Shown here: positions 1 to 64,000 of the stretch, in pieces
How the letters are laid out: each line of letters begins with the position of its first letter
Position numbering within the stretch: the stretch's first letter is position 1
Source of the DNA: Flavobacteriales bacterium
GTDB taxonomy: Bacteria; Bacteroidota; Bacteroidia; CAIKAF01
Assembly: GCA_022402535.1 (NCBI GenBank)
Contig: JAKRSD010000020.1
Location: forward strand, 347,341-411,340
Length of the DNA stretch: 64,000 nucleotides
Reading direction: 5' to 3'
The notes under the pieces: generated by a model
Databases searched by the model: none
Told to the model about the DNA's origin: nothing
Seen by the model: the letters and a program-made list of their open reading frames with translations, nothing else
Position numbers and translations under genes: made by a program

Positions 1-592
1 ATTATATAACAACAATAATTATCCGGTAAATATTGGCGGTTTCTACCTGTCTGATAATTCCACCAATCCCGGTAAATGGGAAATTCCCGTAGGAACGGTT
101 ATACAGCCAAACGGATATCTTATTTTTTGGGCCGATGAAGATCAGACCCAGGGCAACATGCACACCAACTTTAAACTTTCAGCCTCGGGTGGCGAATTCC
201 TCAGCCTTACGGACAGTAACCGCGATGTAATGGACTCCCTTTCCTTTGGGGTACAGACTACCGACATGTCATATTCCCGCATACCTAACGGAAACGGACC
301 TTTCCTGATAAAAATGCATACGTTCAATGCCAATAACGAAAGCCAGGCAAGTATTTCAGAAAACGAATCCCTTTCTTTTCTGGTTGCCCCCAATCCTGTC
401 CAACAGACCTTGAATGTAACGCTGCCTGATAATGAGTCGGGCAAAAGCTTACAGGTAGTAAATACGTTGGGCGTAGTTTTATATTCAAATATCCCCACCG
501 GTAGTATTAAAATAGATGTATCGGGATGGACTTGTGGCGTGTATTTTTTAAAATACGGAAATCACGTAGAACGCTTTATTATAGTTCATTAA
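1..592 (+). CDS. T9SS-exported lamin-tail domain protein, 3' end (5' partial)
   Basis: The frame is open from base 2, so the gene enters from the left and only its last 196 or so residues are visible. The visible N-terminal part is a lamin-tail-like beta domain with the typical motifs IGGFYLSDN, NPGKWEIP and GYLIFWAD, then GGEFLSL and RIPNGNGPF. The last 75 or so residues form a type IX secretion C-terminal sorting domain: APNPVQQTLNV opens it and GVYFLKYGN plus a basic/hydrophobic end closes it. By family knowledge such proteins cross the outer membrane through the Por/T9SS machinery and are attached to the surface or released. In T9SS proteins a lamin-tail domain is usually an accessory module behind a nuclease or CotH domain, but here the catalytic part, if any, lies outside the window. 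An internal ATG at 158 is not the true start. Confidence 0.85.
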   Translation, partial: LYNNNNYPVNIGGFYLSDNSTNPGKWEIPVGTVIQPNGYLIFWADEDQTQGNMHTNFKLSASGGEFLSLTDSNRDVMDSLSFGVQTTDMSYSRIPNGNGPFLIKMHTFNANNESQASISENESLSFLVAPNPVQQTLNVTLPDNESGKSLQVVNTLGVVLYSNIPTGSIKIDVSGWTCGVYFLKYGNHVERFIIVH

Positions 593-671
593 CATTTCTT
601 GTTTAAACATATAACCCTGAATATGTGTGTATTATATTGAACACAACCCCTGCCTACATAAGGGATGTATG

Positions 672-690
672 TTAAGATAATGTTATCTAA
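672..690 (+). terminator. possible hairpin terminator after the T9SS gene
   Basis: TTAAGATAA and TTATCTAA face each other around a 2-base loop, about 80 bases after the stop codon, and a T-rich run (CTTTTTAC) follows a few bases later. The stem is AT-rich and short, so it would be a weak terminator. It separates the T9SS gene from the VTC gene, which has its own promoter-like boxes just downstream. Confidence 0.3.
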
Positions 691-712
691 GCAATTCTTT
701 TTACATTACGCC

Positions 713-743
713 CTTGTTTTCAGGGGTTAGGAATTTACATTTC
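713..743 (+). promoter_or_regulatory. Bacteroidota-type promoter for the VTC/DUF4956 pair
   Basis: CTTG at 713-716 (-33 element) is followed after 19 bases by TACATTTC at 736-743, which matches the TAnnTTTG -7 consensus of Bacteroidota except for the last base. This puts transcription start near 750 and leaves a leader of about 35 nt before the ATG at 785. A second, poorer -7 candidate (TACCTTCC) follows at 746. Confidence 0.5.
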
Positions 744-784
744 GTTACCTTCCTCTCCTAAAACGATTTTGTACCAAACGCAAC

Positions 785-1534
785 ATGCAGGAATTAAAGG
801 TTTTAGAAACTTTCAATACGATACAGTTATCGGAGTTGATGCAGGCAGAACTGCTCAACCGGGTAGACACGAAGTATGTATTTCACCTGCAGGATTTGGA
901 AGAAATTCTGGAAGAAATTCGAGGCGAATACAGTGTGCTGGAAATAGACGGCAAAAGAATGCACGCCTACGAAACATTATATTTTGATACGCCCGATTTT
1001 CAACTATATCAGTTTCATCATAGCGGCCGGCCCAACAGGTTGAAGGTGCGGTTCAGAAAATATGCTGATACCGGGATTTCCTTCTTTGAAGTGAAATACA
1101 AGGTTAAGGGTTCCCGAACCGATAAAATCAGATTAAGCACAAAGGATATTTTGAACAGTCTGGGCCCCGAAGAAAAAGAACTCATAAAACACCATCAGAT
1201 AGATCCCAATACCCTGGAGCAAAAACTCTGGGTCCATTTTCACCGGATCAGCATTGCCAAAAACGATTTTTCGGAACGTGCCACTCTGGATGTGGGTTTG
1301 CGGTTTAAATCAGACGGCAAAGTGTTTTCTTACGAAGACATTGTGGTGGCCGAGATAAAACAAAGCAAAACCTCTTTTGTGAGTCCGCTGATTAAAGCCC
1401 TCAAAAGTAGGCATCTCGAAAAATCAGGATTCAGCAAATATGTGATGGGCATTGCCTGCACGCATGGCCTCAAGGCCAATAATTTTAAGCCTAACTTTAT
1501 AAAAATAGATAAAATCAGAAATGGAAGAGTTTGA
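785..1534 (+). CDS. VTC-domain polyphosphate polymerase-like protein
   Basis: A 249-aa soluble protein of the VTC (vacuolar transporter chaperone) family, in the CYTH/triphosphate tunnel superfamily. Family hallmarks are visible: RVDTKYVF near residue 26, whose Lys30 matches the catalytic lysine of VTC4-type polymerases; the basic strand RLKVRFRKY near residue 83; FFEVKYK near residue 99; and the C-terminal VAEIKQSK acidic/basic strand. VTC proteins make polyphosphate from ATP, but bacterial homologues are mostly uncharacterised, so the reaction is inferred from the family. The stop overlaps the next gene, a DUF4956 membrane protein, by 14 bases, implying coupled translation. This VTC plus DUF4956 pairing recurs in bacteria and suggests a membrane-associated tunnel enzyme. 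ATG at 785 is favoured because the promoter-like boxes end at 743. Confidence 0.82.
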   Translation: MQELKVLETFNTIQLSELMQAELLNRVDTKYVFHLQDLEEILEEIRGEYSVLEIDGKRMHAYETLYFDTPDFQLYQFHHSGRPNRLKVRFRKYADTGISFFEVKYKVKGSRTDKIRLSTKDILNSLGPEEKELIKHHQIDPNTLEQKLWVHFHRISIAKNDFSERATLDVGLRFKSDGKVFSYEDIVVAEIKQSKTSFVSPLIKALKSRHLEKSGFSKYVMGIACTHGLKANNFKPNFIKIDKIRNGRV

Positions 1535-2195
1535 TGTACTCGGCGATTTTGCCGCACAAACAGAGCTTTGGAATTTTGCACTGCGCTTCATCATTAACCT
1601 GTTGGTTATTTATGTGCTTATCCGCCTGATATACTACCCCAGGCACAAAAACAAGGATTTTCTGTTTACGTTTATCCTCTTTAATGTGGTAAACTTCCTG
1701 ATTTGTATTTTGCTCAGTTCGGCAAAGCTAAAAATGGGCTTTGCCTTCGGTTTGTTTGCCATATTCAGCATTCTACGCTACCGAACGGTTACCATTCCCG
1801 TGCGCGAAATGGGTTATTTCTTTCTCTCGGTAGCTATCGGAATTATCAATGCCCTGGCTGTGCTGCGGGGTAATCCTTTTGAAGATATCGCTTATTTTCC
1901 ATACGAACTTATTTTGGCCAACGGCATCATTCTTACCCTGGTTTTGTTGCTCGACCGCAAATCGAACCTGAAACATCAAAATTTTAAAGAAATCAATTAC
2001 GAGCGGATTGACCTGATAAAACCCGCCATGAGGGCCGAAATGATTGAGGACTTGAAAACCCGAACCGGATTACCGATAAACCGGGTAGAAATCATAAAAA
2101 TTGATTTTCTGCGCGATGTGGCTACTATCCATGCTTTTTATCTTTCTACCGAAAACGAAACTTCTTCAGTAGACATGAACGGCGATGACGATTAA
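1521..2195 (+). CDS. DUF4956 multi-pass membrane protein
   Basis: 224 aa. At least four hydrophobic segments are visible (about residues 18-41, 51-71, 73-90, 96-118, and a further one near 125-145), followed by a soluble C-terminal tail of about 70 residues. The sequence FGLFAIFSILRYRT, then a short linker and MGYFFLSV, is characteristic of DUF4956. The family has no established activity, but it is repeatedly coupled to VTC-domain proteins, and here the ATG lies inside the upstream VTC gene (14-base overlap). I infer a membrane partner of that enzyme, perhaps an anchor or a channel for its product. The gene ends 3 bases from the convergent LolA-like gene. Confidence 0.82.
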   Translation: MEEFDVLGDFAAQTELWNFALRFIINLLVIYVLIRLIYYPRHKNKDFLFTFILFNVVNFLICILLSSAKLKMGFAFGLFAIFSILRYRTVTIPVREMGYFFLSVAIGIINALAVLRGNPFEDIAYFPYELILANGIILTLVLLLDRKSNLKHQNFKEINYERIDLIKPAMRAEMIEDLKTRTGLPINRVEIIKIDFLRDVATIHAFYLSTENETSSVDMNGDDD

Positions 2196-2198
2196 ACT

Positions 2199-2924
2199 CT
2201 AATCTGCCTTGGATTTATTTCCCTTCTTTTCAAAAACCGAATCGTCGATTCCTTTATTTACGATATAGTTTTCGTAGGTAACCCACACACTGCCTTTTGA
2301 TTTTTTTTCTTTTTTACCATCTCCGGCGGTAGGCATTTCTATTCCGCCTTCAAAATCTCCTGTAATACCCATCGGTAATTCCGTTTTGGGAACCTCAAAA
2401 GAAATCTGAATGGCACGGGGCAGATCATATGGCATATTCCCATATAAAAAATGTATCTGAATACTCCCTTCGCTTCGGGTTACACTTTCTATTTTTCGAA
2501 TCCGGTTATTTTTTTCATCTACCCAAAGGGTGGATAACACCACATCGGCACGCTCGTCAAACGGCACCACTTTTATTACGGCAAGAGGTGTTCCTTCAAA
2601 CACCTCTGAACGAACATAAATAGCCGTGTATTTCCCGCTGAGTACATCATTCTGCTGAAAGGAAGAGGCTTTTTTAGGAATCAATGCAAAACCCTTGGTG
2701 TCAAAATGAATTTTATCGGGTTTTTTGTAAAAAAGTACCGCTTTTTTGGTGGGAATTTTCAGCATTTCCAGGTTGATGCTGATGGTGATATCGGCTTTGT
2801 AATCATTAACAAGATTCATTTTTTCTTTCACCCGGTTGAGAATAAAATCGGGGTCGGGATTCTGCGCCTGAAGGCAGGAAAAAAGGAAAAAGGAAGCGAA
2901 AAAAAACAGGCTCTTCTGTATCAT
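2199..2924 (-). CDS. LolA-like outer-membrane lipoprotein carrier family protein
   Basis: 241 aa. An N-terminal signal peptide (hydrophobic FFFASFFLF, cleavage near AQA/Q) is followed by a LolA/LolB-type beta half-barrel: FILNRVKEKMNLVNDYKAD, VLFYKKPDKIHFDTKG, and LWVDEKNNRIRKIE near the middle. Family members carry lipoproteins across the periplasm. This one is longer than classical LolA (about 180 aa mature) and has a charged Lys-rich C-terminal region, so it is a paralogue and not necessarily the housekeeping LolA. A Cys at residue 17 (LFSC) leaves open a lipoprotein form. Its ATG overlaps the stop of the upstream permease (ATGA), placing it last in the ABC transporter operon. A joint envelope role is inferred. 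Confidence 0.72.
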   Translation of the reverse strand: MIQKSLFFFASFFLFSCLQAQNPDPDFILNRVKEKMNLVNDYKADITISINLEMLKIPTKKAVLFYKKPDKIHFDTKGFALIPKKASSFQQNDVLSGKYTAIYVRSEVFEGTPLAVIKVVPFDERADVVLSTLWVDEKNNRIRKIESVTRSEGSIQIHFLYGNMPYDLPRAIQISFEVPKTELPMGITGDFEGGIEMPTAGDGKKEKKSKGSVWVTYENYIVNKGIDDSVFEKKGNKSKAD

Positions 2925-3757
2925 GATAAAATGTCTTTTTTAACGAATCGGTAAGCCGTTATGGAATAAAACGCAACGATGTGAAGGAATAGAATGAATG
3001 CCGATCGGGTGATTTTAGCATAATCGGGAAATAAATCAAAAAAGGCGCGCCAGTCGGTCATATATGTGGTAAACAAAAATGGGCGCAGGTATTTAAAAAT
3101 ACTCATGTTGAGGGCTGTAATCACCGTGAAAAATATAACCACTGCCATCGTGCCAATAATCGGTCCTATGGAATTTTCGGCCAGACTGCTGAAGAAAAAA
3201 GAGAGAGAAGCCACCGTTCCCATGGCTAAAAGACCAAACAGAAATGCCCCGATAAGCCTACCCGGAGCCTCGGATTCCGGAATAAAGTTGAGCGCTTTTT
3301 TCAGCACGACAATATCACCCGTTCCAAAAAGCAGAACGCCTGCCACCATACTAAACACAGCCATAAAACCGATTAAAAGAGCCGTATATGTCATCCCGGC
3401 AAAAAACTTAGCCGTAACCAATTTTAAGCGGCTTACCGGTCCACACAGAATCTGTCTGAACGTTCCCGATGCGGCTTCGCCGGCTAATAAATCACCGGTA
3501 ACCAGCGCCACCAGAAACGGAATATGCACAAACAGACTGTTCAAGATTACGTATGTGGTAAAATATCCGTTGAGTAGATTTCCTTCAAAATAAAAAATAC
3601 CATCCAGTGCACCCGTGGCAAAATCCAGCAAATTTTGTCCGTCCACATACACGGCAGCCAAAATAGCCATTACAATAAGGGCCACGGCGGCAAAGCCGAT
3701 ATAGGTTCTCCCGCGCAAAAAAATCTTTTGAAGTTCGGCGTTCAGCAATCGAATCAT
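2921..3757 (-). CDS. ABC-2 type transporter permease
   Basis: 278 aa from the ATG at 3757, chosen because that ATG overlaps the stop of the upstream ATPase gene as ATGA; the longer open frame to 3820 would overlap the ATPase by 67 bases. Six hydrophobic segments are visible, beginning with GFAAVALIVMAILAAVYV and ending in a C-terminal segment near ILFLHIVAFYSI. The stretch GEAASGTFRQILCGPVSR is typical of ABC-2 permeases of the NatB/YhaP type. With the adjacent ATPase it should form an inner-membrane exporter or a transporter-like mechanical device. The substrate cannot be read from sequence. Its stop again overlaps the next start (ATGA with the LolA-like gene), so all three proteins should be made in fixed ratio. 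Confidence 0.85.
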   Translation of the reverse strand: MIRLLNAELQKIFLRGRTYIGFAAVALIVMAILAAVYVDGQNLLDFATGALDGIFYFEGNLLNGYFTTYVILNSLFVHIPFLVALVTGDLLAGEAASGTFRQILCGPVSRLKLVTAKFFAGMTYTALLIGFMAVFSMVAGVLLFGTGDIVVLKKALNFIPESEAPGRLIGAFLFGLLAMGTVASLSFFFSSLAENSIGPIIGTMAVVIFFTVITALNMSIFKYLRPFLFTTYMTDWRAFFDLFPDYAKITRSAFILFLHIVAFYSITAYRFVKKDILS

Positions 3758-4665
3758 GTGGTAATGGATATAAAATATTCTTCTAACGAACGGATGGGAG
3801 TTACCGAAAGCACGCCACAACCCGACATGGATAAACCCGAAGTAAGAGCGGCTACTTTTTCTAAAGGTAATTCAAACACAAAAGCATTTTCACCATCCTG
3901 TTTACAGGCTGAAAATACATCCGAAGACTCCATCCATGTTATGGCCTTTTCGGGGTTTTCAACCCGCACTGTTACTTTCATTTCGCCCGATTGAAGCAAT
4001 TGCTTTACGTTGCCTTCCACCACAGCTTTTCCTTTGTTGATGATGACCATGCGATTGGCCATCAGTTCCACTTCGGCCAAAATATGGCTGCTGAGCAAAA
4101 TGGTTTTGCCCAGATTGCGGTTCAGGTGTACGATAAGTTCACGCATTTCCTTCATCCCCTGCGGATCGAGGCCGTTTGCGGGTTCATCGAGCACCAACAG
4201 CTCCGGGTTGTGCATAATGGCTCTTGCAATGCCCAACCTTTGTTTCATTCCCTGCGAAAACGTTTTGGCAAGGTCTTTTTCGCGGCCTTTCAAGCCCACC
4301 ATTTCGAGCACTTCATAAATTCGGCTTGGACTCACTTTCACCCCCGAAATGGATGCAATCAGTTCGAGATTTTTGTATGCCGAAAGGTATTTATAAAAGT
4401 CGGGGCGCTCAATCATGGCACCTACCCGTGCAAGTTCTTTTCTGCGGGCGTTTCCCTGCTGACCAAATAGATTGATAGACCCCGAAGTGGGCGTTACATA
4501 ACCCAGCAACATACGAATCGTTGTGCTTTTTCCCGCACCGTTCGGACCCAAAAAAGCGTAGATGTCACCTGGGTTCACCGTAAAGTGTAAACCATCCACG
4601 GCGGTGAAATTTTTAAATCGTTTGCCCAGGTTTTCGGCCTTTATATAAGGATTGATGTTTTCCAC
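3754..4665 (-). CDS. ABC transporter ATP-binding protein
   Basis: 303 aa. Walker A GPNGAGKST at residues 40-48, the signature FSQGMKQRL near residue 135, Walker B LLVLDEPANGLDP, and a switch His in LLSSHI are all intact. The length, and a C-terminal accessory region of about 80 residues after the ATPase core, are usual for ATPases paired with ABC-2 permeases (CcmA/NatA-like). It is the first gene of a three-gene minus-strand operon with the permease and the LolA-like protein, joined by two ATGA overlaps. No substrate-specific feature is visible. The gap to the divergent helicase gene is about 90 bases. Confidence 0.9.
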   Translation of the reverse strand: MENINPYIKAENLGKRFKNFTAVDGLHFTVNPGDIYAFLGPNGAGKSTTIRMLLGYVTPTSGSINLFGQQGNARRKELARVGAMIERPDFYKYLSAYKNLELIASISGVKVSPSRIYEVLEMVGLKGREKDLAKTFSQGMKQRLGIARAIMHNPELLVLDEPANGLDPQGMKEMRELIVHLNRNLGKTILLSSHILAEVELMANRMVIINKGKAVVEGNVKQLLQSGEMKVTVRVENPEKAITWMESSDVFSACKQDGENAFVFELPLEKVAALTSGLSMSGCGVLSVTPIRSLEEYFISITT

Positions 4666-4746
4666 GCCATGTAAACCGATAATTGGTCTGTATGTTTTAA
4701 AACCGGTAACTTTTCGAAAACCGGGTACTTATCAAAAGCCATAAGT

Positions 4747-4754
4747 TACCTTTG
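4747..4754 (+). promoter_or_regulatory. -7 promoter box 4 nt before the helicase start
   Basis: TACCTTTG is a perfect TAnnTTTG match and ends only 4 bases before the ATG at 4759. No good -33 TTG lies at 18-21 bases upstream. If this is the active box, the mRNA would start at or next to the ATG, giving a leaderless transcript. Confidence 0.5.
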
Positions 4755-4758
4755 CATC

Positions 4759-6081
4759 ATGCACCACACACCGTCACGCCGTTCTGTTCTGGAAAGTCTT
4801 TCCATTCCCGCATTAAACCCCATGCAGGAAAAGGCAGAAAAAAGTATTCTGGATCACCGTTCGGTAGTTTTGCTTTCGCCCACCGGCACCGGAAAAACGT
4901 TGGCATTTCTGCTTCCGATTTTCCAGCTTCTTAATGCCGATAAAAAACAGGTGCAGGCGGTTGTGATTACTCCATCGAGAGAGCTTGCCCTGCAGATAGA
5001 GGCGGTATGGAAAAAAATGAATACGGGCTTTAAGGTGAACGCCTGTTATGGCGGTCATTCCATGCAGGTAGAAACAAAAAACCTGTCGGTTCCGCCGGCA
5101 TTACTCATTGGTACGCCCGGCAGAATTGCCGACCATCTGCGCCGCGAAACCGTCGATTTGCGCAAGGTGCAGTTTTTGGTGTTGGATGAGTTTGATAAAT
5201 CGTTGGCCATGGGATTTGAAGCCGACATGTCCGATATTCTGGAACAGCTTCCCGGGTTGCAAAAACGGGTATTGGTGTCGGCCACCCGCGAAGTGGAAAT
5301 TCCGGAATTTGTAGGCATAAAACCGGCTCATGTACTCGATTTTATTCCATCGGGGCATAGCATTCCGGCGCTAAAAATGAAGATGGTTCGCTCTTTACAA
5401 AAAGATAAATTAGACGCCCTGCTGCGGTTATTAAGCATAACCGGAAACGAAAACTGCATGGTGTTCTGCAATCACAGAGATGCCGTGGAGCGCATAGGCC
5501 GGCATTTGGAAGAGCATGGAATTCCGGCAGGAATTTATCACGGAAAATTAGAGCAGGACGAACGCGAACTGGCCCTGATTAAATTCCGGAACGGAAGCAC
5601 CCGCACTTTGGTAACCACCGATTTGGGCTCGCGGGGATTAGACATTCCCGAGATGAAACATGTGATTCATTATCAGCTTCCGCCCAAAGAAGAAGATTAT
5701 ATCCACCGCAACGGACGCACTGCCCGGATGCATGCCGAAGGCACATCCTATCTGGTGTTACAGGAAGAAGAACGGATTCCTGCCTATATTCAACATCCAC
5801 CCGATTTAATAGACCTGCCTGAAGAAATTGTTATACCCGAAGCGCCGGAATGGATAACCTTATACATAGGTGCGGGCAAAAAGAACAAAGTGAACAAAAT
5901 GGATGTGGTGGGTTTATTAATGCAGAAAGGAAGTTTAAAACCCGGGGATGTGGGTATTGTAGAAGTAAAAGACTTTTCGGCTTTTGCTGCGGTGAAAAGA
6001 ACGTTGGTAAAAACCCTATTACCTAAACTTCGCGATGAAAAAATCAAAGGAAAAAAGTACAAGGTGGCTGTCGCGAAGTAG
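4759..6081 (+). CDS. dbpA: DEAD-box RNA helicase, DbpA-like
   Basis: 440 aa with two RecA-like domains and a C-terminal RNA-binding domain. Visible motifs: a Q-motif-like region near residue 20; Walker A PTGTGKT (41-47); TPSRELALQ (Ia); TPGR (Ib); motif II as DEFD (143-146) instead of DEAD; SAT (III); and HRNGRTAR (VI), where most relatives have HRIGRTGR. Residues from about 365 (WITLYIGAGKKNKVNK) match the DbpA RNA-binding fold, which in E. coli DbpA recognises hairpin 92 of 23S rRNA. A role in large-subunit ribosome assembly is therefore likely, by family knowledge. The changes in motifs II and VI are conservative and do not argue for loss of ATPase activity. The ATG at 4759 sits just behind a -7 box. 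Confidence 0.85.
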   Translation: MHHTPSRRSVLESLSIPALNPMQEKAEKSILDHRSVVLLSPTGTGKTLAFLLPIFQLLNADKKQVQAVVITPSRELALQIEAVWKKMNTGFKVNACYGGHSMQVETKNLSVPPALLIGTPGRIADHLRRETVDLRKVQFLVLDEFDKSLAMGFEADMSDILEQLPGLQKRVLVSATREVEIPEFVGIKPAHVLDFIPSGHSIPALKMKMVRSLQKDKLDALLRLLSITGNENCMVFCNHRDAVERIGRHLEEHGIPAGIYHGKLEQDERELALIKFRNGSTRTLVTTDLGSRGLDIPEMKHVIHYQLPPKEEDYIHRNGRTARMHAEGTSYLVLQEEERIPAYIQHPPDLIDLPEEIVIPEAPEWITLYIGAGKKNKVNKMDVVGLLMQKGSLKPGDVGIVEVKDFSAFAAVKRTLVKTLLPKLRDEKIKGKKYKVAVAK

Positions 6082-6154
6082 AGTATAATTAACTAACGAT
6101 ACCCATACGCAAGAAATCACCCCTTTGGGTGGAAGCCGGCAGAAACAGGCAAAA

Positions 6155-6162
6155 TACATTTG
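6155..6162 (+). promoter_or_regulatory. -7 promoter box before the small exported-protein cluster
   Basis: TACATTTG matches TAnnTTTG exactly, 22 bases before the ATG at 6185. It decides the start of the next gene: an in-frame ATG at 6125 lies upstream of this box and would not be transcribed from it. No convincing -33 element is seen. Confidence 0.45.
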
Positions 6163-6184
6163 CATTAAAGAATTGTATTCTGCC

Positions 6185-6733
6185 ATGAAAAATATAACAC
6201 TCGCTTTATTTATTTCTCTGGGAGTTCCTTTTGTGTCTGTAGGACAGAAGAGCACCCCGGATAAAAAAGAGTTGAGCTGTATTTTAAAAATCAAAGAAAA
6301 TCATATTGAAATCGAAGGAGTACAAGTAACCGGAAAAAAAGAGGCTATTATATCTGACGTAAAAAAACTAAGTGAAAACCAAATAAGCAGATTAAGTGAG
6401 GCGGCCGAGATAAAGGAAAATCCAAGCGGAAGTTATTCAGTGAAAGCCAAACCCGGTTACGAATTGTATGTGATGAATGCTTCGGAAATCTTATCCACTA
6501 ACAGACCGGTACTGGAATTTGATGAAGCTGATGCCCTTTTTGGAAAACGATTCACGCAAAATAAGCAGGCCCAAATGTTGTTTTTTATTCCCGAAAAAGT
6601 TCAAAAAAGCCGGGTGGAAAAAATTCAATTGACCCGAAAAGTAAAAGAACCCGGGTTGGAAACATGGCAATGGACGCCCGGAGCCAATCATATCACTTTT
6701 GAGGATATTATTATCATTTCTATAACAAAATAA
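6185..6733 (+). CDS. exported protein of unknown function (182 aa)
   Basis: I do not recognise the family. Residues 1-20 form a signal peptide (NITLALFISLGVPFVSVGQ). The mature protein is rich in Lys and Glu, has one Cys (LSCILK), and looks like mixed alpha/beta with no membrane segment. The start at 6185 is chosen because it begins the signal peptide and follows the -7 box; the open frame extends back to 6125. It is the first of four same-strand small secreted genes with gaps of 6-24 bases, so it probably heads an operon. It shows no clear similarity to the next two genes, which are paralogues of each other. Confidence 0.65.
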   Translation: MKNITLALFISLGVPFVSVGQKSTPDKKELSCILKIKENHIEIEGVQVTGKKEAIISDVKKLSENQISRLSEAAEIKENPSGSYSVKAKPGYELYVMNASEILSTNRPVLEFDEADALFGKRFTQNKQAQMLFFIPEKVQKSRVEKIQLTRKVKEPGLETWQWTPGANHITFEDIIIISITK

Positions 6734-6739
6734 CTAATC

Positions 6740-7264
6740 ATGAAAAAAACAATCTATTCATTCCTAATTGCCTCTTTTCTAGGCATTGGTTTAAATGCCC
6801 AAACTACGGAAGACTCTAATCTTGAAAACAAACGTAGGATTATTGACCGTGAGTTGTCTGACATAATGGACAAAACCACAACCACAACAAAAACCTCCGG
6901 AATTGAAATTGGAAGGCCATCAAAAGACTGTACCGGACTAGGAATATGTATTGTAAGCAGTGAAACTAAAACGGTTTCAAAACAATCTACTGACTATAGC
7001 AAACCTCAGATAATTAGAACGGATAATGGAAAAGTAATTCTGATGATTCCTGATTCAAAACTTCCTGAAAACTATGTAAAATCGGACCTTTTCATGAAAA
7101 ATCAATTTTCTATGGAAGAAGATATTTCTATCCCCAAAGAGGTTGTTTTATCTGTTAACCCCAAAAGCAAGTCACCTGATAACGTGATAATTAAAAAAGG
7201 AATTTACGGAATTAAAAAAGAAAAGGGGCGTATTTATATTATGAATGTAACCTCAATTGATTAA
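6740..7264 (+). CDS. exported protein of unknown function, tandem paralogue A (174 aa)
   Basis: A signal peptide ending near GLNAQ precedes a Thr/Lys-rich linker (DKTTTTTKTSG) and then a conserved core. The core shares a pattern with the next gene: GR.SK.CTG.GIC (here GRPSKDCTGLGIC), then an N-G-hydrophobic segment (TDNGKVILMI), then N.FSMEED, then a KKG-Y motif close to the C-terminus. The two Cys spaced CTGLGIC are the only Cys in the mature protein and could form a tight disulfide or bind something, which is inference. The gene starts 6 bases after the previous stop. No family name can be given from sequence alone. Confidence 0.65.
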   Translation: MKKTIYSFLIASFLGIGLNAQTTEDSNLENKRRIIDRELSDIMDKTTTTTKTSGIEIGRPSKDCTGLGICIVSSETKTVSKQSTDYSKPQIIRTDNGKVILMIPDSKLPENYVKSDLFMKNQFSMEEDISIPKEVVLSVNPKSKSPDNVIIKKGIYGIKKEKGRIYIMNVTSID

Positions 7265-7288
7265 AAATTGTAATAAAAAATATTAGTA

Positions 7289-7729
7289 ATGAAAAACCAC
7301 CTATTCTTCCTATTTCTCCTCTTTTGTAGCGCAATGTCCGTGGCGGCTCAAAACAACGTGTATTCTGTCCAGGTCGGGGTGGATATTCAATACGGAAGAC
7401 TTTCAAAAAACTGTACAGGAATAGGCATTTGCGGGGTTTCCCTTTCGGGAAGTTCTAATGCCAAAAACCAGCTGATGGCCGCCAATAATGGGGAAATAAT
7501 ACTTCGCATGAACAAGGCCGAATTAATTGACGCATTTAAAGGAAATTCAGAAATAGAAAATAACCGGTTTGCCATGCAGGAAGATTATCAGTTTCCGCCT
7601 GCGGTGTTTCAAAAGTTAAAAAAGGAAGCGCCCTATATCGGTGAAACCGAAAAGAACCTGATGCTTAAAAAAGGAAATTATTCCCTGCGCCAGGAGGGTG
7701 AACATGTCATTATATCTATCAAAAACTAA
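7289..7729 (+). CDS. exported protein of unknown function, tandem paralogue B (146 aa)
   Basis: The signal peptide (HLFFLFLLFCSAMSVAAQ) is followed directly by the core shared with the previous gene: GRLSKNCTGIGIC, NNGEIILRM, NRFAMQEDYQFP and LKKGNYSLRQEGEH. Paralogue A carries a Thr-rich spacer before this core and B does not, so the pair probably arose by duplication followed by change in the N-terminal spacer. The spacing of 24 bases and the same strand support one operon. Function unknown; an extracytoplasmic location is clear from the signal peptide. Confidence 0.65.
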   Translation: MKNHLFFLFLLFCSAMSVAAQNNVYSVQVGVDIQYGRLSKNCTGIGICGVSLSGSSNAKNQLMAANNGEIILRMNKAELIDAFKGNSEIENNRFAMQEDYQFPPAVFQKLKKEAPYIGETEKNLMLKKGNYSLRQEGEHVIISIKN

Positions 7730-7740
7730 ATTTTAATTTT

Positions 7741-8382
7741 ATGAAAAAAACAACACTACTTGCTGTGGGTTTCTGGATTGTGTCCGGTGCACTATTTGCC
7801 CAAAAACCTGAAACAATTTTCAATCAGTTTGAAAATTCGCTGAAAACAGCTGCGCCAAACAGCCTATATAACAACCTGAAAACTTTTTACCACTACGGAA
7901 ACGGTAGTGCCGTTAACCATTCTTCGTGGATTGAAAGCCTGAAAACCGTTCAGTCTGAAAAAGACCTGCCCACCCTTTCTAAAATTGTAAAAGAAGCCGT
8001 TGCGCTAAATGCTTCTTTTCGGTTGTTTACCACCGAAAAACTGGAAAATGTGCCTGGTTCAAATAATTTAAAGGTAGTACACCTGAACGTGAATTATAAT
8101 GGGATGACGAACACGTCTACCCTAAAAGCCCTTCATAAAAACTGGCAAAGTCAGGGCATGAGTCAAGATCAGATTTATCGACACGGCATGATGAGCATTA
8201 TTTGTTTTACCATGCCCACATTGGATCCGACCAGTAAAGTTTCTCACGAAATTATTTCCCCGGTGTATGATATGCCGATAACACCCGACAACACACTTAA
8301 GAAAATTCATGTAGTGTTATACTCAGCCGATAAAACAAACTGGAAAATCATGGGAATTCCTAAAAAATGGTTGCCAAAGTAA
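7741..8382 (+). CDS. exported protein of unknown function (213 aa)
   Basis: It begins with a signal peptide (LLAVGFWIVSGALFAQ). The mature part is about 190 residues with no transmembrane segment and no motif I can name; it is rich in Asn, Lys and Thr and contains HHGN-like and HGMMSIICF stretches. It follows paralogue B by 11 bases and ends the cluster of four small exported genes. The convergent 118-aa gene starts its 3' end 8 bases downstream, with no visible hairpin terminator between them. Confidence 0.6.
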   Translation: MKKTTLLAVGFWIVSGALFAQKPETIFNQFENSLKTAAPNSLYNNLKTFYHYGNGSAVNHSSWIESLKTVQSEKDLPTLSKIVKEAVALNASFRLFTTEKLENVPGSNNLKVVHLNVNYNGMTNTSTLKALHKNWQSQGMSQDQIYRHGMMSIICFTMPTLDPTSKVSHEIISPVYDMPITPDNTLKKIHVVLYSADKTNWKIMGIPKKWLPK

Positions 8383-8390
8383 TCTCTTTG

Positions 8391-8747
8391 CTATTCCTGT
8401 TTTTCTGTTCCAAACTCTTGCAGATATTCCAGAATGGCTTCTTTTATCAGCGAATGTTGTTGCATCGGTTTTAAATGCGGAAGGGTGTCGGTGGCCTCAA
8501 AATGGGGCCACCCTTCTTCGTCGCGTCCTATAAATTTATAATAGCCATAAGGCGCCAACAGCGTACATACGGCAATATGCATCACATCCATTTTCTGGTC
8601 TTTGTTCAGTTTGCGTTCAAACTGATTCAGCTCCTGCAAGCCGATCATAAACAGAATGCCGTCCAGCTCAAAATCCTGATCAAACCGAAGATTCAGTTTT
8701 TTTACCAGTTCGGCCCATCGGATATTTAATTCTTCGTTGCGTTTCAT
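8391..8747 (-). CDS. conserved hypothetical cytosolic protein (118 aa)
   Basis: No signal peptide or membrane segment. The sequence is mostly helical: ELNIRWAELVKKLNLRF, then DFELDGILFMIGLQELNQ, and LIKEAILEYLQEFG at the end, with LLAPYGYYKFIGRDEEGWPHFE between. I recognise no named family but the composition is ordinary for a conserved chromosomal gene. It starts 8 bases after the pgk stop on the same strand, so it is probably co-transcribed with pgk. Confidence 0.65.
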   Translation of the reverse strand: MKRNEELNIRWAELVKKLNLRFDQDFELDGILFMIGLQELNQFERKLNKDQKMDVMHIAVCTLLAPYGYYKFIGRDEEGWPHFEATDTLPHLKPMQQHSLIKEAILEYLQEFGTEKQE

Positions 8748-8755
8748 TATTAATT

Positions 8756-9946
8756 TTATCCGTTTATGGCGGCTATGCCCGGCAATTCTTTTCCTTCAAT
8801 AAACTCTAGCATGGCGCCCCCTCCGGTGCTTACATAACTCACCTGTTCTTTCAGGTTATATTTGCCTACGGCGGCTACGCTGTCGCCCCCGCCCACCAGA
8901 CTGAACGCTCCGGCGGAAGTAGCTTCTGCCACTCCCAGAGCCACTTCTCGGGTTCCGTTTTCAAAAGAACTCATTTCAAACACGCCCATGGGTCCGTTCC
9001 ACAAAATGGTTTTCGCATTCAGTAATGTTTCGTTAAACAGGCGCACACTTTCCGGTCCTATATCCAGCCCCATAAATCCGTCGGGGATTTGGTTGGACGG
9101 CACTGTGCTGATTGTTCCTTCGTTGGCAAACGCATTATTGATAACGGTATCCACCGGAAGCAGAATTTTCACCCCTTTCGCTTCGGCATCTGCCAAAAGG
9201 TTGCGGCAGGTTTCTACCATCTCTTCTTCGCACAAACTGGAACCAATGCTTCCGCCCTGCGCTTTGATGAAGGTAAACATCATCCCGCCACCGATAATCA
9301 ACACATCGGTTTTGGGCAATAGATTTTCAATAATGGCCAACTTATCCGACACTTTGGCACCGCCCAAAACCGCCACAAAGGGTCTGCCGGGGTTATCGGT
9401 AACCTTACCGATATTTTCTACTTCGCGAGCCATCAAGTACCCAAAACATTTTCTGCCTTCAAAGTAGTTGGCAATAATTGCCGTGGAAGCGTGGGCTCTG
9501 TGAGCTGTTCCAAAGGCATCGTTCACATATATATCGCCCAGGCGGGCCAGTTTTTCCGAAAATGATTCATCGCCCTTAGTTTCTTCTTTATGAAAACGCA
9601 AATTTTCCAACAGCAACACCTCTCCGGGTTTCAAATCGGCTGAGGCTTTTTCGGCCGGTTCGCCTATACAGTTTTCGGCAAAATGTACAGAGGTGTTCAG
9701 TACCTTGGATAAATAGGGAACTAAATGCTTGAGCGAAAATTTTTCTTCAGGGCCTTCTTTCGGCCGGCCCAAATGACTCATCAGAATAACACTTCCGCCA
9801 TCGGCAAGAATTTTTCGCAGCGTAGGCAGAGCTTCATCAATACGGGTGGTATCGGTGATTTCAAATTGGGCATTCAGGGGTACATTAAAATCTACGCGGA
9901 TCAGTGCCTTTTTACCGGCAAATGAAAAATTGTCAACAGTTATCAT
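8756..9946 (-). CDS. pgk: phosphoglycerate kinase
   Basis: 396 aa from the ATG at 9946. The open frame runs on to 10108 but the extra residues are not PGK-like and would overlap the divergent holB upstream region. The enzyme transfers phosphate from 1,3-bisphosphoglycerate to ADP in glycolysis. Visible marks: the N-terminal substrate-binding RVDFNVP and MSHLGRP; a lysine-rich loop before LENLRFHKEE; the C-domain VLGGAKVSDK; the nucleotide-binding WNGPMGVFE; and the Gly-rich GGGDSVAA near the end. Full length for the family (about 395 aa). The 118-aa hypothetical follows 8 bases downstream. The start is separated from the divergent holB by about 75 bases that must hold both promoters. Confidence 0.97.
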   Translation of the reverse strand: MITVDNFSFAGKKALIRVDFNVPLNAQFEITDTTRIDEALPTLRKILADGGSVILMSHLGRPKEGPEEKFSLKHLVPYLSKVLNTSVHFAENCIGEPAEKASADLKPGEVLLLENLRFHKEETKGDESFSEKLARLGDIYVNDAFGTAHRAHASTAIIANYFEGRKCFGYLMAREVENIGKVTDNPGRPFVAVLGGAKVSDKLAIIENLLPKTDVLIIGGGMMFTFIKAQGGSIGSSLCEEEMVETCRNLLADAEAKGVKILLPVDTVINNAFANEGTISTVPSNQIPDGFMGLDIGPESVRLFNETLLNAKTILWNGPMGVFEMSSFENGTREVALGVAEATSAGAFSLVGGGDSVAAVGKYNLKEQVSYVSTGGGAMLEFIEGKELPGIAAING

Positions 9947-9985
9947 GAGTTTTGAAATATGTTCCGAATTATATCGGGGTTGATG

Positions 9986-9993
9986 TATTTTTG
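9986..9993 (+). promoter_or_regulatory. -7-like box for holB
   Basis: TATTTTTG fits TAnnTTTG and lies 30 bases before the ATG at 10024 in the pgk/holB divergent spacer. No clear -33 box is seen at the expected distance. It supports the downstream start, since the longer frame begins at 9952, upstream of this box. Confidence 0.35.
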
Positions 9994-10023
9994 GCAAAAA
10001 TAAAAAAAGCGGAGTGCCATAGT

Positions 10024-11154
10024 ATGAAGTTTGCGGATGTTTTGGGGAATACGGAGGTAAAACAAACCTTAATAGCCGGGATAAATGCCGGCAGGGTGCC
10101 GCATGCACAGCTTTTTGTGAGCCGCGAAGGCGGCGGAAATTTGGCCATGGCTCTGGCCTATGCCCAATATATCTTCTGTGCCGATAAACGCGAAAATGAC
10201 AGCTGCGGAGTGTGCGACGGTTGCCGGAAAATGCTGCGTCTGGTACATCCCGATCTTTTTATGGCCATGCCGGGCTCCAAAAGAGAAAGCGACCCCAAAG
10301 AATGGAGTTCCAAACATTTTATAGAACCCTTCCGCGAAGCGGTTTTGGCCAACCCATACCTTTCTCTGGAAGACTGGCTCGAACACACCGGACTGCAGGA
10401 TAAGGTGGTGAGCATCAATGCACAGACGGCCAATGAAATTGTGCACGACATGCAAATGAAATCCTTCCTGGGCTCGTATAAAATTTGCCTGATCTGGTTA
10501 CCCGAACTATTTTATCCCACGGCAGTTCCCAAACTGTTGAAAATTATTGAAGAGCCGCCCGCAAATACCCTTTTTCTGCTGGTAAGCGAAAATCCGGATA
10601 AAATCATGGCCACCATACTTTCGCGTACGCAGACGGTGAAGTTGAACAAAATTCCGGATTTTGAAATCATGGATGCCCTGATGAACCGGTTTGGCGTGGA
10701 AATGCAGCGGGCACAGGAAATCGTAAATATTTCTGACGGAGATTACAACCGGGCCAAATGGCTCAGCAACGAAGAGTCCAATTCGCAGTCGGTAAATCTG
10801 TTTCGCGAGTGGATGTTGGCGGTATATCAGGGTAATATTCCGCAACTGCTTCAGTTTTCAGAAAAATTTCATGGCGAAAACCACGATGTACAGAAAAATT
10901 TTCTGGTGTATGCTCTGCATCTTTTCCGCGAAAGCATCATCAAGGTGTCAGGAGCCGAAGATCTGGCCCGCAACACTTCCTCGGAGCGCGTTTTTCTGGA
11001 AAAATTTGCCAAAACCATCAATCCTGAAGCCATCATTGAAATTCGCGGGGTGATAGACGATATGGTTTGGCAGCTGGACAGGCACGCCAATGCCAAAATG
11101 CTGATGACGGCGCTTTCATTACGGATGGTGCCTATTTTCGTAAAGAAAAAATAG
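10024..11154 (+). CDS. holB: DNA polymerase III subunit delta' (clamp-loader ATPase-like)
   Basis: 376 aa, start at the ATG giving MKFADVLGN, which aligns with the usual N-terminus. It has the clamp-loader AAA+ layout: GRVPHAQLF near residue 23; a degenerate P-loop (GGGNLAMA, no Lys), as expected for delta', which does not hydrolyse ATP; a zinc module with Cys52, Cys61, Cys64 and Cys67; PKLLKIIEEPP; and ILSRTQ in place of the classical SRC sensor. It loads the beta clamp within the replicase complex. The C-terminal third is helical collar sequence. It lies next to dnaG (83 bases between stop and start) on the same strand, so two replisome genes sit together. Confidence 0.9.
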   Translation: MKFADVLGNTEVKQTLIAGINAGRVPHAQLFVSREGGGNLAMALAYAQYIFCADKRENDSCGVCDGCRKMLRLVHPDLFMAMPGSKRESDPKEWSSKHFIEPFREAVLANPYLSLEDWLEHTGLQDKVVSINAQTANEIVHDMQMKSFLGSYKICLIWLPELFYPTAVPKLLKIIEEPPANTLFLLVSENPDKIMATILSRTQTVKLNKIPDFEIMDALMNRFGVEMQRAQEIVNISDGDYNRAKWLSNEESNSQSVNLFREWMLAVYQGNIPQLLQFSEKFHGENHDVQKNFLVYALHLFRESIIKVSGAEDLARNTSSERVFLEKFAKTINPEAIIEIRGVIDDMVWQLDRHANAKMLMTALSLRMVPIFVKKK

Positions 11155-11224
11155 CAACACGCTGATTACCCGTATTTATCAAGGCCCCATCCATCCTAAT
11201 GTTTAATTTGCTCCGGGCTTTGTT

Positions 11225-11232
11225 TACCTTTG
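11225..11232 (+). promoter_or_regulatory. -7 promoter box 4 nt before dnaG
   Basis: TACCTTTG is a perfect TAnnTTTG match that ends 4 bases before the dnaG ATG at 11237. A GTTTA at 11202-11206 is a poor -33 candidate at about the right spacing. It predicts a transcript beginning at or near the start codon. Confidence 0.5.
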
Positions 11233-11236
11233 TTGC

Positions 11237-13207
11237 ATGCTCACCCCGGACAGCATAGAAAAAATTAGGCAGGCCGCCCGCGTAGAAGAGGTGGTGGGCG
11301 ATTTTGTTACCCTCAAAAGGCGGGGTTCCAATCTTATCGGGCGCTGTCCGTTCCACGACGAAAAAACACCCTCGTTTACCGTAAATCCGGCACGGGGAAT
11401 TTTCAAATGTTTCGGTTGCGGAAAAGCCGGCGATTCCATCAAATTTGTGATGGAACATGAACACTTCAGCTATCCCGAAGCGCTCAAATTCATCGCCAGG
11501 AAATACAATATTGAAATTGAAGAACGGGAAGTAACTCCCGAAGAAAAACAGGCCGAAAACGAACGCGAAAGCCTTTTTGCCGTGAATGAATTTGCCCGGA
11601 ATTATTTCCGGCAGACCCTGCACGAAACGGAGGAAGGACAAGTAATCGGACTGAGTTATTATAAAGAACGGGGCTTTTCGGCCGACACAATTCAAAAATT
11701 TCAACTGGGTTACAGTCCCGAAAGTTATGATGCTTTTTTAAAAGCAGCCGAAGAAAAAGGCTACAAACCCGAATACCTGATTAAGCTGGGACTGATAAAA
11801 GAAAACGACAAGGGAAACCGCTACGACGCCTACCGCGGAAGGGTTATTTTTCCTATTCATAACATTTCCGGACGGGTTATCGGTTTCGGGGGACGGGTGC
11901 TGAAAAAAACCGAAACGGCCCCCAAATACATCAACTCGCCCCAGAACGAAATTTACGATAAAAGTAAAACCCTCTACGGCATTTACTTTGCCAAAGAAAG
12001 CATCATAAAAAACGATGTCTGTTATTTGGTAGAAGGCTATACGGATGTGATTTCGCTGTATCAGTCGGGTATAAAAAATGTAGTGGCCTCTTCGGGTACC
12101 TCGCTCACGCCGGATCAGATAAAACAGATACGCCGTTTCACGGATAACGTAACTATTCTTTACGACGGAGATACAGCGGGCATTAAAGCATCTTTCCGCG
12201 GAATCGATATGTTTTTGGAGCAGGGCATCAATGTGCGGGTACTGCTCTTTCCGGATGGCGAAGACCCCGACTCCTTTGCCCGCAAAACCCCGGTGGATGA
12301 ACTTCAGCAATACCTGAACGATAATACACGCGACTTCATCGGTTTCAAAACCGATGTGCTCATCAAAGAGGCGGGTAAAGACCCCGTAAAACGGGCAGAA
12401 ATCGTACGCGATGCGGTTACCAGTATTGCCCTGATTCCTGACCCCATCAAACGGTCGGTATTTGTGAGAGAATGTTCCGTTTTGTTTGAAATGGAAGAAG
12501 CCATGCTCATGGCCGAGCTCAACAAAATTCTGCGCAGCCGAAAACTCAAAAATCTGTCTGACGAGGACAGGGCTTCTATGCCTCAGGAAGCCGAAACGGC
12601 CAAACGGCAGTCCGAAATGGAAACGGAAGCTTCAGAAAAAGAGACGGGAAAGCCCAACCTGAAGGAAACCGACCTGATAAGGCTGTTGATACAACAGGGC
12701 GCAAAAAAAGTACATGCCACCTACAAAGACGAAGAAGGCGAAGTGCATTCCATAGAGGTTCGCGTGGCAGACATCATCATTTCGGAATTAAGACAGGAGG
12801 CTTTTAATTTTGAAACCGAAATCTACAACCAGATTCTTACCCTGATTGAAAACCATAACCTGGAAGCTGAAGAGTGGGAAAGTTTTGAAGATGTACTGAT
12901 TGGCAATCCCGATCAGGCCATTCAGGAAACCGTGATAAATATTACGCTGAGTCCACACCGCACCAGCGACAGATGGGCGGAATATAACGTGAGTATTAAA
13001 AACGAAACCGAAACGCTTCACCACAAAGTGGTACAAACCATAAACTCGCTGAAAATAGGCCGGGTAGATCAGTTTATCCGCGAAAAAATGGAGCTGCTGA
13101 AAGCCGGAAACGAAGAAGAATCCACGCAGGCGTTAGAAGAAATTAAACTTTGGGAAGACGTGCGCAGGCAAATCAGCAACCTGCTTGGCCGTGTCATTTT
13201 GAAATAG
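11237..13207 (+). CDS. dnaG: DNA primase
   Basis: 656 aa. The N-terminal CHC2 zinc domain is intact (Cys37, His40, Cys58, Cys61), followed by the primase catalytic core (YYKERGFSADTI, GRVIFPIHN, GFGGR) and the TOPRIM domain with its acidic residues in VEGYTDVIS (near residue 263) and ILYDGDTAGIKA. After about residue 430 comes a Glu/Lys-rich linker and a helical C-terminal region that should bind the DnaB helicase. It makes RNA primers at replication forks. Full length for Bacteroidota. The gene stands 3' of holB and 5' of the nucleotide-sugar genes, which have their own promoter. Confidence 0.96.
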   Translation: MLTPDSIEKIRQAARVEEVVGDFVTLKRRGSNLIGRCPFHDEKTPSFTVNPARGIFKCFGCGKAGDSIKFVMEHEHFSYPEALKFIARKYNIEIEEREVTPEEKQAENERESLFAVNEFARNYFRQTLHETEEGQVIGLSYYKERGFSADTIQKFQLGYSPESYDAFLKAAEEKGYKPEYLIKLGLIKENDKGNRYDAYRGRVIFPIHNISGRVIGFGGRVLKKTETAPKYINSPQNEIYDKSKTLYGIYFAKESIIKNDVCYLVEGYTDVISLYQSGIKNVVASSGTSLTPDQIKQIRRFTDNVTILYDGDTAGIKASFRGIDMFLEQGINVRVLLFPDGEDPDSFARKTPVDELQQYLNDNTRDFIGFKTDVLIKEAGKDPVKRAEIVRDAVTSIALIPDPIKRSVFVRECSVLFEMEEAMLMAELNKILRSRKLKNLSDEDRASMPQEAETAKRQSEMETEASEKETGKPNLKETDLIRLLIQQGAKKVHATYKDEEGEVHSIEVRVADIIISELRQEAFNFETEIYNQILTLIENHNLEAEEWESFEDVLIGNPDQAIQETVINITLSPHRTSDRWAEYNVSIKNETETLHHKVVQTINSLKIGRVDQFIREKMELLKAGNEEESTQALEEIKLWEDVRRQISNLLGRVILK

Positions 13208-13240
13208 AAATAGAACAAGGGGCATAAAGTGCGCAAATCC

Positions 13241-13272
13241 TTTGGTTCTGAGGTCAAAAAAACAGACCTTTG
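13241..13272 (+). promoter_or_regulatory. Bacteroidota-type promoter for the nucleotide-sugar genes
   Basis: TTTG at 13241-13244, 20 bases, then GACCTTTG at 13265-13272, one mismatch from TAnnTTTG. The ATG at 13290 follows 17 bases after the box. This rules out the in-frame start at 13242, which lies inside the promoter. Confidence 0.55.
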
Positions 13273-13289
13273 CCGCTTCAAAAAATCGT

Positions 13290-14300
13290 ATGAACAAAAT
13301 AAAATTTGCCGTTGCCGGGCAGGGACATATCGGAAAAAGACATGCCGAAATGATTCGCCGCAATCCGCATTGCGAACTGGTGGCTGTATGCGATATCCGT
13401 TCTAAAGAAGAAACCGGATGCACCGAGATTACAGAACCCTATTTCAACTCGATTGACGAAATGCTGGCATCGGGCATTGCCATGGACGTGGTAAATGTGT
13501 GCACGCCAAACGGACTGCACGCCGAGCAATGCATAAAAGCATTGGAAAACCGTTGTCATGTGGTGTGCGAAAAACCCATGGGTCTTTCCAAAGCCGAATG
13601 CGAACAGGTGATTTTTAAAGCGCTGAGCATGCACCGCAGGGTGTTTGCCGTGATGCAAAACCGGTATTCACCTCCGGCCAAATGGCTTAAATCCGTAATG
13701 GATTCGGGCGTGTTGGGCGACATTTACATGGTGCAGATTAACTGTTACTGGAACCGCGATGAGCGTTACTATAAAAAAGGCTCCTGGAAAGGAACCCCCG
13801 ATTTAGACGGAGGAACGTTGTTCACCCAGTTTTCGCATTTTATCGATATTATGTATTGGCTTTTTGGCGATATTAAAAACATCAGCGGCCGGTTTGCCGA
13901 TTTTAACCACGCCGATTTAACTGCTTTTGAGGACTCCGGGATGGTTTCGTTTGAATTCATCAACGGAGGATTGGGGAATTTGAATTACAGCACTGCCGTT
14001 TGGGACGCCAATATGGAAAGCAGCATCACGATTGTGGCGGAAAACGGAAGCATTAAAGTGGGCGGACAATACATGGAAAAAGTGGAATACTGCCACATAA
14101 AAAACTATACCATGCCCGAGTTGGAGGCTACCGGTCCGGCCAATGATTACGGCGCTTACAAAGGCTCAGCCAACAATCATCACTGGGTTATAGAAAATGT
14201 GGTGGAAACCCTGCAGGGAACCACTTCGGCTACCACCAACGCGCTGGAGGGGCTTAAAGTGGTGGAAATCATCGAACGCATTTATTCACTCAAATCCTAA
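13290..14300 (+). CDS. wbpB: Gfo/Idh/MocA-type oxidoreductase, WbpB-like
   Basis: 336 aa. An N-terminal Rossmann fold starts at FAVAGQGHIGKRH and the family motif EKP is at residues 94-96 (VVCEKPMG). The C-terminal alpha/beta domain has the stretch QINCYWNRDERYY, then PDLDGGTLFTQFSHFID, which matches the WbpB/WlbA branch. Those enzymes oxidise the 3-position of UDP-N-acetylglucosaminuronic acid using NAD+, the second step towards di-N-acetylated mannuronic acids in surface polysaccharide. The next gene encodes the 6-dehydrogenase that would supply this substrate. The aminotransferase (WbpE-like) and acetyltransferase (WbpD-like) that complete the known route are not in the window. Substrate assignment is inference from motif and neighbour. 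Confidence 0.75.
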   Translation: MNKIKFAVAGQGHIGKRHAEMIRRNPHCELVAVCDIRSKEETGCTEITEPYFNSIDEMLASGIAMDVVNVCTPNGLHAEQCIKALENRCHVVCEKPMGLSKAECEQVIFKALSMHRRVFAVMQNRYSPPAKWLKSVMDSGVLGDIYMVQINCYWNRDERYYKKGSWKGTPDLDGGTLFTQFSHFIDIMYWLFGDIKNISGRFADFNHADLTAFEDSGMVSFEFINGGLGNLNYSTAVWDANMESSITIVAENGSIKVGGQYMEKVEYCHIKNYTMPELEATGPANDYGAYKGSANNHHWVIENVVETLQGTTSATTNALEGLKVVEIIERIYSLKS

Positions 14301-14329
14301 ATTTCACAAAACCTTTACCCGGATTGTCC

Positions 14330-14359
14330 TTTGATAATTCGCCGGGGTTTTTACATTTG
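14330..14359 (+). promoter_or_regulatory. Bacteroidota-type promoter before the UDP-sugar dehydrogenase
   Basis: TTTG at 14330-14333, 18 bases, then a perfect TACATTTG at 14352-14359. The ATG at 14380 is 20 bases further on. A separate promoter means the dehydrogenase and rmlB can be expressed apart from wbpB. Confidence 0.6.
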
Positions 14360-14379
14360 TTGGGTATTTACACATTTTT

Positions 14380-15687
14380 ATGGGGGATAATATTTACAAT
14401 CGTCTTGTAGACAAAAAGGAAAAACTGGCCGTTATCGGTCTGGGTTACGTGGGTTTGCCCATCGCATTAGAGTTTGCAAGAAAAATTTCCGTTATCGGTT
14501 TCGACATTAATGCCGCACGGGTAGAGATGATGCGCAATGGCATTGACCCCAGCAACGAACTTCCTAAAGAAGATTTCGAAGGCTGCGATATCGTATTTAC
14601 CGATTCTTTGGACGTATTACGCGAGGCCACTTTTTTCATCGTGGCGGTGCCCACTCCTATTGACAACTTTAATCATCCTGATCTTACACCTTTGCTTAAA
14701 GCCTCAGAAACCGTGGGCAAAGCCCTTAAAAAAGGAGATTTCGTAGTGTTTGAATCTACCGTGTATCCCGGATGTACCGAAGAAGATTGTATTCCTGTGT
14801 TGGAAAAATTTTCGGGACTCAGCTTCAAAAAAGATTTCAAAGTCGGGTATTCTCCCGAGCGGATCAACCCCGGAGATAAAGAACACACCTTATCTAAAAT
14901 CACCAAAGTGGTTTCCGGATGTTGTGATGAATCGTTGAATATCATTGCCAAAACCTACGAACTGGTGGTAGAAGCCGGGGTGCACAGAGCCGCTACCATT
15001 AAAACCGCCGAAGCGGCAAAGATTATCGAAAACACACAGCGCGATTTGAACATTGCCCTAATGAATGAGCTTTCGGTGATATTCGGCAAAATGGGCATCA
15101 ACACCTATGATGTGCTCGAAGCCGCCGGCACCAAATGGAACTTCCTGAAATTTTCGCCGGGTCTGGTGGGCGGACATTGTATCGGGGTAGATCCTTATTA
15201 CTTAACCCACAAAGCCAAACAATTGGGTTACCATGCCAAAGTCATTCTTTCGGGCAGGGAAATCAACGATTACATGGGAGCACACGTAGCCCGTCAGGTG
15301 GTAAAAAAACTGATTGAAAAAGACGCCGTGCTGAAAGAAAGCCGCATTCTGGTATTGGGCGCCACCTTCAAAGAAAATGTGAGTGACATCCGTAATTCCA
15401 AAGTAATTGATGTGCTTCAGGAACTGGAATCCTACTCGCTGAAAGTAGAAGCGGTAGATCCGCACGCTTCCGCAGAAGAGTTTGAACATGAATATAACTT
15501 CAGCCTATCGGCAGAACCTACAGGAATTTATGATGCCGTCGTTGTAGCGGTAGCGCATAAAGAGTATGTGAATCTGACCTCATCTGATTTTTCAAAATTA
15601 TTGAAACCCGGAGGTATACTTGCCGACCTGAAAGGATTATACCGCAAAGCGGAATGGACTTCTGAATTTGATTATTGGTGTCTGTAA
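14380..15687 (+). CDS. UDP-N-acetylhexosamine 6-dehydrogenase (TviB/WbpO type)
   Basis: 435 aa, usual family length. The N-terminal NAD-binding motif GLGYVG is near residue 20; VPTPID and ESTVYPGCTEEDC are conserved; the catalytic Cys is residue 267 in GGHCIGVDPYYL; and a C-terminal UDP-binding domain follows. GVDPYYLTHKA and ENTQRDLNIALMNE point to the TviB/VipA/WbpO branch, which oxidises UDP-GlcNAc or UDP-GalNAc to the uronic acid in two NAD+-dependent steps. Its neighbours (WbpB-like enzyme upstream, RmlB overlapping by 1 base downstream) fit surface-polysaccharide precursor synthesis. Which epimer it uses cannot be read from sequence. Confidence 0.88.
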   Translation: MGDNIYNRLVDKKEKLAVIGLGYVGLPIALEFARKISVIGFDINAARVEMMRNGIDPSNELPKEDFEGCDIVFTDSLDVLREATFFIVAVPTPIDNFNHPDLTPLLKASETVGKALKKGDFVVFESTVYPGCTEEDCIPVLEKFSGLSFKKDFKVGYSPERINPGDKEHTLSKITKVVSGCCDESLNIIAKTYELVVEAGVHRAATIKTAEAAKIIENTQRDLNIALMNELSVIFGKMGINTYDVLEAAGTKWNFLKFSPGLVGGHCIGVDPYYLTHKAKQLGYHAKVILSGREINDYMGAHVARQVVKKLIEKDAVLKESRILVLGATFKENVSDIRNSKVIDVLQELESYSLKVEAVDPHASAEEFEHEYNFSLSAEPTGIYDAVVVAVAHKEYVNLTSSDFSKLLKPGGILADLKGLYRKAEWTSEFDYWCL

Positions 15688-16742
15688 TGAAAAAGAACAT
15701 CCTCATCACCGGCGGTGCCGGATTTATCGGCTCGCATGTGGTCCGCTTGTTTGTAAACCAATATCCCGATTACCAAATTATCAATCTGGATGCACTCACT
15801 TATGCCGGGAATCTGGAAAACCTGCGCGACATAGCCGATAAACCCAATTATACGTTTGAAAAAGCGGACATCTGCGATATAGAAGCCGTAGAACGAATTT
15901 TTGCCCAATACCGCCCCGAAGGCGTTATCCATCTGGCGGCAGAAAGTCATGTGGACCGTTCTATTACCGATCCCCTTTCGTTCGTAAGAACCAATGTGTT
16001 GGGCACCGTGAATCTGCTCAATGCGTTCAAAAATATATGGAAAGGTAATTTTGAAGGAAAACGTTTTTATCATGTAAGTACGGATGAAGTCTTTGGCTCG
16101 CTGGGCGAAACGGGCTTTTTCACCGAATCCACGCCTTACGATCCGCAAAGTCCTTATTCGGCAAGTAAAGCCTCATCCGATCATTTTGTGAGGGCCTATG
16201 CCAACACCTATCATATGCCCGTGGTAATCAGCAACTGCAGCAATAACTACGGACCGAATCATTTCCCCGAAAAGCTGATTCCGCTAGTTATTCACAACAT
16301 CAAAAACCGAAAACCCATTCCCGTTTATGGAAAAGGGGACAACGTACGCGACTGGTTGTATGTGATAGATCATGCACGGGCCATTGATGTGATTTTTCAT
16401 CAGGGAAATTTGGGCGAAACCTATAATATCGGCGGACTGAACGAAAAGCAGAACATTGAAGTGGTGCGCACATTGTGCCGCATCATGGATGAAAAACTGG
16501 GCCGCCAACCCGGCGAATCAGAACAATTAATTTCATTTGTAACAGACCGTCCCGGTCACGACCACCGCTATGCCATCGACGCGTCCAAACTCACCGGAAC
16601 CTTACCGTGGAAACCTTCGGTAACCTTTGAAGAAGGCATTGAAAAAACCGTGGTTTGGTATCTGGAAAATGAAGAATGGTTGAACAACGTAACTTCAGGA
16701 GAATACCTGAAGTACTATGAAACCATGTATTCGGGCAGATAA
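15687..16742 (+). CDS. rmlB: dTDP-glucose 4,6-dehydratase
   Basis: 351 aa from the ATG that shares its A with the upstream stop (TAATG). It is an extended short-chain dehydrogenase: GGAGFIGS at the N-terminus, HLAAESHVDRSI, the catalytic STDEVFG with Asp-Glu, and YSASKASSDH with the Tyr/Lys pair. GPNHFPEKLIPL and GKGDNVRDWLYV are RmlB-specific. It turns dTDP-glucose into dTDP-4-keto-6-deoxyglucose, the entry to rhamnose and other deoxysugars. RmlA, RmlC and RmlD are absent from the window, so either they are elsewhere or the product feeds another deoxysugar. An in-frame ATG at 15675 lies inside the upstream gene and is less likely. Confidence 0.93.
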   Translation: MKKNILITGGAGFIGSHVVRLFVNQYPDYQIINLDALTYAGNLENLRDIADKPNYTFEKADICDIEAVERIFAQYRPEGVIHLAAESHVDRSITDPLSFVRTNVLGTVNLLNAFKNIWKGNFEGKRFYHVSTDEVFGSLGETGFFTESTPYDPQSPYSASKASSDHFVRAYANTYHMPVVISNCSNNYGPNHFPEKLIPLVIHNIKNRKPIPVYGKGDNVRDWLYVIDHARAIDVIFHQGNLGETYNIGGLNEKQNIEVVRTLCRIMDEKLGRQPGESEQLISFVTDRPGHDHRYAIDASKLTGTLPWKPSVTFEEGIEKTVVWYLENEEWLNNVTSGEYLKYYETMYSGR

Positions 16743-16750
16743 GAGGAATA

Positions 16751-17437
16751 TTACTTCAACGCAATGCCCAGATTTAGTCCAACCCGCAATTCATAGCGAT
16801 CCACAAAAATCAGACGGGTATTAAAATCGCTTTTTTGTGCATTACTAAAAAAGTGAAAACGCGACTCATTATACCCTGCCCCGAAATACGGATTTACCAC
16901 AAACCAATTGCCCAAAATCCAGCGGTAACCGACGGTAAGTCCGCCCGATAGATTAAATGATTCGGCATTTTTAACGCCATAGGTATAGGGCTGGCCCGGC
17001 GGACTGGTTATATAGGGCGATTTCAGTTTAAAAAACCGAAAGGCACCATAAGGTGCCAAATAAGCCCCTCTCGGCCCTTTTCCGAATGGGAATATTTTGA
17101 ATTCCAGGTAGCCGCCGGTAGCCACAATATCTGTATCAAACGGTAAGGAATCGCTTCGGGAAGTGAGCATGTATTTGCCCCAATAACCGCCAGCCAATAG
17201 GCTTGTATGTTTGGAAAGTGAACGTTCGTATGAAAAGTTGACGGCGAGCACAAACGTGCTCAGAAAATTCCATTGAATGATGTTTTTGCGATCTTCGCGC
17301 CCCCAGACAAATTCATATCTTTTCGTGGGTGTTTTGGTTTTTTTCATCACGGCAGACGAGTCCTGTGCAAATCCCTTTGCAAACCCTGCCGTAAGAAGGA
17401 TGAGTACAATTAAAAACCGGAACACATAGCTTATCAT
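16751..17437 (-). CDS. outer-membrane beta-barrel-like protein, unknown function
   Basis: 228 aa. A signal peptide (FRFLIVLILLTAGFAKGFAQ) is followed by alternating aromatic/polar strands and a final strand ending in a hydrophobic residue pattern (RYELRVGLNLGIALK), typical of small Bacteroidota barrels. VNFSYERSLSKHTSLLAGGYWGK and LTVGYRWILGNWFVVNPYFGAGYN resemble DUF3575-type proteins, but I only claim the barrel class. Its ATG coincides with the last base of fabD, so it is co-transcribed with fabD. No ligand-binding motif is visible. Confidence 0.65.
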   Translation of the reverse strand: MISYVFRFLIVLILLTAGFAKGFAQDSSAVMKKTKTPTKRYEFVWGREDRKNIIQWNFLSTFVLAVNFSYERSLSKHTSLLAGGYWGKYMLTSRSDSLPFDTDIVATGGYLEFKIFPFGKGPRGAYLAPYGAFRFFKLKSPYITSPPGQPYTYGVKNAESFNLSGGLTVGYRWILGNWFVVNPYFGAGYNESRFHFFSNAQKSDFNTRLIFVDRYELRVGLNLGIALK

Positions 17438-18315
17438 CAGAAAGAAGAAACCGCCACTGAACCCTCAATTTTTTTCACAAGGCCCTGCAGCACATTTCCG
17501 GGACCACATTCTATAAATTCCGTGGCGCCGTCAGCCACCATGCGCTGCACGGATTGTGTCCAGCGAACCGGACCCGTTAGCTGGGCCGAAAGATTTTGTT
17601 TTATCACCGCAGGGTCAGATGAAGGAGCCGCCGTAAAATTCTGATACACCGGACAGATGGGCGTGCTGAACTCTGTAGTCGAAATCGCTTCGTCAAGCTC
17701 CACCCCGGCAGGTGCCATAAGCGGAGAGTGAAAAGCGCCACCCACGGGCAACACCAAGGCCCTGCGTGCGCCCGCTTCCTTCAGCAGTTCGCATGCCCTG
17801 TTTACGGCATCCACACTTCCCGAAATCACCAACTGACCCGGACAGTTATAATTTGCCGCTACCACAACCCCTTCGGTTACGGAGGCGCAAATTTCTTCCA
17901 CTTTATCGTCGCTCAGGCTGAGTACCGCAGCCATGGTTGAAGGCTGAAGTTCGCAGGCTTTTTGCATGGCAAGCGCACGTTTATATACCAGTGTAAGCCC
18001 GTCTTCGAAACGCAGGCAACGGTTAGCCACCAACGCCGAAAACTCTCCCAGGGAATGCCCCGCGGTCATATCGGGTTTTAGTTCATTTTCTGCAGATAAA
18101 AAACGGATAACACTGTCTAAAAAAACCGCAGGCTGGGTTACCCTGGTCTGGCGCAGTTCTTCGTCGGTGCCGTTAAACATAATATCCGTGATCCGAAATC
18201 CGAGAATGTCATTGGCCTGCTCAAAAAGGGCTTTGGCACGGGGGTTATTGGCATAAAGTTCTTTTCCCATTCCGGAAAACTGACTTCCCTGACCGGGAAA
18301 AACAAATGCTTTCAT
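17437..18315 (-). CDS. fabD: malonyl-CoA:ACP transacylase
   Basis: 292 aa. It loads malonyl groups from CoA onto acyl carrier protein at the start of fatty acid synthesis. The motifs are complete: FPGQGSQ at residues 6-12, the catalytic Ser88 in GHSLGE, QPAVF near residue 61, and the catalytic His196 in GGAFHSPLM. Length fits the family. Other fab genes are not beside it. The barrel gene follows with a 1-base overlap. A promoter-like pair lies just upstream at 18332-18363. Confidence 0.96.
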   Translation of the reverse strand: MKAFVFPGQGSQFSGMGKELYANNPRAKALFEQANDILGFRITDIMFNGTDEELRQTRVTQPAVFLDSVIRFLSAENELKPDMTAGHSLGEFSALVANRCLRFEDGLTLVYKRALAMQKACELQPSTMAAVLSLSDDKVEEICASVTEGVVVAANYNCPGQLVISGSVDAVNRACELLKEAGARRALVLPVGGAFHSPLMAPAGVELDEAISTTEFSTPICPVYQNFTAAPSSDPAVIKQNLSAQLTGPVRWTQSVQRMVADGATEFIECGPGNVLQGLVKKIEGSVAVSSF

Positions 18316-18331
18316 AAAGTAAATTTTGCGC

Positions 18332-18363
18332 TAAAGTTAATGACAGGGCCTGAGCCTGCCAAG
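18332..18363 (-). promoter_or_regulatory. Bacteroidota-type promoter for fabD
   Basis: Reading the minus strand, CTTG (18363-18360) is followed after 20 bases by TAACTTTA (18339-18332), a TAnnTTTG-like -7 box with one mismatch. The fabD ATG at 18315 follows 16 bases later. Confidence 0.5.
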
Positions 18364-18380
18364 TTTACCCTTATTTCAGG

Positions 18381-18890
18381 TTATTTGTCCGACTTCAAAT
18401 ACCAATCCATGGAATAATATCCGGTTTCTTCCAGAAAATCAGGAAAAAATTGCTGTGTCGATACCATGTATTTTTTTTCTGTGAACCGAAGCATCATTTC
18501 TTTTCCATCAGCAGGATCGGGATAAAAGGAGTAGGTGTTCGGGTTGCCCAAATCCAAGGTGATGATAATTTGTCCACCGACCGAACCCACGGAGTAATTA
18601 AAAATCCCGGTTTGGCTGTTTACCGTTATCTCTCCGGTGCTGTTGTTAAATTTACTGGCTGTACCCTTAAATTTCAGTTGTAAGTAATCATATACCGTGG
18701 TGTCCCATTGCGGCACCTCATCGTTCGCCTGCGCATATTTGTATATGCTTAGCGTTTCCACTTTCCACGGACTGTTTTTGGATAAATTTCTGAAGGCTAT
18801 GTCTTCAGGATCTTTCTGACAGGAAGAAATAATTCCAATACCCATTGTCATAAAAAGTAAAACCGAAACCAGCCCCTTTATGTATCGCAT
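18381..18890 (-). CDS. lipoprotein of unknown function (169 aa)
   Basis: An N-terminal signal (LVSVLLFMTMGIGIISSC) ends in a lipobox-like ISSC, so the mature protein should be lipid-anchored. The body (KNSPWKVETLSIYKYAQ, then an alternating beta pattern and LQLKFKGTASKFNNSTGEI) looks like a small lipocalin-like or META-like beta-barrel of the kind common in Bacteroidota lipoproteins, but I do not assign a family. The ATG at 18890 is preferred over the in-frame one at 18920 because a TATATTTC -7-like box lies between them. It stands alone on the minus strand, downstream of the DUF4403 gene. Confidence 0.6.
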   Translation of the reverse strand: MRYIKGLVSVLLFMTMGIGIISSCQKDPEDIAFRNLSKNSPWKVETLSIYKYAQANDEVPQWDTTVYDYLQLKFKGTASKFNNSTGEITVNSQTGIFNYSVGSVGGQIIITLDLGNPNTYSFYPDPADGKEMMLRFTEKKYMVSTQQFFPDFLEETGYYSMDWYLKSDK

Positions 18891-18923
18891 ACATTTGATT
18901 TTAAGCGAAATATAAATCATTTT

Positions 18924-20324
18924 TTAAAAACTCAGGTTTATTATTTTTACCGACGCTTTTCCTTCTGCATAAAAAACGGCCTTTATGGCATACTCATCTG
19001 CACTGATTCCCTTTAACACTAACTTGCCCAAACTGCCTTTCATTTCGAGTATATCCTGATAGGTGTATCCGTTCAGATACGTTTTTATGGCTGCCGATGC
19101 CCCGTTTAAATCTTCCGCAATATTATACCGGAAAGCTGCATCCATTTTTTTGCGCAGCGTGCTTTTCAAAAGCCAGGAAGCGGCTTTGAGCATCGCTTGT
19201 TTGGTATTGAGTTCAAAATCAAAATTTTCAAAATAAATTTCCGCCTTTTCGGGGTTAAAGGCCGGTTTTCCTTTTAAATAAACCGTAGCCCGCACCGCAC
19301 CGCTCATGCGGGTTTTAATAAACACTTCGCCTCCTCGGCCATACACTTCAATGTCATCGATGCGCACACTTTTTTTGGATGTAACGGCAAAAACCGAATC
19401 TTTAAATGCCAGCCTCGCCTGCCGGGTTGCTTCCGCATAGTCAATATCCACGGGCATTTCGAGCCTGAAAGCCTGCGGAATGGATTCCTTGAGCGTGAGC
19501 CCGGGAAGTTTGGTGATTTTGTTAATTGGTTTTGCTCCTAGCTGTGTGTTTACATGAGTAAGCAAAGCGCCTTTAATCGTAATTTTTTCGCGGTCGGCCA
19601 CCAACGGCGTCATCCAAAACTCCTGAGGCGTAAAATATAGCCAGGCATTGTAGGTGCTATCGGCCAGTATCGGATTTTGTAATTCTTTCCATGCGGTTTC
19701 GGCGTATGCTTTCAGATTCACATTTTCGCGGAGGGTGTTGTCGAGCAGTTTCGTTAAATCCGCCAATTGCTTTTTCAGCACTTTTTCTACCACCAACCGA
19801 ATATTAATATTGAGCGGACCCAACGTCATATAAGGGTCTTTTTTAATCACAAAACCATTGCTCTCTGTGGTGGTGTTCAGCCTCCAGTTTGTCTCCAACG
19901 AAATGCGCGAAATAAATTCGGCTTCCATTTCAAACGTAGTGGATTTAGAAATTTCGGGGCAAAAATCGCAGGCTATATACCGGCCCGCAAAAAACACCTT
20001 AACCGGCAGACCTACTTTTATGTATTCTTTATGGCCTATCAGGCGCAGATCGCCCGTTTGGGTTACTTTTATCTTGATGTCGTCATTATCATTATTTTCG
20101 AACGAATCATCGTCATATAACACATCACCCAAACTTTTCTTTACCGATTGTTTTACCGTTTCGTAAGGAATACTTACAGGAATAGAAATCAACGAGGGTT
20201 CGCGCAATATGGGTTCTACCGGTACGGCGTTATACTCCGGAGGTGCTACCACCACGGTTTTCTGGCAGGAAGCAAACACCAACAGCCAGAAAAAAATAAA
20301 CGGATAAAAGAATTGTTTTTTCAT
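18924..20324 (-). CDS. DUF4403 family lipoprotein
   Basis: 466 aa from the ATG at 20324; the longer frame from 20384 adds residues that do not look like a signal. The signal peptide ends in a lipobox FASC with Cys20 (FFWLLVFASCQK). The body matches DUF4403: repeated beta-rich halves with SLISIPVSIPYETVKQ near the N-terminus, a CDFC pair, TLGPLNINIR, and WLYFTPQEFWMTPLVAD in the middle. The family is of unknown function; the paired beta/helix layout resembles lipid-binding tubular (TULIP-like) proteins, but that is inference. It is divergent from the FAD oxidoreductase gene, with which it shares an 81-base promoter region. Confidence 0.75.
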   Translation of the reverse strand: MKKQFFYPFIFFWLLVFASCQKTVVVAPPEYNAVPVEPILREPSLISIPVSIPYETVKQSVKKSLGDVLYDDDSFENNDNDDIKIKVTQTGDLRLIGHKEYIKVGLPVKVFFAGRYIACDFCPEISKSTTFEMEAEFISRISLETNWRLNTTTESNGFVIKKDPYMTLGPLNINIRLVVEKVLKKQLADLTKLLDNTLRENVNLKAYAETAWKELQNPILADSTYNAWLYFTPQEFWMTPLVADREKITIKGALLTHVNTQLGAKPINKITKLPGLTLKESIPQAFRLEMPVDIDYAEATRQARLAFKDSVFAVTSKKSVRIDDIEVYGRGGEVFIKTRMSGAVRATVYLKGKPAFNPEKAEIYFENFDFELNTKQAMLKAASWLLKSTLRKKMDAAFRYNIAEDLNGASAAIKTYLNGYTYQDILEMKGSLGKLVLKGISADEYAIKAVFYAEGKASVKIINLSF

Positions 20325-20391
20325 GATTTTGCGATAGCGAAAATAACAACTATCGCCTTGCGATGTGCATTCTGCCAAACACAAATCTTGT

Positions 20392-20399
20392 TACCTTTG
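20392..20399 (+). promoter_or_regulatory. -7 promoter box 6 nt before the FAD oxidoreductase start
   Basis: TACCTTTG is a perfect TAnnTTTG match ending 6 bases before the ATG at 20406. TTCTG at 20370-20374 is the nearest -33 candidate and is poor. It predicts a leaderless or very short-leader mRNA for the two-gene oxidoreductase/glycosyltransferase unit. Confidence 0.5.
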
Positions 20400-20405
20400 G
20401 TCGCA

Positions 20406-21719
20406 ATGAAAACGGAGGTTACAAACTGGGGGAAATACCCCATAAAAAAAGCGGAGCTGATTGCCCCGTCTTCGCCTTCCGGTTTTATCATTCCTTCCGG
20501 TTCGCATCCATTTATTGCCCGCGGCATGGGCCGTTGTTATGGCGATTCTGCCCTTTCTGAAGGAATTGTTTCTACCCTGAACTGGAATAAACTGCTCCAT
20601 TTTTCGCCCGAAAGCGGCCTGTTGATTTGCGAAAGCGGCGTAACTTTCGAAGATATTATCCGGGTTTTTCTGCCCAAAGGATTCTTTTTGCCGGTAACAC
20701 CGGGCACCAAATTTATTACCGTGGGCGGGGCCATTGCCAGCGACATTCATGGAAAAAACCACCACTCGGAAGGTACCTTTTCTAAACATGTGGAATGGTT
20801 GGAAATACTCACTCCACAAGGTAATCGTGCCCGATGTTCGCGCAGCGAAAACGCTGAACTTTTTAATGCCACCTGCGGCGGAATGGGCCTTACGGGCATC
20901 ATTACCCAAGTGGCATTCCGATTAAAAAAAGTGGAGACAGCCTATATACGCCAAAAAACGGTGAAGGCCAAAAACCTCGACCACCTGCTCGATTTGTTTG
21001 AAGAAAACAAAGACTATACGTATAGTGTTTCCTGGGCCGATTGCCTTTCTAAAGGGAACAAACTGGGACGCGGCATTTTATATCTGGGCGAACATGCCTC
21101 GCTTCTGGAACTGCCCGAAAAACTTCGCCGGCATCCATTCAAAATCCATAACCCAGGAAAACTTTCCGTACCGTTTGATTTTCCTTCATTTGCGCTGAAT
21201 CCGTTAACCGTAAAGGCGTTCAACTTTTTGTATTATCACAAAGCGCCGGGCAGGCCCTTTGAAAATGTGGTTCATTACGACCCCTATTTTTATCCGTTGG
21301 ATGCCATTCTGCATTGGAACCGGATTTACGGAAAACGCGGGTTTACCCAGTATCAGTTTGTGATTCCGATGGAAGGCGGACGCGAAGGCATGAAAAAAAT
21401 TCTGGGCGAAATTGCCGATTCGGGGCAGGGCTCCTTTTTGGCGGTACTCAAAGTTTTCGGAAAAGAAGAAGCCCGGCATCTGCTTTTTCCTTCTGAAGGA
21501 TATACACTGGCGCTAGATTTCCCGGTTTCGGAAAAAGTATTCAGACTGTTGGACAGGTTAGATGCGATGGTTACCGATTTAGGGGGCAAAATTTACCTCA
21601 CCAAAGATGTGCGCCTGAAAAGCGAAACCTTCCGCAACATGTATCCGGTGGATGAATTTAAACCCTTTATGGATACGCGGGTTTTTGCTTCCGAACAATC
21701 GGAACGGTTGTTTACGTAA
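20406..21719 (+). CDS. DprE1-like FAD-binding oxidoreductase
   Basis: 437 aa, start at the ATG behind the -7 box. It is a vanillyl-alcohol-oxidase-fold flavoprotein. FAD-domain motifs: ARGMGRCYGDSALS and GGAIASDIHGKNHH, the second almost identical to that of mycobacterial DprE1. Near the C-terminus, YLTKDVR holds the Lys matching the DprE1 active-site Lys, followed by ETFRNMYP and VFASEQSERL as in DprE1. DprE1 oxidises the 2'-OH of decaprenylphosphoryl-ribose on the way to decaprenylphosphoryl-arabinose. The Cys hit by benzothiazinones appears to be Ala here (TLALDFP), judged from memory of the DprE1 sequence. The next gene encodes an AftB-like GT-C enzyme, which supports a polyprenyl-phosphate-sugar substrate; this is inference. 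No DprE2-like reductase is in the window. Confidence 0.8.
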   Translation: MKTEVTNWGKYPIKKAELIAPSSPSGFIIPSGSHPFIARGMGRCYGDSALSEGIVSTLNWNKLLHFSPESGLLICESGVTFEDIIRVFLPKGFFLPVTPGTKFITVGGAIASDIHGKNHHSEGTFSKHVEWLEILTPQGNRARCSRSENAELFNATCGGMGLTGIITQVAFRLKKVETAYIRQKTVKAKNLDHLLDLFEENKDYTYSVSWADCLSKGNKLGRGILYLGEHASLLELPEKLRRHPFKIHNPGKLSVPFDFPSFALNPLTVKAFNFLYYHKAPGRPFENVVHYDPYFYPLDAILHWNRIYGKRGFTQYQFVIPMEGGREGMKKILGEIADSGQGSFLAVLKVFGKEEARHLLFPSEGYTLALDFPVSEKVFRLLDRLDAMVTDLGGKIYLTKDVRLKSETFRNMYPVDEFKPFMDTRVFASEQSERLFT

Positions 21720-21744
21720 CTTTCCGCTTCTGACTTTTTTACTG

Positions 21745-23334
21745 TTGAAATTTCAAACGTATATACATTCTTTTTTCGGCTCGCGGGCGGCTTGGTTTTT
21801 GGCCCTGGGGCTGTATGTGGCCCATTCCCTTTTACTAATAAATTGGGTGGTGGACGATGCCGGAATTTCTTACGCCTATGCAAAAAATCTGGCCGCCGGA
21901 AACGGATGGGTTCCCCAACCCGGACACGAAGTGGTGGAAGGCTATTCCAATCCGTTGTGGATTTTTCTGTTGATTCCGTTTTTTGTACTTAACCTGTTCG
22001 ATCCGGTTTACACGCCCAAAATATTGGCCTTTCTGCTGATAATCGGCCTGTTTGAAGGAATTTACAGACTGATTTCTGTTTCCAAACTTCCCAAACCGGC
22101 GGCAGGAATGACCGTAATACTCCTTGCGCTGAATGCCCCCGTAGTGATTTGGGCAAACTCCGGACTCGAAAATGCCCTTACGCTGTTTTTGGTCGTTTGG
22201 CTCCTCATTTTTTCGATTCAATATGCCGAAAACGCCTCCCGAAAAAATATACTCCTGTTGTGGTTTTTCATGCTGCTGATGGCGATAAACCGCCCCGAAG
22301 GGCTTTTCTGGAGCGCGATTCCCGTAATTTTCCAGTTGATCTTATCAAAAGAAAAACGGATTATAAAAACAGGAATTGTATTCTGTGGAATAGGAATTAC
22401 GGCAGCCCTGATTACCCTTTTCCGCTACCTGATTTTTCAGGATGTGGTGCCAAATACGTTTCATGCAAAAACAGTCCAAAATCCCTTGAATAGCTTATTC
22501 ACCTTAAGCGCACTGAAAGATAAATTTCAATACCTGTCTTATTCCATTGGCGGCAATTGGGCCAAGTACCTGATGGGGCTTGGGGTGGTGATGTTTGTAT
22601 CGATAATACAACTACGAAAAAACTACCTGATGAAAGGTTTTTTTGCCGTGTGGATTTTATCGGTAATCCATTTCATGCTAATGCCCAACGATTGGATGGG
22701 TGAGCTGCGTTTTGCGGGCGTGCATATTTTAGCTTTTTATCTGTTTTTTTCGGCCGCGTTATGGATGATTTCCTCGGATAAACTCAAAGGGCCCATACTG
22801 ATTTTTGTATCTGTTTTTGTGCTATACAGCGGATATCATTTTGTGAAGCGCACACACACTTTTGCCGAAAATCCGACCGTGCCGCTAAACCAAATCAAAC
22901 AACGTTATGCCGATCCGTTTACGGACTATTCTAAACGCTTACTTATTACCGAACCCTCGGTATTTCTGCCCGACGTGGGGGCCATGTATTTTTATTCAGA
23001 CCTGAAAATTTACGATGCAGCCGGGCTTTGTAATCGTTTTGTGGCCAATAACCGCCTATATCCCGAAAAAATAAGGTCGTATGTTCTGCAAAACATTCAA
23101 CCGGATTGGGTACACCTGCATGGCCGCTGGAGTTTACAGACGGCACTTTACAATCATCCCGAATTCCGCGAAATGTACAGGCCTGTTTTTGAATACAAAG
23201 ATTCCTTAGAAATAATGGGGAAAGTTGAATTTTTTCTTTCGGGCGATTATATCCACCGCCGTTGGGCCGATTCCACACGGACTCATGAACTGGAAAAAAT
23301 AAAAACAGAAAGAAAAAACACGTTTACTTTCTGA
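21745..23334 (+). CDS. GT-C membrane glycosyltransferase, AftB-like
   Basis: About 529 aa with at least ten membrane segments and a periplasmic C-terminal part of about 130 residues. The first extracytoplasmic loop has the family pattern VVDDAGISYAYAKN, then AAGNGWV and VEGYSNPLW; the paired Asp is the expected GT-C metal/acceptor site. This pattern is that of AftB-type arabinofuranosyltransferases and related LphB-like proteins, which use polyprenyl-phosphate sugars. The start is uncertain: there is no ATG after the upstream stop, and I choose TTG 21745 (25 bases after it), which begins just before the first membrane segment. An ATG at 21652 in frame would overlap the oxidoreductase gene by 68 bases. 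The 3' end overlaps the convergent next gene by 11 bases. Confidence 0.75.
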   Translation: MKFQTYIHSFFGSRAAWFLALGLYVAHSLLLINWVVDDAGISYAYAKNLAAGNGWVPQPGHEVVEGYSNPLWIFLLIPFFVLNLFDPVYTPKILAFLLIIGLFEGIYRLISVSKLPKPAAGMTVILLALNAPVVIWANSGLENALTLFLVVWLLIFSIQYAENASRKNILLLWFFMLLMAINRPEGLFWSAIPVIFQLILSKEKRIIKTGIVFCGIGITAALITLFRYLIFQDVVPNTFHAKTVQNPLNSLFTLSALKDKFQYLSYSIGGNWAKYLMGLGVVMFVSIIQLRKNYLMKGFFAVWILSVIHFMLMPNDWMGELRFAGVHILAFYLFFSAALWMISSDKLKGPILIFVSVFVLYSGYHFVKRTHTFAENPTVPLNQIKQRYADPFTDYSKRLLITEPSVFLPDVGAMYFYSDLKIYDAAGLCNRFVANNRLYPEKIRSYVLQNIQPDWVHLHGRWSLQTALYNHPEFREMYRPVFEYKDSLEIMGKVEFFLSGDYIHRRWADSTRTHELEKIKTERKNTFTF

Positions 23335-23836
23335 GTACTGCTTTTTGATAACCCCCTACCGAATAACTATATACCTTGGGGATTTCGCCTTCTCCGCCAC
23401 TTTCTGTTTTTTTGTCTGAAGCCCAGGAAAACACTTCAAATATCAACCGGTCTTCCTGCATTTCCAGCGTAATCATCAGGCTGCTTCCCGAAACTTCGAA
23501 CAGAGAAATGACTTTATTGCCCAATACTTTTTCTGAGAGGCGTATGCTGTTTTTTTCATCGATTTCAAAAAATCCCTTTTCGCTGTTTTTCACCAACAGT
23601 TCATACTCGCGGCGGTCTTCATTTCCCGCAGGAGGCGAATAGGTCAATATGTAATGAAACACGCTGTCGCCATGGATTGCCGGGCCCAGTTGCAGACTCA
23701 TGGGAATTTTCATTCCCGAAGGTTCAATCACCAAATCTCCTTTCCAAACACCCAGCACATCCTGCGGATATTGGAATTTTTGGCTTAGGGAAGTGAGGCT
23801 CCATGCCATCAACAGAGAAAAAACAAATAGTCTCAT
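23324..23836 (-). CDS. exported beta-rich protein of unknown function (170 aa)
   Basis: The signal peptide (FVFSLLMAWSLTSLSQ) is followed by a compact beta-rich domain: DVLGVWKGDLVIEPSGMKIP, then FHYILTYSPPAGNEDRREYELLV, then ending GGYQKAVLRK. The opening WKGDL and regular strand spacing resemble small lipocalin-like secreted proteins of Bacteroidota, but no family is claimed. It starts 7 bases after the recJ stop, on the same strand, and is probably transcribed from the recJ promoter. Its last 11 bases overlap the convergent glycosyltransferase gene. Confidence 0.6.
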   Translation of the reverse strand: MRLFVFSLLMAWSLTSLSQKFQYPQDVLGVWKGDLVIEPSGMKIPMSLQLGPAIHGDSVFHYILTYSPPAGNEDRREYELLVKNSEKGFFEIDEKNSIRLSEKVLGNKVISLFEVSGSSLMITLEMQEDRLIFEVFSWASDKKTESGGEGEIPKVYSYSVGGYQKAVLRK

Positions 23837-23843
23837 GGCGTTT

Positions 23844-25574
23844 TTATATCATGATTTCTTTCACGTCTAAATCGAGGCTTTTGAAAATGCGGTCTTCCGA
23901 GGGGGCAAACACATTTTCGCGAACGGAATAACATAGCTGAAAATGGGGCGCATTTTCGATTTGGGGATACCGGTGTGCCTGTTTAAAGGCAATAGCTTTA
24001 AACGCCGTGGAACCCGCCGTGGCATTCCAAACCTGCATTTGCAGGTGATTTTCGCCCACGATGCGTAAACCCTGGTTGTAAATGGCCAATGGCTCCGAAA
24101 TAAACACGGGGTTCATATTTCCGGGGCCAAAGGGGGCAAACTGCCGCAACAGATTAAAAAACGATTCGTTCAGTTCGCTCAGCGGAAAGCGGGCATCGGC
24201 CTCCACCACGGGAATGCGCTGTTCTTCAGTAATCCGTTCTGCCACGGCTTGTTCAAAACGAATTTTAAACGGCTCCACATGTTCGGGCGGCATGGTTACT
24301 CCGGCGGCATGCATGTGGCCTCCAAAATTATCAAACAAATCGGCACAGGCTTCCATGGCCGCATACAGGTCAAACCCCTTTACCGAACGGGCTGAACCCG
24401 TTACTTTACCGTTGCTTTCAGTGAGTACCACCGTGGGACGGTAATGGGTTTCAATCAGACGCGAAGCCACAATACCCACCACGCCTTTGTGCCAATGCGG
24501 CTGAAATACCACCGTGCTTTTTTTGTGTATGTAATCGCTGTCTTTTTCTATCAGGGAAAGCGCTTCCGCAGTGATGAGTTTATCCAGTTCACGGCGGTCT
24601 TTATTTTGGGTGTTCAGTAATTCCGCATTAAAATCGGCTAACTCGCCAGGTGCGGCTATCAGCAGTTCCACCGCCGATTTTCCGTGTTTGAGCCTACCGG
24701 CGGCATTAATGCGCGGAGCGATCACAAACACCACATCTTCCACTTCGGGCGATTTGTGCAAAAACTGCGCTTTCTCAAGCAGGGCGGCAATACCTGGACG
24801 CATGGTTGACTGAATGCGTTTCAATCCCAAAGCTGTAATTATCCGATTTTCGCCCGTAAGCGGCACAATATCCGCGCAGGCGCTGATGGCCGCCAAATCT
24901 AAATATTCGTAAGCCCAATCAAACGGCAGACTGCGTTTCATGCATAATGCCGTCATGAGTTTCAGACCGATTCCACAGCCGGAAAGTTCTTTGTACGGAT
25001 ACGGACAATCTGCCTGTTTGGGGTTCAGCATAGCCACGGTGTCAGGCAATTCATCACCGGGAAGGTGGTGGTCGCACACAATAAAATCAATGCCATACGA
25101 TTTGGCTTTGGCAATTTTATCTACCGATTTTACGCCGCAATCCAGCGCCACAATCAGGGTAAATCCGTTTTCTTTGGCAAATTCAATTCCGCGGAAAGAA
25201 ACCCCATAGCCTTCCGTGTAGCGGTCAGGAATGTAATATGCCAGTTCGGGGTGATGTAATTTATCGCGCAAAAAAGAATAAAAGGCGGCCACGGCAGTGG
25301 TTCCGTCTACATCATAATCGCCGTACACCAAGATTTTTTCTCCCGTTTCCAGCGCTTTTTCAATCCGCTGCACCGCCCGATGCATATCCTTCATCAAAAA
25401 CGGATCGTGCAGCTGATCTTCAGAAGGACGAAAAAAAGCACGGGCCTCATCAAACGTGTGAATGCCACGCTGTATAAGGAGTTCCACAAACACATCGCGG
25501 ATACCGAGAGCACTTTTCAGCTCCTGAAATAATTCGGGATTTACGGGTGGCGGCAACACTATTTTACGGTTCAT
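23844..25574 (-). CDS. recJ: single-stranded-DNA-specific exonuclease RecJ
   Basis: 576 aa, full length for the family. The DHH phosphoesterase motifs are visible: GDYDVDG (Asp86, Asp88, Asp90), VALDCG (Asp145), CDHH (168-170), and the DHHA1 motif GGHMHAAGVTM near residue 400, followed by a C-terminal OB-type domain. It degrades single-stranded DNA 5' to 3' in recombination repair and mismatch repair. The downstream secreted gene is separated by 7 bases and is not functionally related as far as I can see. The gene is divergent from the thioredoxin operon. Confidence 0.95.
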   Translation of the reverse strand: MNRKIVLPPPVNPELFQELKSALGIRDVFVELLIQRGIHTFDEARAFFRPSEDQLHDPFLMKDMHRAVQRIEKALETGEKILVYGDYDVDGTTAVAAFYSFLRDKLHHPELAYYIPDRYTEGYGVSFRGIEFAKENGFTLIVALDCGVKSVDKIAKAKSYGIDFIVCDHHLPGDELPDTVAMLNPKQADCPYPYKELSGCGIGLKLMTALCMKRSLPFDWAYEYLDLAAISACADIVPLTGENRIITALGLKRIQSTMRPGIAALLEKAQFLHKSPEVEDVVFVIAPRINAAGRLKHGKSAVELLIAAPGELADFNAELLNTQNKDRRELDKLITAEALSLIEKDSDYIHKKSTVVFQPHWHKGVVGIVASRLIETHYRPTVVLTESNGKVTGSARSVKGFDLYAAMEACADLFDNFGGHMHAAGVTMPPEHVEPFKIRFEQAVAERITEEQRIPVVEADARFPLSELNESFFNLLRQFAPFGPGNMNPVFISEPLAIYNQGLRIVGENHLQMQVWNATAGSTAFKAIAFKQAHRYPQIENAPHFQLCYSVRENVFAPSEDRIFKSLDLDVKEIMI

Positions 25575-25630
25575 AAGGGCATTCTATTCGTATATCAGTT
25601 AATTCAATTTTTCGGAGGAGATCCGATTCG

Positions 25631-25638
25631 TAAATTTG
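25631..25638 (+). promoter_or_regulatory. -7 promoter box for the thioredoxin operon
   Basis: TAAATTTG fits TAnnTTTG, with a TTTT at 25608-25611 as a possible degenerate -33 element 19 bases upstream. The thioredoxin ATG is 36 bases downstream. Confidence 0.45.
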
Positions 25639-25674
25639 CACTTTAATCGTGAATTTTAAAAATCAAATTTCAAT

Positions 25675-25995
25675 ATGGCTATTCAAACAGCAAACGACGC
25701 CACTTTTTCAGAGGTGCTGAAATCGAATGAAAATGTAATCGTAAAATACTATGCCGACTGGTGCGGAAGTTGTAAACTGTTCGCTCCCAAATACCGCCGT
25801 CTTTCCGACAATGAGGCGTATTCGCAGGTGGTGTTTTTGGATGTAAATGCCGAGGAAAGTCCCGAAGCGCGCAAACTGGCGGGTGTGGATAATCTTCCGT
25901 TTTTTGCCGTATTCAAGAACGGAGAATTACTGAAGGGCAGTTCCACCTCCAAAGAAGAAAATGTAGTTGAATTGATTAATCTGTTGAACGCATGA
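25675..25995 (+). CDS. thioredoxin family protein
   Basis: 106 aa without a signal peptide, so cytosolic. The active site is WCGSC (Cys30 and Cys33) after KYYADW; the classical thioredoxin has CGPC, so the redox potential may differ. The conserved cis-Pro is in NLPFFAVF. It should reduce protein disulfides or act as a monothiol/dithiol exchanger; the partner is unknown. Its stop overlaps the next small gene as ATGA. The same order (thioredoxin, small DUF6952-like gene) is, to my knowledge, recurrent in Bacteroidota, which suggests a linked function. Confidence 0.88.
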   Translation: MAIQTANDATFSEVLKSNENVIVKYYADWCGSCKLFAPKYRRLSDNEAYSQVVFLDVNAEESPEARKLAGVDNLPFFAVFKNGELLKGSSTSKEENVVELINLLNA

Positions 25996-26231
25996 AAATA
26001 CCCGCCATCAAACAGGCGGTAGAAAATTTCAGCCTTGAAGCGCTGAAAGCCGCCGAAGCCGCCTTATACGACGAACAGCCGCTTACTATTGAGGTGGAAG
26101 GCGACGACGAGGGAGAAAAACTTACCCATATTTTGGCCGCCATAGAAATTAAAGAAAACATGGCCAAGGGTATGGATTTTAAGGAAGCGTTGAGAGCCTA
26201 TACAGGGCGCGTAAGAAATTCCATTAACTGA
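25992..26231 (+). CDS. small cytosolic protein, DUF6952-like (79 aa)
   Basis: A short acidic helical protein: KIPAIKQAVENFSLEALKAA, then EVEGDDEGEKLTHILAA, then MAKGMDFKEALRAYTGRVRNSIN. It has no Cys, no signal and no membrane segment. Start codon overlap (ATGA) with the thioredoxin gene points to coupled translation. It resembles the small conserved family DUF6952, identified from memory of its usual neighbour and length, so the family name is tentative. Function unknown. Confidence 0.65.
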   Translation: MKIPAIKQAVENFSLEALKAAEAALYDEQPLTIEVEGDDEGEKLTHILAAIEIKENMAKGMDFKEALRAYTGRVRNSIN

Positions 26232-26232
26232 T

Positions 26233-27099
26233 ATGCAAACTATGCCAGCCCTGAAGACGCTTACCGAAATTCCCGGACCTTTTCGGGTGATTTCGCAAGC
26301 CTTGGGTACGGCTTTCAAAAAACCCGGAGACATCTTGATTCCTTCAGGGTTTTTTGTTCCTTCGGTAAAAGCCGATAAAAAACAGCTGGATGCTTTTTGC
26401 TCCCTGTTCGGTTTTGATAAAAACCGGGTTCCGCTTACCTACTGGCATCTGCGCCTGTTTGGCGTGCGGGTATTATTGGCTTCAGAAAAATCTTTCCCTT
26501 TTGCCCTGCCGGGCATGGTGCATCTGTACGACATCATAGAACAATATGAAACGATTTTTCCCGAAGAGGAACTCCGGGCGGAATGTTTTACGGGGAAACT
26601 CTTGTCGCACGAAAAGGGAACGGCATTTGAAACCCTGACCCGCATTTATAGAGGAGACCGGTTGGTATGGCAGGAAACCACGGTGAATCTGCACATCGGT
26701 AAATCCCTGCCCGGATTAGAAGAAGTGATGTCGCAGCCCGTAGAAATAACCCAACCCGATACCACCGAAACATGGCAACTGCCCGGCAATATGGGCCGGC
26801 GCTATGCGAAAATCAGCGGCGATTTTAACCCCATTCACATTAACCGTGCGGGAGCCGCCTTATTGGGTTTTCCGCGCCAACTGCTGCATGGCTGGTATGG
26901 CGTAAACCGAAGTATTAGCCCATACCAAGAAATGTTATATGGCAAAAGCCGCCTGTATGCTGCATTCAAAAAACCGCTTTTTATACCGGCTAAGGCCGAA
27001 AGCAGAACACAAAAAAAGGAAAACACCGTGCGGTTTGAAGTAATACACCCCGAAGGGGGTTATCCGCATGTAAAAGGGATGCTCACTTCAATGGGATAG
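26233..27099 (+). CDS. MaoC-like hotdog dehydratase family protein
   Basis: 288 aa. The C-terminal half has the hydratase-2 motif YAKISGDFNPIHINR (near residue 192), whose Asp and His are the catalytic dyad in MaoC-type enoyl-CoA hydratases, and ends with a PL-FIPAKAE strand pattern. The N-terminal half is a second, degenerate hotdog fold without the motif, as in double-hotdog hydratases. It probably hydrates or dehydrates acyl-CoA or acyl-ACP; the substrate is not predictable. It starts 1 base after the previous stop, so it is in the thioredoxin operon. It marks the left edge of the following AT-rich island. Confidence 0.8.
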   Translation: MQTMPALKTLTEIPGPFRVISQALGTAFKKPGDILIPSGFFVPSVKADKKQLDAFCSLFGFDKNRVPLTYWHLRLFGVRVLLASEKSFPFALPGMVHLYDIIEQYETIFPEEELRAECFTGKLLSHEKGTAFETLTRIYRGDRLVWQETTVNLHIGKSLPGLEEVMSQPVEITQPDTTETWQLPGNMGRRYAKISGDFNPIHINRAGAALLGFPRQLLHGWYGVNRSISPYQEMLYGKSRLYAAFKKPLFIPAKAESRTQKKENTVRFEVIHPEGGYPHVKGMLTSMG

Positions 27100-27149
27100 T
27101 GCCATTGGTTTGATTTTTTGCTTGTCGTCCAATCAACTTTTGTATGAAA

Positions 27150-27740
27150 TTATGGCCGCTGTTCACTCATCAATTTTTTTAAATCGTATTTCAGAACATG
27201 ATGAAAAATCATGGTCGGTAAGTTAAATCTAAATCGATCAACAAGTACTGTAAAATAAATAACGTTGTCCAAAACCATAATTACTATTGATTTTTTGTGC
27301 AAGGAATTAAAATGGTATACGGGTTCATTAAATATTAAACACTCTTTCGAACTCCGAAAAATCTCCAATTGTTGTTGTTTCGCATAGTCAAGCAGAATTT
27401 GTCGGTTCTTTTGCCTGTCAAACGGTGTGTTTATTTTCATCAAACGCTTTTCGGTCGCCTTACGGTAAATGACATATATTCCAAAAACGATAAGCATAGG
27501 AAAAATGGTCAATGAAATAAATTTGTCGTTGATGTTGCTGAAATCTGCTTCTTTAATGGCAAGTAAGGGATACACTACAAACCCGGAAGTAAACAAATAA
27601 ATAAATATCCGATCCAATTTATCGAACCAATCTTCTTCAAAAACAAGTTTTTGCCGCTTGACGCTTTGGTCTATATTTATGTTTTCTATTCTTCTCAATT
27701 GATAACGGATGATGTATTGGCTTTCGGGATTTAATAACAC
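27150..27740 (-). CDS. two-helix membrane protein of unknown function (196 aa)
   Basis: Two hydrophobic segments are seen (about residues 46-63 IFIYLFTSGFVVYPLLAI and 74-92 FISLTIFPMLIVFGIYVIY). The rest is cytosolic, Lys- and Asn-rich, with FRSSKECLIFNEPVYHFNSLHKKSI and FTVLVDRFRFNLP. I recognise no family. The gene is AT-rich compared with the MaoC gene on its left and fits the accessory island. It lies 30 bases downstream of the small nuclease-like gene on the same strand, so the two may form an operon. Confidence 0.6.
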   Translation of the reverse strand: MLLNPESQYIIRYQLRRIENINIDQSVKRQKLVFEEDWFDKLDRIFIYLFTSGFVVYPLLAIKEADFSNINDKFISLTIFPMLIVFGIYVIYRKATEKRLMKINTPFDRQKNRQILLDYAKQQQLEIFRSSKECLIFNEPVYHFNSLHKKSIVIMVLDNVIYFTVLVDRFRFNLPTMIFHHVLKYDLKKLMSEQRP

Positions 27741-27770
27741 CGGCGATTGATTGGACTTTTCGCTTGTTCT

Positions 27771-28268
27771 TTATTTTTTGTCAAACGGCTCAAACAGTTT
27801 AACGGCGTATTCCGTGTATTCCTGCAGCATTTCTTTGGGAATGTGGAACGACTTTATGGTATTTAATCCGTAGTTGGTTTCGGGGCTTATGGCATAACCC
27901 GCCACCAGTCTTTTATAGTGAATGCACTGAATTTTTTGGGGAGATACAATGACAAACCATGCATTTTTGTATGGATAATCGGCATAATCGGTATCGAAAG
28001 AGAAACATCCGTTTGCCCGGAATTTTACTTCCATGTAAAACAAATCACCGGTAATCATACTCTGTACCACAAAATCGGGCATAAAGCGAAGGGCTTTCCC
28101 GGTTTTGAATTGGTTGTTGCGTATGGAACGGCTCAGACCCGGGTGCAGCCTTTCCAGACCGTAATTAAAAATATTGTATTGGCTGTTGATAAACAGATCC
28201 TGTATGAGTTGCTCGGCAAGGCGGCCTTTCAGTGTGTTTAGGTTAAAGGTGTTTTTCATTTGTTTCAA
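27771..28268 (-). CDS. small PD-(D/E)XK nuclease-like protein
   Basis: 165 aa. The layout is that of a restriction-endonuclease-fold protein: an N-terminal helix with Glu19 (GRLAEQLIQDLF), then a strand with Asp65 (FMPDFVVQ), and Glu80-x-Lys82 (FYMEVKFR). All core catalytic positions are present, so nuclease activity is plausible. After the core comes YPYKNAWFVIVSPQ, a usual beta-strand/alpha continuation. No DNA-binding domain is visible, so it may need a partner. An ATG 9 bases inside the frame (28259) is an equally good start. Its upstream region carries a 21-base tandem repeat. The nearest partners are the membrane protein downstream and the AlbA_2 gene upstream. Confidence 0.65.
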   Translation of the reverse strand: MKQMKNTFNLNTLKGRLAEQLIQDLFINSQYNIFNYGLERLHPGLSRSIRNNQFKTGKALRFMPDFVVQSMITGDLFYMEVKFRANGCFSFDTDYADYPYKNAWFVIVSPQKIQCIHYKRLVAGYAISPETNYGLNTIKSFHIPKEMLQEYTEYAVKLFEPFDKK

Positions 28269-28355
28269 TAATTATAGACCTTCTATTTTTAAAACCATTG
28301 AGGCCCAGGTTAATATTTATTTGATGGGGTTATTTAATTCTTATGAACACTCTTG

Positions 28356-28397
28356 TTAAGTTTTCAACATTCCTTATTAAGTTTTCAACATTCCTTA
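28356..28397. repeat. 21-base tandem direct repeat, two copies
   Basis: The unit TTAAGTTTTCAACATTCCTTA occurs at 28356-28376 and is repeated without change at 28377-28397. It lies 88 bases upstream of the small nuclease-like gene (minus strand) and 63 bases after the stop of the AlbA_2 gene, within a 192-base gene-free spacer that otherwise shows nothing. Two perfect head-to-tail copies in a promoter region could be an operator; there is no third copy, so a CRISPR array is excluded. Confidence 0.85.
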
Positions 28398-28460
28398 CCA
28401 AAATTAACAATCTGTTTTTCAGCGCTTTATGATTTTTTAGTAGTGTTCCTTAAACGTTTG

Positions 28461-29915
28461 TCAGAGTTTCTTAAAGGCAAATTTGGCCTGTTTGTCCCTT
28501 TGTTTATCACTCAATCGTTCTAGGATTTTTTCATTATCAATAAACTGATTCAAATACAATCTCACGTTTTTTTCGTGAATATGCGTTACCTCAACTAACT
28601 CTTTTATTGTGGCTTGATTGTGATAAAAAAGATGTTGTAAAATTCTTTTTTGGGTCTCATTATAAGAAGGCCAATTATCATGAATTGTTTTAAGAATTGA
28701 ATCTGAAATTGTTTTGGTGTGTTTGCTTATTTTATTCCTAAGTGTTAAATATACATTTCCATTTTTCTCAACATATTCAGGAGTTGAAAGCATTGATTTT
28801 TCCATAGATTGATAAATTCTTGAAACGCCTTCATTCAATTGCCTTACAAAACCCATATCTTCCAAAGCTCTTGCAATTCTAGGATTTCTCGAAAATCTTT
28901 CTGTCCTGATATTTTCTACATTTACCTGAGCTGGTAATGGGCCGCTATTTGATATTTCAAGTCTATCGTCAAAATGTTTTATATATATGGCATTTCCCTG
29001 TACGTTGTAAGAACGGTGACACAAAGCATTAACAATGCCTTCCAGCCAGGCCTCTTCAGGATATTCCGGAACTTTTATAAAGCGTCCTGTTTCCAAATCC
29101 AAAAAGAAATAGTCTTTCAGGGCAGTTTTTAGAAACTTCTTAAAGTGGTCAATAATCCAAGGAATATTATTTTCAAATCTTTCATCCTTTATCACATTAT
29201 GTTCTGTACCTGTTTTGGCTTCTAAACCTTCATATCTTATGTATCTGAGTGATGCCGACGTAATGTATTTTTCTGGGTCTTTGGCAAAAAGTAGCACACC
29301 TGCTTTTTTGATTTTGTATTGTCCGTCTTTTTTGATTGCCAAATGTCTTTTTACAAGTAAATCAAGTGAATCGCCAGAATAATTAAGCTTTTCTTTGTAC
29401 CTGTTCAGTAGTTTTATATCGAAATCTTCAAAATCAAAATCCTGCTCTATCTCATCTTCAAATTTTCGTATCTGTTTGTCGTATTCCAATTTTCTTACCG
29501 CATCCCTATCCAGTTGTCTGTTCTTATCATCAACCCTTAAATAGATTTGTTCGTTGTCTTTCCTTTTAAATATTCGCTCAATATCCTGATCAACATGATA
29601 AAGGAAAATTAGCATTCCGTCAATATCAACCTCTTCGAGTTTGATATTGCCATGAGGCTCTATAAAATCAACATAGAGATTCCTGTAATCACTGATTTTT
29701 TCGCCTAAACTATTTAAATCTTGTATCGTGCCATCATTAGCAATACCAAAAGCCAAAACACCCCCATCTGCATTGAGCATGCCGATTAATTCATTGGCAA
29801 TTTTGGTTGGATTTACGTCTTTTTCACCCAATCCTTTGCGTTCAAAGTATTGATTCTCTCTCTTCGTTTGAAGAAATTCGAGTGTGATTTGTGTATTGAA
29901 TTGTGAAACTACCAT
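28461..29915 (-). CDS. Schlafen/AlbA_2-domain ATP-binding regulator-like protein
   Basis: 484 aa. The N-terminal AlbA_2 (Schlafen-like) domain is recognisable: ENQYFERKG near residue 22, LIGMLNADGGVLAFGIAND near 43, and LRVDDKNRQ near 125. The middle holds a GHKL-like HATPase_c_4 segment (HRSYNVQGNAIYIKHFDDRLEISNSGPLP). The last 80 or so residues resemble a winged-helix DNA-binding domain (TQKRILQHLFYHNQATIKELVEV). Such proteins are often annotated as RecG-like or transcriptional regulators and are frequent in defence islands; the biochemical role is unsettled. It ends the operon-like run after the GHKL ATPase, 92 bases downstream of it. The region is AT-rich. Confidence 0.75.
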   Translation of the reverse strand: MVVSQFNTQITLEFLQTKRENQYFERKGLGEKDVNPTKIANELIGMLNADGGVLAFGIANDGTIQDLNSLGEKISDYRNLYVDFIEPHGNIKLEEVDIDGMLIFLYHVDQDIERIFKRKDNEQIYLRVDDKNRQLDRDAVRKLEYDKQIRKFEDEIEQDFDFEDFDIKLLNRYKEKLNYSGDSLDLLVKRHLAIKKDGQYKIKKAGVLLFAKDPEKYITSASLRYIRYEGLEAKTGTEHNVIKDERFENNIPWIIDHFKKFLKTALKDYFFLDLETGRFIKVPEYPEEAWLEGIVNALCHRSYNVQGNAIYIKHFDDRLEISNSGPLPAQVNVENIRTERFSRNPRIARALEDMGFVRQLNEGVSRIYQSMEKSMLSTPEYVEKNGNVYLTLRNKISKHTKTISDSILKTIHDNWPSYNETQKRILQHLFYHNQATIKELVEVTHIHEKNVRLYLNQFIDNEKILERLSDKQRDKQAKFAFKKL

Positions 29916-30007
29916 TTCATTAATTTTTTAATTCATTCCATGCCTAGCTTAGCAATGAGTGTGGCTGTGAAGCGTTGGCTTTGGTGTCATAATAGTTTTA
30001 CTAATTA

Positions 30008-31939
30008 TTAATTCTGTTCAAATAATACTCCTTGGGTGCTTCCAAAAACTTCGTCCATTTCGGATGTGTATGTAATACTCTTAACTTCTTCAATTTTCTT
30101 TATGAGGTTAAATGTCCTTGAATGTGCTTTTGCTAAAATTATATTATAACGGCATGGTATAATATTTACACTTCCTTCTGTAAAGGTCTCATTAGCATCT
30201 GGCTCAATTTCTGAACCAAGAACATAGGCAATAATTGGTGTATTTAAGCTTACCTTTTTTGACTTTCTTAATTCTCTAGCATATAGTAATGCTTGGTCTT
30301 TTTGTTTTGTGTCAATTGGAATACCTACTCTTTTTAATTCGACAATAATTATTTTACTGAAATCGTTTGGTTCGTGGCTCTCATTGAAACTTTCACATGA
30401 GTAAACGCCAATAGATGAGTTAGGCAGAATTACGAAATCAGGACGTTTTCTTTCGTTGTCAAGTGCTTTATCATTCAGTAGGTTTTTAATGACTGTCGCT
30501 AAAGAGCGATTAGATATAAATGATATTGATTCAAATTCTGGACCGAATATCCAAAGACCATGTTCAAATAAAGGCTGTAAATCATGCAATTCATCTGCTT
30601 TTGTATCTTCTAATAGCTTTTCAAGTTTTGATACCAACTCTAAACGCCATCTTAACTCACTTAAAACCTTTTTTGCATCATCTATTGTCCATTCTTCCAA
30701 TATTTGATTAAGAGAATCTATTTCATCAGGATGATATGAGGCAATCTTTTCAAGTAGGGCGTAACCTGACCTAGATTTTTCCATTTTAGCTAATACTTCA
30801 ACAGTGGTTTCTAATTCTTGAACACCAATTGTTGGGCATTTAGATTGAACTTCTTCTAAGAAATTTACGATATTTTGTTTTGCTTCCGAAGGTAAGGAAG
30901 CTAACTGCATTCTATTTGATTCATAAACTTGCAATCTTCTTTCCTTTCGAGTTTCATACAACAAGTTTCTTAAATCGTCTCTTACAAATTCGTAAACAGC
31001 ATTTTGTAGCTTTATTACTTCATCAGTTATGTAAAACCCAGACCAATCTTTCTTTAAGTTTCTTTGGTCAATGATGTCTGCATTTGCGATATATAAAAGT
31101 CGTTTAGCAATAGGATGACGACCATCAATAATTTGAGCATCAAATGTTCCCCAATTAGGTATGCCAACTAATCTTCTATTATACCACCAAGCAATTCCAT
31201 TTTGTTTGGTATTTTTCCCTTTTTCACCATAAATTCTTTTAATCTTTATTTTGCTTCCGTTAAAATCAATAGTAAAATCTTCGGTTAAATGTGACAAATC
31301 TGTCATTGCAACCGAATGATTATTAACATAAACATTAAATTGAGGGTCAGAGATAAATCTTGAGCCAATTAGTTCTATTAGTTTTGTAGTATCAATTAAA
31401 GTTGTTTCATCAGAGTCAATTAGAGTAGAAATTTCAGTTCCATGTTCGGACTTTGAAATTGGTTTAGATTCAATTAAAATTACATCATAAGGTTTTTCAC
31501 CTGAGATTGATTTTACAACCCTAATATGTGTGTATTCTCCATCTTTGGATGTTTTAAGTTCATACTCGTTATTGAAGCAAAACATAGCATGGCGACCAAC
31601 CCCATTTCTTCCAAATACTTTTCGACTTCCATGAGAAACGTTTTTGGGAAACTTAGCATCTTTACCGCCTTGTTCAACAACACGATTATAGTTAAACTTT
31701 CCCCAACGATATAAGAGTTCATTTTTTGTCATACCAATTCCATTGTCTGAAATTGATAGTTTCCCACCAGTTTCTGGCCAATTAATTTTTACATCCGTAG
31801 AACCAGCATCCCAACAGTTTGCTACAAGTTCAATGACTGCATAATTTTGGTCTGTTACTATTTGACCTGCATGATGCCTTAAAAAGTCATCTCCAAAGGA
31901 AAATTTAAACTGGTTTTCAGGAATTTTATTTTTAGCCAT
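30008..31939 (-). CDS. GHKL (MORC/HSP90-like) ATPase with C-terminal PD-(D/E)XK-like domain
   Basis: 643 aa. The N-terminal GHKL ATPase has all motifs: Glu37/Asn41/Asp44 (ELVANCWDAGS), DNGIG at 65-69, and GRNGVGRHAMF at 110-120. A central S5-like and helical region follows (near 220-450). Residues near 498-532 carry RPDFVI and IIIVELKRVG, which fit the D...ExK core of a PD-(D/E)XK nuclease fold. This matches the prokaryotic MORC/MutL-like ATPases described by Iyer and colleagues (2008) in restriction-modification loci. The gene overlaps the methyltransferase gene by 8 bases, so the two are made together. I infer an ATP-driven DNA-cleaving or -remodelling partner of the methyltransferase; that is not shown by sequence alone. 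Confidence 0.8.
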   Translation of the reverse strand: MAKNKIPENQFKFSFGDDFLRHHAGQIVTDQNYAVIELVANCWDAGSTDVKINWPETGGKLSISDNGIGMTKNELLYRWGKFNYNRVVEQGGKDAKFPKNVSHGSRKVFGRNGVGRHAMFCFNNEYELKTSKDGEYTHIRVVKSISGEKPYDVILIESKPISKSEHGTEISTLIDSDETTLIDTTKLIELIGSRFISDPQFNVYVNNHSVAMTDLSHLTEDFTIDFNGSKIKIKRIYGEKGKNTKQNGIAWWYNRRLVGIPNWGTFDAQIIDGRHPIAKRLLYIANADIIDQRNLKKDWSGFYITDEVIKLQNAVYEFVRDDLRNLLYETRKERRLQVYESNRMQLASLPSEAKQNIVNFLEEVQSKCPTIGVQELETTVEVLAKMEKSRSGYALLEKIASYHPDEIDSLNQILEEWTIDDAKKVLSELRWRLELVSKLEKLLEDTKADELHDLQPLFEHGLWIFGPEFESISFISNRSLATVIKNLLNDKALDNERKRPDFVILPNSSIGVYSCESFNESHEPNDFSKIIIVELKRVGIPIDTKQKDQALLYARELRKSKKVSLNTPIIAYVLGSEIEPDANETFTEGSVNIIPCRYNIILAKAHSRTFNLIKKIEEVKSITYTSEMDEVFGSTQGVLFEQN

Positions 31940-34900
31940 TCTGTTCAGTTTTTTGAATGATGTTAATTTCTTCTTCCGTCAAATCGTAAAGTTGATAAAC
32001 CAATTGGTCTATTTGGTTTTCTAAATCGGTGGTGTCGGCTGATGGGTTTTGCTTTTTAATTGATAGTACAGTATCCACTATGGAGATTATATTTTTCTGC
32101 TCCTCACTCGAACATTTGATTATTGGCAATTTTCTAATGTTGATGGGCTTAACTTCTGCAAAAACTCTATTTTCCTCTTGAGTTATTTGCTTATAAAAGT
32201 AATTTATCAACCTTGAATTTAGTATACCGATAAGAAATTTATATGGAAAAGTATCCTTGAACTCTTGTTTTAATTTTAAAATCAAAACAGTATTCATAGC
32301 ATAAAATCCATCAACATCATATGTGCAGATAATTGTATCAGAAGTTTGTCTGAATATTATTTTTTCATCTTCGAATAAACCTTTGTAGCGTGGCCAATGT
32401 AAACACCACCAAGGCAAAGTGCCTTTTATAGTTTCCCGTTTTTTAGAGAGTTGTTCTTTGAATTGTTGCAAATAATTGAGACATTTTGGATACATTTTTA
32501 TATCAATCTCTTTAGTAGCATATATGATTTTGTATTCAGTCTCGTGTATCACATATTTATTAAAATCACTTCCCGTTAAAACCTTCTTTAATATGGCGGA
32601 TTCTATACCTAATTCAATAACCTTTTCAGGTGAAAGCCTAAATATTTTATCACCTGTTGGCTGAATGCCATTTGCAACTTCATCTGCTATTGTATCAATT
32701 GTAACAATGGAGTCTATTTTTCTTTTCGTAATTGCTATACCAATTTTATCGGCACTAAAAGACACAGAAGTGGATTCTAAAATTTCACGCTTACTAGAAC
32801 TTGTGTAATTGACATTTACGAACAAATTTTCGTTTTTATTTGCTTTTCTTAAATCTGTGTACTTAATTAAATCATTATCGATATTGTTTTTTGAAATCAA
32901 AATAATGCATGTCGGCACTTCTGCATCAGCAAATACTCCATCACCTAAGTTGATGACTTTAGAAATTTCATTTTGTTCAATTACTTTTCTTCTCGATTTC
33001 TCATATTCATTTTGAAACAAGAAGTTATTGGGAATTATTAAACATACTCCTGAATTATTTTTTGAAATTTCAATTGAGAGCCCAATAAAATAGTTAAATG
33101 TGTCTGTCCATCTTGTATGATACAATGTGTATTTATCCTTTAAAAAAACTTTAAATGAATCATTAAGTTCTGCTCCATAAGGCGGATTTCCAATCACCAC
33201 GTCAAATCCCACAAAATCGCCATCATCATTCAGCACTTCGGGAAATTCAAAACGCCATTCAAAAGCGTTTTCAAAAATCTTGTTGGCTTTTATTTCTTCA
33301 ATTTCGGTTTCAAGTTTTTTAATTTCTTCGGTCAGTTGCGTTACTTTCTTGTTCCAATCGGCTTTTTCCTTTTTGCTCATTTCAAAAAGTTGCCCTTGAT
33401 TGGTCATTTGATACAAGTCACCTGAAAGTTTGCGTAGCTTCTTTACTTTCGGGTCGTTCAACGAAATTTCGCTTCTGAAATCCGATTTTATGTCGGCAAT
33501 TAGTCGTTCCATTTCTCTTTTCTGTTCCTTGCTTTCAGCGTTTCGGTATGTGTCAACGGCTATTCGGTAGCTATCAATTGTCCACTTACTTTTTTTCAAG
33601 GCTTGTTTCAGGTCTGCATCAATGGCAAAACGGCTCACCAACGAGTTTCCGCATTTTATGTTGATGTCAATATTCGGCAGTGTTTCAAGTTCTGTGCTGT
33701 TTTTGTAGTAAGCATTTTTCAAAAGCTCAATCCACAAACGCAAACGGCAAATTTTTACCGAGTTGGAATTGATGTCCACACCGAAAAGGCAGTTTTCAAT
33801 AAGGGTCTGCTTTTCGTGGAAAAGTGTTTCCTGTATGCGCTGGCTTTCGGAGCGAAGTAGTGAGCCTGTCGAACTATTAGTTGGGTTGTATTCAAAAAGT
33901 TCTCCCTCTTCGTCTGTTACAATCAGTTCATCATTTACCACTTCCACCTGATATTCTTTCAGGCGTTTTCCGTCACAGTCTTGCAGAATTTTCAAGTCGT
34001 TTTTTATGGCAATCATTTCATTGAGTGCCGAAACTAAAAAGTGTCCTGAACCCACGGCAGGGTCGCAAATTTTGATGCTGTTTACAATTTGGTTGGCTTC
34101 TTTTCGGTCTTCAATTTTGTCGTAAAGTTCTTCAAGCGTGGTGCAGTTCCATTTTTTGGTTTCGTTGAATTTCTGCACAACGGCCTTACGGATGGTTTCG
34201 CGGCACATATACATGGTAATGAAACCCGGAGTGAAAAACGAACCGTCTTTATATCCGTTTATTTTCTCGAAAATCAAACCGAGAACCGAAGCGTTAATCA
34301 GCGTTTTGTTGTCTTCCTGAATTGCTGAACCGCCTTCGGCTCCAAAATCGTAAGCATCTAAAAACTCAAACAGATATTGATGCGTGGTGATGCTGCCAGT
34401 CCGCTTTTTACCCTGCCGGTCTTTAAGTACGGTTTGAGAATAAATGGGAATGGTTTTATCGTCTTTCAGATTGCTGATAAACAATGTCATCTGCTCAATG
34501 TCGGTCGGCTCAAAAAGCGAAGAGTTGAGATAAGGTACTTTCTCAAAAGCCCTTTTCACATCCTCGTTCCGCTCTTCATACTTGCGGGCCAACACCTGAA
34601 AAAACAGGCTGTTCAGGTCGTCATAGTTTTTTATTTTATCAAGGTTTAAAAACGAATACGATTTATCGCCTTTGTGATAGGTGATGAGCTGGGCCTCCAA
34701 CAGCTTCAAAAACAGAATACGGTTTATCCAAGTGATGGAAAGCTCAAGGGCAACATTAAAAAGGCGTTCCTGTTGTGTATTTCCATATTGGTTAGGCTTT
34801 TCAAGTCGACTCAATTTATCTAAGCTGTCCAGCTGAATGATGGCATCTTCAAGCAAACTTCCTGTATTTCGCTCACCTTCTTTGTTTCGCTGTATCAGTT

Positions 34901-35708
34901 TTTTGCTTCCTTCTTTGGTTTCGGTAAGTCCGATAATATGGAGCAACTCGCTGTAAAAGCGTTTGTCGAGGCTGTTGCTGTCATTGGTAAACGGAAGTTT
35001 CAAAAGGTGCTCGGGAGAAAGCAGTTTGAACAGGGCAATCAGGGCATTATCGTCTGCTTTGTCAGCATTACGCAGCGGCTTCTGAAAATCCTGAATGTTG
35101 AAGTAGGTAAATTCAATCTCAGAGTTTATTCCTGCAATAAACGGCTCGGCAACTTGCTTATAGAAAAAGTCCGTTTTGGTGTCTGCCAATCGTCCTGCTT
35201 CAAAGTCATTAAATTGTTTTACCAGGTTTTTGTTTTGAGCAAAAAGTCTATCGAACAGGGTGGCGTCAAAAATGAACCATTCGTTAATGTTGGTTGCCAC
35301 CAAATGTTTTACTTCAAGATTTTTATGAGTAATTCTTTCTCGTAGGTAATACAAAACCAATTCCTGAAAAGCTTTTGCGTTCAGTTTTTTGGTGGTAATC
35401 ATCTCGACTTTATTGGTCGGCTTTTTCGCTTCGAGGATTACACCGACTGTGGAGTTTGCGTTTTGTCCGTTGTGTATAACCAGATCGTTTCTTCCCTTGG
35501 TATTGATGAAATGATTTTGCTTGTAATAGGTATCCTTGAGAAAGTCGGAAACCAAGTTTTTATGAAACTCTTCGCTTTCTGTATCATTAGTTCGGTCAAG
35601 TAAAGTGATAAGATTGTTCTTGAAACCTTCAATTTCAGTTCTATTGGGTTTAACTTTCAGGAAGGCTTTGTTCAGCGCCTTTCTTGGTTTCAGTTCTTTC
35701 AATGTCAT
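31932..35708 (-). CDS. Eco57I-type N6-adenine methyltransferase with N-terminal nuclease motif
   Basis: 1258 aa. N-terminal residues 70-100 hold NDLVIH (Asp75) and ILEAKKP (Glu93-Ala-Lys95), a PD-(D/E)XK-like core with Glu47/48 upstream, typical of type IIG/IIL fused restriction-modification enzymes. Methyltransferase motif I, DPAVGSGHF, is near residue 550 and motif IV, NPPY, near residue 840. The C-terminal 300 or so residues after it look like a TaqI-type target-recognition domain. Such enzymes methylate adenine in a specific site and, if the nuclease is active, cut unmodified DNA. It heads a minus-strand operon with the GHKL ATPase (8-base overlap). The composition changes near NPPY: 34141-34200 has 27 G+C of 60 bases, 32521-32580 has 16 and 32821-32880 has 13. 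Confidence 0.88.
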   Translation of the reverse strand: MTLKELKPRKALNKAFLKVKPNRTEIEGFKNNLITLLDRTNDTESEEFHKNLVSDFLKDTYYKQNHFINTKGRNDLVIHNGQNANSTVGVILEAKKPTNKVEMITTKKLNAKAFQELVLYYLRERITHKNLEVKHLVATNINEWFIFDATLFDRLFAQNKNLVKQFNDFEAGRLADTKTDFFYKQVAEPFIAGINSEIEFTYFNIQDFQKPLRNADKADDNALIALFKLLSPEHLLKLPFTNDSNSLDKRFYSELLHIIGLTETKEGSKKLIQRNKEGERNTGSLLEDAIIQLDSLDKLSRLEKPNQYGNTQQERLFNVALELSITWINRILFLKLLEAQLITYHKGDKSYSFLNLDKIKNYDDLNSLFFQVLARKYEERNEDVKRAFEKVPYLNSSLFEPTDIEQMTLFISNLKDDKTIPIYSQTVLKDRQGKKRTGSITTHQYLFEFLDAYDFGAEGGSAIQEDNKTLINASVLGLIFEKINGYKDGSFFTPGFITMYMCRETIRKAVVQKFNETKKWNCTTLEELYDKIEDRKEANQIVNSIKICDPAVGSGHFLVSALNEMIAIKNDLKILQDCDGKRLKEYQVEVVNDELIVTDEEGELFEYNPTNSSTGSLLRSESQRIQETLFHEKQTLIENCLFGVDINSNSVKICRLRLWIELLKNAYYKNSTELETLPNIDINIKCGNSLVSRFAIDADLKQALKKSKWTIDSYRIAVDTYRNAESKEQKREMERLIADIKSDFRSEISLNDPKVKKLRKLSGDLYQMTNQGQLFEMSKKEKADWNKKVTQLTEEIKKLETEIEEIKANKIFENAFEWRFEFPEVLNDDGDFVGFDVVIGNPPYGAELNDSFKVFLKDKYTLYHTRWTDTFNYFIGLSIEISKNNSGVCLIIPNNFLFQNEYEKSRRKVIEQNEISKVINLGDGVFADAEVPTCIILISKNNIDNDLIKYTDLRKANKNENLFVNVNYTSSSKREILESTSVSFSADKIGIAITKRKIDSIVTIDTIADEVANGIQPTGDKIFRLSPEKVIELGIESAILKKVLTGSDFNKYVIHETEYKIIYATKEIDIKMYPKCLNYLQQFKEQLSKKRETIKGTLPWWCLHWPRYKGLFEDEKIIFRQTSDTIICTYDVDGFYAMNTVLILKLKQEFKDTFPYKFLIGILNSRLINYFYKQITQEENRVFAEVKPINIRKLPIIKCSSEEQKNIISIVDTVLSIKKQNPSADTTDLENQIDQLVYQLYDLTEEEINIIQKTEQNG

Positions 35709-35919
35709 TTAAAAAACGGGTTTACTTTTGAGTCGGTTAAGGTAAGATTTTCATATGGAAACCAATTGGAACGACAGGCTTTTTTTATTAATTCTGGCCA
35801 GAACTTTTCTGTATTTACAATCCACGTCTCACCAAAACCGGGTTCAAAACCCACAAAAAATATGAATTCAAAACAAATCCGTGTGAATTTGTTTTACTTT
35901 GGGGTGCCACATTTGTCCC
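35709..35919. other. gene-free spacer at the right edge of the island
   Basis: This 211-base spacer separates the methyltransferase gene (minus) from the polyprenyl synthase gene (plus). It is moderately AT-rich, holds no ORF above 60 codons, no hairpin with a T-run and no tRNA-like sequence that I can see. The right end carries the promoter-like boxes of the synthase gene. No direct repeat matching the left edge (near 27100) was found. Confidence 0.6.
35908..35915 (+). promoter_or_regulatory. -7-like box 4 nt before the polyprenyl synthase start
   Basis: CACATTTG, one mismatch from TAnnTTTG, ends 4 bases before the ATG at 35920. TTTG at 35888-35891 lies 16 bases upstream, slightly too close for the usual -33 spacing. 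The geometry again suggests a leaderless mRNA. Confidence 0.35.
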
Positions 35920-36891
35920 ATGCATCGTATGATTGAAAAGTACTCCGGAATAATCCGGAACGAATTAGATTCCATCTGGCCCGAATTGCCCGAGCCAAAA
36001 TCGCTCTACGAGCCTATTTTATACACGCTCGAAGCGGGCGGAAAACGCATGCGTCCCGTGCTGCTGCTCGCCGCCTGCGATTACTATAACGGCAACCTGC
36101 AACAGGCCGCCAAGGCCGCCTGCGGCGTAGAGCTGTTCCATAATTTTACCCTGCTCCACGATGATATTATGGACAATGCCGAACTGCGACGGGGAAGACA
36201 AACTGTTTACAAACGCAACGGACTGAACACGGCCATACTAAGCGGCGACCTGATGATGGTGAAAGTGTATCAGCTGTTGGCCCAAATGAGCCCCGAACTG
36301 ATGGTGGCGGTACTGCCCAAGTTTAACGACATGGCCATAAAAGTGTGCGAAGGACAACAGATGGATGCCGAGTTTGAAACCCGAAATGAGGTAAGTATTG
36401 ACGAATACCTGCAGATGATTACCTACAAAACAGCCGTGTTGCCGGCAGCAGCCATGCAAATTGGTGCGGTTTGCGGCGGAGCATCGGATACAGAAGCCCA
36501 AAAGTTTTATGATTTCGGCATTGAAGTAGGGATAGCGTTTCAGATTAAAGATGACTGGTTAGACGTGTTCGGAAACCCTGAAGAAACCGGCAAAGTAAAA
36601 GGCGGCGATATTCTGGCCGGAAAAAAATCCATGCCGGTGCTGCTCACCCTTTCCTGCTTGGATGCTGAAGCAAAAGATTCTTTCCTGCAAACCCTGCACG
36701 GCAATGCCCCCGATAAGGTGGAGCGCATTCTGGCCATCATGCACGAACTGAAGATTGACGAAATTACCATGCAGTGGGCCGATAAATATTTTAAAAAATC
36801 ACTGGCTTCATTGGAATCCATTGCGGGCGATGATGCGGGCAAAAACTTTTTCCGCGCCTTTGCCGACTCGCTCATGGAAAGAAAAAACTAA
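35920..36891 (+). CDS. polyprenyl diphosphate synthase (IspA/IspB family)
   Basis: About 323 aa. Both Asp-rich motifs are intact: first HDDIMD (within LLHDDIMDNAELRRG) and second KDDWLD. GGKRMRP near the N-terminus and GLNTAILSGDLMM and QIKDDWLDVFG fit the family. It chains isopentenyl diphosphate onto allylic diphosphates to make isoprenoids; the chain length (farnesyl, geranylgeranyl or longer) cannot be read securely. ATG 35920 and ATG 35929 are both possible starts; the upstream frame to 35899 precedes the -7-like box. Its 3' end overlaps the convergent AsmA-like gene by 4 bases. Confidence 0.9.
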   Translation: MHRMIEKYSGIIRNELDSIWPELPEPKSLYEPILYTLEAGGKRMRPVLLLAACDYYNGNLQQAAKAACGVELFHNFTLLHDDIMDNAELRRGRQTVYKRNGLNTAILSGDLMMVKVYQLLAQMSPELMVAVLPKFNDMAIKVCEGQQMDAEFETRNEVSIDEYLQMITYKTAVLPAAAMQIGAVCGGASDTEAQKFYDFGIEVGIAFQIKDDWLDVFGNPEETGKVKGGDILAGKKSMPVLLTLSCLDAEAKDSFLQTLHGNAPDKVERILAIMHELKIDEITMQWADKYFKKSLASLESIAGDDAGKNFFRAFADSLMERKN

Positions 36892-39800
36892 GATTTTCGC
36901 TTCTCCTTGCCCAGACTCACCTTTAGATTCTCGGGATTCCCGGTAATCTTAATGTTTACAAAACGCACTTTTTTGTCTTGGTTTCTATATACAATCGCAT
37001 CTTCCCGATCGGGGTCTATTTCTTCGCGTTTTTTGCCGCCAAACAGCAATTTGGAGCCCACCTCGGTTACCAGTTGCCATGGAATTTTCAGGTAATATTC
37101 CATTTCGGCGTTCAGGTTTTGTTTCCCCGAAATTTCAATAAATCCTAAACTGGAATTAATGTTCATGTTGGGAATATTGAGCACGCCGTTCTTGAGCGTT
37201 AATGTATTTTCTAGGGTGTCGAAACTAATCAATGACAGGTTTTTGTCTTTAAAAAAGTCGGACAGGGCAAGCATGGGTTTAAAATTCACCAGTTTGCCCG
37301 ATTTAACTTTTAAATCTACCGTTATTTCAGATTCTTCAATAATAGGAACCAAATCGGTATGCATACGCAGGTTGCCGGTTAGCTTACCACTGATAAGTCC
37401 GTGTAGGTTTTTGTTCAGCAGTTCGTCCTGTCCAAAATTGTCGAACTTAATCATGAGCTGGTCTATATCCAGATTGGAAAAACGCATCTTGGGTGAAAAG
37501 TAAATCTTTCTGGGGTCTGATGCATTAAAATACCCGTCGATATCTATATGTCCGCCTGCTACATCCACCTGCAGGGTATCCAGATAGAGGTAATGGTTTT
37601 CTTTCAGACGCAGCCTACCTTTAATATTTTTAAGTTTTACTTTATGATAGTTCAGCCCCGCGATATCAAGCCTTATGGCGGTATTGGAGAAGGGCAGCGA
37701 AAACACATTGAAAACAGAATCATGTTCTACTTTCTGGTTGGCAGCCGGGGGCGTATATCCGCTAAGCTGGTCTATATCCAGAAATGCAGATTTCAGAAAA
37801 ATATAGTTCTCGCGCCCTTTGCGGATAGAGTCAGATTTTATGTAATACGACATATCCACCCTGAAATCGCTAGCTCCCAAGCGCCCCTCAAAGTTTTTGG
37901 TGGTAATACGATGATTCTGATAATGCACATTGCCCTGAAATTTTTCGAGCTTGAGCGGATGTAGATTCAGTTTGGCTTCGGCTTTGTCTATAAACACATC
38001 CAGCCATTCAAAGCCTTTGTTGTAGTGAAAATCCAGATGACCCTTAAGTTTTAATTCTTTCAATGATTCGTTGCGGTAATCTTCAGGCAGATAATTTTCT
38101 CCGTTGTATGTGAGCAGGTCGTGCAACACAAACTGATGCGAAACCATATCAAAATCGGCCCGTGCATCGCCCACCGGACGGGGCTTGAACCACATATCAT
38201 AGTGATTTATTTTTCCCGAAAAATGAAAATCGGTTTTATCAATTTCACCTGAAAAATCCTTAATGCCCAGCTCCTTTTCGCCGATGAGGATATCTGCATG
38301 AAAATCATGCAGACGGTGCGGATAATTTTTGAGCGTTACGAACAAATCATCTATGAAAAATTCGCCTTTGGGCAGGGGTTTACCCTCAGTAATTTCTCGG
38401 GCAGTAGTAATAAAATGTACTCCCAGACTCAGTTTATTCAGTTCTTCGTCTATCGGTTTTATACGGCTGGTATCAAAAGAAGTGAGTTCTTTCAGGTTTA
38501 TATGATTTGATACAATCTTAAGGTCGGCCTGTATTTGTTCGTCTGTGTGGCGAAGGATTCCCGGCAGGTTGTCAATATGTCCGCTAAGGGCTATATCTGA
38601 TTTTCCGAGGTTGAAATTGAGATTTTCAAGCCATACGTTTCCCTCTTTGAGCACGGCTTTCAGGTTCAGGTTTTTTACCGGTTTCGGAAATCCCGGAAAA
38701 GCAAAACCCAGATTGGTGATTTCCAGCTGACTGTCGACACCCGATTCTAACTTGGCTAAACTCGTCTGGGGAAGCTGAATATCTACCAGTTCATCAAATT
38801 TTACGCTCAGCACCACTTTTCCGCTCAGGTTTCGCAACTCTTCCAGCTGAAGAAACTGCGCTAAAAACTGCAAATCGAAATCGGTATATGCGTTCAGGTC
38901 TATCTGCGGATTAGCAAAATTACGCAGTACCAAATTGCCCTGTACAATGCCTTGTTCGGGTTTAGCATACAGGTCCAATATGCGCAGTTCGGAACTTTGG
39001 GCATTATTGTTTACGCCGTTGGTATATTCGCCATTAAACGCCAATTCGCTCAGGCTTCTGTTCATGCCCTTGTTTTCGAAATAACCGTTTTTGCAGCCGA
39101 AACGGGCAATTATATGCGGAGTGTTTCCATTGATGGGCTTACCTTTTATGGTTGCATCAAAATAAAGGTCTCCTGCATTTTTATAGCGCTGCATATACTT
39201 CGCCAAATCTTCGGGCAGAAAGGCAAAAAGTAAATCAAAATCTTTTTTGGCACCTTTTATCTGAAGATCCAACTCGGCTTCGTTATTTAAATCGGCAGTA
39301 CCTTCTGCTGAAAAGGAAACGCCCTCCAACAGCAGCTCCGAAGGCTCCAGACGAAGCAGAGATGTTTCTTTATCAAAATCAATCCGGGCATCAATATTCA
39401 GGTGTTTATGTTTTAAAATATTGAGCGTGTCTGGACCATCCATCATGTCGAGTTCCAACTTTCCGCGAAGGGCGGTAAAGAGGTGTCCCGGCTCCGTTTT
39501 AAAGGAGGCTTGGGCATTGTGAACATAGATTTCCAGATGTTGGCTGTCGGTTTCGTTTCGCTTAGAAATCAACAGATCCGTGAGTTTCATTTTCTTTAAA
39601 TCCAAATGCAGATTATCCGGGGTTTCCGTAGTATCTGTATCCGCAGGGTTTGAAAAGGCATTCACGATGTTAAATCCGCCGTCGGTGTGTTGCACCAGAT
39701 GTAGAAATCCGCCGTTCAGTTCAATCAGTTTTATCTGAAATTTACCGCTGATGATGGTCCACAAATCAAAACCCACATACGCATCACGGATTTCCAATAT

Positions 39801-40070
39801 GGGCGCTGCCAGAGTGTCGCGGCTTTCGAAAAGGGCAATGTTTTCTAAATCCACCGAGATATAGGGGAAATTGTGAAAGGGCGAAATGTGGCTGTCTTTT
39901 ACCCGGAGCGTTCCGGAAAAGGAGTGATTGAGTTCATCCAGTGCCGTCTGCACAATTTTATCCTGATTGAAATATACGATACCTAACGCCGTGATAAACA
40001 AAAAGACCGGCAGCAGAAAAAGGATTCCTACCCATTTTAAAATCCGTGTATTCTTTCTTTTTTTCTGCAT
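36888..40070 (-). CDS. large AsmA-like inner-membrane-anchored protein
   Basis: 1060 aa. A short basic cytosolic tail and one membrane helix (residues 13-31, WVGILFLLPVFLFITALGIVYF) precede a very long periplasmic region. It begins with the AsmA_N pattern FSGTLRVKDSHISPFHNFPYISVDL, then ISGKFQIKLIELNGG, and ends with the AsmA C-terminal repeat (YYLKIPWQLVTEV, GNPENLKVSLG). Repeated beta-strand blocks of about 30-40 residues fit the hydrophobic-groove bridge of AsmA/TamB/VPS13-like proteins. By family knowledge these help move phospholipids to the outer membrane. Its two partners, if any, are not in the window. It overlaps the convergent synthase gene by 4 bases at its 3' end. Confidence 0.85.
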   Translation of the reverse strand: MQKKRKNTRILKWVGILFLLPVFLFITALGIVYFNQDKIVQTALDELNHSFSGTLRVKDSHISPFHNFPYISVDLENIALFESRDTLAAPILEIRDAYVGFDLWTIISGKFQIKLIELNGGFLHLVQHTDGGFNIVNAFSNPADTDTTETPDNLHLDLKKMKLTDLLISKRNETDSQHLEIYVHNAQASFKTEPGHLFTALRGKLELDMMDGPDTLNILKHKHLNIDARIDFDKETSLLRLEPSELLLEGVSFSAEGTADLNNEAELDLQIKGAKKDFDLLFAFLPEDLAKYMQRYKNAGDLYFDATIKGKPINGNTPHIIARFGCKNGYFENKGMNRSLSELAFNGEYTNGVNNNAQSSELRILDLYAKPEQGIVQGNLVLRNFANPQIDLNAYTDFDLQFLAQFLQLEELRNLSGKVVLSVKFDELVDIQLPQTSLAKLESGVDSQLEITNLGFAFPGFPKPVKNLNLKAVLKEGNVWLENLNFNLGKSDIALSGHIDNLPGILRHTDEQIQADLKIVSNHINLKELTSFDTSRIKPIDEELNKLSLGVHFITTAREITEGKPLPKGEFFIDDLFVTLKNYPHRLHDFHADILIGEKELGIKDFSGEIDKTDFHFSGKINHYDMWFKPRPVGDARADFDMVSHQFVLHDLLTYNGENYLPEDYRNESLKELKLKGHLDFHYNKGFEWLDVFIDKAEAKLNLHPLKLEKFQGNVHYQNHRITTKNFEGRLGASDFRVDMSYYIKSDSIRKGRENYIFLKSAFLDIDQLSGYTPPAANQKVEHDSVFNVFSLPFSNTAIRLDIAGLNYHKVKLKNIKGRLRLKENHYLYLDTLQVDVAGGHIDIDGYFNASDPRKIYFSPKMRFSNLDIDQLMIKFDNFGQDELLNKNLHGLISGKLTGNLRMHTDLVPIIEESEITVDLKVKSGKLVNFKPMLALSDFFKDKNLSLISFDTLENTLTLKNGVLNIPNMNINSSLGFIEISGKQNLNAEMEYYLKIPWQLVTEVGSKLLFGGKKREEIDPDREDAIVYRNQDKKVRFVNIKITGNPENLKVSLGKEKRKS

Positions 40071-40126
40071 AGGGCAAAAGTATGCTCAATTTTGTGGAAA
40101 ATAAATTATAACGTATTGTCTGATTA

Positions 40127-41497
40127 TCAGGGAGGTGGTATAATAATCTTTTCTTCAGATGGAATAATATAATATCTGCCTAAGTTGGCAAACTCTTTAA
40201 GTGTGGATTCGGGTGTTATATCCTGCCCTTCTTTTACCAACAAAACAACAGCTTCAGAATATTTATCATTAAAAAATACCTTGCCCAAAGTTTGGGCTTT
40301 AATCAGCCAAAAATCAGACCTGTATCCTTTGAACTGAAGGGGCATAAGGGGTTCAAATTTAAAATACACTTCATCATCATAGGCCCATATTTTATCGGCT
40401 AACATACCAATAACCCCATTTTCGGGCTTATCTCTGGAAACTAATTTTACTTTCTGATACAGGCTTTTAGAAATTTCCATTTCATTCACGCTGTCCATAC
40501 GAGCGTCAAAAGATGCGCTGCTGAATTTTCCGTTTGGTGAATTTGGAATAAACGTTTTGGGGTTAAACGCAAATGAAATTTGATATAACAATGGAAACTC
40601 CTTTCCTGGAATCAGCCGAATTTTAGACAGTTTGGTCATTAATAAAACCAGAAAAAGTACTGCACCTACAGGTATCCTGAGTAGCTGTTTTATAGTGCTT
40701 AAATCCCAGTCGTAGAGGTAAAAAGAAAAAACAAAGTCGAACACATACAAGAGTATGAATCCAATCAGCAAGGTGTTTTGTATGGCTGAATAATCGGGTG
40801 ATACATTTTTTTTGAAGTGGGGAGAAATATTTAATAAATTGTTGATGATGGTCAGCCAAAATTCAAGAGACATCATAAACAAAATCATCATGATTAAAAA
40901 ACCTACCCCACTCAGACTTAATGAAAAATCATATAATCCATGAATTATTGATGCCGCGAACAGGCCGCCCACCAATTTATAAAAGGACTCGGCCTCTTTA
41001 TGTGTTTTTTGGGTAAAAATGTAAAAATACATGGGAACGGCTGCACACACCATATGAATCAGCACCGAAAAGGCTGCTCTTCCGATTAATACTTCATGCC
41101 CGTAGGCTGTTATATATAATACATTTTCTACCGTTGCAAAACCTAATGCTGAAAGAGCGGCATGCACCACATAATCTACCGGTTCTTTTTGTTTTATGAA
41201 AAACCGAAGAGAAATTACCGCAAATAACAATTTGGATAATTCTTCAACCAACCCCACCTTAAAAACATAATAAAAAAGCAGACCGACAGAAGAACGGGGC
41301 GGTTTATCAAAAAAATAAGGAAACAGCTCATGCAATGCCAAAACCGGTAAAACAGATAAGCAGCCCAACAAAAAAGTGATTCCGATTCTTTTCCAGGTTT
41401 CCGGCTGAAAAACATCTACCTTTCTTAAATAAATCATCCATAAAATAGCCACAAGAAGAGCCAGAATGCTATAAAAGATAAGGGTTATTATATCCAA
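40127..41497 (-). CDS. PrsW-type glutamic intramembrane protease family protein
   Basis: 456 aa. Eight or so membrane segments occupy the first 290 residues. The PrsW/Rce1-like motifs are visible: VEELSK with Glu85/Glu86, FATVENVLY with Glu124, and conserved His residues in later segments (LIHMVC, IIHGLYD). PrsW proteins cleave anti-sigma factors or other membrane proteins within the bilayer. The remaining 165 or so residues form a soluble, beta-rich C-terminal extension not present in B. subtilis PrsW, by length comparison; its role is unknown. The gene stands between the AsmA-like gene and the malic enzyme gene on the same strand with gaps of 56 and 43 bases. Confidence 0.82.
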   Translation of the reverse strand: MDIITLIFYSILALLVAILWMIYLRKVDVFQPETWKRIGITFLLGCLSVLPVLALHELFPYFFDKPPRSSVGLLFYYVFKVGLVEELSKLLFAVISLRFFIKQKEPVDYVVHAALSALGFATVENVLYITAYGHEVLIGRAAFSVLIHMVCAAVPMYFYIFTQKTHKEAESFYKLVGGLFAASIIHGLYDFSLSLSGVGFLIMMILFMMSLEFWLTIINNLLNISPHFKKNVSPDYSAIQNTLLIGFILLYVFDFVFSFYLYDWDLSTIKQLLRIPVGAVLFLVLLMTKLSKIRLIPGKEFPLLYQISFAFNPKTFIPNSPNGKFSSASFDARMDSVNEMEISKSLYQKVKLVSRDKPENGVIGMLADKIWAYDDEVYFKFEPLMPLQFKGYRSDFWLIKAQTLGKVFFNDKYSEAVVLLVKEGQDITPESTLKEFANLGRYYIIPSEEKIIIPPP

Positions 41498-41540
41498 TTT
41501 GCCTGATTAATTATGGATGTTATTACTTACGGTCATGATT

Positions 41541-43820
41541 TTATTTAGGTAAACGCTCTTTTCGATGCTGGCAATCCACCACGGCTACGGCAGCCATACT
41601 CACCATTTCGCGCACCGAGCAGCCAATCTGAAGAATGTGTATGGGTTTGTTTATTCCCATCAAAATCGGACCGATGGCATCGCCCACCCCATAACTTTGC
41701 AAAAGCTTGTATGAAATATTGCCCGATGCCAAATCGGGGAATATGAGTGTATTGGCTTCTTTACCGACCAGGTTACTGAACGGAAACACTTCGGAAAGCA
41801 TCTCGTTGTTTACGGCAAAATTGGCCTGCATTTCGCCGTCCACAATCAAATCAGGATAATCTCTTTGAAGAATGGCGGTGGCTTTGCGCATTTTTTCAGC
41901 CATTTCGCCGGTTCCCGCACCAAAGTTGGAATAGGAAAGCAGCGCAATGCGGGGTGTCATGTTAAAGCCGCGCACAGTGGATGCCGCAGATAACGTAATA
42001 TCTATAATTTCTTCCACCGAAGGGTTTATATTCACCGTGGTATCGGCCAAAAAGAGTGGCCCTTTTTTGGTAGGCAGCACATACATGCCCGCCAGACGTT
42101 TTGCCTGTGGCGAAGTACCTATGATTTCCATAGCGGGTTTTATCACTTCCACATACTTGCGGGTATGGCCTCCTATAAACGCATCGGCTTCGCCGGTTTC
42201 CACCAGCATCATTCCAAAATAGTTACGGTCGCGCATGCGTTTTTCGGCGTCTTTGGCGGTAACCCCTTTGCGTTTGCGCTTGGTATAAAACAATTCGGCA
42301 AAACGGGCACGGAGTTCCTTTTCTTCGTAAATATCCATGAGCTTAGCCTTGGGCATATCCAACCCATTTTCGGCCATCATGCGTTCCATTTCTTCGCGGT
42401 TGCCCAACAGCACCGGGTAAGCAAATCCCTCATCGTGTACAATCTGCGCCGCTTTGAGCACTTTGAGCTCCGTACCTTCGGCAAACACCACCCGTTTTGG
42501 AGATTGCTTGGCTTTCTCCATAATCATCCGGGTAAATTTATCGTTTAGTCCGAGGCGTTTTTTAAGTTCTTCCACATATCCGTCCCAATCGGTGATGGGA
42601 TACTTGGCTACCCCCGATTCCACCGCCGCTTTAGCCACCGCCGGCGCCACGGTGTATATCAGGCGCGGATCTACGGGTTTGGGAATAATATATTTGGGAC
42701 CGAAGGAAATCCCGGCATCGTTATACACCACATTCACCACATCAGGAACGGGCTGTTTGGCCAACTCTGCCAACGCTTTCACGGCGGCGAGTTTCATTTC
42801 TTCATTGATTTTGGTGGCCCGCACATCCAACGCTCCACGGAAAATATAGGGGAAACCCAATACATTGTTTACCTGATTAGGATGGTCGCTTCTGCCTGTA
42901 GCTACAATCACATCCGGTCGGGCCGATATGGCTTCATCATAAGGAATTTCAGGATCGGGATTCGCTAAAGCAAACACCACGGGGTTATCCGCCATGGACC
43001 TTACCATGTCGGCATTTACCACATTCCCTTTAGAAAGCCCCACAAACACATCCGCATTTTTCATGGCATCTTCCAGCGTGGTTAAATCGAGCGAAGTGGC
43101 AAAATAAAGTTTGTTTTCATCGGTAATTTCGGCTCCCTTGCGAATTACCCCTTTACTGTCCAACATCACGATGTTTTCACGTTTCACACCCAATGCTTCA
43201 AACAAACGGGCACACGAAATGGCCGATGCCCCGGCACCGTTAAATACGATTCGGGCCGAATTAAGCGGTTTGCCGGCAAGCTCCAACGCGTTCAAAAGGG
43301 CAGCCCCGGCAATAATGGCCGTTCCGTGCTGATCGTCGTGCATAATCGGAATAGAAAGTTCATCCTTCAGACGGCGTTCAATTTCAAAACAATCGGGCGC
43401 TTTAATATCTTCCAGATTTATCCCTCCAAACGTGGGTTCCATGGCTTTCACGGCCTGAATAAACGCTTCCGGGTCGGTTACGTTCAACTCTATGTCGAAC
43501 ACATCGATATCCGCATAAATTTTAAACAGAAGGCCCTTTCCTTCCATCACGGGTTTTGAGGCTTCAGGACCAATATCACCCAATCCCAATACCGCCGTAC
43601 CGTTTGATATTACCGCCACCAGATTTCCTTTGGCGGTGTATTTATATACGTTTTCTATGTTTTCGTGAATTTCCATACAGGGCACGGCCACCCCGGGAGA
43701 ATAAGCTATGGAAAGGTCGCGCTGTGTATTGGCCGGTTTAGACGGAATGACTTCAATTTTTCCGGGCCTGCCGCCGGAGTGATATTCCAGTATGTCTTTT
43801 TTTCCCACTTTCGTACTCAT
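41541..43820 (-). CDS. maeB: NADP-dependent malic enzyme with phosphotransacetylase-like C-terminal domain
   Basis: 759 aa from ATG 43820 (ATG 43826 is also possible). The N-terminal malic domain shows [28 protein letters not shown], the metal-binding MHDDQHGTA, and the NAD(P) fold [13 protein letters not shown]. From about residue 430 there is a phosphotransacetylase-like domain ([18 protein letters not shown], then [19 protein letters not shown]). In MaeB-type enzymes this domain is regulatory, binding acetyl-CoA, and does not itself catalyse transfer. The enzyme decarboxylates malate to pyruvate with NADPH. The starting region shares a 32-base gap with the divergent quinone reductase gene. 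Confidence 0.93.
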
Positions 43821-43852
43821 AAGCATCGCCCGTTTAACTAAAGGCAGTACAA

Positions 43853-44890
43853 ATGAACAAAAAAATGCGTGCAGCAGTTCTGGTTCGTATCGGCAAGGCC
43901 TCAAACGCCTTTGAAATCAGAGAAATAAACACCCCGGAGGTTTCAGACAATTTTATCGGCATTCAGGTAGAATCGTTCGGACTGAACTTTGCCGATGTGA
44001 TGGCCCGCAAAGGGAAATACCGCGATGCCCCGCCCATGCCTTCGGTTTTAGGGTATGATGTGTGCGGAAGAGTAACGGCTGTGGGTAAAAAGGTAACACG
44101 ACATAAAATCGGCGACCGGGTTACGGCCCTCACACGGTTTGGCGGTTATGCCGAATTTGCGGTTACGGACGAACGGGCAGCCGTTAGAATTGCCGAAGAT
44201 ACACCCGCTACGGCTGCCCTGGCTTTAGCCACACAGGGAGCCACAGCTTGGTATTGTGCCGAAGAAGTATGCAAAATATATCCCTGTGAACGGATAATCA
44301 TCACCGCGGCGGCGGGCGGTGTGGGTTCGCTGCTGGTACAAATGGCCAAAATGCATCATGCCAAAGTGTACGGTATTGTAAGTTCTGAATCCAAAGAGCA
44401 AGTAATTCGGGCTTTAGGGGCTGATGGTGTGCTAAACCGATCCAAAGGAGATGTCTTTGAACAATATCAGGCATTGGAGGGCAAAAAAGCACTGGATGTG
44501 ATGTTTGATTCGGCAGGTGGTTCTTATGTAAAAAAGGGAATTAAAAACCTGGCTCCCGGCGGAAGAATGGTTTGTTACGGCGGATCTCAGGGAGCCAATG
44601 CCAATAATATCTTTTCATTCATAAAGTTTGCCCTTTCGTTCGGAATATATCATCCGGCCCCGTTACTGATGAGTTCGCAGGCACTGATCGGGGTGAATAT
44701 GCTCAGATTGGCCGACCATAAAGCCGATGTGCTGCAGCAATGCATGGAAGGGCCGATAAGGCTGTTTAACGAAGGAAAATTAATACCGCTTGCAGGAAAA
44801 GAATTCCCTATCGAAAAACTGGGCGAAGCCCATGATGCCATTGAACAGGGCAAAGTGCCCGGAAAAATTGCGGTGAGGTGGAACGATTAA
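43853..44890 (+). CDS. VAT-1-like zinc-free NAD(P)H:quinone oxidoreductase
   Basis: 345 aa, an MDR superfamily enzyme. GYDVCGRVTAVGKKV and GDRVTALTRFGGYAEF are typical of the N-terminal GroES-like domain, and ITAAAGGVGSLLVQMA is the NADPH-binding Rossmann motif. The zinc-binding Cys cluster of alcohol dehydrogenases is missing, so it belongs to the quinone reductase/VAT-1 group. SFIKFALSFGIYHPAPLLMSSQALIGVNMLRL matches VAT-1-like sequences. It reduces quinones or enones with NADPH; the natural substrate is unknown. The stop overlaps the convergent zinc-ribbon gene by 4 bases. An internal ATG at 43865 is an alternative start. Confidence 0.87.
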   Translation: MNKKMRAAVLVRIGKASNAFEIREINTPEVSDNFIGIQVESFGLNFADVMARKGKYRDAPPMPSVLGYDVCGRVTAVGKKVTRHKIGDRVTALTRFGGYAEFAVTDERAAVRIAEDTPATAALALATQGATAWYCAEEVCKIYPCERIIITAAAGGVGSLLVQMAKMHHAKVYGIVSSESKEQVIRALGADGVLNRSKGDVFEQYQALEGKKALDVMFDSAGGSYVKKGIKNLAPGGRMVCYGGSQGANANNIFSFIKFALSFGIYHPAPLLMSSQALIGVNMLRLADHKADVLQQCMEGPIRLFNEGKLIPLAGKEFPIEKLGEAHDAIEQGKVPGKIAVRWND

Positions 44891-45309
44891 AATTCAAAAA
44901 CTGCCGCACCGTCTTTTTGTAAGTAATCTACGAGTTTATCGGTTACAAAAAAGATGAAAACAAGGGCGGTATAAATCCCGACGGCAATACGTGCGCGGGT
45001 GTTCTTAACCGTAACCATAATAAAGACCAGCACGGCCAACTGAGTTATTAATATAATCGGAGATAGGGTGTTATAAATAGAAGCTATCCGGCTCCAGCCC
45101 TCTTCTTGTTTTGAAAGCATGGGGGAAACCACGTACGACATGGTGCGGTAAACAACCATAACCAATATCGAGTATATTAGATACACCCAAAGGGCAATTT
45201 CGCCGGGTTTGTAGCCTTTTTCAAAAGTGTTATATACCGTGGGTTTTCCGCATTGCGGACAATACATCATATTCGATTCAACCTGGGAAAAACAATTTGT
45301 GCAATGCAT
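44887..45309 (-). CDS. zinc-ribbon membrane protein of unknown function
   Basis: 140 aa from the ATG at 45309, which begins a typical zinc ribbon (Cys3, Cys6, Cys17, Cys20: CTNC...CPQC). The open frame extends to 45402 but the extra part overlaps the Vsr gene and has no domain. After the ribbon come three hydrophobic segments (about residues 38-58, 83-103 and 110-132). This layout (zinc ribbon plus membrane helices) is frequent in bacterial proteins of unknown role. Its ATG is 10 bases after the Vsr gene stop, so it may be the last gene of the radical SAM/Vsr operon. Confidence 0.65.
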   Translation of the reverse strand: MHCTNCFSQVESNMMYCPQCGKPTVYNTFEKGYKPGEIALWVYLIYSILVMVVYRTMSYVVSPMLSKQEEGWSRIASIYNTLSPIILITQLAVLVFIMVTVKNTRARIAVGIYTALVFIFFVTDKLVDYLQKDGAAVFEF

Positions 45310-45319
45310 AACCGTCTGA

Positions 45320-45793
45320 TTATTTTTTTTGTTTTTTACTTTTATATACTTCCGATTCTTCTGCTGCGGCCAAAAGGCGTTTTTCACCCAATGCTTCCGC
45401 AACTTCTTCTACACAACGATTAATCTCTTTTTCTACTTCTTTCCCCCAAAATCTGAGCACTGTCCATCCTTCTTTTTGCAGGGTAATATTAACTAAAATA
45501 TCGCGACGGATATTGGCTTCAATTTTTTTGAGCCAAAATTCGCGGTTACTTTTGATTCGATCTTTTTGGGTTTGCCAGTCTTTTCCATGCCAGAACTCAC
45601 TGTCTACAAACAGGGCCACTTTTTTGCTTTTAAACACCAAATCGGGCGTGCCAAAAACCGATTTATCGTTTTTTCGGTATCTGAATCCCCGATTCCACAA
45701 GGCCATCGCTAGCTTTCGCTCTATTTTAGTATCCTTAGCGCGGATGGCCTGCATGTTTTTTCGGCGCTGTTCGGGTGTCAGTTTATCGCTCAT
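45320..45793 (-). CDS. vsr: very-short-patch-repair (Vsr)-like endonuclease
   Basis: 157 aa. The N-terminal MSDKLTPEQRRKNMQAIRAKDT is the Vsr start. Catalytic positions, numbered as in E. coli Vsr, are Glu25, Asp51 (GTPDLVF) and His69 (FWHG). In contrast the zinc ligands of E. coli Vsr (Cys66, His71, Cys73) are Glu, Lys and Trp here (VDSEFWHGKDW), so the structural zinc site appears absent. Vsr nicks DNA at T:G mismatches formed when 5-methylcytosine deaminates, and usually sits beside its C5 methyltransferase. The only C5 methyltransferase in the window is about 10 kb away. The gene overlaps the radical SAM gene by 1 base. The C-terminal 25 residues are a charged tail. Confidence 0.85.
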   Translation of the reverse strand: MSDKLTPEQRRKNMQAIRAKDTKIERKLAMALWNRGFRYRKNDKSVFGTPDLVFKSKKVALFVDSEFWHGKDWQTQKDRIKSNREFWLKKIEANIRRDILVNITLQKEGWTVLRFWGKEVEKEINRCVEEVAEALGEKRLLAAAEESEVYKSKKQKK

Positions 45794-46818
45794 CAGCCCC
45801 AGACTTTGGTACCTTCGGTACAGTTTTTACAAATGTCTATCTCGCTCCGCGATCGCAAAACAGCGCCCCTGAAACTCCTGTAGGGAATGCCGTTCCAAAT
45901 TTCCCCGAACGATGCAGATTTTAACTCGCCCATAGCGTGTTCGGCATCCTTATCAAAACAACAGGGAACCACACGCCCATCCCAGGTAATTACGCAGGAA
46001 TGCCACATTTTCCAGCAGTGGTTCACCAGCGTATTTTTAATGCTGTATGTTCCGTCTTTTTGTTTTTTGTATCGCGAATATTCATCCTTGGTGGGTATCA
46101 ATTCATTCCCGTGTTCATAATCATAAATCTGGGCGGTTTTAAACCAGATATCATCAACGCCTAATTCATCGGCCAATTGTATGGCATCGTCAATCTGATG
46201 TTCGTTTGGTTTTACTACCAAAAACTGAAACACGACAAACGGGGTTTGGCTTTTGAGTTTTTTTCGCCAATGAAGCAGGTTTTTGGTGCCCGAAATTACC
46301 TTCTCTAATTTCCCGCCCACCCGGTATTGTTCATATACATCCTGCGTGGTGCCGTCAATAGAGATGATTAATCTGTCCAAACCGCTTTCGATGGTTTTTT
46401 GACAGGTTTCATCATCAAAATAATGAGCATTGGTGCTGGTGGCGGTATATATTTTTTTCTGCGAAGCGTATCGTACCATCTCCAGAAAGTTGCGGTTCAG
46501 ATATGGTTCTCCCTGAAAATAAAACACCAGATATAGCAGTTCGGGGGCGAGTTCGTCAATTGTTTTTTTGAAAAAACCGGGCTCCAGCATCCCGATAGGA
46601 CGGGTGAAAGAACGCAATCCGCTTGGACATTCGGGGCAACGCAGGTTGCACGAGGTAGTGGGCTCAAACGAAATGCTGGCCGGCATACCCCGGTGAATTG
46701 GCTTTTTTGCAAAACGGCTCCAATAGTAACTTCCGGTCAACATAAGTGCGTTAAAAAAACGCTTTAGCGTAAGTTTGCTGATCAGATTCAGATTATCGCG
46801 AATGGTTGCCAATTTCAC
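45793..46818 (-). CDS. radical SAM/SPASM domain protein
   Basis: 341 aa. The radical SAM cluster motif CxxxCxxC is Cys57, Cys61 and Cys64 (CNLRCPEC). A SPASM-like C-terminal region has Cys residues in HCWKMWHSC, VPCCFDKD and ICKNC, and could bind one or two further Fe-S clusters. These enzymes modify peptides, proteins or sugars, depending on the branch; the branch here is unclear. The start codon is GTG (46818) with no ATG upstream; the first 40 residues are a basic helical extension before the barrel. Translation of the Vsr-like gene is coupled by a 1-base overlap. No peptide substrate ORF was recognised nearby. Confidence 0.82.
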   Translation of the reverse strand: MKLATIRDNLNLISKLTLKRFFNALMLTGSYYWSRFAKKPIHRGMPASISFEPTTSCNLRCPECPSGLRSFTRPIGMLEPGFFKKTIDELAPELLYLVFYFQGEPYLNRNFLEMVRYASQKKIYTATSTNAHYFDDETCQKTIESGLDRLIISIDGTTQDVYEQYRVGGKLEKVISGTKNLLHWRKKLKSQTPFVVFQFLVVKPNEHQIDDAIQLADELGVDDIWFKTAQIYDYEHGNELIPTKDEYSRYKKQKDGTYSIKNTLVNHCWKMWHSCVITWDGRVVPCCFDKDAEHAMGELKSASFGEIWNGIPYRSFRGAVLRSRSEIDICKNCTEGTKVWG

Positions 46819-46910
46819 GATTCAAAGATAGATGCTGCTTATGTTATTTTATAACTTGAATCCCGATTTGATAAATATTTTTACATTTATGGTTAATAAT
46901 TTATGACCTA

Positions 46911-47354
46911 ATGGAAAGACGCGATTTTTTAGCCAAAGCCTGCCTGATGTGCGGTGCCGGAATGGTAGCCGTAGCCGCCGTATCTTCTTTAAAATCCTGC
47001 AAAACGGCCGAAAGTGCCGGCGAAGCTTCGGCAGAAGCCCTGCAGGTTTTAAACGGAAAAATTAACATTCCCGTTGCCGAAATGGCCTCTTCGCGGTTGA
47101 AGAGTTTTAAAATCAAGGGGCTGTCCAATAACCTGCTCATCGTGAAAAACGGCGAATCGGACTATAAATCATACTTAATGAAATGCACCCATGCGGGAGC
47201 CAAACTTTACGCTGATGGAGAAACCATCATCTGTAATTTACACGGAAGCAATTTTAATTTAGAAGGCAAAGCCACTAAAGGTCCGGCAAAAGATCCGCTG
47301 ATAAGCTATCCCGTTTCGGTAAACGGCGATAAATTAGTGATTTCGGTAAGTTGA
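46911..47354 (+). CDS. Rieske-type [2Fe-2S] protein, exported
   Basis: 147 aa. Residues 92-94 (CTH) and 108-111 (CNLH), in KCTHAGAK and CNLHGSNF, give two Cys and two His for a Rieske cluster. The disulfide Cys pair of bc1-type Rieske proteins is missing, as in ferredoxin-type ones. The N-terminus (ERRDFLAKACLMCGAGMVAVAAV) has an RR-x-FL element like a twin-arginine signal, and SLKSC at residue 30 is lipobox-like, so it may be a folded, Tat-exported lipoprotein. It would carry single electrons in the periplasm; the partner is unknown. The sensor kinase gene follows by 25 bases. Confidence 0.85.
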   Translation: MERRDFLAKACLMCGAGMVAVAAVSSLKSCKTAESAGEASAEALQVLNGKINIPVAEMASSRLKSFKIKGLSNNLLIVKNGESDYKSYLMKCTHAGAKLYADGETIICNLHGSNFNLEGKATKGPAKDPLISYPVSVNGDKLVISVS

Positions 47355-47379
47355 TTGAAATCATAACCGGCACAATGCG

Positions 47380-50280
47380 ATGATAACAGACAGGCTGCAA
47401 ATTGGGATTGTTCTGTTATGGTTTGGTTTATTACATATCGGGGTAAGCGCACAATATCCTAATTATAAAAATCTGAACTCTGAGAACGGGCTGCCCGACA
47501 ACAAGGTGTACAGTCTTTTTCAGGATGCGGATGGATTTATTTGGATAGGCTCGGAAGCGGGTTTATTCCGATACAACGGAGTCCGATTTGAACCGTTTAA
47601 GAGTGTCTTACAAAAAGCCAAGGCGATTACCGGAATGAAGGCCTCTGCCTCGGGAACCATATATTGCTATAATTTCAAAGGACAGATTTTTAAAATAGGT
47701 AAAGATTCTCTTGAAGAAATAACCGGATATAACGATTACATTTCTACGTTAACAACGGATAATAAAGGATTTGTTTGGGTTACCGGAAAAAAAGGGATAC
47801 ACAGGCTTTCAGAAAAAACAGGACAATGGGAACTTTTTGTTCCTGAGATTTTTCATTCAGACACATATGAAGCCCAAGTTGACAAAGAAGGGGGCGTTTG
47901 GCACATTACATTTAACGGACCCGCCTATTTAAAAGACGGAAAATTCAACAGCTTTGCTGGTTTTAGGCGGTCTACTCCACTGCCAGGAGGCGGTCAAATA
48001 TGTGTTTACAGGAATCAGGTTTGGCTGTTTTCAAAAACTGGAGGGCGGGTCTATCTGTTGAAAGACAGTGTTTTTGAGCCGTATCAAAAGGGAAATATTA
48101 CTTCGCTGCTAAAAGAAAAAAAAATAACCCATATACAGCCTCATGAAAACGATATTTGGATAACCACTTTTTCGGGGGTTGTAAAATTCAACATCCAAAA
48201 TGGTTTTGCCGAGTGTTATTATCCCGAAACCCCTTTTTCATACACACTTATAGATCGCGACGGCCGTTTTTGGTTTTCTTCACTTTCCGAAGGTGTTTTT
48301 TATGTGCCTGAAATCGAATTTAAATCCTGGGGAGCAACAAAAGGAATACCCGGGCCGGATAAAGTGGTTCGTATTGCGGATTTACACGACAGGGTTTATT
48401 ATATAACACAAACCGGACACATAGGCTGGATAGATAAGCCAACAGGCGAATCAGGAACCATTCCCACCCAAAAAGAAATGGATGTGGAAGCATTCTATGC
48501 CGATCCGTATTCAGGAATGGTATATTTTTCGGGCAATGGTGTGTTATATCAAATCCAAGGAGAAGCCATAAAGTCTCTTAAAACAGATTTACCGCCTATA
48601 AAAACGTTAGAAAGGCTCGAAAACGGATTTTTGGCAGGAACCTCATGGGGCACTCTGCGAATTAATGCAGCTTACAAACCCCAAGAGTTTATTACCCCCG
48701 AATGGACTCGCTCAATCGCCATAATGAGCGAAGGGGGCCCGTATTGGCTGGCCACCAACCGTGGGCTTTTTTACTACCGGCATTTCCCCGACAAGAGATC
48801 TGCGCCTGACAGTATTTTATTTCCCGAAACACAAATCATATCATTATCTGCAAATACGGCATATCCATTTTCTTTATACGGTATAACTTTTAACGGGATC
48901 TTTTTCGTCGTATTTCCAAATTTAACGATTCAGATTTTAGGAAAACTCCCAGACTCATTTATTGCCAAAAAAGTGCTCTATAATCATGGAAAGTTATATA
49001 TCGCCACAAACCGTGGAATTGTAGTGATTCACACCGAAAAAAGAAGTTATACGCTTCTCGACTATGCCGGTGGCTTATTATCCGATGCGGTAGAAGACAT
49101 TTTTGTGGATGAAAAAAACATCTGGATTGCTACGCGAAACGGTGTTCAATGTATTCCTACAGATTACAAAACTCCAAAATTTGAAAATCGTATTTTTTTG
49201 AAAAAATTAAAAATAGGCGAAGATTTTATTGCTCCACAGGGTTCTATCAAGGTTCCATATTACAAAAACTTGTCTTTAATTCCTGAAGCTTCCGCATTTT
49301 CATCACAAGGAAATTTTCAATTTGCAGTAAGGGTTTTACCACACCACCCCAATTGGCAATATTTCCCAAGCAGCATTTCGCAGATTCCCATTCCGCTTGC
49401 CAATGGAAAATTTACGGTAGAAATGAAACTGGTGGATTATTGGGGTCATGACTCAGAAAACACCATAATCTTACAAGGAGAGGTAGTTCCGCCATTTTGG
49501 CAAACGTTCTGGTTTGCCTTATTGGTTTTCATCTTGTTAGTTATTATTACCTACCGGTTTTACGGCCAGAGAATAAAAAAATTAGAGTTAAAACAAAAGA
49601 GAGAACTAGACCGCATAAAACTTGAAAATGAGCTAAAGCAGCATCAACAGGCTGCGCTGAAAGCGCAAATGAATCCGCATTTTATTTTTAATGTGTTAAA
49701 CTCCATTAAAAGTTATATCTACGAAAACGATAAAAAAAATGCGGCTCTATATCTCAGTCGCTTTTCTGATTTAATAAGAAAAGTATTGGTTCACAGCTCC
49801 GAACCTGAAATTTTATTGAAGGAAGAAATTGAACTTCTGGAGCTTTACATACAACTTGAAGCGATGTTGCTCGAAGAGGATTTTAGTTATAGCATTCACT
49901 GTGATGAAAATGTAGATGCCTCATTTTTGAAACTGCCGGCCCTGTTGATTCAGCCATTAATTGAAAATGCTTTTAAACATGGTCTTAGGCATAAAAAGGG
50001 ATTAAAAAAATTGGAAATATTCTTTTCTTATAATCCAGATGAAAGACTTCTTCAGGTGGAAATAAAAGATAACGGAATCGGAAGAGAAGCTGCTCAAAAA
50101 ATTAATCATGAAAATCGAAATGCAAGTCATGTATCATTTGCAGGAGAAGCTATTCGTAAAAGAATGGAATTATTAAACTCAGAAAAATCGGGAAGCGTAA
50201 ACCTGTTGATAGATGATTTGAAAGATGCTGATGGAATCGGAATTGGAACGCATATTATTTTAAATATTTACACAAAATGA
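47380..50280 (+). CDS. propeller-type sensor histidine kinase, LytS-like
   Basis: 966 aa. A signal peptide is followed by a two-bladed set of regulator propeller repeats (DGFIWIGSEAGLFRYNG, KGFVWVTGKKGIHRL, DGRFWFSSLSEGVFY, KNIWIATRNGV) ending with a Y_Y_Y-like domain near residues 640-700. A membrane helix lies near residues 708-727, then a Glu/Lys-rich coiled coil. The kinase is of the His_kinase (LytS/YehU) type: phosphoacceptor His in NPHFIFN near residue 767, ENAFKHGLRH and DNGIGREAA in the ATPase part. The classical HisKA domain is absent, which is normal for this family. It should phosphorylate the LytTR regulator encoded next (ATGA overlap). The ligand is probably a polysaccharide or cell-envelope signal by analogy, which is inference. 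Confidence 0.92.
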   Translation: MITDRLQIGIVLLWFGLLHIGVSAQYPNYKNLNSENGLPDNKVYSLFQDADGFIWIGSEAGLFRYNGVRFEPFKSVLQKAKAITGMKASASGTIYCYNFKGQIFKIGKDSLEEITGYNDYISTLTTDNKGFVWVTGKKGIHRLSEKTGQWELFVPEIFHSDTYEAQVDKEGGVWHITFNGPAYLKDGKFNSFAGFRRSTPLPGGGQICVYRNQVWLFSKTGGRVYLLKDSVFEPYQKGNITSLLKEKKITHIQPHENDIWITTFSGVVKFNIQNGFAECYYPETPFSYTLIDRDGRFWFSSLSEGVFYVPEIEFKSWGATKGIPGPDKVVRIADLHDRVYYITQTGHIGWIDKPTGESGTIPTQKEMDVEAFYADPYSGMVYFSGNGVLYQIQGEAIKSLKTDLPPIKTLERLENGFLAGTSWGTLRINAAYKPQEFITPEWTRSIAIMSEGGPYWLATNRGLFYYRHFPDKRSAPDSILFPETQIISLSANTAYPFSLYGITFNGIFFVVFPNLTIQILGKLPDSFIAKKVLYNHGKLYIATNRGIVVIHTEKRSYTLLDYAGGLLSDAVEDIFVDEKNIWIATRNGVQCIPTDYKTPKFENRIFLKKLKIGEDFIAPQGSIKVPYYKNLSLIPEASAFSSQGNFQFAVRVLPHHPNWQYFPSSISQIPIPLANGKFTVEMKLVDYWGHDSENTIILQGEVVPPFWQTFWFALLVFILLVIITYRFYGQRIKKLELKQKRELDRIKLENELKQHQQAALKAQMNPHFIFNVLNSIKSYIYENDKKNAALYLSRFSDLIRKVLVHSSEPEILLKEEIELLELYIQLEAMLLEEDFSYSIHCDENVDASFLKLPALLIQPLIENAFKHGLRHKKGLKKLEIFFSYNPDERLLQVEIKDNGIGREAAQKINHENRNASHVSFAGEAIRKRMELLNSEKSGSVNLLIDDLKDADGIGIGTHIILNIYTK

Positions 50281-51047
50281 ACAGTTCAACCATAAAAGCG
50301 CTGATTACAGACGACTCTTTACAGGCAAGGCGCCTTTTAAAATTGTTACTGGCGGAGCTTACTCCTGAGGTTGCAATTGTTGGAGAAGCTTCTAATGTAG
50401 ATGATGCCGTAGAAAAAATAAAAAAACTACAGCCCGATCTGGTATTTTTGGATATCGAAATGCCCGGAAAATCAGGGCTTATGCTGGTGGAAGAACTTGC
50501 CGGAAAAGCAGAAATCCCAGATATTGTTTTTACTACAGCCTATAACCAATATGCTATTCAGGCATTTCGTCTTTCGGCGGTAGATTACCTGTTAAAGCCC
50601 ATTGAAGAAAATCTTCTAATAGAAGCTGTTAATAAAATAAAAGCAAGAAAAAACATCAAAGAAAATGCGTTGAAACTCTCCGCACTTGTGCATAACCTTA
50701 AACATGAAAACGAAAAAACACTTTCTGTTCCGCTTCATGGAGGGTTTGAACTGCTTCCTGTAAAAGACATTGTTTCTTTTGAGGCGGATGGTTCATATAC
50801 AATAATTAACCTGATTAATGCTAAATCTATATTAGTTTCAAAAAACTTAAAATACTTTGAAAACCAAATAGCCGACACTCCTAACTTTTTTAGAATTCAT
50901 CGTTCTTTTCTGATAAATTTAGATTTTGTTCGAAAAGTTGAAAAAAATCAGGTTGAATTACAAAATGGTGCAGTTGTAGATTTATCAAGAGAGCGAAAAG
51001 AACTGTTTATTCAGAAAATTAAAGCATACCGGCCTATGGGTTCTTGA
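50277..51047 (+). CDS. LytTR-family response regulator
   Basis: 256 aa. A receiver domain with the phosphoacceptor Asp59 (LVFLDIEMPG), Asp12/Asp13 near the N-terminus, TTAYN and DYLLKP. Residues from about 150 form the LytTR DNA-binding domain (VKDIVSFEADGSYTIINL, NFFRIHRSFLINLDFV). It acts as a transcription factor switched by the upstream kinase; the two genes overlap by ATGA. Its targets cannot be seen. The gene ends 3 bases from a convergent NarL-type regulator. Confidence 0.93.
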   Translation: MNSSTIKALITDDSLQARRLLKLLLAELTPEVAIVGEASNVDDAVEKIKKLQPDLVFLDIEMPGKSGLMLVEELAGKAEIPDIVFTTAYNQYAIQAFRLSAVDYLLKPIEENLLIEAVNKIKARKNIKENALKLSALVHNLKHENEKTLSVPLHGGFELLPVKDIVSFEADGSYTIINLINAKSILVSKNLKYFENQIADTPNFFRIHRSFLINLDFVRKVEKNQVELQNGAVVDLSRERKELFIQKIKAYRPMGS

Positions 51048-51049
51048 TG

Positions 51050-51661
51050 TTAAATGCCAAGAATCTTTTTAATGAGTTCGCTTCGGGTCCGGATATCCAG
51101 TTTTATAAATATATTTTTGAGATGCGACTTAACGGTGTTCATGCTAATATATAAGCTTTCGGAAATTTCCTTGTTTGAACTCCCATTACATAATGCCACC
51201 ACCACTTCATATTCTCTTTCTGATAAAGGGTCAGTGGCAATTTTATTTATATGAGAAAGCGGTGGCATTTGTGTTTTGTTTACCCGTTCATGCAGGCTGA
51301 TACCCATTTGTATTTGAATATTTACATCTGCCGGCCTGAACGGTTTTGTTAAATAACCCATTGGAACGGTTTTTTTTGCTCGGGCAAGAGTTGTTGAATC
51401 TGAGAATGAAGTAATATAACTGAAAGGAATATAAAATTCATCAGAGAGTATTTGCCCAATATCAAGACCGTGATCTTTGTGTCCCAGCCGAATATCTAAC
51501 AATACATAATCTACCTTTTTGCTTTCCAAAAGCTGAAGAGCATGTTCCATATCATGCGCTACGCCCGAAACCACATATCCGTATTCTTTGCAGATATCCG
51601 AAATATCCTGGGCAATAAGCGGTTCATCTTCAACAATGAGTATAGAAATTTTGTCATTCAT
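51050..51661 (-). CDS. NarL/LuxR-type response regulator, orphan
   Basis: 203 aa. A receiver domain with Asp56 (YVLLDIRLG), acidic residues in VEDEP and a conserved LTKPF is followed by a LuxR helix-turn-helix (LSEREYEVVVALCNGSSNKEI, MNTVKSHLKNIFIKL). It binds DNA when phosphorylated. No kinase gene is beside it on its strand, so it is an orphan within the window and could be served by the neighbouring kinase or by another one. It is convergent with the LytTR gene with 2 bases between stops. Confidence 0.9.
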   Translation of the reverse strand: MNDKISILIVEDEPLIAQDISDICKEYGYVVSGVAHDMEHALQLLESKKVDYVLLDIRLGHKDHGLDIGQILSDEFYIPFSYITSFSDSTTLARAKKTVPMGYLTKPFRPADVNIQIQMGISLHERVNKTQMPPLSHINKIATDPLSEREYEVVVALCNGSSNKEISESLYISMNTVKSHLKNIFIKLDIRTRSELIKKILGI

Positions 51662-51712
51662 AAGGAGATGTAATATACATATTTGATAACAAAAACAGAA
51701 GATTTCTGTGGT

Positions 51713-52777
51713 TTATCTTTTAATCTTTACAAGCTGAGCCGAAGGAATGGAAAGAGAAACCTGCTGATTATCAAATTCGTTTTTAGGGTAAATGCCTATA
51801 AAATATTCTGCGTTGCTGCTAAACAACACTGCGTTTAATTCATTTATAAAAAGGGGTTCTGTATGACGCGTTTTAAGATTGATAAGGCTTAATTGGGGGC
51901 GCGATGTGGACAAACTTGTGATAACGCACAACCCGGATTGAGCGTGAACTCCCTGAACGAAATATTTTCCAGTGTTTCGGAGAGTCCATTGGGCGGTTTC
52001 ATAAAAATAAGACGCTTTGTTTCCTGCTACAATAAGCCTGTCTTCCGATTCATAAAACTGTAGCGGCTGATCGTTCATCGCAATTTTTTTTATCATTTTT
52101 CCCGTATGGGTTTCAAATACACAAAATCCGCCGGCGTAAGAAGAATTCATATACCCCACAAACACCTTGCTGCCATCAGACGAAAACAGCATACCGTGCG
52201 AATAATCGGGGTGTTTGGTTTTTCTATATATCGTTTTTACCTGGTTGACCGACATATCATATAAAACCGCAACACTTTGTTCGGAATAAAAACCAATAAT
52301 GCCGATTAAATCCGGGTTTTGTGGGTGAAAAACAAGCTGCTTAACCTCAATGGATATTTCAGGAATTAAAAACCATAAACTGTCCTTGACAATGTCGTAA
52401 AAATGAAATACGGTTTGTATTAACTCTGCTTTGTGCTGGTACTGAGTACCGATTATGCAAAGCGTGTTTTTATTAGGCAGCATAGCACCGGAAGTAAGCA
52501 TTCCTCGGTACATGCTGCCATTGTAGTTTATCTGCCGAAGCGAAGTAATGTCTCTTTTTCTGACCTCGTTACCCTGCAAATCCCACAGAAAGATGTTTTT
52601 TCCTAAAATGCGATTGCCTTCAATTTGTTTCCAATTGCTTCCATAGCCGACAACCTGTTGCTCATCGGCGGTTAATGAAATCAGTTGTGCCTGACGTTCA
52701 AAACCAAAAAACGGAATTTGGGCATAGAGCCCAAACTCCAGAAAAAACAAAACAACAACACCGGTGAAGCTCTTCAT
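51713..52777 (-). CDS. exported WD/beta-propeller-like protein of unknown function (354 aa)
   Basis: A signal peptide (FTGVVVLFFLEFGLYAQ) is followed by repeated beta blocks with the pattern of a loose propeller: IFLWDLQGNEV, LVFHPQNPDLIGIIG, LFSSDGSKVFVGYM and CVFETHTGKMIKKI. No catalytic motif is visible. It starts 8 bases after the stop of the 499-aa secreted gene on the same strand, so the two are probably co-transcribed. A role as an extracytoplasmic scaffold or binding protein is possible but not demonstrated. Confidence 0.65.
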   Translation of the reverse strand: MKSFTGVVVLFFLEFGLYAQIPFFGFERQAQLISLTADEQQVVGYGSNWKQIEGNRILGKNIFLWDLQGNEVRKRDITSLRQINYNGSMYRGMLTSGAMLPNKNTLCIIGTQYQHKAELIQTVFHFYDIVKDSLWFLIPEISIEVKQLVFHPQNPDLIGIIGFYSEQSVAVLYDMSVNQVKTIYRKTKHPDYSHGMLFSSDGSKVFVGYMNSSYAGGFCVFETHTGKMIKKIAMNDQPLQFYESEDRLIVAGNKASYFYETAQWTLRNTGKYFVQGVHAQSGLCVITSLSTSRPQLSLINLKTRHTEPLFINELNAVLFSSNAEYFIGIYPKNEFDNQQVSLSIPSAQLVKIKR

Positions 52778-52785
52778 GGTACCGT

Positions 52786-54285
52786 TTATTTTTTAAACAT
52801 TAATCCACTCATTTTATAGTTAATCTGCTGCCCGCCCGACTCAATAACCACATCAAATTTGTTAATGCTCACAATGGTTACTTCGGCTAAACCGCCCGAT
52901 GTGGTTTTTACCAATGCTTTGTCTCCTGGCTCCAGAATACAGGGAATCACTTTTCTCACCATTCCTTTTTTGTTGTCTACAAAATATTGAACGGAATAAT
53001 AATAATTGCTGTATGAAAGGTAAAATGAAGGATACCAAAGGCCATCAGATTCGTAGTAAGCCAAAACCACATCGTTGGCTTTTAGGCTTGAAACACCCGC
53101 CCTTTCACCTCTTTCAATAGGTGTAAGCGAAGATTTGGAACACGTAACGGAGGCCACCCGGTTTGCTTTTTCCAGCTCACTAATCAGATACATGGTTATG
53201 CCTCCTATTTTCCATTTGCCCTCTTCTTTAACCATGGTTATACGACTGTAAGCGCTCTTGTCTTTATTCCACCAGTCGATTGAATTCGTGCCGGTTTCTT
53301 TTACTTCGGGCATAGAACAATATTGGTCTCTATATAAAAATTCACCGGTTACCACTTTCGTCATCACCGAGTTCATAAGTTCTGTTCCTTCCTGAGTGGG
53401 AACCTTGAAATCGGGACGACGGAAATAGGAGGAAGAAAGCATGTTATACAGCAGATTTCGGATTGAATTTTCTGTTCCTTCCATAAATAGAGGATGCATA
53501 AAATCCATCGCTTCATACATGTCTTTAAAATCAGGAACATTCATGGGTTTTATCTGTGCCCAAACCTTTTCGGCTTCTTCAGTTGCCAACACATGATCAT
53601 AGGTTTTCATGTTTGCCCTTTCGGCTTGTGAATATTTTTTGGTGGACAACACCTCTCTGTCCGTTTCCCTGAAACTCGGATGAACTTTTTGCCAGTTTTC
53701 TCCGTCTTTACCCTGAAGGGTTATTCTGTATTTTTGATTCACCGTTTCGGCATCACCGATGTCGTTTATAAAGCGTTCGAACTTAACAACCACTTCAAAT
53801 TCCACGTCATCAAAGTTTTTCCAAACATACTTAGTGCCGGGGGCAACGTCAAAGTTTCCGGGGGTGCCGATAATTCGATTGGCATCCGCTTTTAAAAGAA
53901 GGTTCTTTGATGCATTTACCACAGGTAAAACCTCCTCTTTTTTAGGATCGGGCATTCCGGTAATTTCCACCGCACCAAAACCAAACATGTTGAACGAAAA
54001 CACACTGCCGTTTTTATTGTATAACATAGAGCCCGTATGATTCCCTTTGGCATTTGGGAATTTTTTATTGGTCGAGGGGGTAACAAATTTTACAGCCCGT
54101 TCATGCGAGGTTTTCACTGCTCCATCCTGTACATACGTTTTGGTAGTCCCCGCGCCCACCACTTCAATGTTTATGGCTGTAGGAAATTGCTTTTTTACAT
54201 CGGCTCTCACCTGTTCGGCACTGGGCTGCGCCAAAACAAAACCTGAAATGAAAAGAAAAAGGAAAAGGGTATTTACTGTTTTCAT
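52786..54285 (-). CDS. exported protein of unknown function (499 aa)
   Basis: A signal peptide (LFLFLFISGFVLAQ) leads into a large mature protein of unknown family. There are Lys-rich alpha/beta blocks: KTYVQDGAVKTSHERAVKFV, then SMLYNKNGSVFSFNMFGF, and a C-terminal beta region with ANDVVLAYYESDGLWYPSFYL and DKALVKTTSGGLAEVTIVSI, which is similar to a Tudor/SH3-like fold in shape. No membrane helix or lipobox. The downstream propeller gene is 8 bases away, so both may act in one process. The upstream spacer contains the ssb terminator. Confidence 0.6.
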   Translation of the reverse strand: MKTVNTLFLFLFISGFVLAQPSAEQVRADVKKQFPTAINIEVVGAGTTKTYVQDGAVKTSHERAVKFVTPSTNKKFPNAKGNHTGSMLYNKNGSVFSFNMFGFGAVEITGMPDPKKEEVLPVVNASKNLLLKADANRIIGTPGNFDVAPGTKYVWKNFDDVEFEVVVKFERFINDIGDAETVNQKYRITLQGKDGENWQKVHPSFRETDREVLSTKKYSQAERANMKTYDHVLATEEAEKVWAQIKPMNVPDFKDMYEAMDFMHPLFMEGTENSIRNLLYNMLSSSYFRRPDFKVPTQEGTELMNSVMTKVVTGEFLYRDQYCSMPEVKETGTNSIDWWNKDKSAYSRITMVKEEGKWKIGGITMYLISELEKANRVASVTCSKSSLTPIERGERAGVSSLKANDVVLAYYESDGLWYPSFYLSYSNYYYSVQYFVDNKKGMVRKVIPCILEPGDKALVKTTSGGLAEVTIVSINKFDVVIESGGQQINYKMSGLMFKK

Positions 54286-54364
54286 TTTGTGAAATATTTT
54301 TCACAAAGGTCAGTGGCCCTTCATTTGTTTTTTCCACCCGAAAGGGTGAAATTAAAAGAAGCAC

Positions 54365-54395
54365 AAAAGGTGCTGCAGTTGCTGCAACACCTTTT
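54365..54395 (-). terminator. hairpin terminator downstream of the ssb genes
   Basis: 14-base arms (54365-54378 and 54382-54395) pair with one mismatch around a 3-base loop, with a GC-rich core and an AAAAGG/CCTTTT base. On the minus strand the hairpin is followed by GTGC and a T-rich stretch. It lies 66 bases after the ssb stop codon, in the direction of ssb transcription, and so fits a rho-independent terminator for the tandem ssb unit. Confidence 0.75.
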
Positions 54396-54460
54396 GGCAC
54401 GTGAAACCAGTCGGTTTTTAGGTTAATCCATTCCGATCTGTTTTCGAGAAGAAAGAGAAC

Positions 54461-54793
54461 TTATTCGGGCTTAGAACCCAGAAGTACAAAATCTGAAACA
54501 TGCACTTCGCTTACATATTTTTTGCTACCGTCTTTGTCTTCGTAGCTGCGGTTTACAATTTTGCCCTCAATAGCCACTTCGGCTCCTTTTCTAAAATATT
54601 TGACCGCGCTTTCGGCCTGTTTGCCCCATATCACCAGATTATGCCAGGTGGTTTCGGTTACATAGTCCCCCTTGGCGTTTTTGTAACGCTCATTAGTGGC
54701 TATGGACACACGGGCCATTTTTCCGTTTCCGTTAAACTCTTTCAGTTCGGGCGCATTGCCCAGATTGCCGATTAATTGCACTCGATTTCTCAT
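54461..54793 (-). CDS. ssb: single-stranded DNA-binding protein, copy 1
   Basis: 110 aa with a single OB fold: RVQLIGNLGNAPELKEF at the start, ARVSIATNERY, TTWHNLVIWGKQAE, KGAEVAIEGKIVNRSY and ending SDFVLLGSKPE. It binds single-stranded DNA in replication and repair. The C-terminal acidic tail ending in DDDIPF, which most housekeeping SSBs use to recruit partners, is absent, so the protein is short for the family (about 140-180 aa). A closely similar gene lies 40 bases upstream. The two are probably products of recent duplication. Confidence 0.88.
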   Translation of the reverse strand: MRNRVQLIGNLGNAPELKEFNGNGKMARVSIATNERYKNAKGDYVTETTWHNLVIWGKQAESAVKYFRKGAEVAIEGKIVNRSYEDKDGSKKYVSEVHVSDFVLLGSKPE

Positions 54794-54833
54794 GATACTT
54801 ACTTTTTTTGATTATTGGTTAATGATGAATTAC

Positions 54834-55169
54834 TTAAGCCTGATTACGGTTTCCCAGCAGTAAAAAGCTGTCCACTTTAATTTCGCTGATATAGCGTTTG
54901 CTGCCGTCTTTGGTTTCGTAGCTGCGGTTTACGATTTTGCCTTCTACGGCGATTTCCGAACCCTTTTTGAAAAGCTGTTTAGCGGTTTCGGCCTGTTTGC
55001 CCCACAATACCAGATTGTGCCAAGTGGTTTCGGTTACATAGTCGCCTTTGGCATTTTTGTAACGCTCGTTGGTGGCGATAGATACGCGGGCTACTTTGTT
55101 GTTACCGCTGAACTCTTTTACATCCGGCGTTCCGCCCAGATTTCCGATCAATTGCACTTTGTTTCTCAT
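54834..55169 (-). CDS. ssb: single-stranded DNA-binding protein, copy 2
   Basis: 111 aa. The sequence matches copy 1 over its length: both share SIATNERYKNAKGDYVTETT and EGKIVNRSYE, with conservative changes elsewhere (KVQLIGNLGGTPDVKEF). It also lacks the acidic C-terminal tail and ends in DSFLLLGNRNQA. It precedes copy 1 on the minus strand with a 40-base gap, so one transcript may carry both. A -7-like TAAATTTA box lies at 55176-55183, just upstream of its ATG. Such tail-less SSBs are common in Bacteroidota and mobile elements. Whether one copy is the main chromosomal SSB cannot be told. Confidence 0.87.
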   Translation of the reverse strand: MRNKVQLIGNLGGTPDVKEFSGNNKVARVSIATNERYKNAKGDYVTETTWHNLVLWGKQAETAKQLFKKGSEIAVEGKIVNRSYETKDGSKRYISEIKVDSFLLLGNRNQA

Positions 55170-55491
55170 GTTACTTAAATTTATCGTTCGTGTTTAATTA
55201 TTACCGCATGTTATGTCCGTTTGTCTTTTGTCGTATTCACCGAATCGGGTTTCTGACTTTCGACGAGGCAAAGTTGCGGCGACGGCAAAAAACAAGTCGG
55301 TTGATAAATATTTATAATCGGATATAGTCGTTTGTAAGCGTTTGCAAATAACTATGTGTTTGTATTTATTGGGTTTTATAAAACATGAAGTTTTTGCAAG
55401 AAATTCTGTTTTTGTTTCTAAAAAACGCATTTTTTAAACAATCCACGCAAAAAACTTTCTGAAGTAATACCTTTAGGAGGTCAAAATTGAA
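55170..55491. other. 322-base spacer between ssb and the C5 methyltransferase gene
   Basis: This is the longest gene-free stretch of the window. It separates the divergent ssb and methyltransferase genes. It is AT-rich, with a -7-like TAAATTTA at 55176-55183 (minus) and, also on the minus strand, a CAACTTTG (55275-55268) that could be a further -7 box for ssb. A 78-codon open frame (55194-55430, minus) has no family match and a poor composition, so I do not call it a gene. At its right end, AGGAGG at 55475-55480 is a strong ribosome-binding site. No tRNA or repeat was seen. Confidence 0.6.
55475..55480 (+). promoter_or_regulatory. strong Shine-Dalgarno sequence before a TTG start
   Basis: AGGAGG lies 11 bases before the TTG start at 55492. 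Such a full-consensus site is unusual here: most genes in this window have no clear Shine-Dalgarno, as is normal in Bacteroidota. It decides the non-ATG start of the methyltransferase. An overlapping TACCTTTA (55468-55475) resembles a -7 box, but both cannot work at once, because transcription from it would remove the site. Confidence 0.6.
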
Positions 55492-56772
55492 TTGAATTTA
55501 CTCGTGAAAAAAAAAACCTCATTCCTTCTCTCAGAAATAATAGAAACCCCTTTAAAATCTATCAATAAGCAGGAATGGGAAACAGGAAAAGCGGCATTTA
55601 CTCATTATCTACAAAACAGAAACTCGAAAAAATACAAAACTGCTGCGACAGAATTTTTAAAACGCTACCTGGAAGAATCCGAAAAAACAGACTCAAAAAA
55701 TAACGTTGAAGCCCTTCTAACGGTTATTAAACCAGAGGCTGTGCCGTTTAGTAGCCCCACAAGCCCAGCTTTTACATTTATCGATTTATTTGCCGGTATC
55801 GGTGGGTTTAGAATGGCTATGCAGAAATTAGGTGGAAAATGTGTGTTCACCAGCGAATGGGATCGCTTTGCGCAAAAAACATATGCCGCCAATTATGGTA
55901 AAATACCGTTTGGAGATATTACTTCCGAAAAAACAAAACAGTTTATCCCTGACGGGTTTGATATACTTTGTGCGGGATTTCCATGTCAGGCATTCTCCAT
56001 TGCCGGTAAACGTGGAGGGTTTGAGGACACTCGCGGAACCTTGTTTTTTGATGTGGCAGAAATTATTCGCCGTAAAAAACCGAAAGCTGTTTTATTAGAA
56101 AATGTAAAAGGGCTTATAAATCATGACCGAGGCAAAACGCTTACAACTATATTGCGTGTTTTAAGAGATGATTTGGGCTATTATGTGCCCGAACCCCAGA
56201 TTTTAAACGCCAAAAACTACGGTGTTCCCCAAAACCGGGAGCGCATTTTTATTGTCGGTTTCAGAAAGGATTTAAACATAAACTCTTTTAAGTACCCAGA
56301 AACTTCAAAGGTTCCTGTTTATTTTGAATCGGTAAAGGAAGAAAAACCCGTGCCGGCAAAATATTATTTATCTACTCAATACCTTAAAACGCTCAAAGAA
56401 CACAAAGCCCGTCATGCAGCTAAGGGAAACGGATTCGGATATGAAATCATTCCGGATGAGGGTATCAGCAATGCGGTTGTCTGCGGAGGAATGGGGCGCG
56501 AAAGAAATTTGGTTTTTGATGACCGGATAAACGATTTTACTCCGACAACTCACATAAAAGGCGAAGTAAACCGTGAAGGTATTCGCAAAATGACCCCCCG
56601 CGAATGGGCCCGCCTACAAGGATTTCCCGATGAATTTATGATTCCCGTGGCGGACGCATCTGCGTATAAACAGTTTGGTAATTCGGTGGCGGTACCAGTC
56701 ATAGAAGCAATGGGAAAAATGATATTAAAATCATTAAACATAAAAACCAATCGCCTTGTAAAACCCGCATAA
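55492..56772 (+). CDS. DNA cytosine-C5 methyltransferase, orphan
   Basis: 426 aa starting at TTG 55492 (strong Shine-Dalgarno 11 bases upstream). The first 88 or so residues are a Lys-rich helical extension not usual in this family. Then come the C5 motifs: FIDLFAGIGGFRMAM (I), the catalytic Cys165 in GFPCQAFSIAGKRGGFED (IV), ENVKGL (VI), QNRERIFIVG (VIII), and GNSVAVPV (X). The target-recognition region is only about 120 residues. It methylates cytosine in a short site. No restriction endonuclease gene is adjacent. A Vsr-like nuclease, the usual repair partner of such enzymes, is 10 kb upstream. The sequence specificity cannot be predicted. Confidence 0.92.
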   Translation: MNLLVKKKTSFLLSEIIETPLKSINKQEWETGKAAFTHYLQNRNSKKYKTAATEFLKRYLEESEKTDSKNNVEALLTVIKPEAVPFSSPTSPAFTFIDLFAGIGGFRMAMQKLGGKCVFTSEWDRFAQKTYAANYGKIPFGDITSEKTKQFIPDGFDILCAGFPCQAFSIAGKRGGFEDTRGTLFFDVAEIIRRKKPKAVLLENVKGLINHDRGKTLTTILRVLRDDLGYYVPEPQILNAKNYGVPQNRERIFIVGFRKDLNINSFKYPETSKVPVYFESVKEEKPVPAKYYLSTQYLKTLKEHKARHAAKGNGFGYEIIPDEGISNAVVCGGMGRERNLVFDDRINDFTPTTHIKGEVNREGIRKMTPREWARLQGFPDEFMIPVADASAYKQFGNSVAVPVIEAMGKMILKSLNIKTNRLVKPA

Positions 56773-56830
56773 TCGTTCTTTCAATCCGTTTTCATGCTCC
56801 ATTCATCAAATAAAATTTAGATTTACAACC

Positions 56831-58906
56831 ATGAAATTCTTCCTGTCGGCATTGCTGCTTATTGGGTTTGGCCGTATAGTGGCACAGCCTTTTCCTATTA
56901 TAAACCCAGATAATATTGAAATCATCCGCGATGAGTGGGGGGTGCCACATATTTTTGCCAAAACCGATGCCGAAGCGGCCTATGGCCTGGCTTGGGCCAA
57001 TGCAGAAGATGCATTTGCCGAAATGCAGGACCTGCTGGTAATCGGCAAAGGGCACAGCGGACGGATAAAAGGCATAGAAGGTGCCAAAGCCGACTTTTTT
57101 AGGCATGTGATCGGCGCTGATAAAATCGTGAATGATAAACTTCATGAACTTCCTGTTGAATTTTTAAAATATCTGGATGGATATTGTCAGGGAATCAATG
57201 CTTTTGCCGCGAAACACCCAGAGCAAAAAATGGCGAAAAGTCTTTATCCCATCGAGGTGAAAGATGTATTGACGGCTTATGTGGTGTCCCTCTCTTTTAT
57301 GACGGAAGCCGCCGGTGCCATGGAAAAAATATATGGCGGAAAACTGGACAACGAAAAGGTTCCGGGAATCGGCTCCAATGCCTACGCGGTAAACTCCCAA
57401 AAAACCGAAGACGGAAGCACGCTGCTTTGCATAAATCCACATATGCAAATGTCGGGCACGTTTCATTTTTACGAAGCTCACATAAAAAGCGAAGAAGGAT
57501 TAAACATGTATGGCGCTCTTTTTCACGGGGGTACCTCCATCTTTATGGGAAATAATGAACATTTGGGCTGGGGCATGACCTGGAATTATTTTAACCGGGG
57601 CGACGTATTTAAGCTACAAATGAACCCCAAGAAAAAACGGGAATACCGGTTTGATAATGAGTGGAAAAAACTGGAAACCAGAAAAGTAACCCTGCATGTA
57701 AAAATCGGTAAACTCCGAATTCCTGTTCAGAAAAAATCGTACTGGAGCGAACAGGGTCCTGTGCTTAATTCGCAAAAAGACAAAAAGCAGTTTTATGCAT
57801 TCCGGTATCCGGCGTTTATGGATATAAAAGCTCCGCTTCAATGGTATAAAATGAACAAATCCGAAAATCTGGATGAATTCAAAGAAACGCTGAATATGAT
57901 GGGTATCGGGCTGTTCAATATTGTCTACGCCGATAAAGAAGATAATCTGTTTTATGTGAGTTATGGACAGGTTCCGTTCAGAGAAGACAGTATTGCAACC
58001 ATGAAAGTGGTTCCGGGTCATGATTCGCGCTATATGTGGAAGCGACTCCATGCGCTCGAAGAACTTCCAAAAGAAGAAAACCCGGACTGTAACTATATTT
58101 TCAACACCAACAACAGTCCGTTTTTTGCCACCTGCGATGAAAACACCGGACTCAAACTGGAACTTAAAGACTATTTGGATGAGCGGCCCGGCCAAAATAA
58201 CCGGGCCACGGTGCTCCACCAGTTTTTTGAATCAAACGACAAGGTGGATTTTGAGGAGTTTCAGGCCATTAAGTTCAACAACACTTATTCTCCAAACTCA
58301 TACCTGATGCGCAAAATGGCTCCCTATTTTAAGATGGATGTTTCGAATCATCCGGATATTGCTGACTTATTGGTTTTGTTTCAAAACTGGTCGGGAACGG
58401 CCGACACCAATGATTTTTCGTCATCTGCAGTTATGGTAATTGTAGATCATATTTTCAGAGAAAAAAAATATAACGACAGGCATTTTATCGCCGATTTTGA
58501 TATCACCGAAGAGGAGTTTATTAAAGCCGTACAAAGCGCAAAATCTTGGTTTATTGACAACTATGGAACCGTAAATGTACCCTTGCACAAAATATTTGTT
58601 GCCCGCAAAGGAAATGTTGAGTTTACGGCTCCCGGTTTTCCCGACGCTCTGGCGGCTAATTACGGCGAAAGAAAAGACAATAAATATGTGCTGAAGGCGG
58701 GAGACACGTATACGCAGTTTGTAAAATTCAAAGAAGGAAAAGTACAGGAAATCCGAACGCTTGTACCCTTCGGAAATTCTAATCACCCCGAAAGCCCTTA
58801 TTACATAAATCAAAGCGGACTTTTTAAAAGCCAGAAGACAAAAAAGGCAACTATGAATAAAGAAGAGTTGCTTCAATTGCCACATAAATCATATCACCCC
58901 CGCTAA
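56831..58906 (+). CDS. penicillin acylase family protein (Ntn hydrolase)
   Basis: 691 aa with a signal peptide (FFLSALLLIGFGRIVAQ). The N-terminal nucleophile is Ser182 in GIGSNAYAVN, where autocatalytic cleavage between Gly181 and Ser182 would make the alpha and beta chains. GVPHIFAKTDAEAAYGLAWANAEDAF near residue 37 and NPHMQMSGTFHFYEAHI after the cleavage site are typical of the family. It hydrolyses amide bonds of acylated substrates; relatives include penicillin acylases and acyl-homoserine-lactone acylases such as PvdQ, so the substrate is open. It is periplasmic or exported. It stands alone between the methyltransferase and the T9SS gene. Confidence 0.9.
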   Translation: MKFFLSALLLIGFGRIVAQPFPIINPDNIEIIRDEWGVPHIFAKTDAEAAYGLAWANAEDAFAEMQDLLVIGKGHSGRIKGIEGAKADFFRHVIGADKIVNDKLHELPVEFLKYLDGYCQGINAFAAKHPEQKMAKSLYPIEVKDVLTAYVVSLSFMTEAAGAMEKIYGGKLDNEKVPGIGSNAYAVNSQKTEDGSTLLCINPHMQMSGTFHFYEAHIKSEEGLNMYGALFHGGTSIFMGNNEHLGWGMTWNYFNRGDVFKLQMNPKKKREYRFDNEWKKLETRKVTLHVKIGKLRIPVQKKSYWSEQGPVLNSQKDKKQFYAFRYPAFMDIKAPLQWYKMNKSENLDEFKETLNMMGIGLFNIVYADKEDNLFYVSYGQVPFREDSIATMKVVPGHDSRYMWKRLHALEELPKEENPDCNYIFNTNNSPFFATCDENTGLKLELKDYLDERPGQNNRATVLHQFFESNDKVDFEEFQAIKFNNTYSPNSYLMRKMAPYFKMDVSNHPDIADLLVLFQNWSGTADTNDFSSSAVMVIVDHIFREKKYNDRHFIADFDITEEEFIKAVQSAKSWFIDNYGTVNVPLHKIFVARKGNVEFTAPGFPDALAANYGERKDNKYVLKAGDTYTQFVKFKEGKVQEIRTLVPFGNSNHPESPYYINQSGLFKSQKTKKATMNKEELLQLPHKSYHPR

Positions 58907-58949
58907 TCAGAAAATTTCTCAATAAGCACCCGGATCACAAGCCTTTTAT

Positions 58950-58980
58950 GTTGGAAATCTTTGCGCAAACATTACCTTTG
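58950..58980 (+). promoter_or_regulatory. Bacteroidota-type promoter for the CotH/T9SS gene
   Basis: GTTG at 58950-58953, 19 bases, then a perfect TACCTTTG at 58973-58980. This is one of the best matches in the window to the -33/-7 pair. The ATG at 59001 follows 20 bases later. Confidence 0.65.
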
Positions 58981-59000
58981 GTTTAACTCAGGGTTAAATC

Positions 59001-61505
59001 ATGGTAAAGACTTTACTGGCGTTTATTCTTTTTCTTTCTGTAGGTGTTGTGTTTTCGCAAGCCCAAACCTTTAGTGGCTCAGGAGGAAATATTCCGGATA
59101 ATAACACCACGGTTTCTTTTGCCATTAATGTTCCTCCCCTTAATCCCAATACGGTAAATACACTTTTCGGTATAGAACAGGTTTGTATAAACATCAACCA
59201 TCCGTATGTTGGAGATTTAGAAGTGAGTCTCCGGGCTCCGGACAATACCACCGTAATTCTTTTTTCGGGAATTGGCGGAAGTGGCGATAATTTCACCAAC
59301 ACCTGCATGCGACAAGATGCCGTCACAAGCATTTCTGCAGGTTCTGCGCCGTTTACGGGAACCTTTAAACCCCAAAACAACATGGCCGTCTTAAATAATG
59401 GACAAAACGCAAATGGTCAATGGCGGCTGCGGATTCGTGATATGTATGCCCAGGATGTGGGTTCGCTTGTGAGCTGGAGCATTACGTTCGGTAATCAGCC
59501 GGCGCAGCCCTTTTCTTTCACATCCAGTGATCTACCCATTCTGGTGATAAATACCGTTAACAATGTGAATATTCCCGATGATCCCAAAGTGCCGGCTAAC
59601 CTGAAGCTGATTTACAATGGAGAGGGCGTAAGAAATTACCTTACCGATACCACTTACGATTATCAAGGCCAGATCGGTATAGAACTCAGGGGCAGCAGTT
59701 CGCAGGGAATGCCGAAAAAACCGTATGGATTTGAAACGTGGGACGCCCAACAAAACGACTTAAAAGTAAGCCTGCTGGGCATGCCCGTTGAAAGTGACTG
59801 GGTTCTTACGGCTAATTATTCTGATAAAACACTTTTTAGAAATGCGCTATCGTACAACTTAGCCAACAAAACCGGTCAGTATGCCCCAAGAACCCGTTTC
59901 TGTGAGGTCGTGGTGAATGATGATTACAAAGGCGTATATATACTCACCGAAAAAATTAAAAGAGACAGTGGAAGGGTAAATATTGCCAAGCTCAATTCTT
60001 TCGATATTTCGGGAAACGAATTAACGGGAGGGTATATTTTGAAAATTGATAAAACGACAGGGTCTGGCGGAGCCGGATGGGCCTCACAAATTCCTCCCCC
60101 TAACGCCTCAGGAAATCAAACCATTTATTACCAATATGTTTACCCCAAACCTGATAGTATTCAACCGGCGCAACAGCAGTATATTAAATCTTTTGTAGAC
60201 AGTTTTGAGGCCGCATTGGCGGCCCCTGCTTTTCAAGATCCGGTAATGGGCTGGAGACGATTTATGGACGAAAACTCCGTGATTGATTTTATGCTGGTTA
60301 ATGAAATGAGCCGCAATGTAGACGGGTATCGCATCAGCACCTTTCTTTATAAAGAGAAAATCACCCGGGGAAACAAACTAAAATTAGGGCCTGTTTGGGA
60401 TTATGACATTGCATGGCAAAACGCCAACTATTGTTCAGGGGCAAACACCACGGGCTGGGCCTATGATTTCAACAGTGTCTGCGGAAACGATGGCTTGTTG
60501 GTTCCTTTCTGGTGGCAGCGTTTCCGTCAGGATACGCTGTTTAATAAACGCCTTTATTGTCGTTACACAGAGTTTAGAAACACTTTTTTGTCCAACGCCG
60601 CTTTAGCCGCACTGGCCGATTCAATGGCCGCTGTCCTCGACGAATCGCAGGTCCGGAACTTTGAGCGCTGGCCGATTTTGGGTACATATGTATGGCCGAA
60701 TCCTAATCCGATTCCTACCACATATTCTGGCGAAATAAGCAAACTCAAACAATGGTTTATAAACCGCATGGCTTGGTTAGATGGACAGATAGCTCCTTTT
60801 GCCACGCCGCCACCGACACTAAACTTAGGCGCCGACACAGCGATTTGCCAAGGACAGTCTGTATATCTGCAGCCCGGAAACCACTCTTCATATCTTTGGA
60901 GTAATGGGTTCACCTCTTCCGATATTTTTATCAGTCAGCCTGGAAACGTTTGGGTTCAGGTGCGCAACCATTACGGATGTGCCTCTACGGATAGTATTCA
61001 AATCGCCGTAAATCCGCTGCCCGATTCCGATTTTTCTACAATCCAACAAACCGGTTTTACGTACCTGTTTTCTCCCGAACAGACAGGGGCTCCGTCCTAT
61101 CAGTGGGCTTTTGGCGACGGATTTTTCTCCTCTGAGGAGTTCCCGCTTCACAGTTATGCCCAGGAAGGAGTGTTTCCGGCTACACTTATTATTACCGATA
61201 ACAACGGCTGCACGGCTACACAAACCCAAAATGTGGTTTCGGTATTTACGGATATCAGCTCGTTTTCATCAGCCGATATTTCTCTGTTTCCCAATCCTTT
61301 TACTGATTATTTGGTTTTAAAAACATCCGGACTTCTCGAGTTTGACATCACCGTATTTTCTTCGGACGGGAAAAAAATGTTTGAACATCGTGTACAAACC
61401 GAACAGGTTGTCCTCTCTGCCCAAGATTGGGCACCGGGTCTTTATTTACTGACGGTTTCAAAAGATTCTGCCAATCCAATCACGTTAAAACTGATTAAAA
61501 AGTAA
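59001..61505 (+). CDS. secreted P-domain/CotH/PKD protein with T9SS sorting domain
   Basis: 834 aa. In order: signal peptide (1-22); a proprotein convertase P domain (about 25-165: ININHPYVGDLEVSL, WRLRIRDMYAQDVGSLVSWSI); a CotH-type domain (about 180-600) with RNALSYNLANK, VVVNDDYKGVYILTEKIKRD and VWDYDIAWQ; an Ig/PKD-like region (about 610-750: AICQGQSVYLQPG, YQWAFGDG); and a T9SS C-terminal domain (about 755-834: LFPNPFTDYLVLKT, APGLYLLTV). CotH of Bacillus spore coats is a protein kinase; whether this extracellular one is active is not known, though the Lys/Glu and Asp positions expected from the family appear present. It should be exported and anchored on the cell surface. Confidence 0.88.
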   Translation: MVKTLLAFILFLSVGVVFSQAQTFSGSGGNIPDNNTTVSFAINVPPLNPNTVNTLFGIEQVCININHPYVGDLEVSLRAPDNTTVILFSGIGGSGDNFTNTCMRQDAVTSISAGSAPFTGTFKPQNNMAVLNNGQNANGQWRLRIRDMYAQDVGSLVSWSITFGNQPAQPFSFTSSDLPILVINTVNNVNIPDDPKVPANLKLIYNGEGVRNYLTDTTYDYQGQIGIELRGSSSQGMPKKPYGFETWDAQQNDLKVSLLGMPVESDWVLTANYSDKTLFRNALSYNLANKTGQYAPRTRFCEVVVNDDYKGVYILTEKIKRDSGRVNIAKLNSFDISGNELTGGYILKIDKTTGSGGAGWASQIPPPNASGNQTIYYQYVYPKPDSIQPAQQQYIKSFVDSFEAALAAPAFQDPVMGWRRFMDENSVIDFMLVNEMSRNVDGYRISTFLYKEKITRGNKLKLGPVWDYDIAWQNANYCSGANTTGWAYDFNSVCGNDGLLVPFWWQRFRQDTLFNKRLYCRYTEFRNTFLSNAALAALADSMAAVLDESQVRNFERWPILGTYVWPNPNPIPTTYSGEISKLKQWFINRMAWLDGQIAPFATPPPTLNLGADTAICQGQSVYLQPGNHSSYLWSNGFTSSDIFISQPGNVWVQVRNHYGCASTDSIQIAVNPLPDSDFSTIQQTGFTYLFSPEQTGAPSYQWAFGDGFFSSEEFPLHSYAQEGVFPATLIITDNNGCTATQTQNVVSVFTDISSFSSADISLFPNPFTDYLVLKTSGLLEFDITVFSSDGKKMFEHRVQTEQVVLSAQDWAPGLYLLTVSKDSANPITLKLIKK

Positions 61506-61552
61506 AGACTTTCGGTAAAGAAAATGCACTCCGAAAATCTGCCTAATTTCAT

Positions 61553-61560
61553 TAGCTTTG
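61553..61560 (+). promoter_or_regulatory. -7 promoter box for ricT
   Basis: TAGCTTTG matches TAnnTTTG exactly, 16 bases before the ATG at 61577. No TTG -33 element is at the expected distance. The box also rules out the in-frame alternative start in another frame at 61524. Confidence 0.45.
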
Positions 61561-61576
61561 CGCCAAACAGAGAATT

Positions 61577-62923
61577 ATGGCTTGTGCAGATTGTTCAAAC
61601 GGAAGAGGCAATACAAGCGCATTACCGGCAGGATGTAAAAACCACGGTACATGCGGCACGGGCGGTTGTAACAAACTCAATGTTTTTGATTGGCTTGCCG
61701 GCATGGAGCCCGCAGCGGGAACTATTCCCTGCGATTGGGTAGAAATCCGGTTTAAAAATACCCGAAAAGAATTTTTTCGAAATACCGAAAACCTTCAGCT
61801 GGTGCAGGGCGATGCCGTGGCCGTGGAAGGAAACCCAGGGCATGATATCGGGATTGTTTCCCTAACGGGAGAACTGGTGCGCGTGCAGATGAAGAAAAAT
61901 GGCGTGGTGCCTTCGGATGGCGGAAAAAAGATTTTTCGCAAAGCAAAGCCAAACGACATTGAGCGGTGGCAGGCCGCCATGGAACAGGAAAAGTCGGCAA
62001 TGATTGTATCGCGCCGTCATGCCCTAAACCTAAATTTAGACATGAAAATCAGCGACGTAGAATACCAGGGCGATGGCACCAAAGCCACGTTTTACTACAT
62101 CGCGGACAACCGCGTAGATTTTCGGGAACTGATTAAATTACTGGCGCGCGACTTAAAAGTACGTATAGAAATGAGGCAGATCGGTGCCCGCCAAGAGGCC
62201 GGAAGACTGGGCGGAATCGGAGCCTGCGGAAGAGAACTCTGCTGCGCCTCGTGGCTCAAAGACTTCAGAACCGTAACCACAACAGCAGCCCGTTATCAAC
62301 AGCTCAGCATTAACCCCCAAAAATTGGCAGGACAATGCGGAAAACTGAAGTGTTGTCTGAATTATGAACTCGAAAGCTATATGGACGCGCTTAAATCTTT
62401 TCCATCTTCTAATCAGATGTTGCGCACCATGGAAGGCAACGGGGTTCACATTAAAACAGACATATTCAACGGGTTTATGTACTATGCCTACGAAGGATAT
62501 GAAAACAAATTACACCGGCTTACTCCCGATCAGGTTCGGGAAATCATGGAACTTAACCGTGAAGGAAAACTGGCGGAAAAATTAAGCGACGGCAATCCGG
62601 AGCCTACCCTTCGCGAATCGAGAAGAGCGGTTACAGAACTTGACTTTAAAGACGCCGCGGGCGAAGATAACATCAACCGTTTTGACCGAAAAAAAGGCTC
62701 CAGGGGAAAAGAAGGACAAAGAAGAAACAAGCCGAAAAACGATAACCGTCCGCAGCAACAGGCCAAGAGTAGTGAAGGGCGTCCGCAAAGTCAAGCTAAC
62801 CGTGCCGAATCCTCTCCCAAAAGAGAAGGTCAACCCGGGGCGGAGTCCCGAAAAAAGCCGGTTAAAAAATTTAATAAAAATCCCAACCGCGGAAAAGATT
62901 CTCCGCCTAAAGACGTTAACTAG
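61577..62923 (+). CDS. ricT: RicT/PSP1 family iron-sulfur complex protein
   Basis: 448 aa. The N-terminus is Cys-rich (Cys3, Cys6, Cys20, Cys26, Cys31), as is usual in Bacteroidota. The PSP1 core carries GACGRELCCASWL and QCGKLKCCLNYE, and DNRVDFRELIKLLARDLKVRIEMRQIG before it. In Bacillus the RicT/RicF/RicA complex binds Fe-S clusters and supports RNase Y-dependent RNA processing; the role in Bacteroidota is not established. From about residue 350 the protein ends in a low-complexity Lys/Arg/Gln/Pro-rich tail that could bind RNA. gldH starts 8 bases after its stop, and the PBP gene follows, an order that is frequent in the phylum as far as I know. Confidence 0.88.
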   Translation: MACADCSNGRGNTSALPAGCKNHGTCGTGGCNKLNVFDWLAGMEPAAGTIPCDWVEIRFKNTRKEFFRNTENLQLVQGDAVAVEGNPGHDIGIVSLTGELVRVQMKKNGVVPSDGGKKIFRKAKPNDIERWQAAMEQEKSAMIVSRRHALNLNLDMKISDVEYQGDGTKATFYYIADNRVDFRELIKLLARDLKVRIEMRQIGARQEAGRLGGIGACGRELCCASWLKDFRTVTTTAARYQQLSINPQKLAGQCGKLKCCLNYELESYMDALKSFPSSNQMLRTMEGNGVHIKTDIFNGFMYYAYEGYENKLHRLTPDQVREIMELNREGKLAEKLSDGNPEPTLRESRRAVTELDFKDAAGEDNINRFDRKKGSRGKEGQRRNKPKNDNRPQQQAKSSEGRPQSQANRAESSPKREGQPGAESRKKPVKKFNKNPNRGKDSPPKDVN

Positions 62924-62931
62924 GCTACTTT

Positions 62932-63423
62932 ATGAAACGGGAAGTTTTTAACGGGTTATTGTTGTGCGTTATGTTTCTTGTTGCAGGATGCGACAAAAAC
63001 AGGGTATATGAAGAATTTAGGGATATAAAAGAGTACACTTGGAATCAGCAGGATACCCTGGCTTTTCTGCCCGAAATTTCAGATACCGGTCAAGCTTACA
63101 ATTTGGTGTTGCACGTACGTAACGGTGAAAATTATCCGTATAGAAACTTGTACCTCTTTTTGCATACCGGTTATCCGGACGGTAGGTTTTCTGATGACAC
63201 CCTGGAGGTGAATTTTTATCAGGAAGATGGAACGCCTCTGGGAAAATGCTCTGGAGATATCTGTAACAATACCTTTTTGTTGGCCGAACAGGTTAAATTT
63301 GATCAGGCTGGAAAATATTCGTTTAATTTTACCCATATCATGCGTACCGAAAACAATACGCTTCCCTACATCATGAACCTGGGTTTTCGTATTGAAAAGG
63401 CGCAGAAGGCTCAATCCCTCTAA
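62932..63423 (+). CDS. gldH: gliding motility lipoprotein GldH
   Basis: 163 aa. A signal peptide with a lipobox (FLVAGC, Cys20) is followed by the GldH body: YEEFRDIKEYTWNQQDTLAF, VRNGENYPYRNLYLFLHTGYPDGRF, DDTLEVNFYQEDGTPLGKCSGDI and the C-terminal strand YIMNLGFRIE. In Flavobacterium GldH is needed for gliding; homologues occur in non-gliding Bacteroidota, so it does not prove motility. It sits between ricT (8-base gap) and the class A PBP gene (5-base gap), so it probably shares their transcript. Confidence 0.9.
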   Translation: MKREVFNGLLLCVMFLVAGCDKNRVYEEFRDIKEYTWNQQDTLAFLPEISDTGQAYNLVLHVRNGENYPYRNLYLFLHTGYPDGRFSDDTLEVNFYQEDGTPLGKCSGDICNNTFLLAEQVKFDQAGKYSFNFTHIMRTENNTLPYIMNLGFRIEKAQKAQSL

Positions 63424-63428
63424 AACGT

Positions 63429-64000
63429 ATGGCAAAAAAATCCTCTGGAAAAACACTAAATAAATGGGCCTGGATTTTAGGGTTCAGTCCGCTTATCGGA
63501 CTTTTAGGCATGTTATTTCTTGCCGCAGTGGGGGCATTTGGCAAACTTCCTTCTTTTGAAGAACTTGAAAATCCCAGCAGCAATCAGGCGTCCATTATTT
63601 ATAGTGCAGATGGTAAGGTGTTGGGAAAATACTATATCCAAAACCGTACTAATGTAAAGTATGCAGACATCAGCCCTTCGTTAATTGATGCATTAATTGC
63701 CACAGAAGATGAACGGTTTTACTCACATTCAGGGATTGACGGAAAAGCCATATTAAGGGCTATTTTTTCCGGGGGAGGACAAGGAGGCGGAAGTACAGTA
63801 ACCCAACAATTGGCAAAAATCTTGTTTCACGGACAGGAAAGAACGGGCGGAAAAATAAGCCGTGTACTCCAAAAGTTTAAAGAATGGGTAATCAGTGCCA
63901 AGCTCGAAAGAAATTACACGAAACACGAAATTCTGACCATGTATCTCAACATGGCGGATTTTGGTCATGAAATATTTGGCGTTCAGACGGCGGCCAAAAT
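63429..64000 (+). CDS. class A penicillin-binding protein (glycosyltransferase domain), 3' truncated by the window
   Basis: The first 190 codons are present. An N-terminal cytosolic tail and membrane helix (FSPLIGLLGMLFLAAVGAFG) precede the GT51 transglycosylase domain: TEDERFYSHSGID with the catalytic Glu, GGSTVTQQLAK, then KLERNYTKHEILTMYLNMADFG. The transpeptidase domain lies beyond the window. The enzyme polymerises lipid II into glycan strands and cross-links them. It begins 5 bases after gldH, so cell-wall synthesis and the envelope lipoprotein are co-expressed. Whether it is PBP1A or a PBP1C-like protein cannot be settled from the part visible, though the motifs favour 1A. Confidence 0.9.
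   Translation, partial: MAKKSSGKTLNKWAWILGFSPLIGLLGMLFLAAVGAFGKLPSFEELENPSSNQASIIYSADGKVLGKYYIQNRTNVKYADISPSLIDALIATEDERFYSHSGIDGKAILRAIFSGGGQGGGSTVTQQLAKILFHGQERTGGKISRVLQKFKEWVISAKLERNYTKHEILTMYLNMADFGHEIFGVQTAAK

Follow-up and report, generated by a model that had tools for sequence, protein, structure and literature searches.

A type IIG restriction-methyltransferase and a paraMORC3-type GHKL ATPase with a C-terminal nuclease domain, probably two stacked phage defenses in a low-GC island

The window, the whole 64,000-nucleotide stretch of Flavobacteriales DNA that was analyzed, comes from a genome of 3.4 Mb and carries on its minus strand, in this order, genes of 1258, 643, and 484 aa. 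The start of the second gene overlaps the stop of the first by 8 bases, and the third follows on the same strand 92 nt downstream of the second. Both overlapping reading frames, and the overlap itself, are as the original prediction described them. Two small ORFs round off a block with a GC content of 31 to 42% over 27 to 36 kb, as against mostly 42 to 51% in the immediate flanks; a MaoC-like gene lies on one side of the block and a gene for a polyprenyl synthetase on the other. The locus looks like a horizontally acquired defense island. In an empty-site comparison, relatives of the polyprenyl synthetase neighbor reached only 40 to 50% identity and did not share flanks. Scanning the window with Rfam and for tRNAs gave no matches, and promoter-like sites in the window did not exceed the chance level. 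The features are as follows.

31932..35708, minus strand: gene 1, type IIG restriction-methyltransferase, 1258 aa (PADLOC PDLC03612 REase_MTase_IIG, residues 3-1253, E = 4e-253)
35292..35573, minus strand: predicted PD-(D/E)XK core of the IIG, residues 46-139 (E46/E47, D75, E93-x-K95; predicted topology)
34980..35693, minus strand: DUF7149, N-terminal nuclease-like domain of the IIG (Pfam E = 7e-104)
34296..34979, minus strand: DUF7814, linker domain of the IIG (Pfam E = 8e-101)
34038..34064, minus strand: SAM-binding motif DPAVGSGHF, residues 549-557 (invariant, 14 homologs)
33177..33188, minus strand: NPPY, residues 841-844, N6-adenine methyltransferase catalytic motif (invariant, 14 homologs)
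32121..32585, minus strand: TaqI-like target recognition domain, the specificity module (Pfam TaqI_C E = 5e-18)
31932..31939, minus strand: overlap of IIG stop and ATPase start (ORF coordinates)
30008..31939, minus strand: gene 2, paraMORC3-type GHKL ATPase with C-terminal PD-(D/E)XK nuclease domain, 643 aa (domains, Foldseek)
31436..31846, minus strand: GHKL (HATPase_c_3) domain (Pfam E = 1e-15)
31034..31357, minus strand: S5-like second domain with conserved GIAWW..RLVG (conserved block; identity inferred from the MORC match)
30104..30592, minus strand: C-terminal PD-(D/E)XK nuclease domain (E468/E470, D501, E534-x-K536, Q549; invariant residues and predicted topology)
28461..29915, minus strand: SLFN_AlbA_2, HATPase_c_4, and winged-helix gene, 484 aa (Pfam E = 2e-14 and 5e-19)
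27771..28268, minus strand: 165-aa ORF with a PDFVV...MEVKF pattern (sequence only)
27150..27740, minus strand: 196-aa ORF inside the low-GC island (ORF listing)

Judged from its domains and motifs, gene 1 is a typical type IIG restriction-methyltransferase, for which both cleavage and methylation are predicted. Pfam identifies DUF7149, DUF7814, Eco57I, and TaqI_C domains. The PADLOC comparison that the original prediction had called for returned the full-length IIG match listed above. The restriction or defense context that it had proposed is supported. The residues it named (D75, E93-A-K95, DPAVGSGHF, and NPPY) are all in place, and D75, E93, K95, and the two methyltransferase motifs are unchanged across 14 IIG homologs with identities down to 37%. 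In the AlphaFold model, the N-terminal core comprises a helix (46-62), two strands (76-79 and 88-94), a second helix (112-127), and a further strand (135-139), at a pLDDT of about 80 to 95. The top two Foldseek matches to the N-terminus were the type IIG enzymes BpuSI and DrdV, at non-significant E values of 0.3 to 0.6.

The IIG family is widespread: a search of 395 Bacteroidia genomes at E ≤ 1e-40 detected it in 35, and one of 395 genomes of the phylum at E ≤ 1e-100 detected it in 34, or about 9% of the sampled Bacteroidota genomes. Many relatives share 50 to 84% identity, with a match that stops at about residue 940 to 970, which argues that the recognition domain has been exchanged. Plasmid-borne IIGs from Firmicutes, Actinomycetota, and Bacteroides mostly lack a coupled partner, so the IIG appears self-sufficient. 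Some homologs, those at loci L141, L150, L222, and L223, are 1378 to 1481 aa long, with a match split around residues 517 to 536 or 672, which suggests an insertion in the methyltransferase.

The second gene encodes a protein with the full set of GHKL motifs that had been claimed for it (E37xxxN41, D65xGxG, G110xxGxG, and G167T168), nearly all of whose residues are invariant across 13 homologs at 28 to 36% identity to the window protein. The kinship to MORC-type ATPases that the original prediction had pointed to is borne out by the best solved-structure match in Foldseek, the MORC3 ATPase-CW cassette (PDB ID: 5ix2, E = 1.2e-12, about 390 columns), which spans the S5-like second domain. Within that domain, the block GIAWWYNRRLVG partly resembles the S5 motif of MORC proper, GhXhhpXXRhl, by unscored inspection. 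At the C-terminus, RPDFVI (499-504) and ELK (534-536) lie where they had been reported. D501, E534, K536, and Q549 are unchanged in the same 13 homologs, and E470 is replaced by Asp in some. The AlphaFold model predicts an α-β-β-β-α-β core. In all 13 family members, the GHKL region matches a PADLOC REase_II model. In a tree of 18 relatives, the window ATPase forms a long isolated branch with a best identity of 36 to 37%; most of the hits at L026 to L098 match in the GHKL region only, many of them looking like HtpG-type chaperones, and were set aside. No close relatives turned up in E. coli genomes, for which the Rahnella relative served as query, or in phages.

A loose D-x(8-40)-[ED]xK pattern arises in 75 to 85% of shuffles of the same composition, and a nuclease motif alone is therefore weak evidence. 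Given that both cores are invariant in diverged homologs (14 for the IIG and 13 for the ATPase), we consider both nuclease-like cores real; AlphaFold places the residues of each in an α-β-β-(β)-α-β topology. The two nuclease-like centers and single GHKL ATPase proposed from the sequence are thus upheld.

The 484-aa gene probably has a regulatory or accessory role; no other PF04326 gene was found in the genome. Its weak relatives follow two IIG loci (L131 and L136) and one ATPase locus (L019), and one relative lies within a type I restriction cluster. Overall, this gene type recurs near the restriction loci L131, L136, L019, and L286, and a further example, at L284, belongs to a prophage lysogeny module. 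The 165-aa ORF matched nothing among the families and plasmids searched; its motif pattern makes it a possible small PD-(D/E)XK protein, the third in the island.

We compared the neighborhoods of both proteins across the sampled loci. The ATPase is the neighbor of none of about 74 other IIG loci, and this IIG adjoins none of the 17 other full-length ATPase loci, the latter being relatives of at most 36 to 37% identity. One genome (G209) contains both, on different contigs. A conserved two-gene system was rejected as the default, the pair occurring at no other sampled locus. Sequence clustering splits the 33 genes that closely follow IIGs into 29 clusters, and many of these genes are defense-like (Shedu, GmrSD, ApeA, SIR2, DUF4238, and HNH); the same slot also holds a PrrC/RloC-like gene (L207) and KAP genes. 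At three loci (L129:147-821, L134:5746-6423, and L158:2568-3245) a conserved gene of about 225 aa, resembling a membrane protein and 72 to 91% identical, lies right behind the IIG. Close spacing follows 33 of 75 IIGs as against 172 of 513 control pairs (p = 0.09, not significant), and overlaps are inflated because the ORF caller picks the start farthest upstream; the 8-base overlap is thereby weakened as a sign of a complex. Where the original prediction had this overlap fix co-expression, the overlap makes co-expression plausible. The locus is made of known parts in an arrangement seen nowhere else in the sample.

The lack of co-occurrence, the hypervariable slot, and a frequency of close spacing not significantly above that of control pairs favor stacking over a dedicated system. 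Our preferred reading, to which we assign a probability of roughly 0.6, is that two known phage defenses are stacked in the low-GC island and act independently. The two co-directional genes would probably be co-transcribed. The TaqI-like C-terminal domain of the IIG would pick a site. There the Eco57I-type domain would methylate adenine in the DNA of the host, while unmethylated foreign DNA would be cut by the N-terminal PD-(D/E)XK domain. The GHKL and S5 domains of the ATPase may dimerize on ATP and clamp foreign DNA, and this ATP-driven clamping would switch on the C-terminal PD-(D/E)XK nuclease. The MORC/MutL fold, together with the model for VcSduA in the literature, suggests such gating. 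The ATPase gene would be the current occupant of the hypervariable slot behind the IIG gene. Stacking is supported by the end-to-end match of the IIG to a family often found on plasmids without a coupled partner, by the ability of VcSduA, of the same architecture, to protect alone (PMC12137116), by the standalone subset of paraMORC3 described in 2008 (PMC2292703), and by the low GC content of the block relative to its flanks. It is weakened by the isolated position of the window ATPase, at a best identity of 36 to 37%, and by the methyltransferases found beside some of its relatives. The original prediction had gone further and suggested an ATP-dependent restriction system rather than just a type IIG enzyme. 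This is not supported: no other sampled locus has the pair, and both partners are found on their own at other loci.

Four ATPase relatives directly adjoin DNA methyltransferases that have no recognizable nuclease: a C5 methyltransferase 3 nt upstream at L146, an M.Eco57I-like enzyme at L023, and MmeI-like enzymes directly downstream of the GHKL-PD-(D/E)XK genes at L019:10017-12689 and L020:10105-12777. The N-termini of the two MmeI-like proteins show no recognizable ExK core, and their alignment begins only at MmeI residue 109 or 83, beyond the MmeI catalytic residues (D70, E80, and K82). Counting back by eye from the aligned DLD block, L020 has Gln and Leu at the Glu and Lys positions; other genes at this locus are GmrSD-like (upstream) and helicase-like (downstream). 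The nuclease core has apparently been lost from both MmeI-like enzymes, in which case the GHKL-nuclease would supply the cutting, and members of the ATPase family may act as methylation-guided restriction nucleases. A functional link between the IIG and the ATPase is conceivable because of these neighbors. The adjacency is suggestive only, since 4 of 18 relatives are a minority and defense islands gather such neighbors.

Given these arrangements, the IIG and the ATPase could instead form a cooperative system, in which the IIG sets a methyl mark and the ATP-gated GHKL-nuclease spares marked DNA or is recruited by the IIG. The 8-base overlap, the match of the GHKL region to BbrUII/HgiDII, and the REase_II matches throughout the family are consistent with cooperation. 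However, the window methyltransferase, in contrast to those beside the four relatives, has retained an invariant nuclease core, the two genes are not conserved as a pair, and overlap is common among control gene pairs; we regard cooperation as tentative and on the unlikely side. A dedicated two-nuclease system, in which IIG methylation would license or restrain the MORC-like, ATP-gated nuclease as a methylation-guided MORC clamp, strikes us as doubtful.

Toxins are kept beside restriction systems, PrrC being an example. The ATPase might be a PrrC-like backup triggered by inhibition of the IIG or by DNA ends, which would fit the PrrC/RloC-like, SIR2, ApeA, and KAP genes that fill the slot elsewhere and the reported sensing of DNA ends by Shedu proteins, as cited in PMC12137116 and PMC12409362; against this, VcSduA reportedly protects without host killing (PMC12137116), and we give the idea little credence. 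A reading in which either gene, or both, is silent or serves a non-defense role such as epigenetic regulation would suit the standalone paraMORC3 members, for which Iyer et al. suggest possible other functions (PMC2292703), but is very improbable with all catalytic residues intact and a defense-like neighborhood.

Under the preferred reading of independent stacking, the locus is an example of how defenses are stacked behind a type IIG enzyme of wide distribution. Relatives of the GHKL-nuclease repeatedly neighbor methyltransferases from several families (C5, M.Eco57I-like, and MmeI-like), with a IIG here, and this adjacency makes a testable case for paraMORC3 proteins as restriction nucleases. 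DNA methylation may have been the first thing to which MORC-type ATPases responded, and a methylation-guided MORC clamp, if true, would tie restriction in bacteria to the MORC mechanism of eukaryotes.

Compared with known type IIG enzymes (PDLC03612; DUF7149-DUF7814-Eco57I-TaqI_C), gene 1 matches over its full length with the same domain order and, like them, has intact nuclease and methyltransferase motifs and a variable C-terminal recognition domain; the protein itself is no different, and what differs is its downstream neighbor. The ATPase matches the BbrUII/HgiDII restriction enzymes (NF050001) in the GHKL region only (residues 36-227, E = 1e-25), and its 89.9 bits lie far under the curated cut-off of 550. 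Its best solved-structure match is the ATPase module of eukaryotic MORC3, but it has a C-terminal nuclease where MORC3 has a CW domain. The Shedu SduA_C model PF14082 (SduA, DUF4263) did not match the window ATPase and matched 1 of 13 family members, at E = 0.018, and profile comparison of the ATPase with two Shedu proteins gave no match; Shedu membership by sequence was rejected on these results.

The paraMORC3 family was defined in 2008 by Iyer, Abhiman, and Aravind as GHKL and S5 with a restriction-fold domain bearing E-D-ExK and has some members in restriction loci and some standalone (PMC2292703). The window ATPase shares the GHKL, S5-like, and C-terminal E-D-ExK restriction-fold domains and the sporadic distribution in proteobacteria and Bacteroidota, but forms an isolated branch by sequence. 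The parts of the 2008 text that were consulted contain no description of a paraMORC3 gene adjoining a type IIG enzyme. A protein of E. coli phage PhiR44_1 (L275:3992-5950) is named ParaMORC3, has an E-D-ExK-like C-terminus, and adjoins a dcm gene on the opposite strand. The profile match between it and the window ATPase covers residues 20-214 only (probability 99%), and the order of the C-terminal motifs is alike by eye. VcSduA is a single-gene phage defense in which E27A or K557A abolishes protection (PMC12137116, Nat Microbiol 2025); its authors equate the GHKL-S5-PD-(D/E)XK architecture with paraMORC3 and place VcSduA in Shedu type I-D (PMC12137116). The window ATPase resembles it in the GHKL N-terminus and C-terminal PD-(D/E)XK domain, with the catalytic Glu near 30 and Lys near 540 to 560, a likeness of architecture rather than of direct sequence alignment. 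With PF14082 unmatched, we label the ATPase paraMORC3 by architecture and VcSduA-like, not Shedu. The architecture, which the original prediction thought possibly new, is thus a known one, shared with paraMORC3 (2008) and VcSduA (2025).
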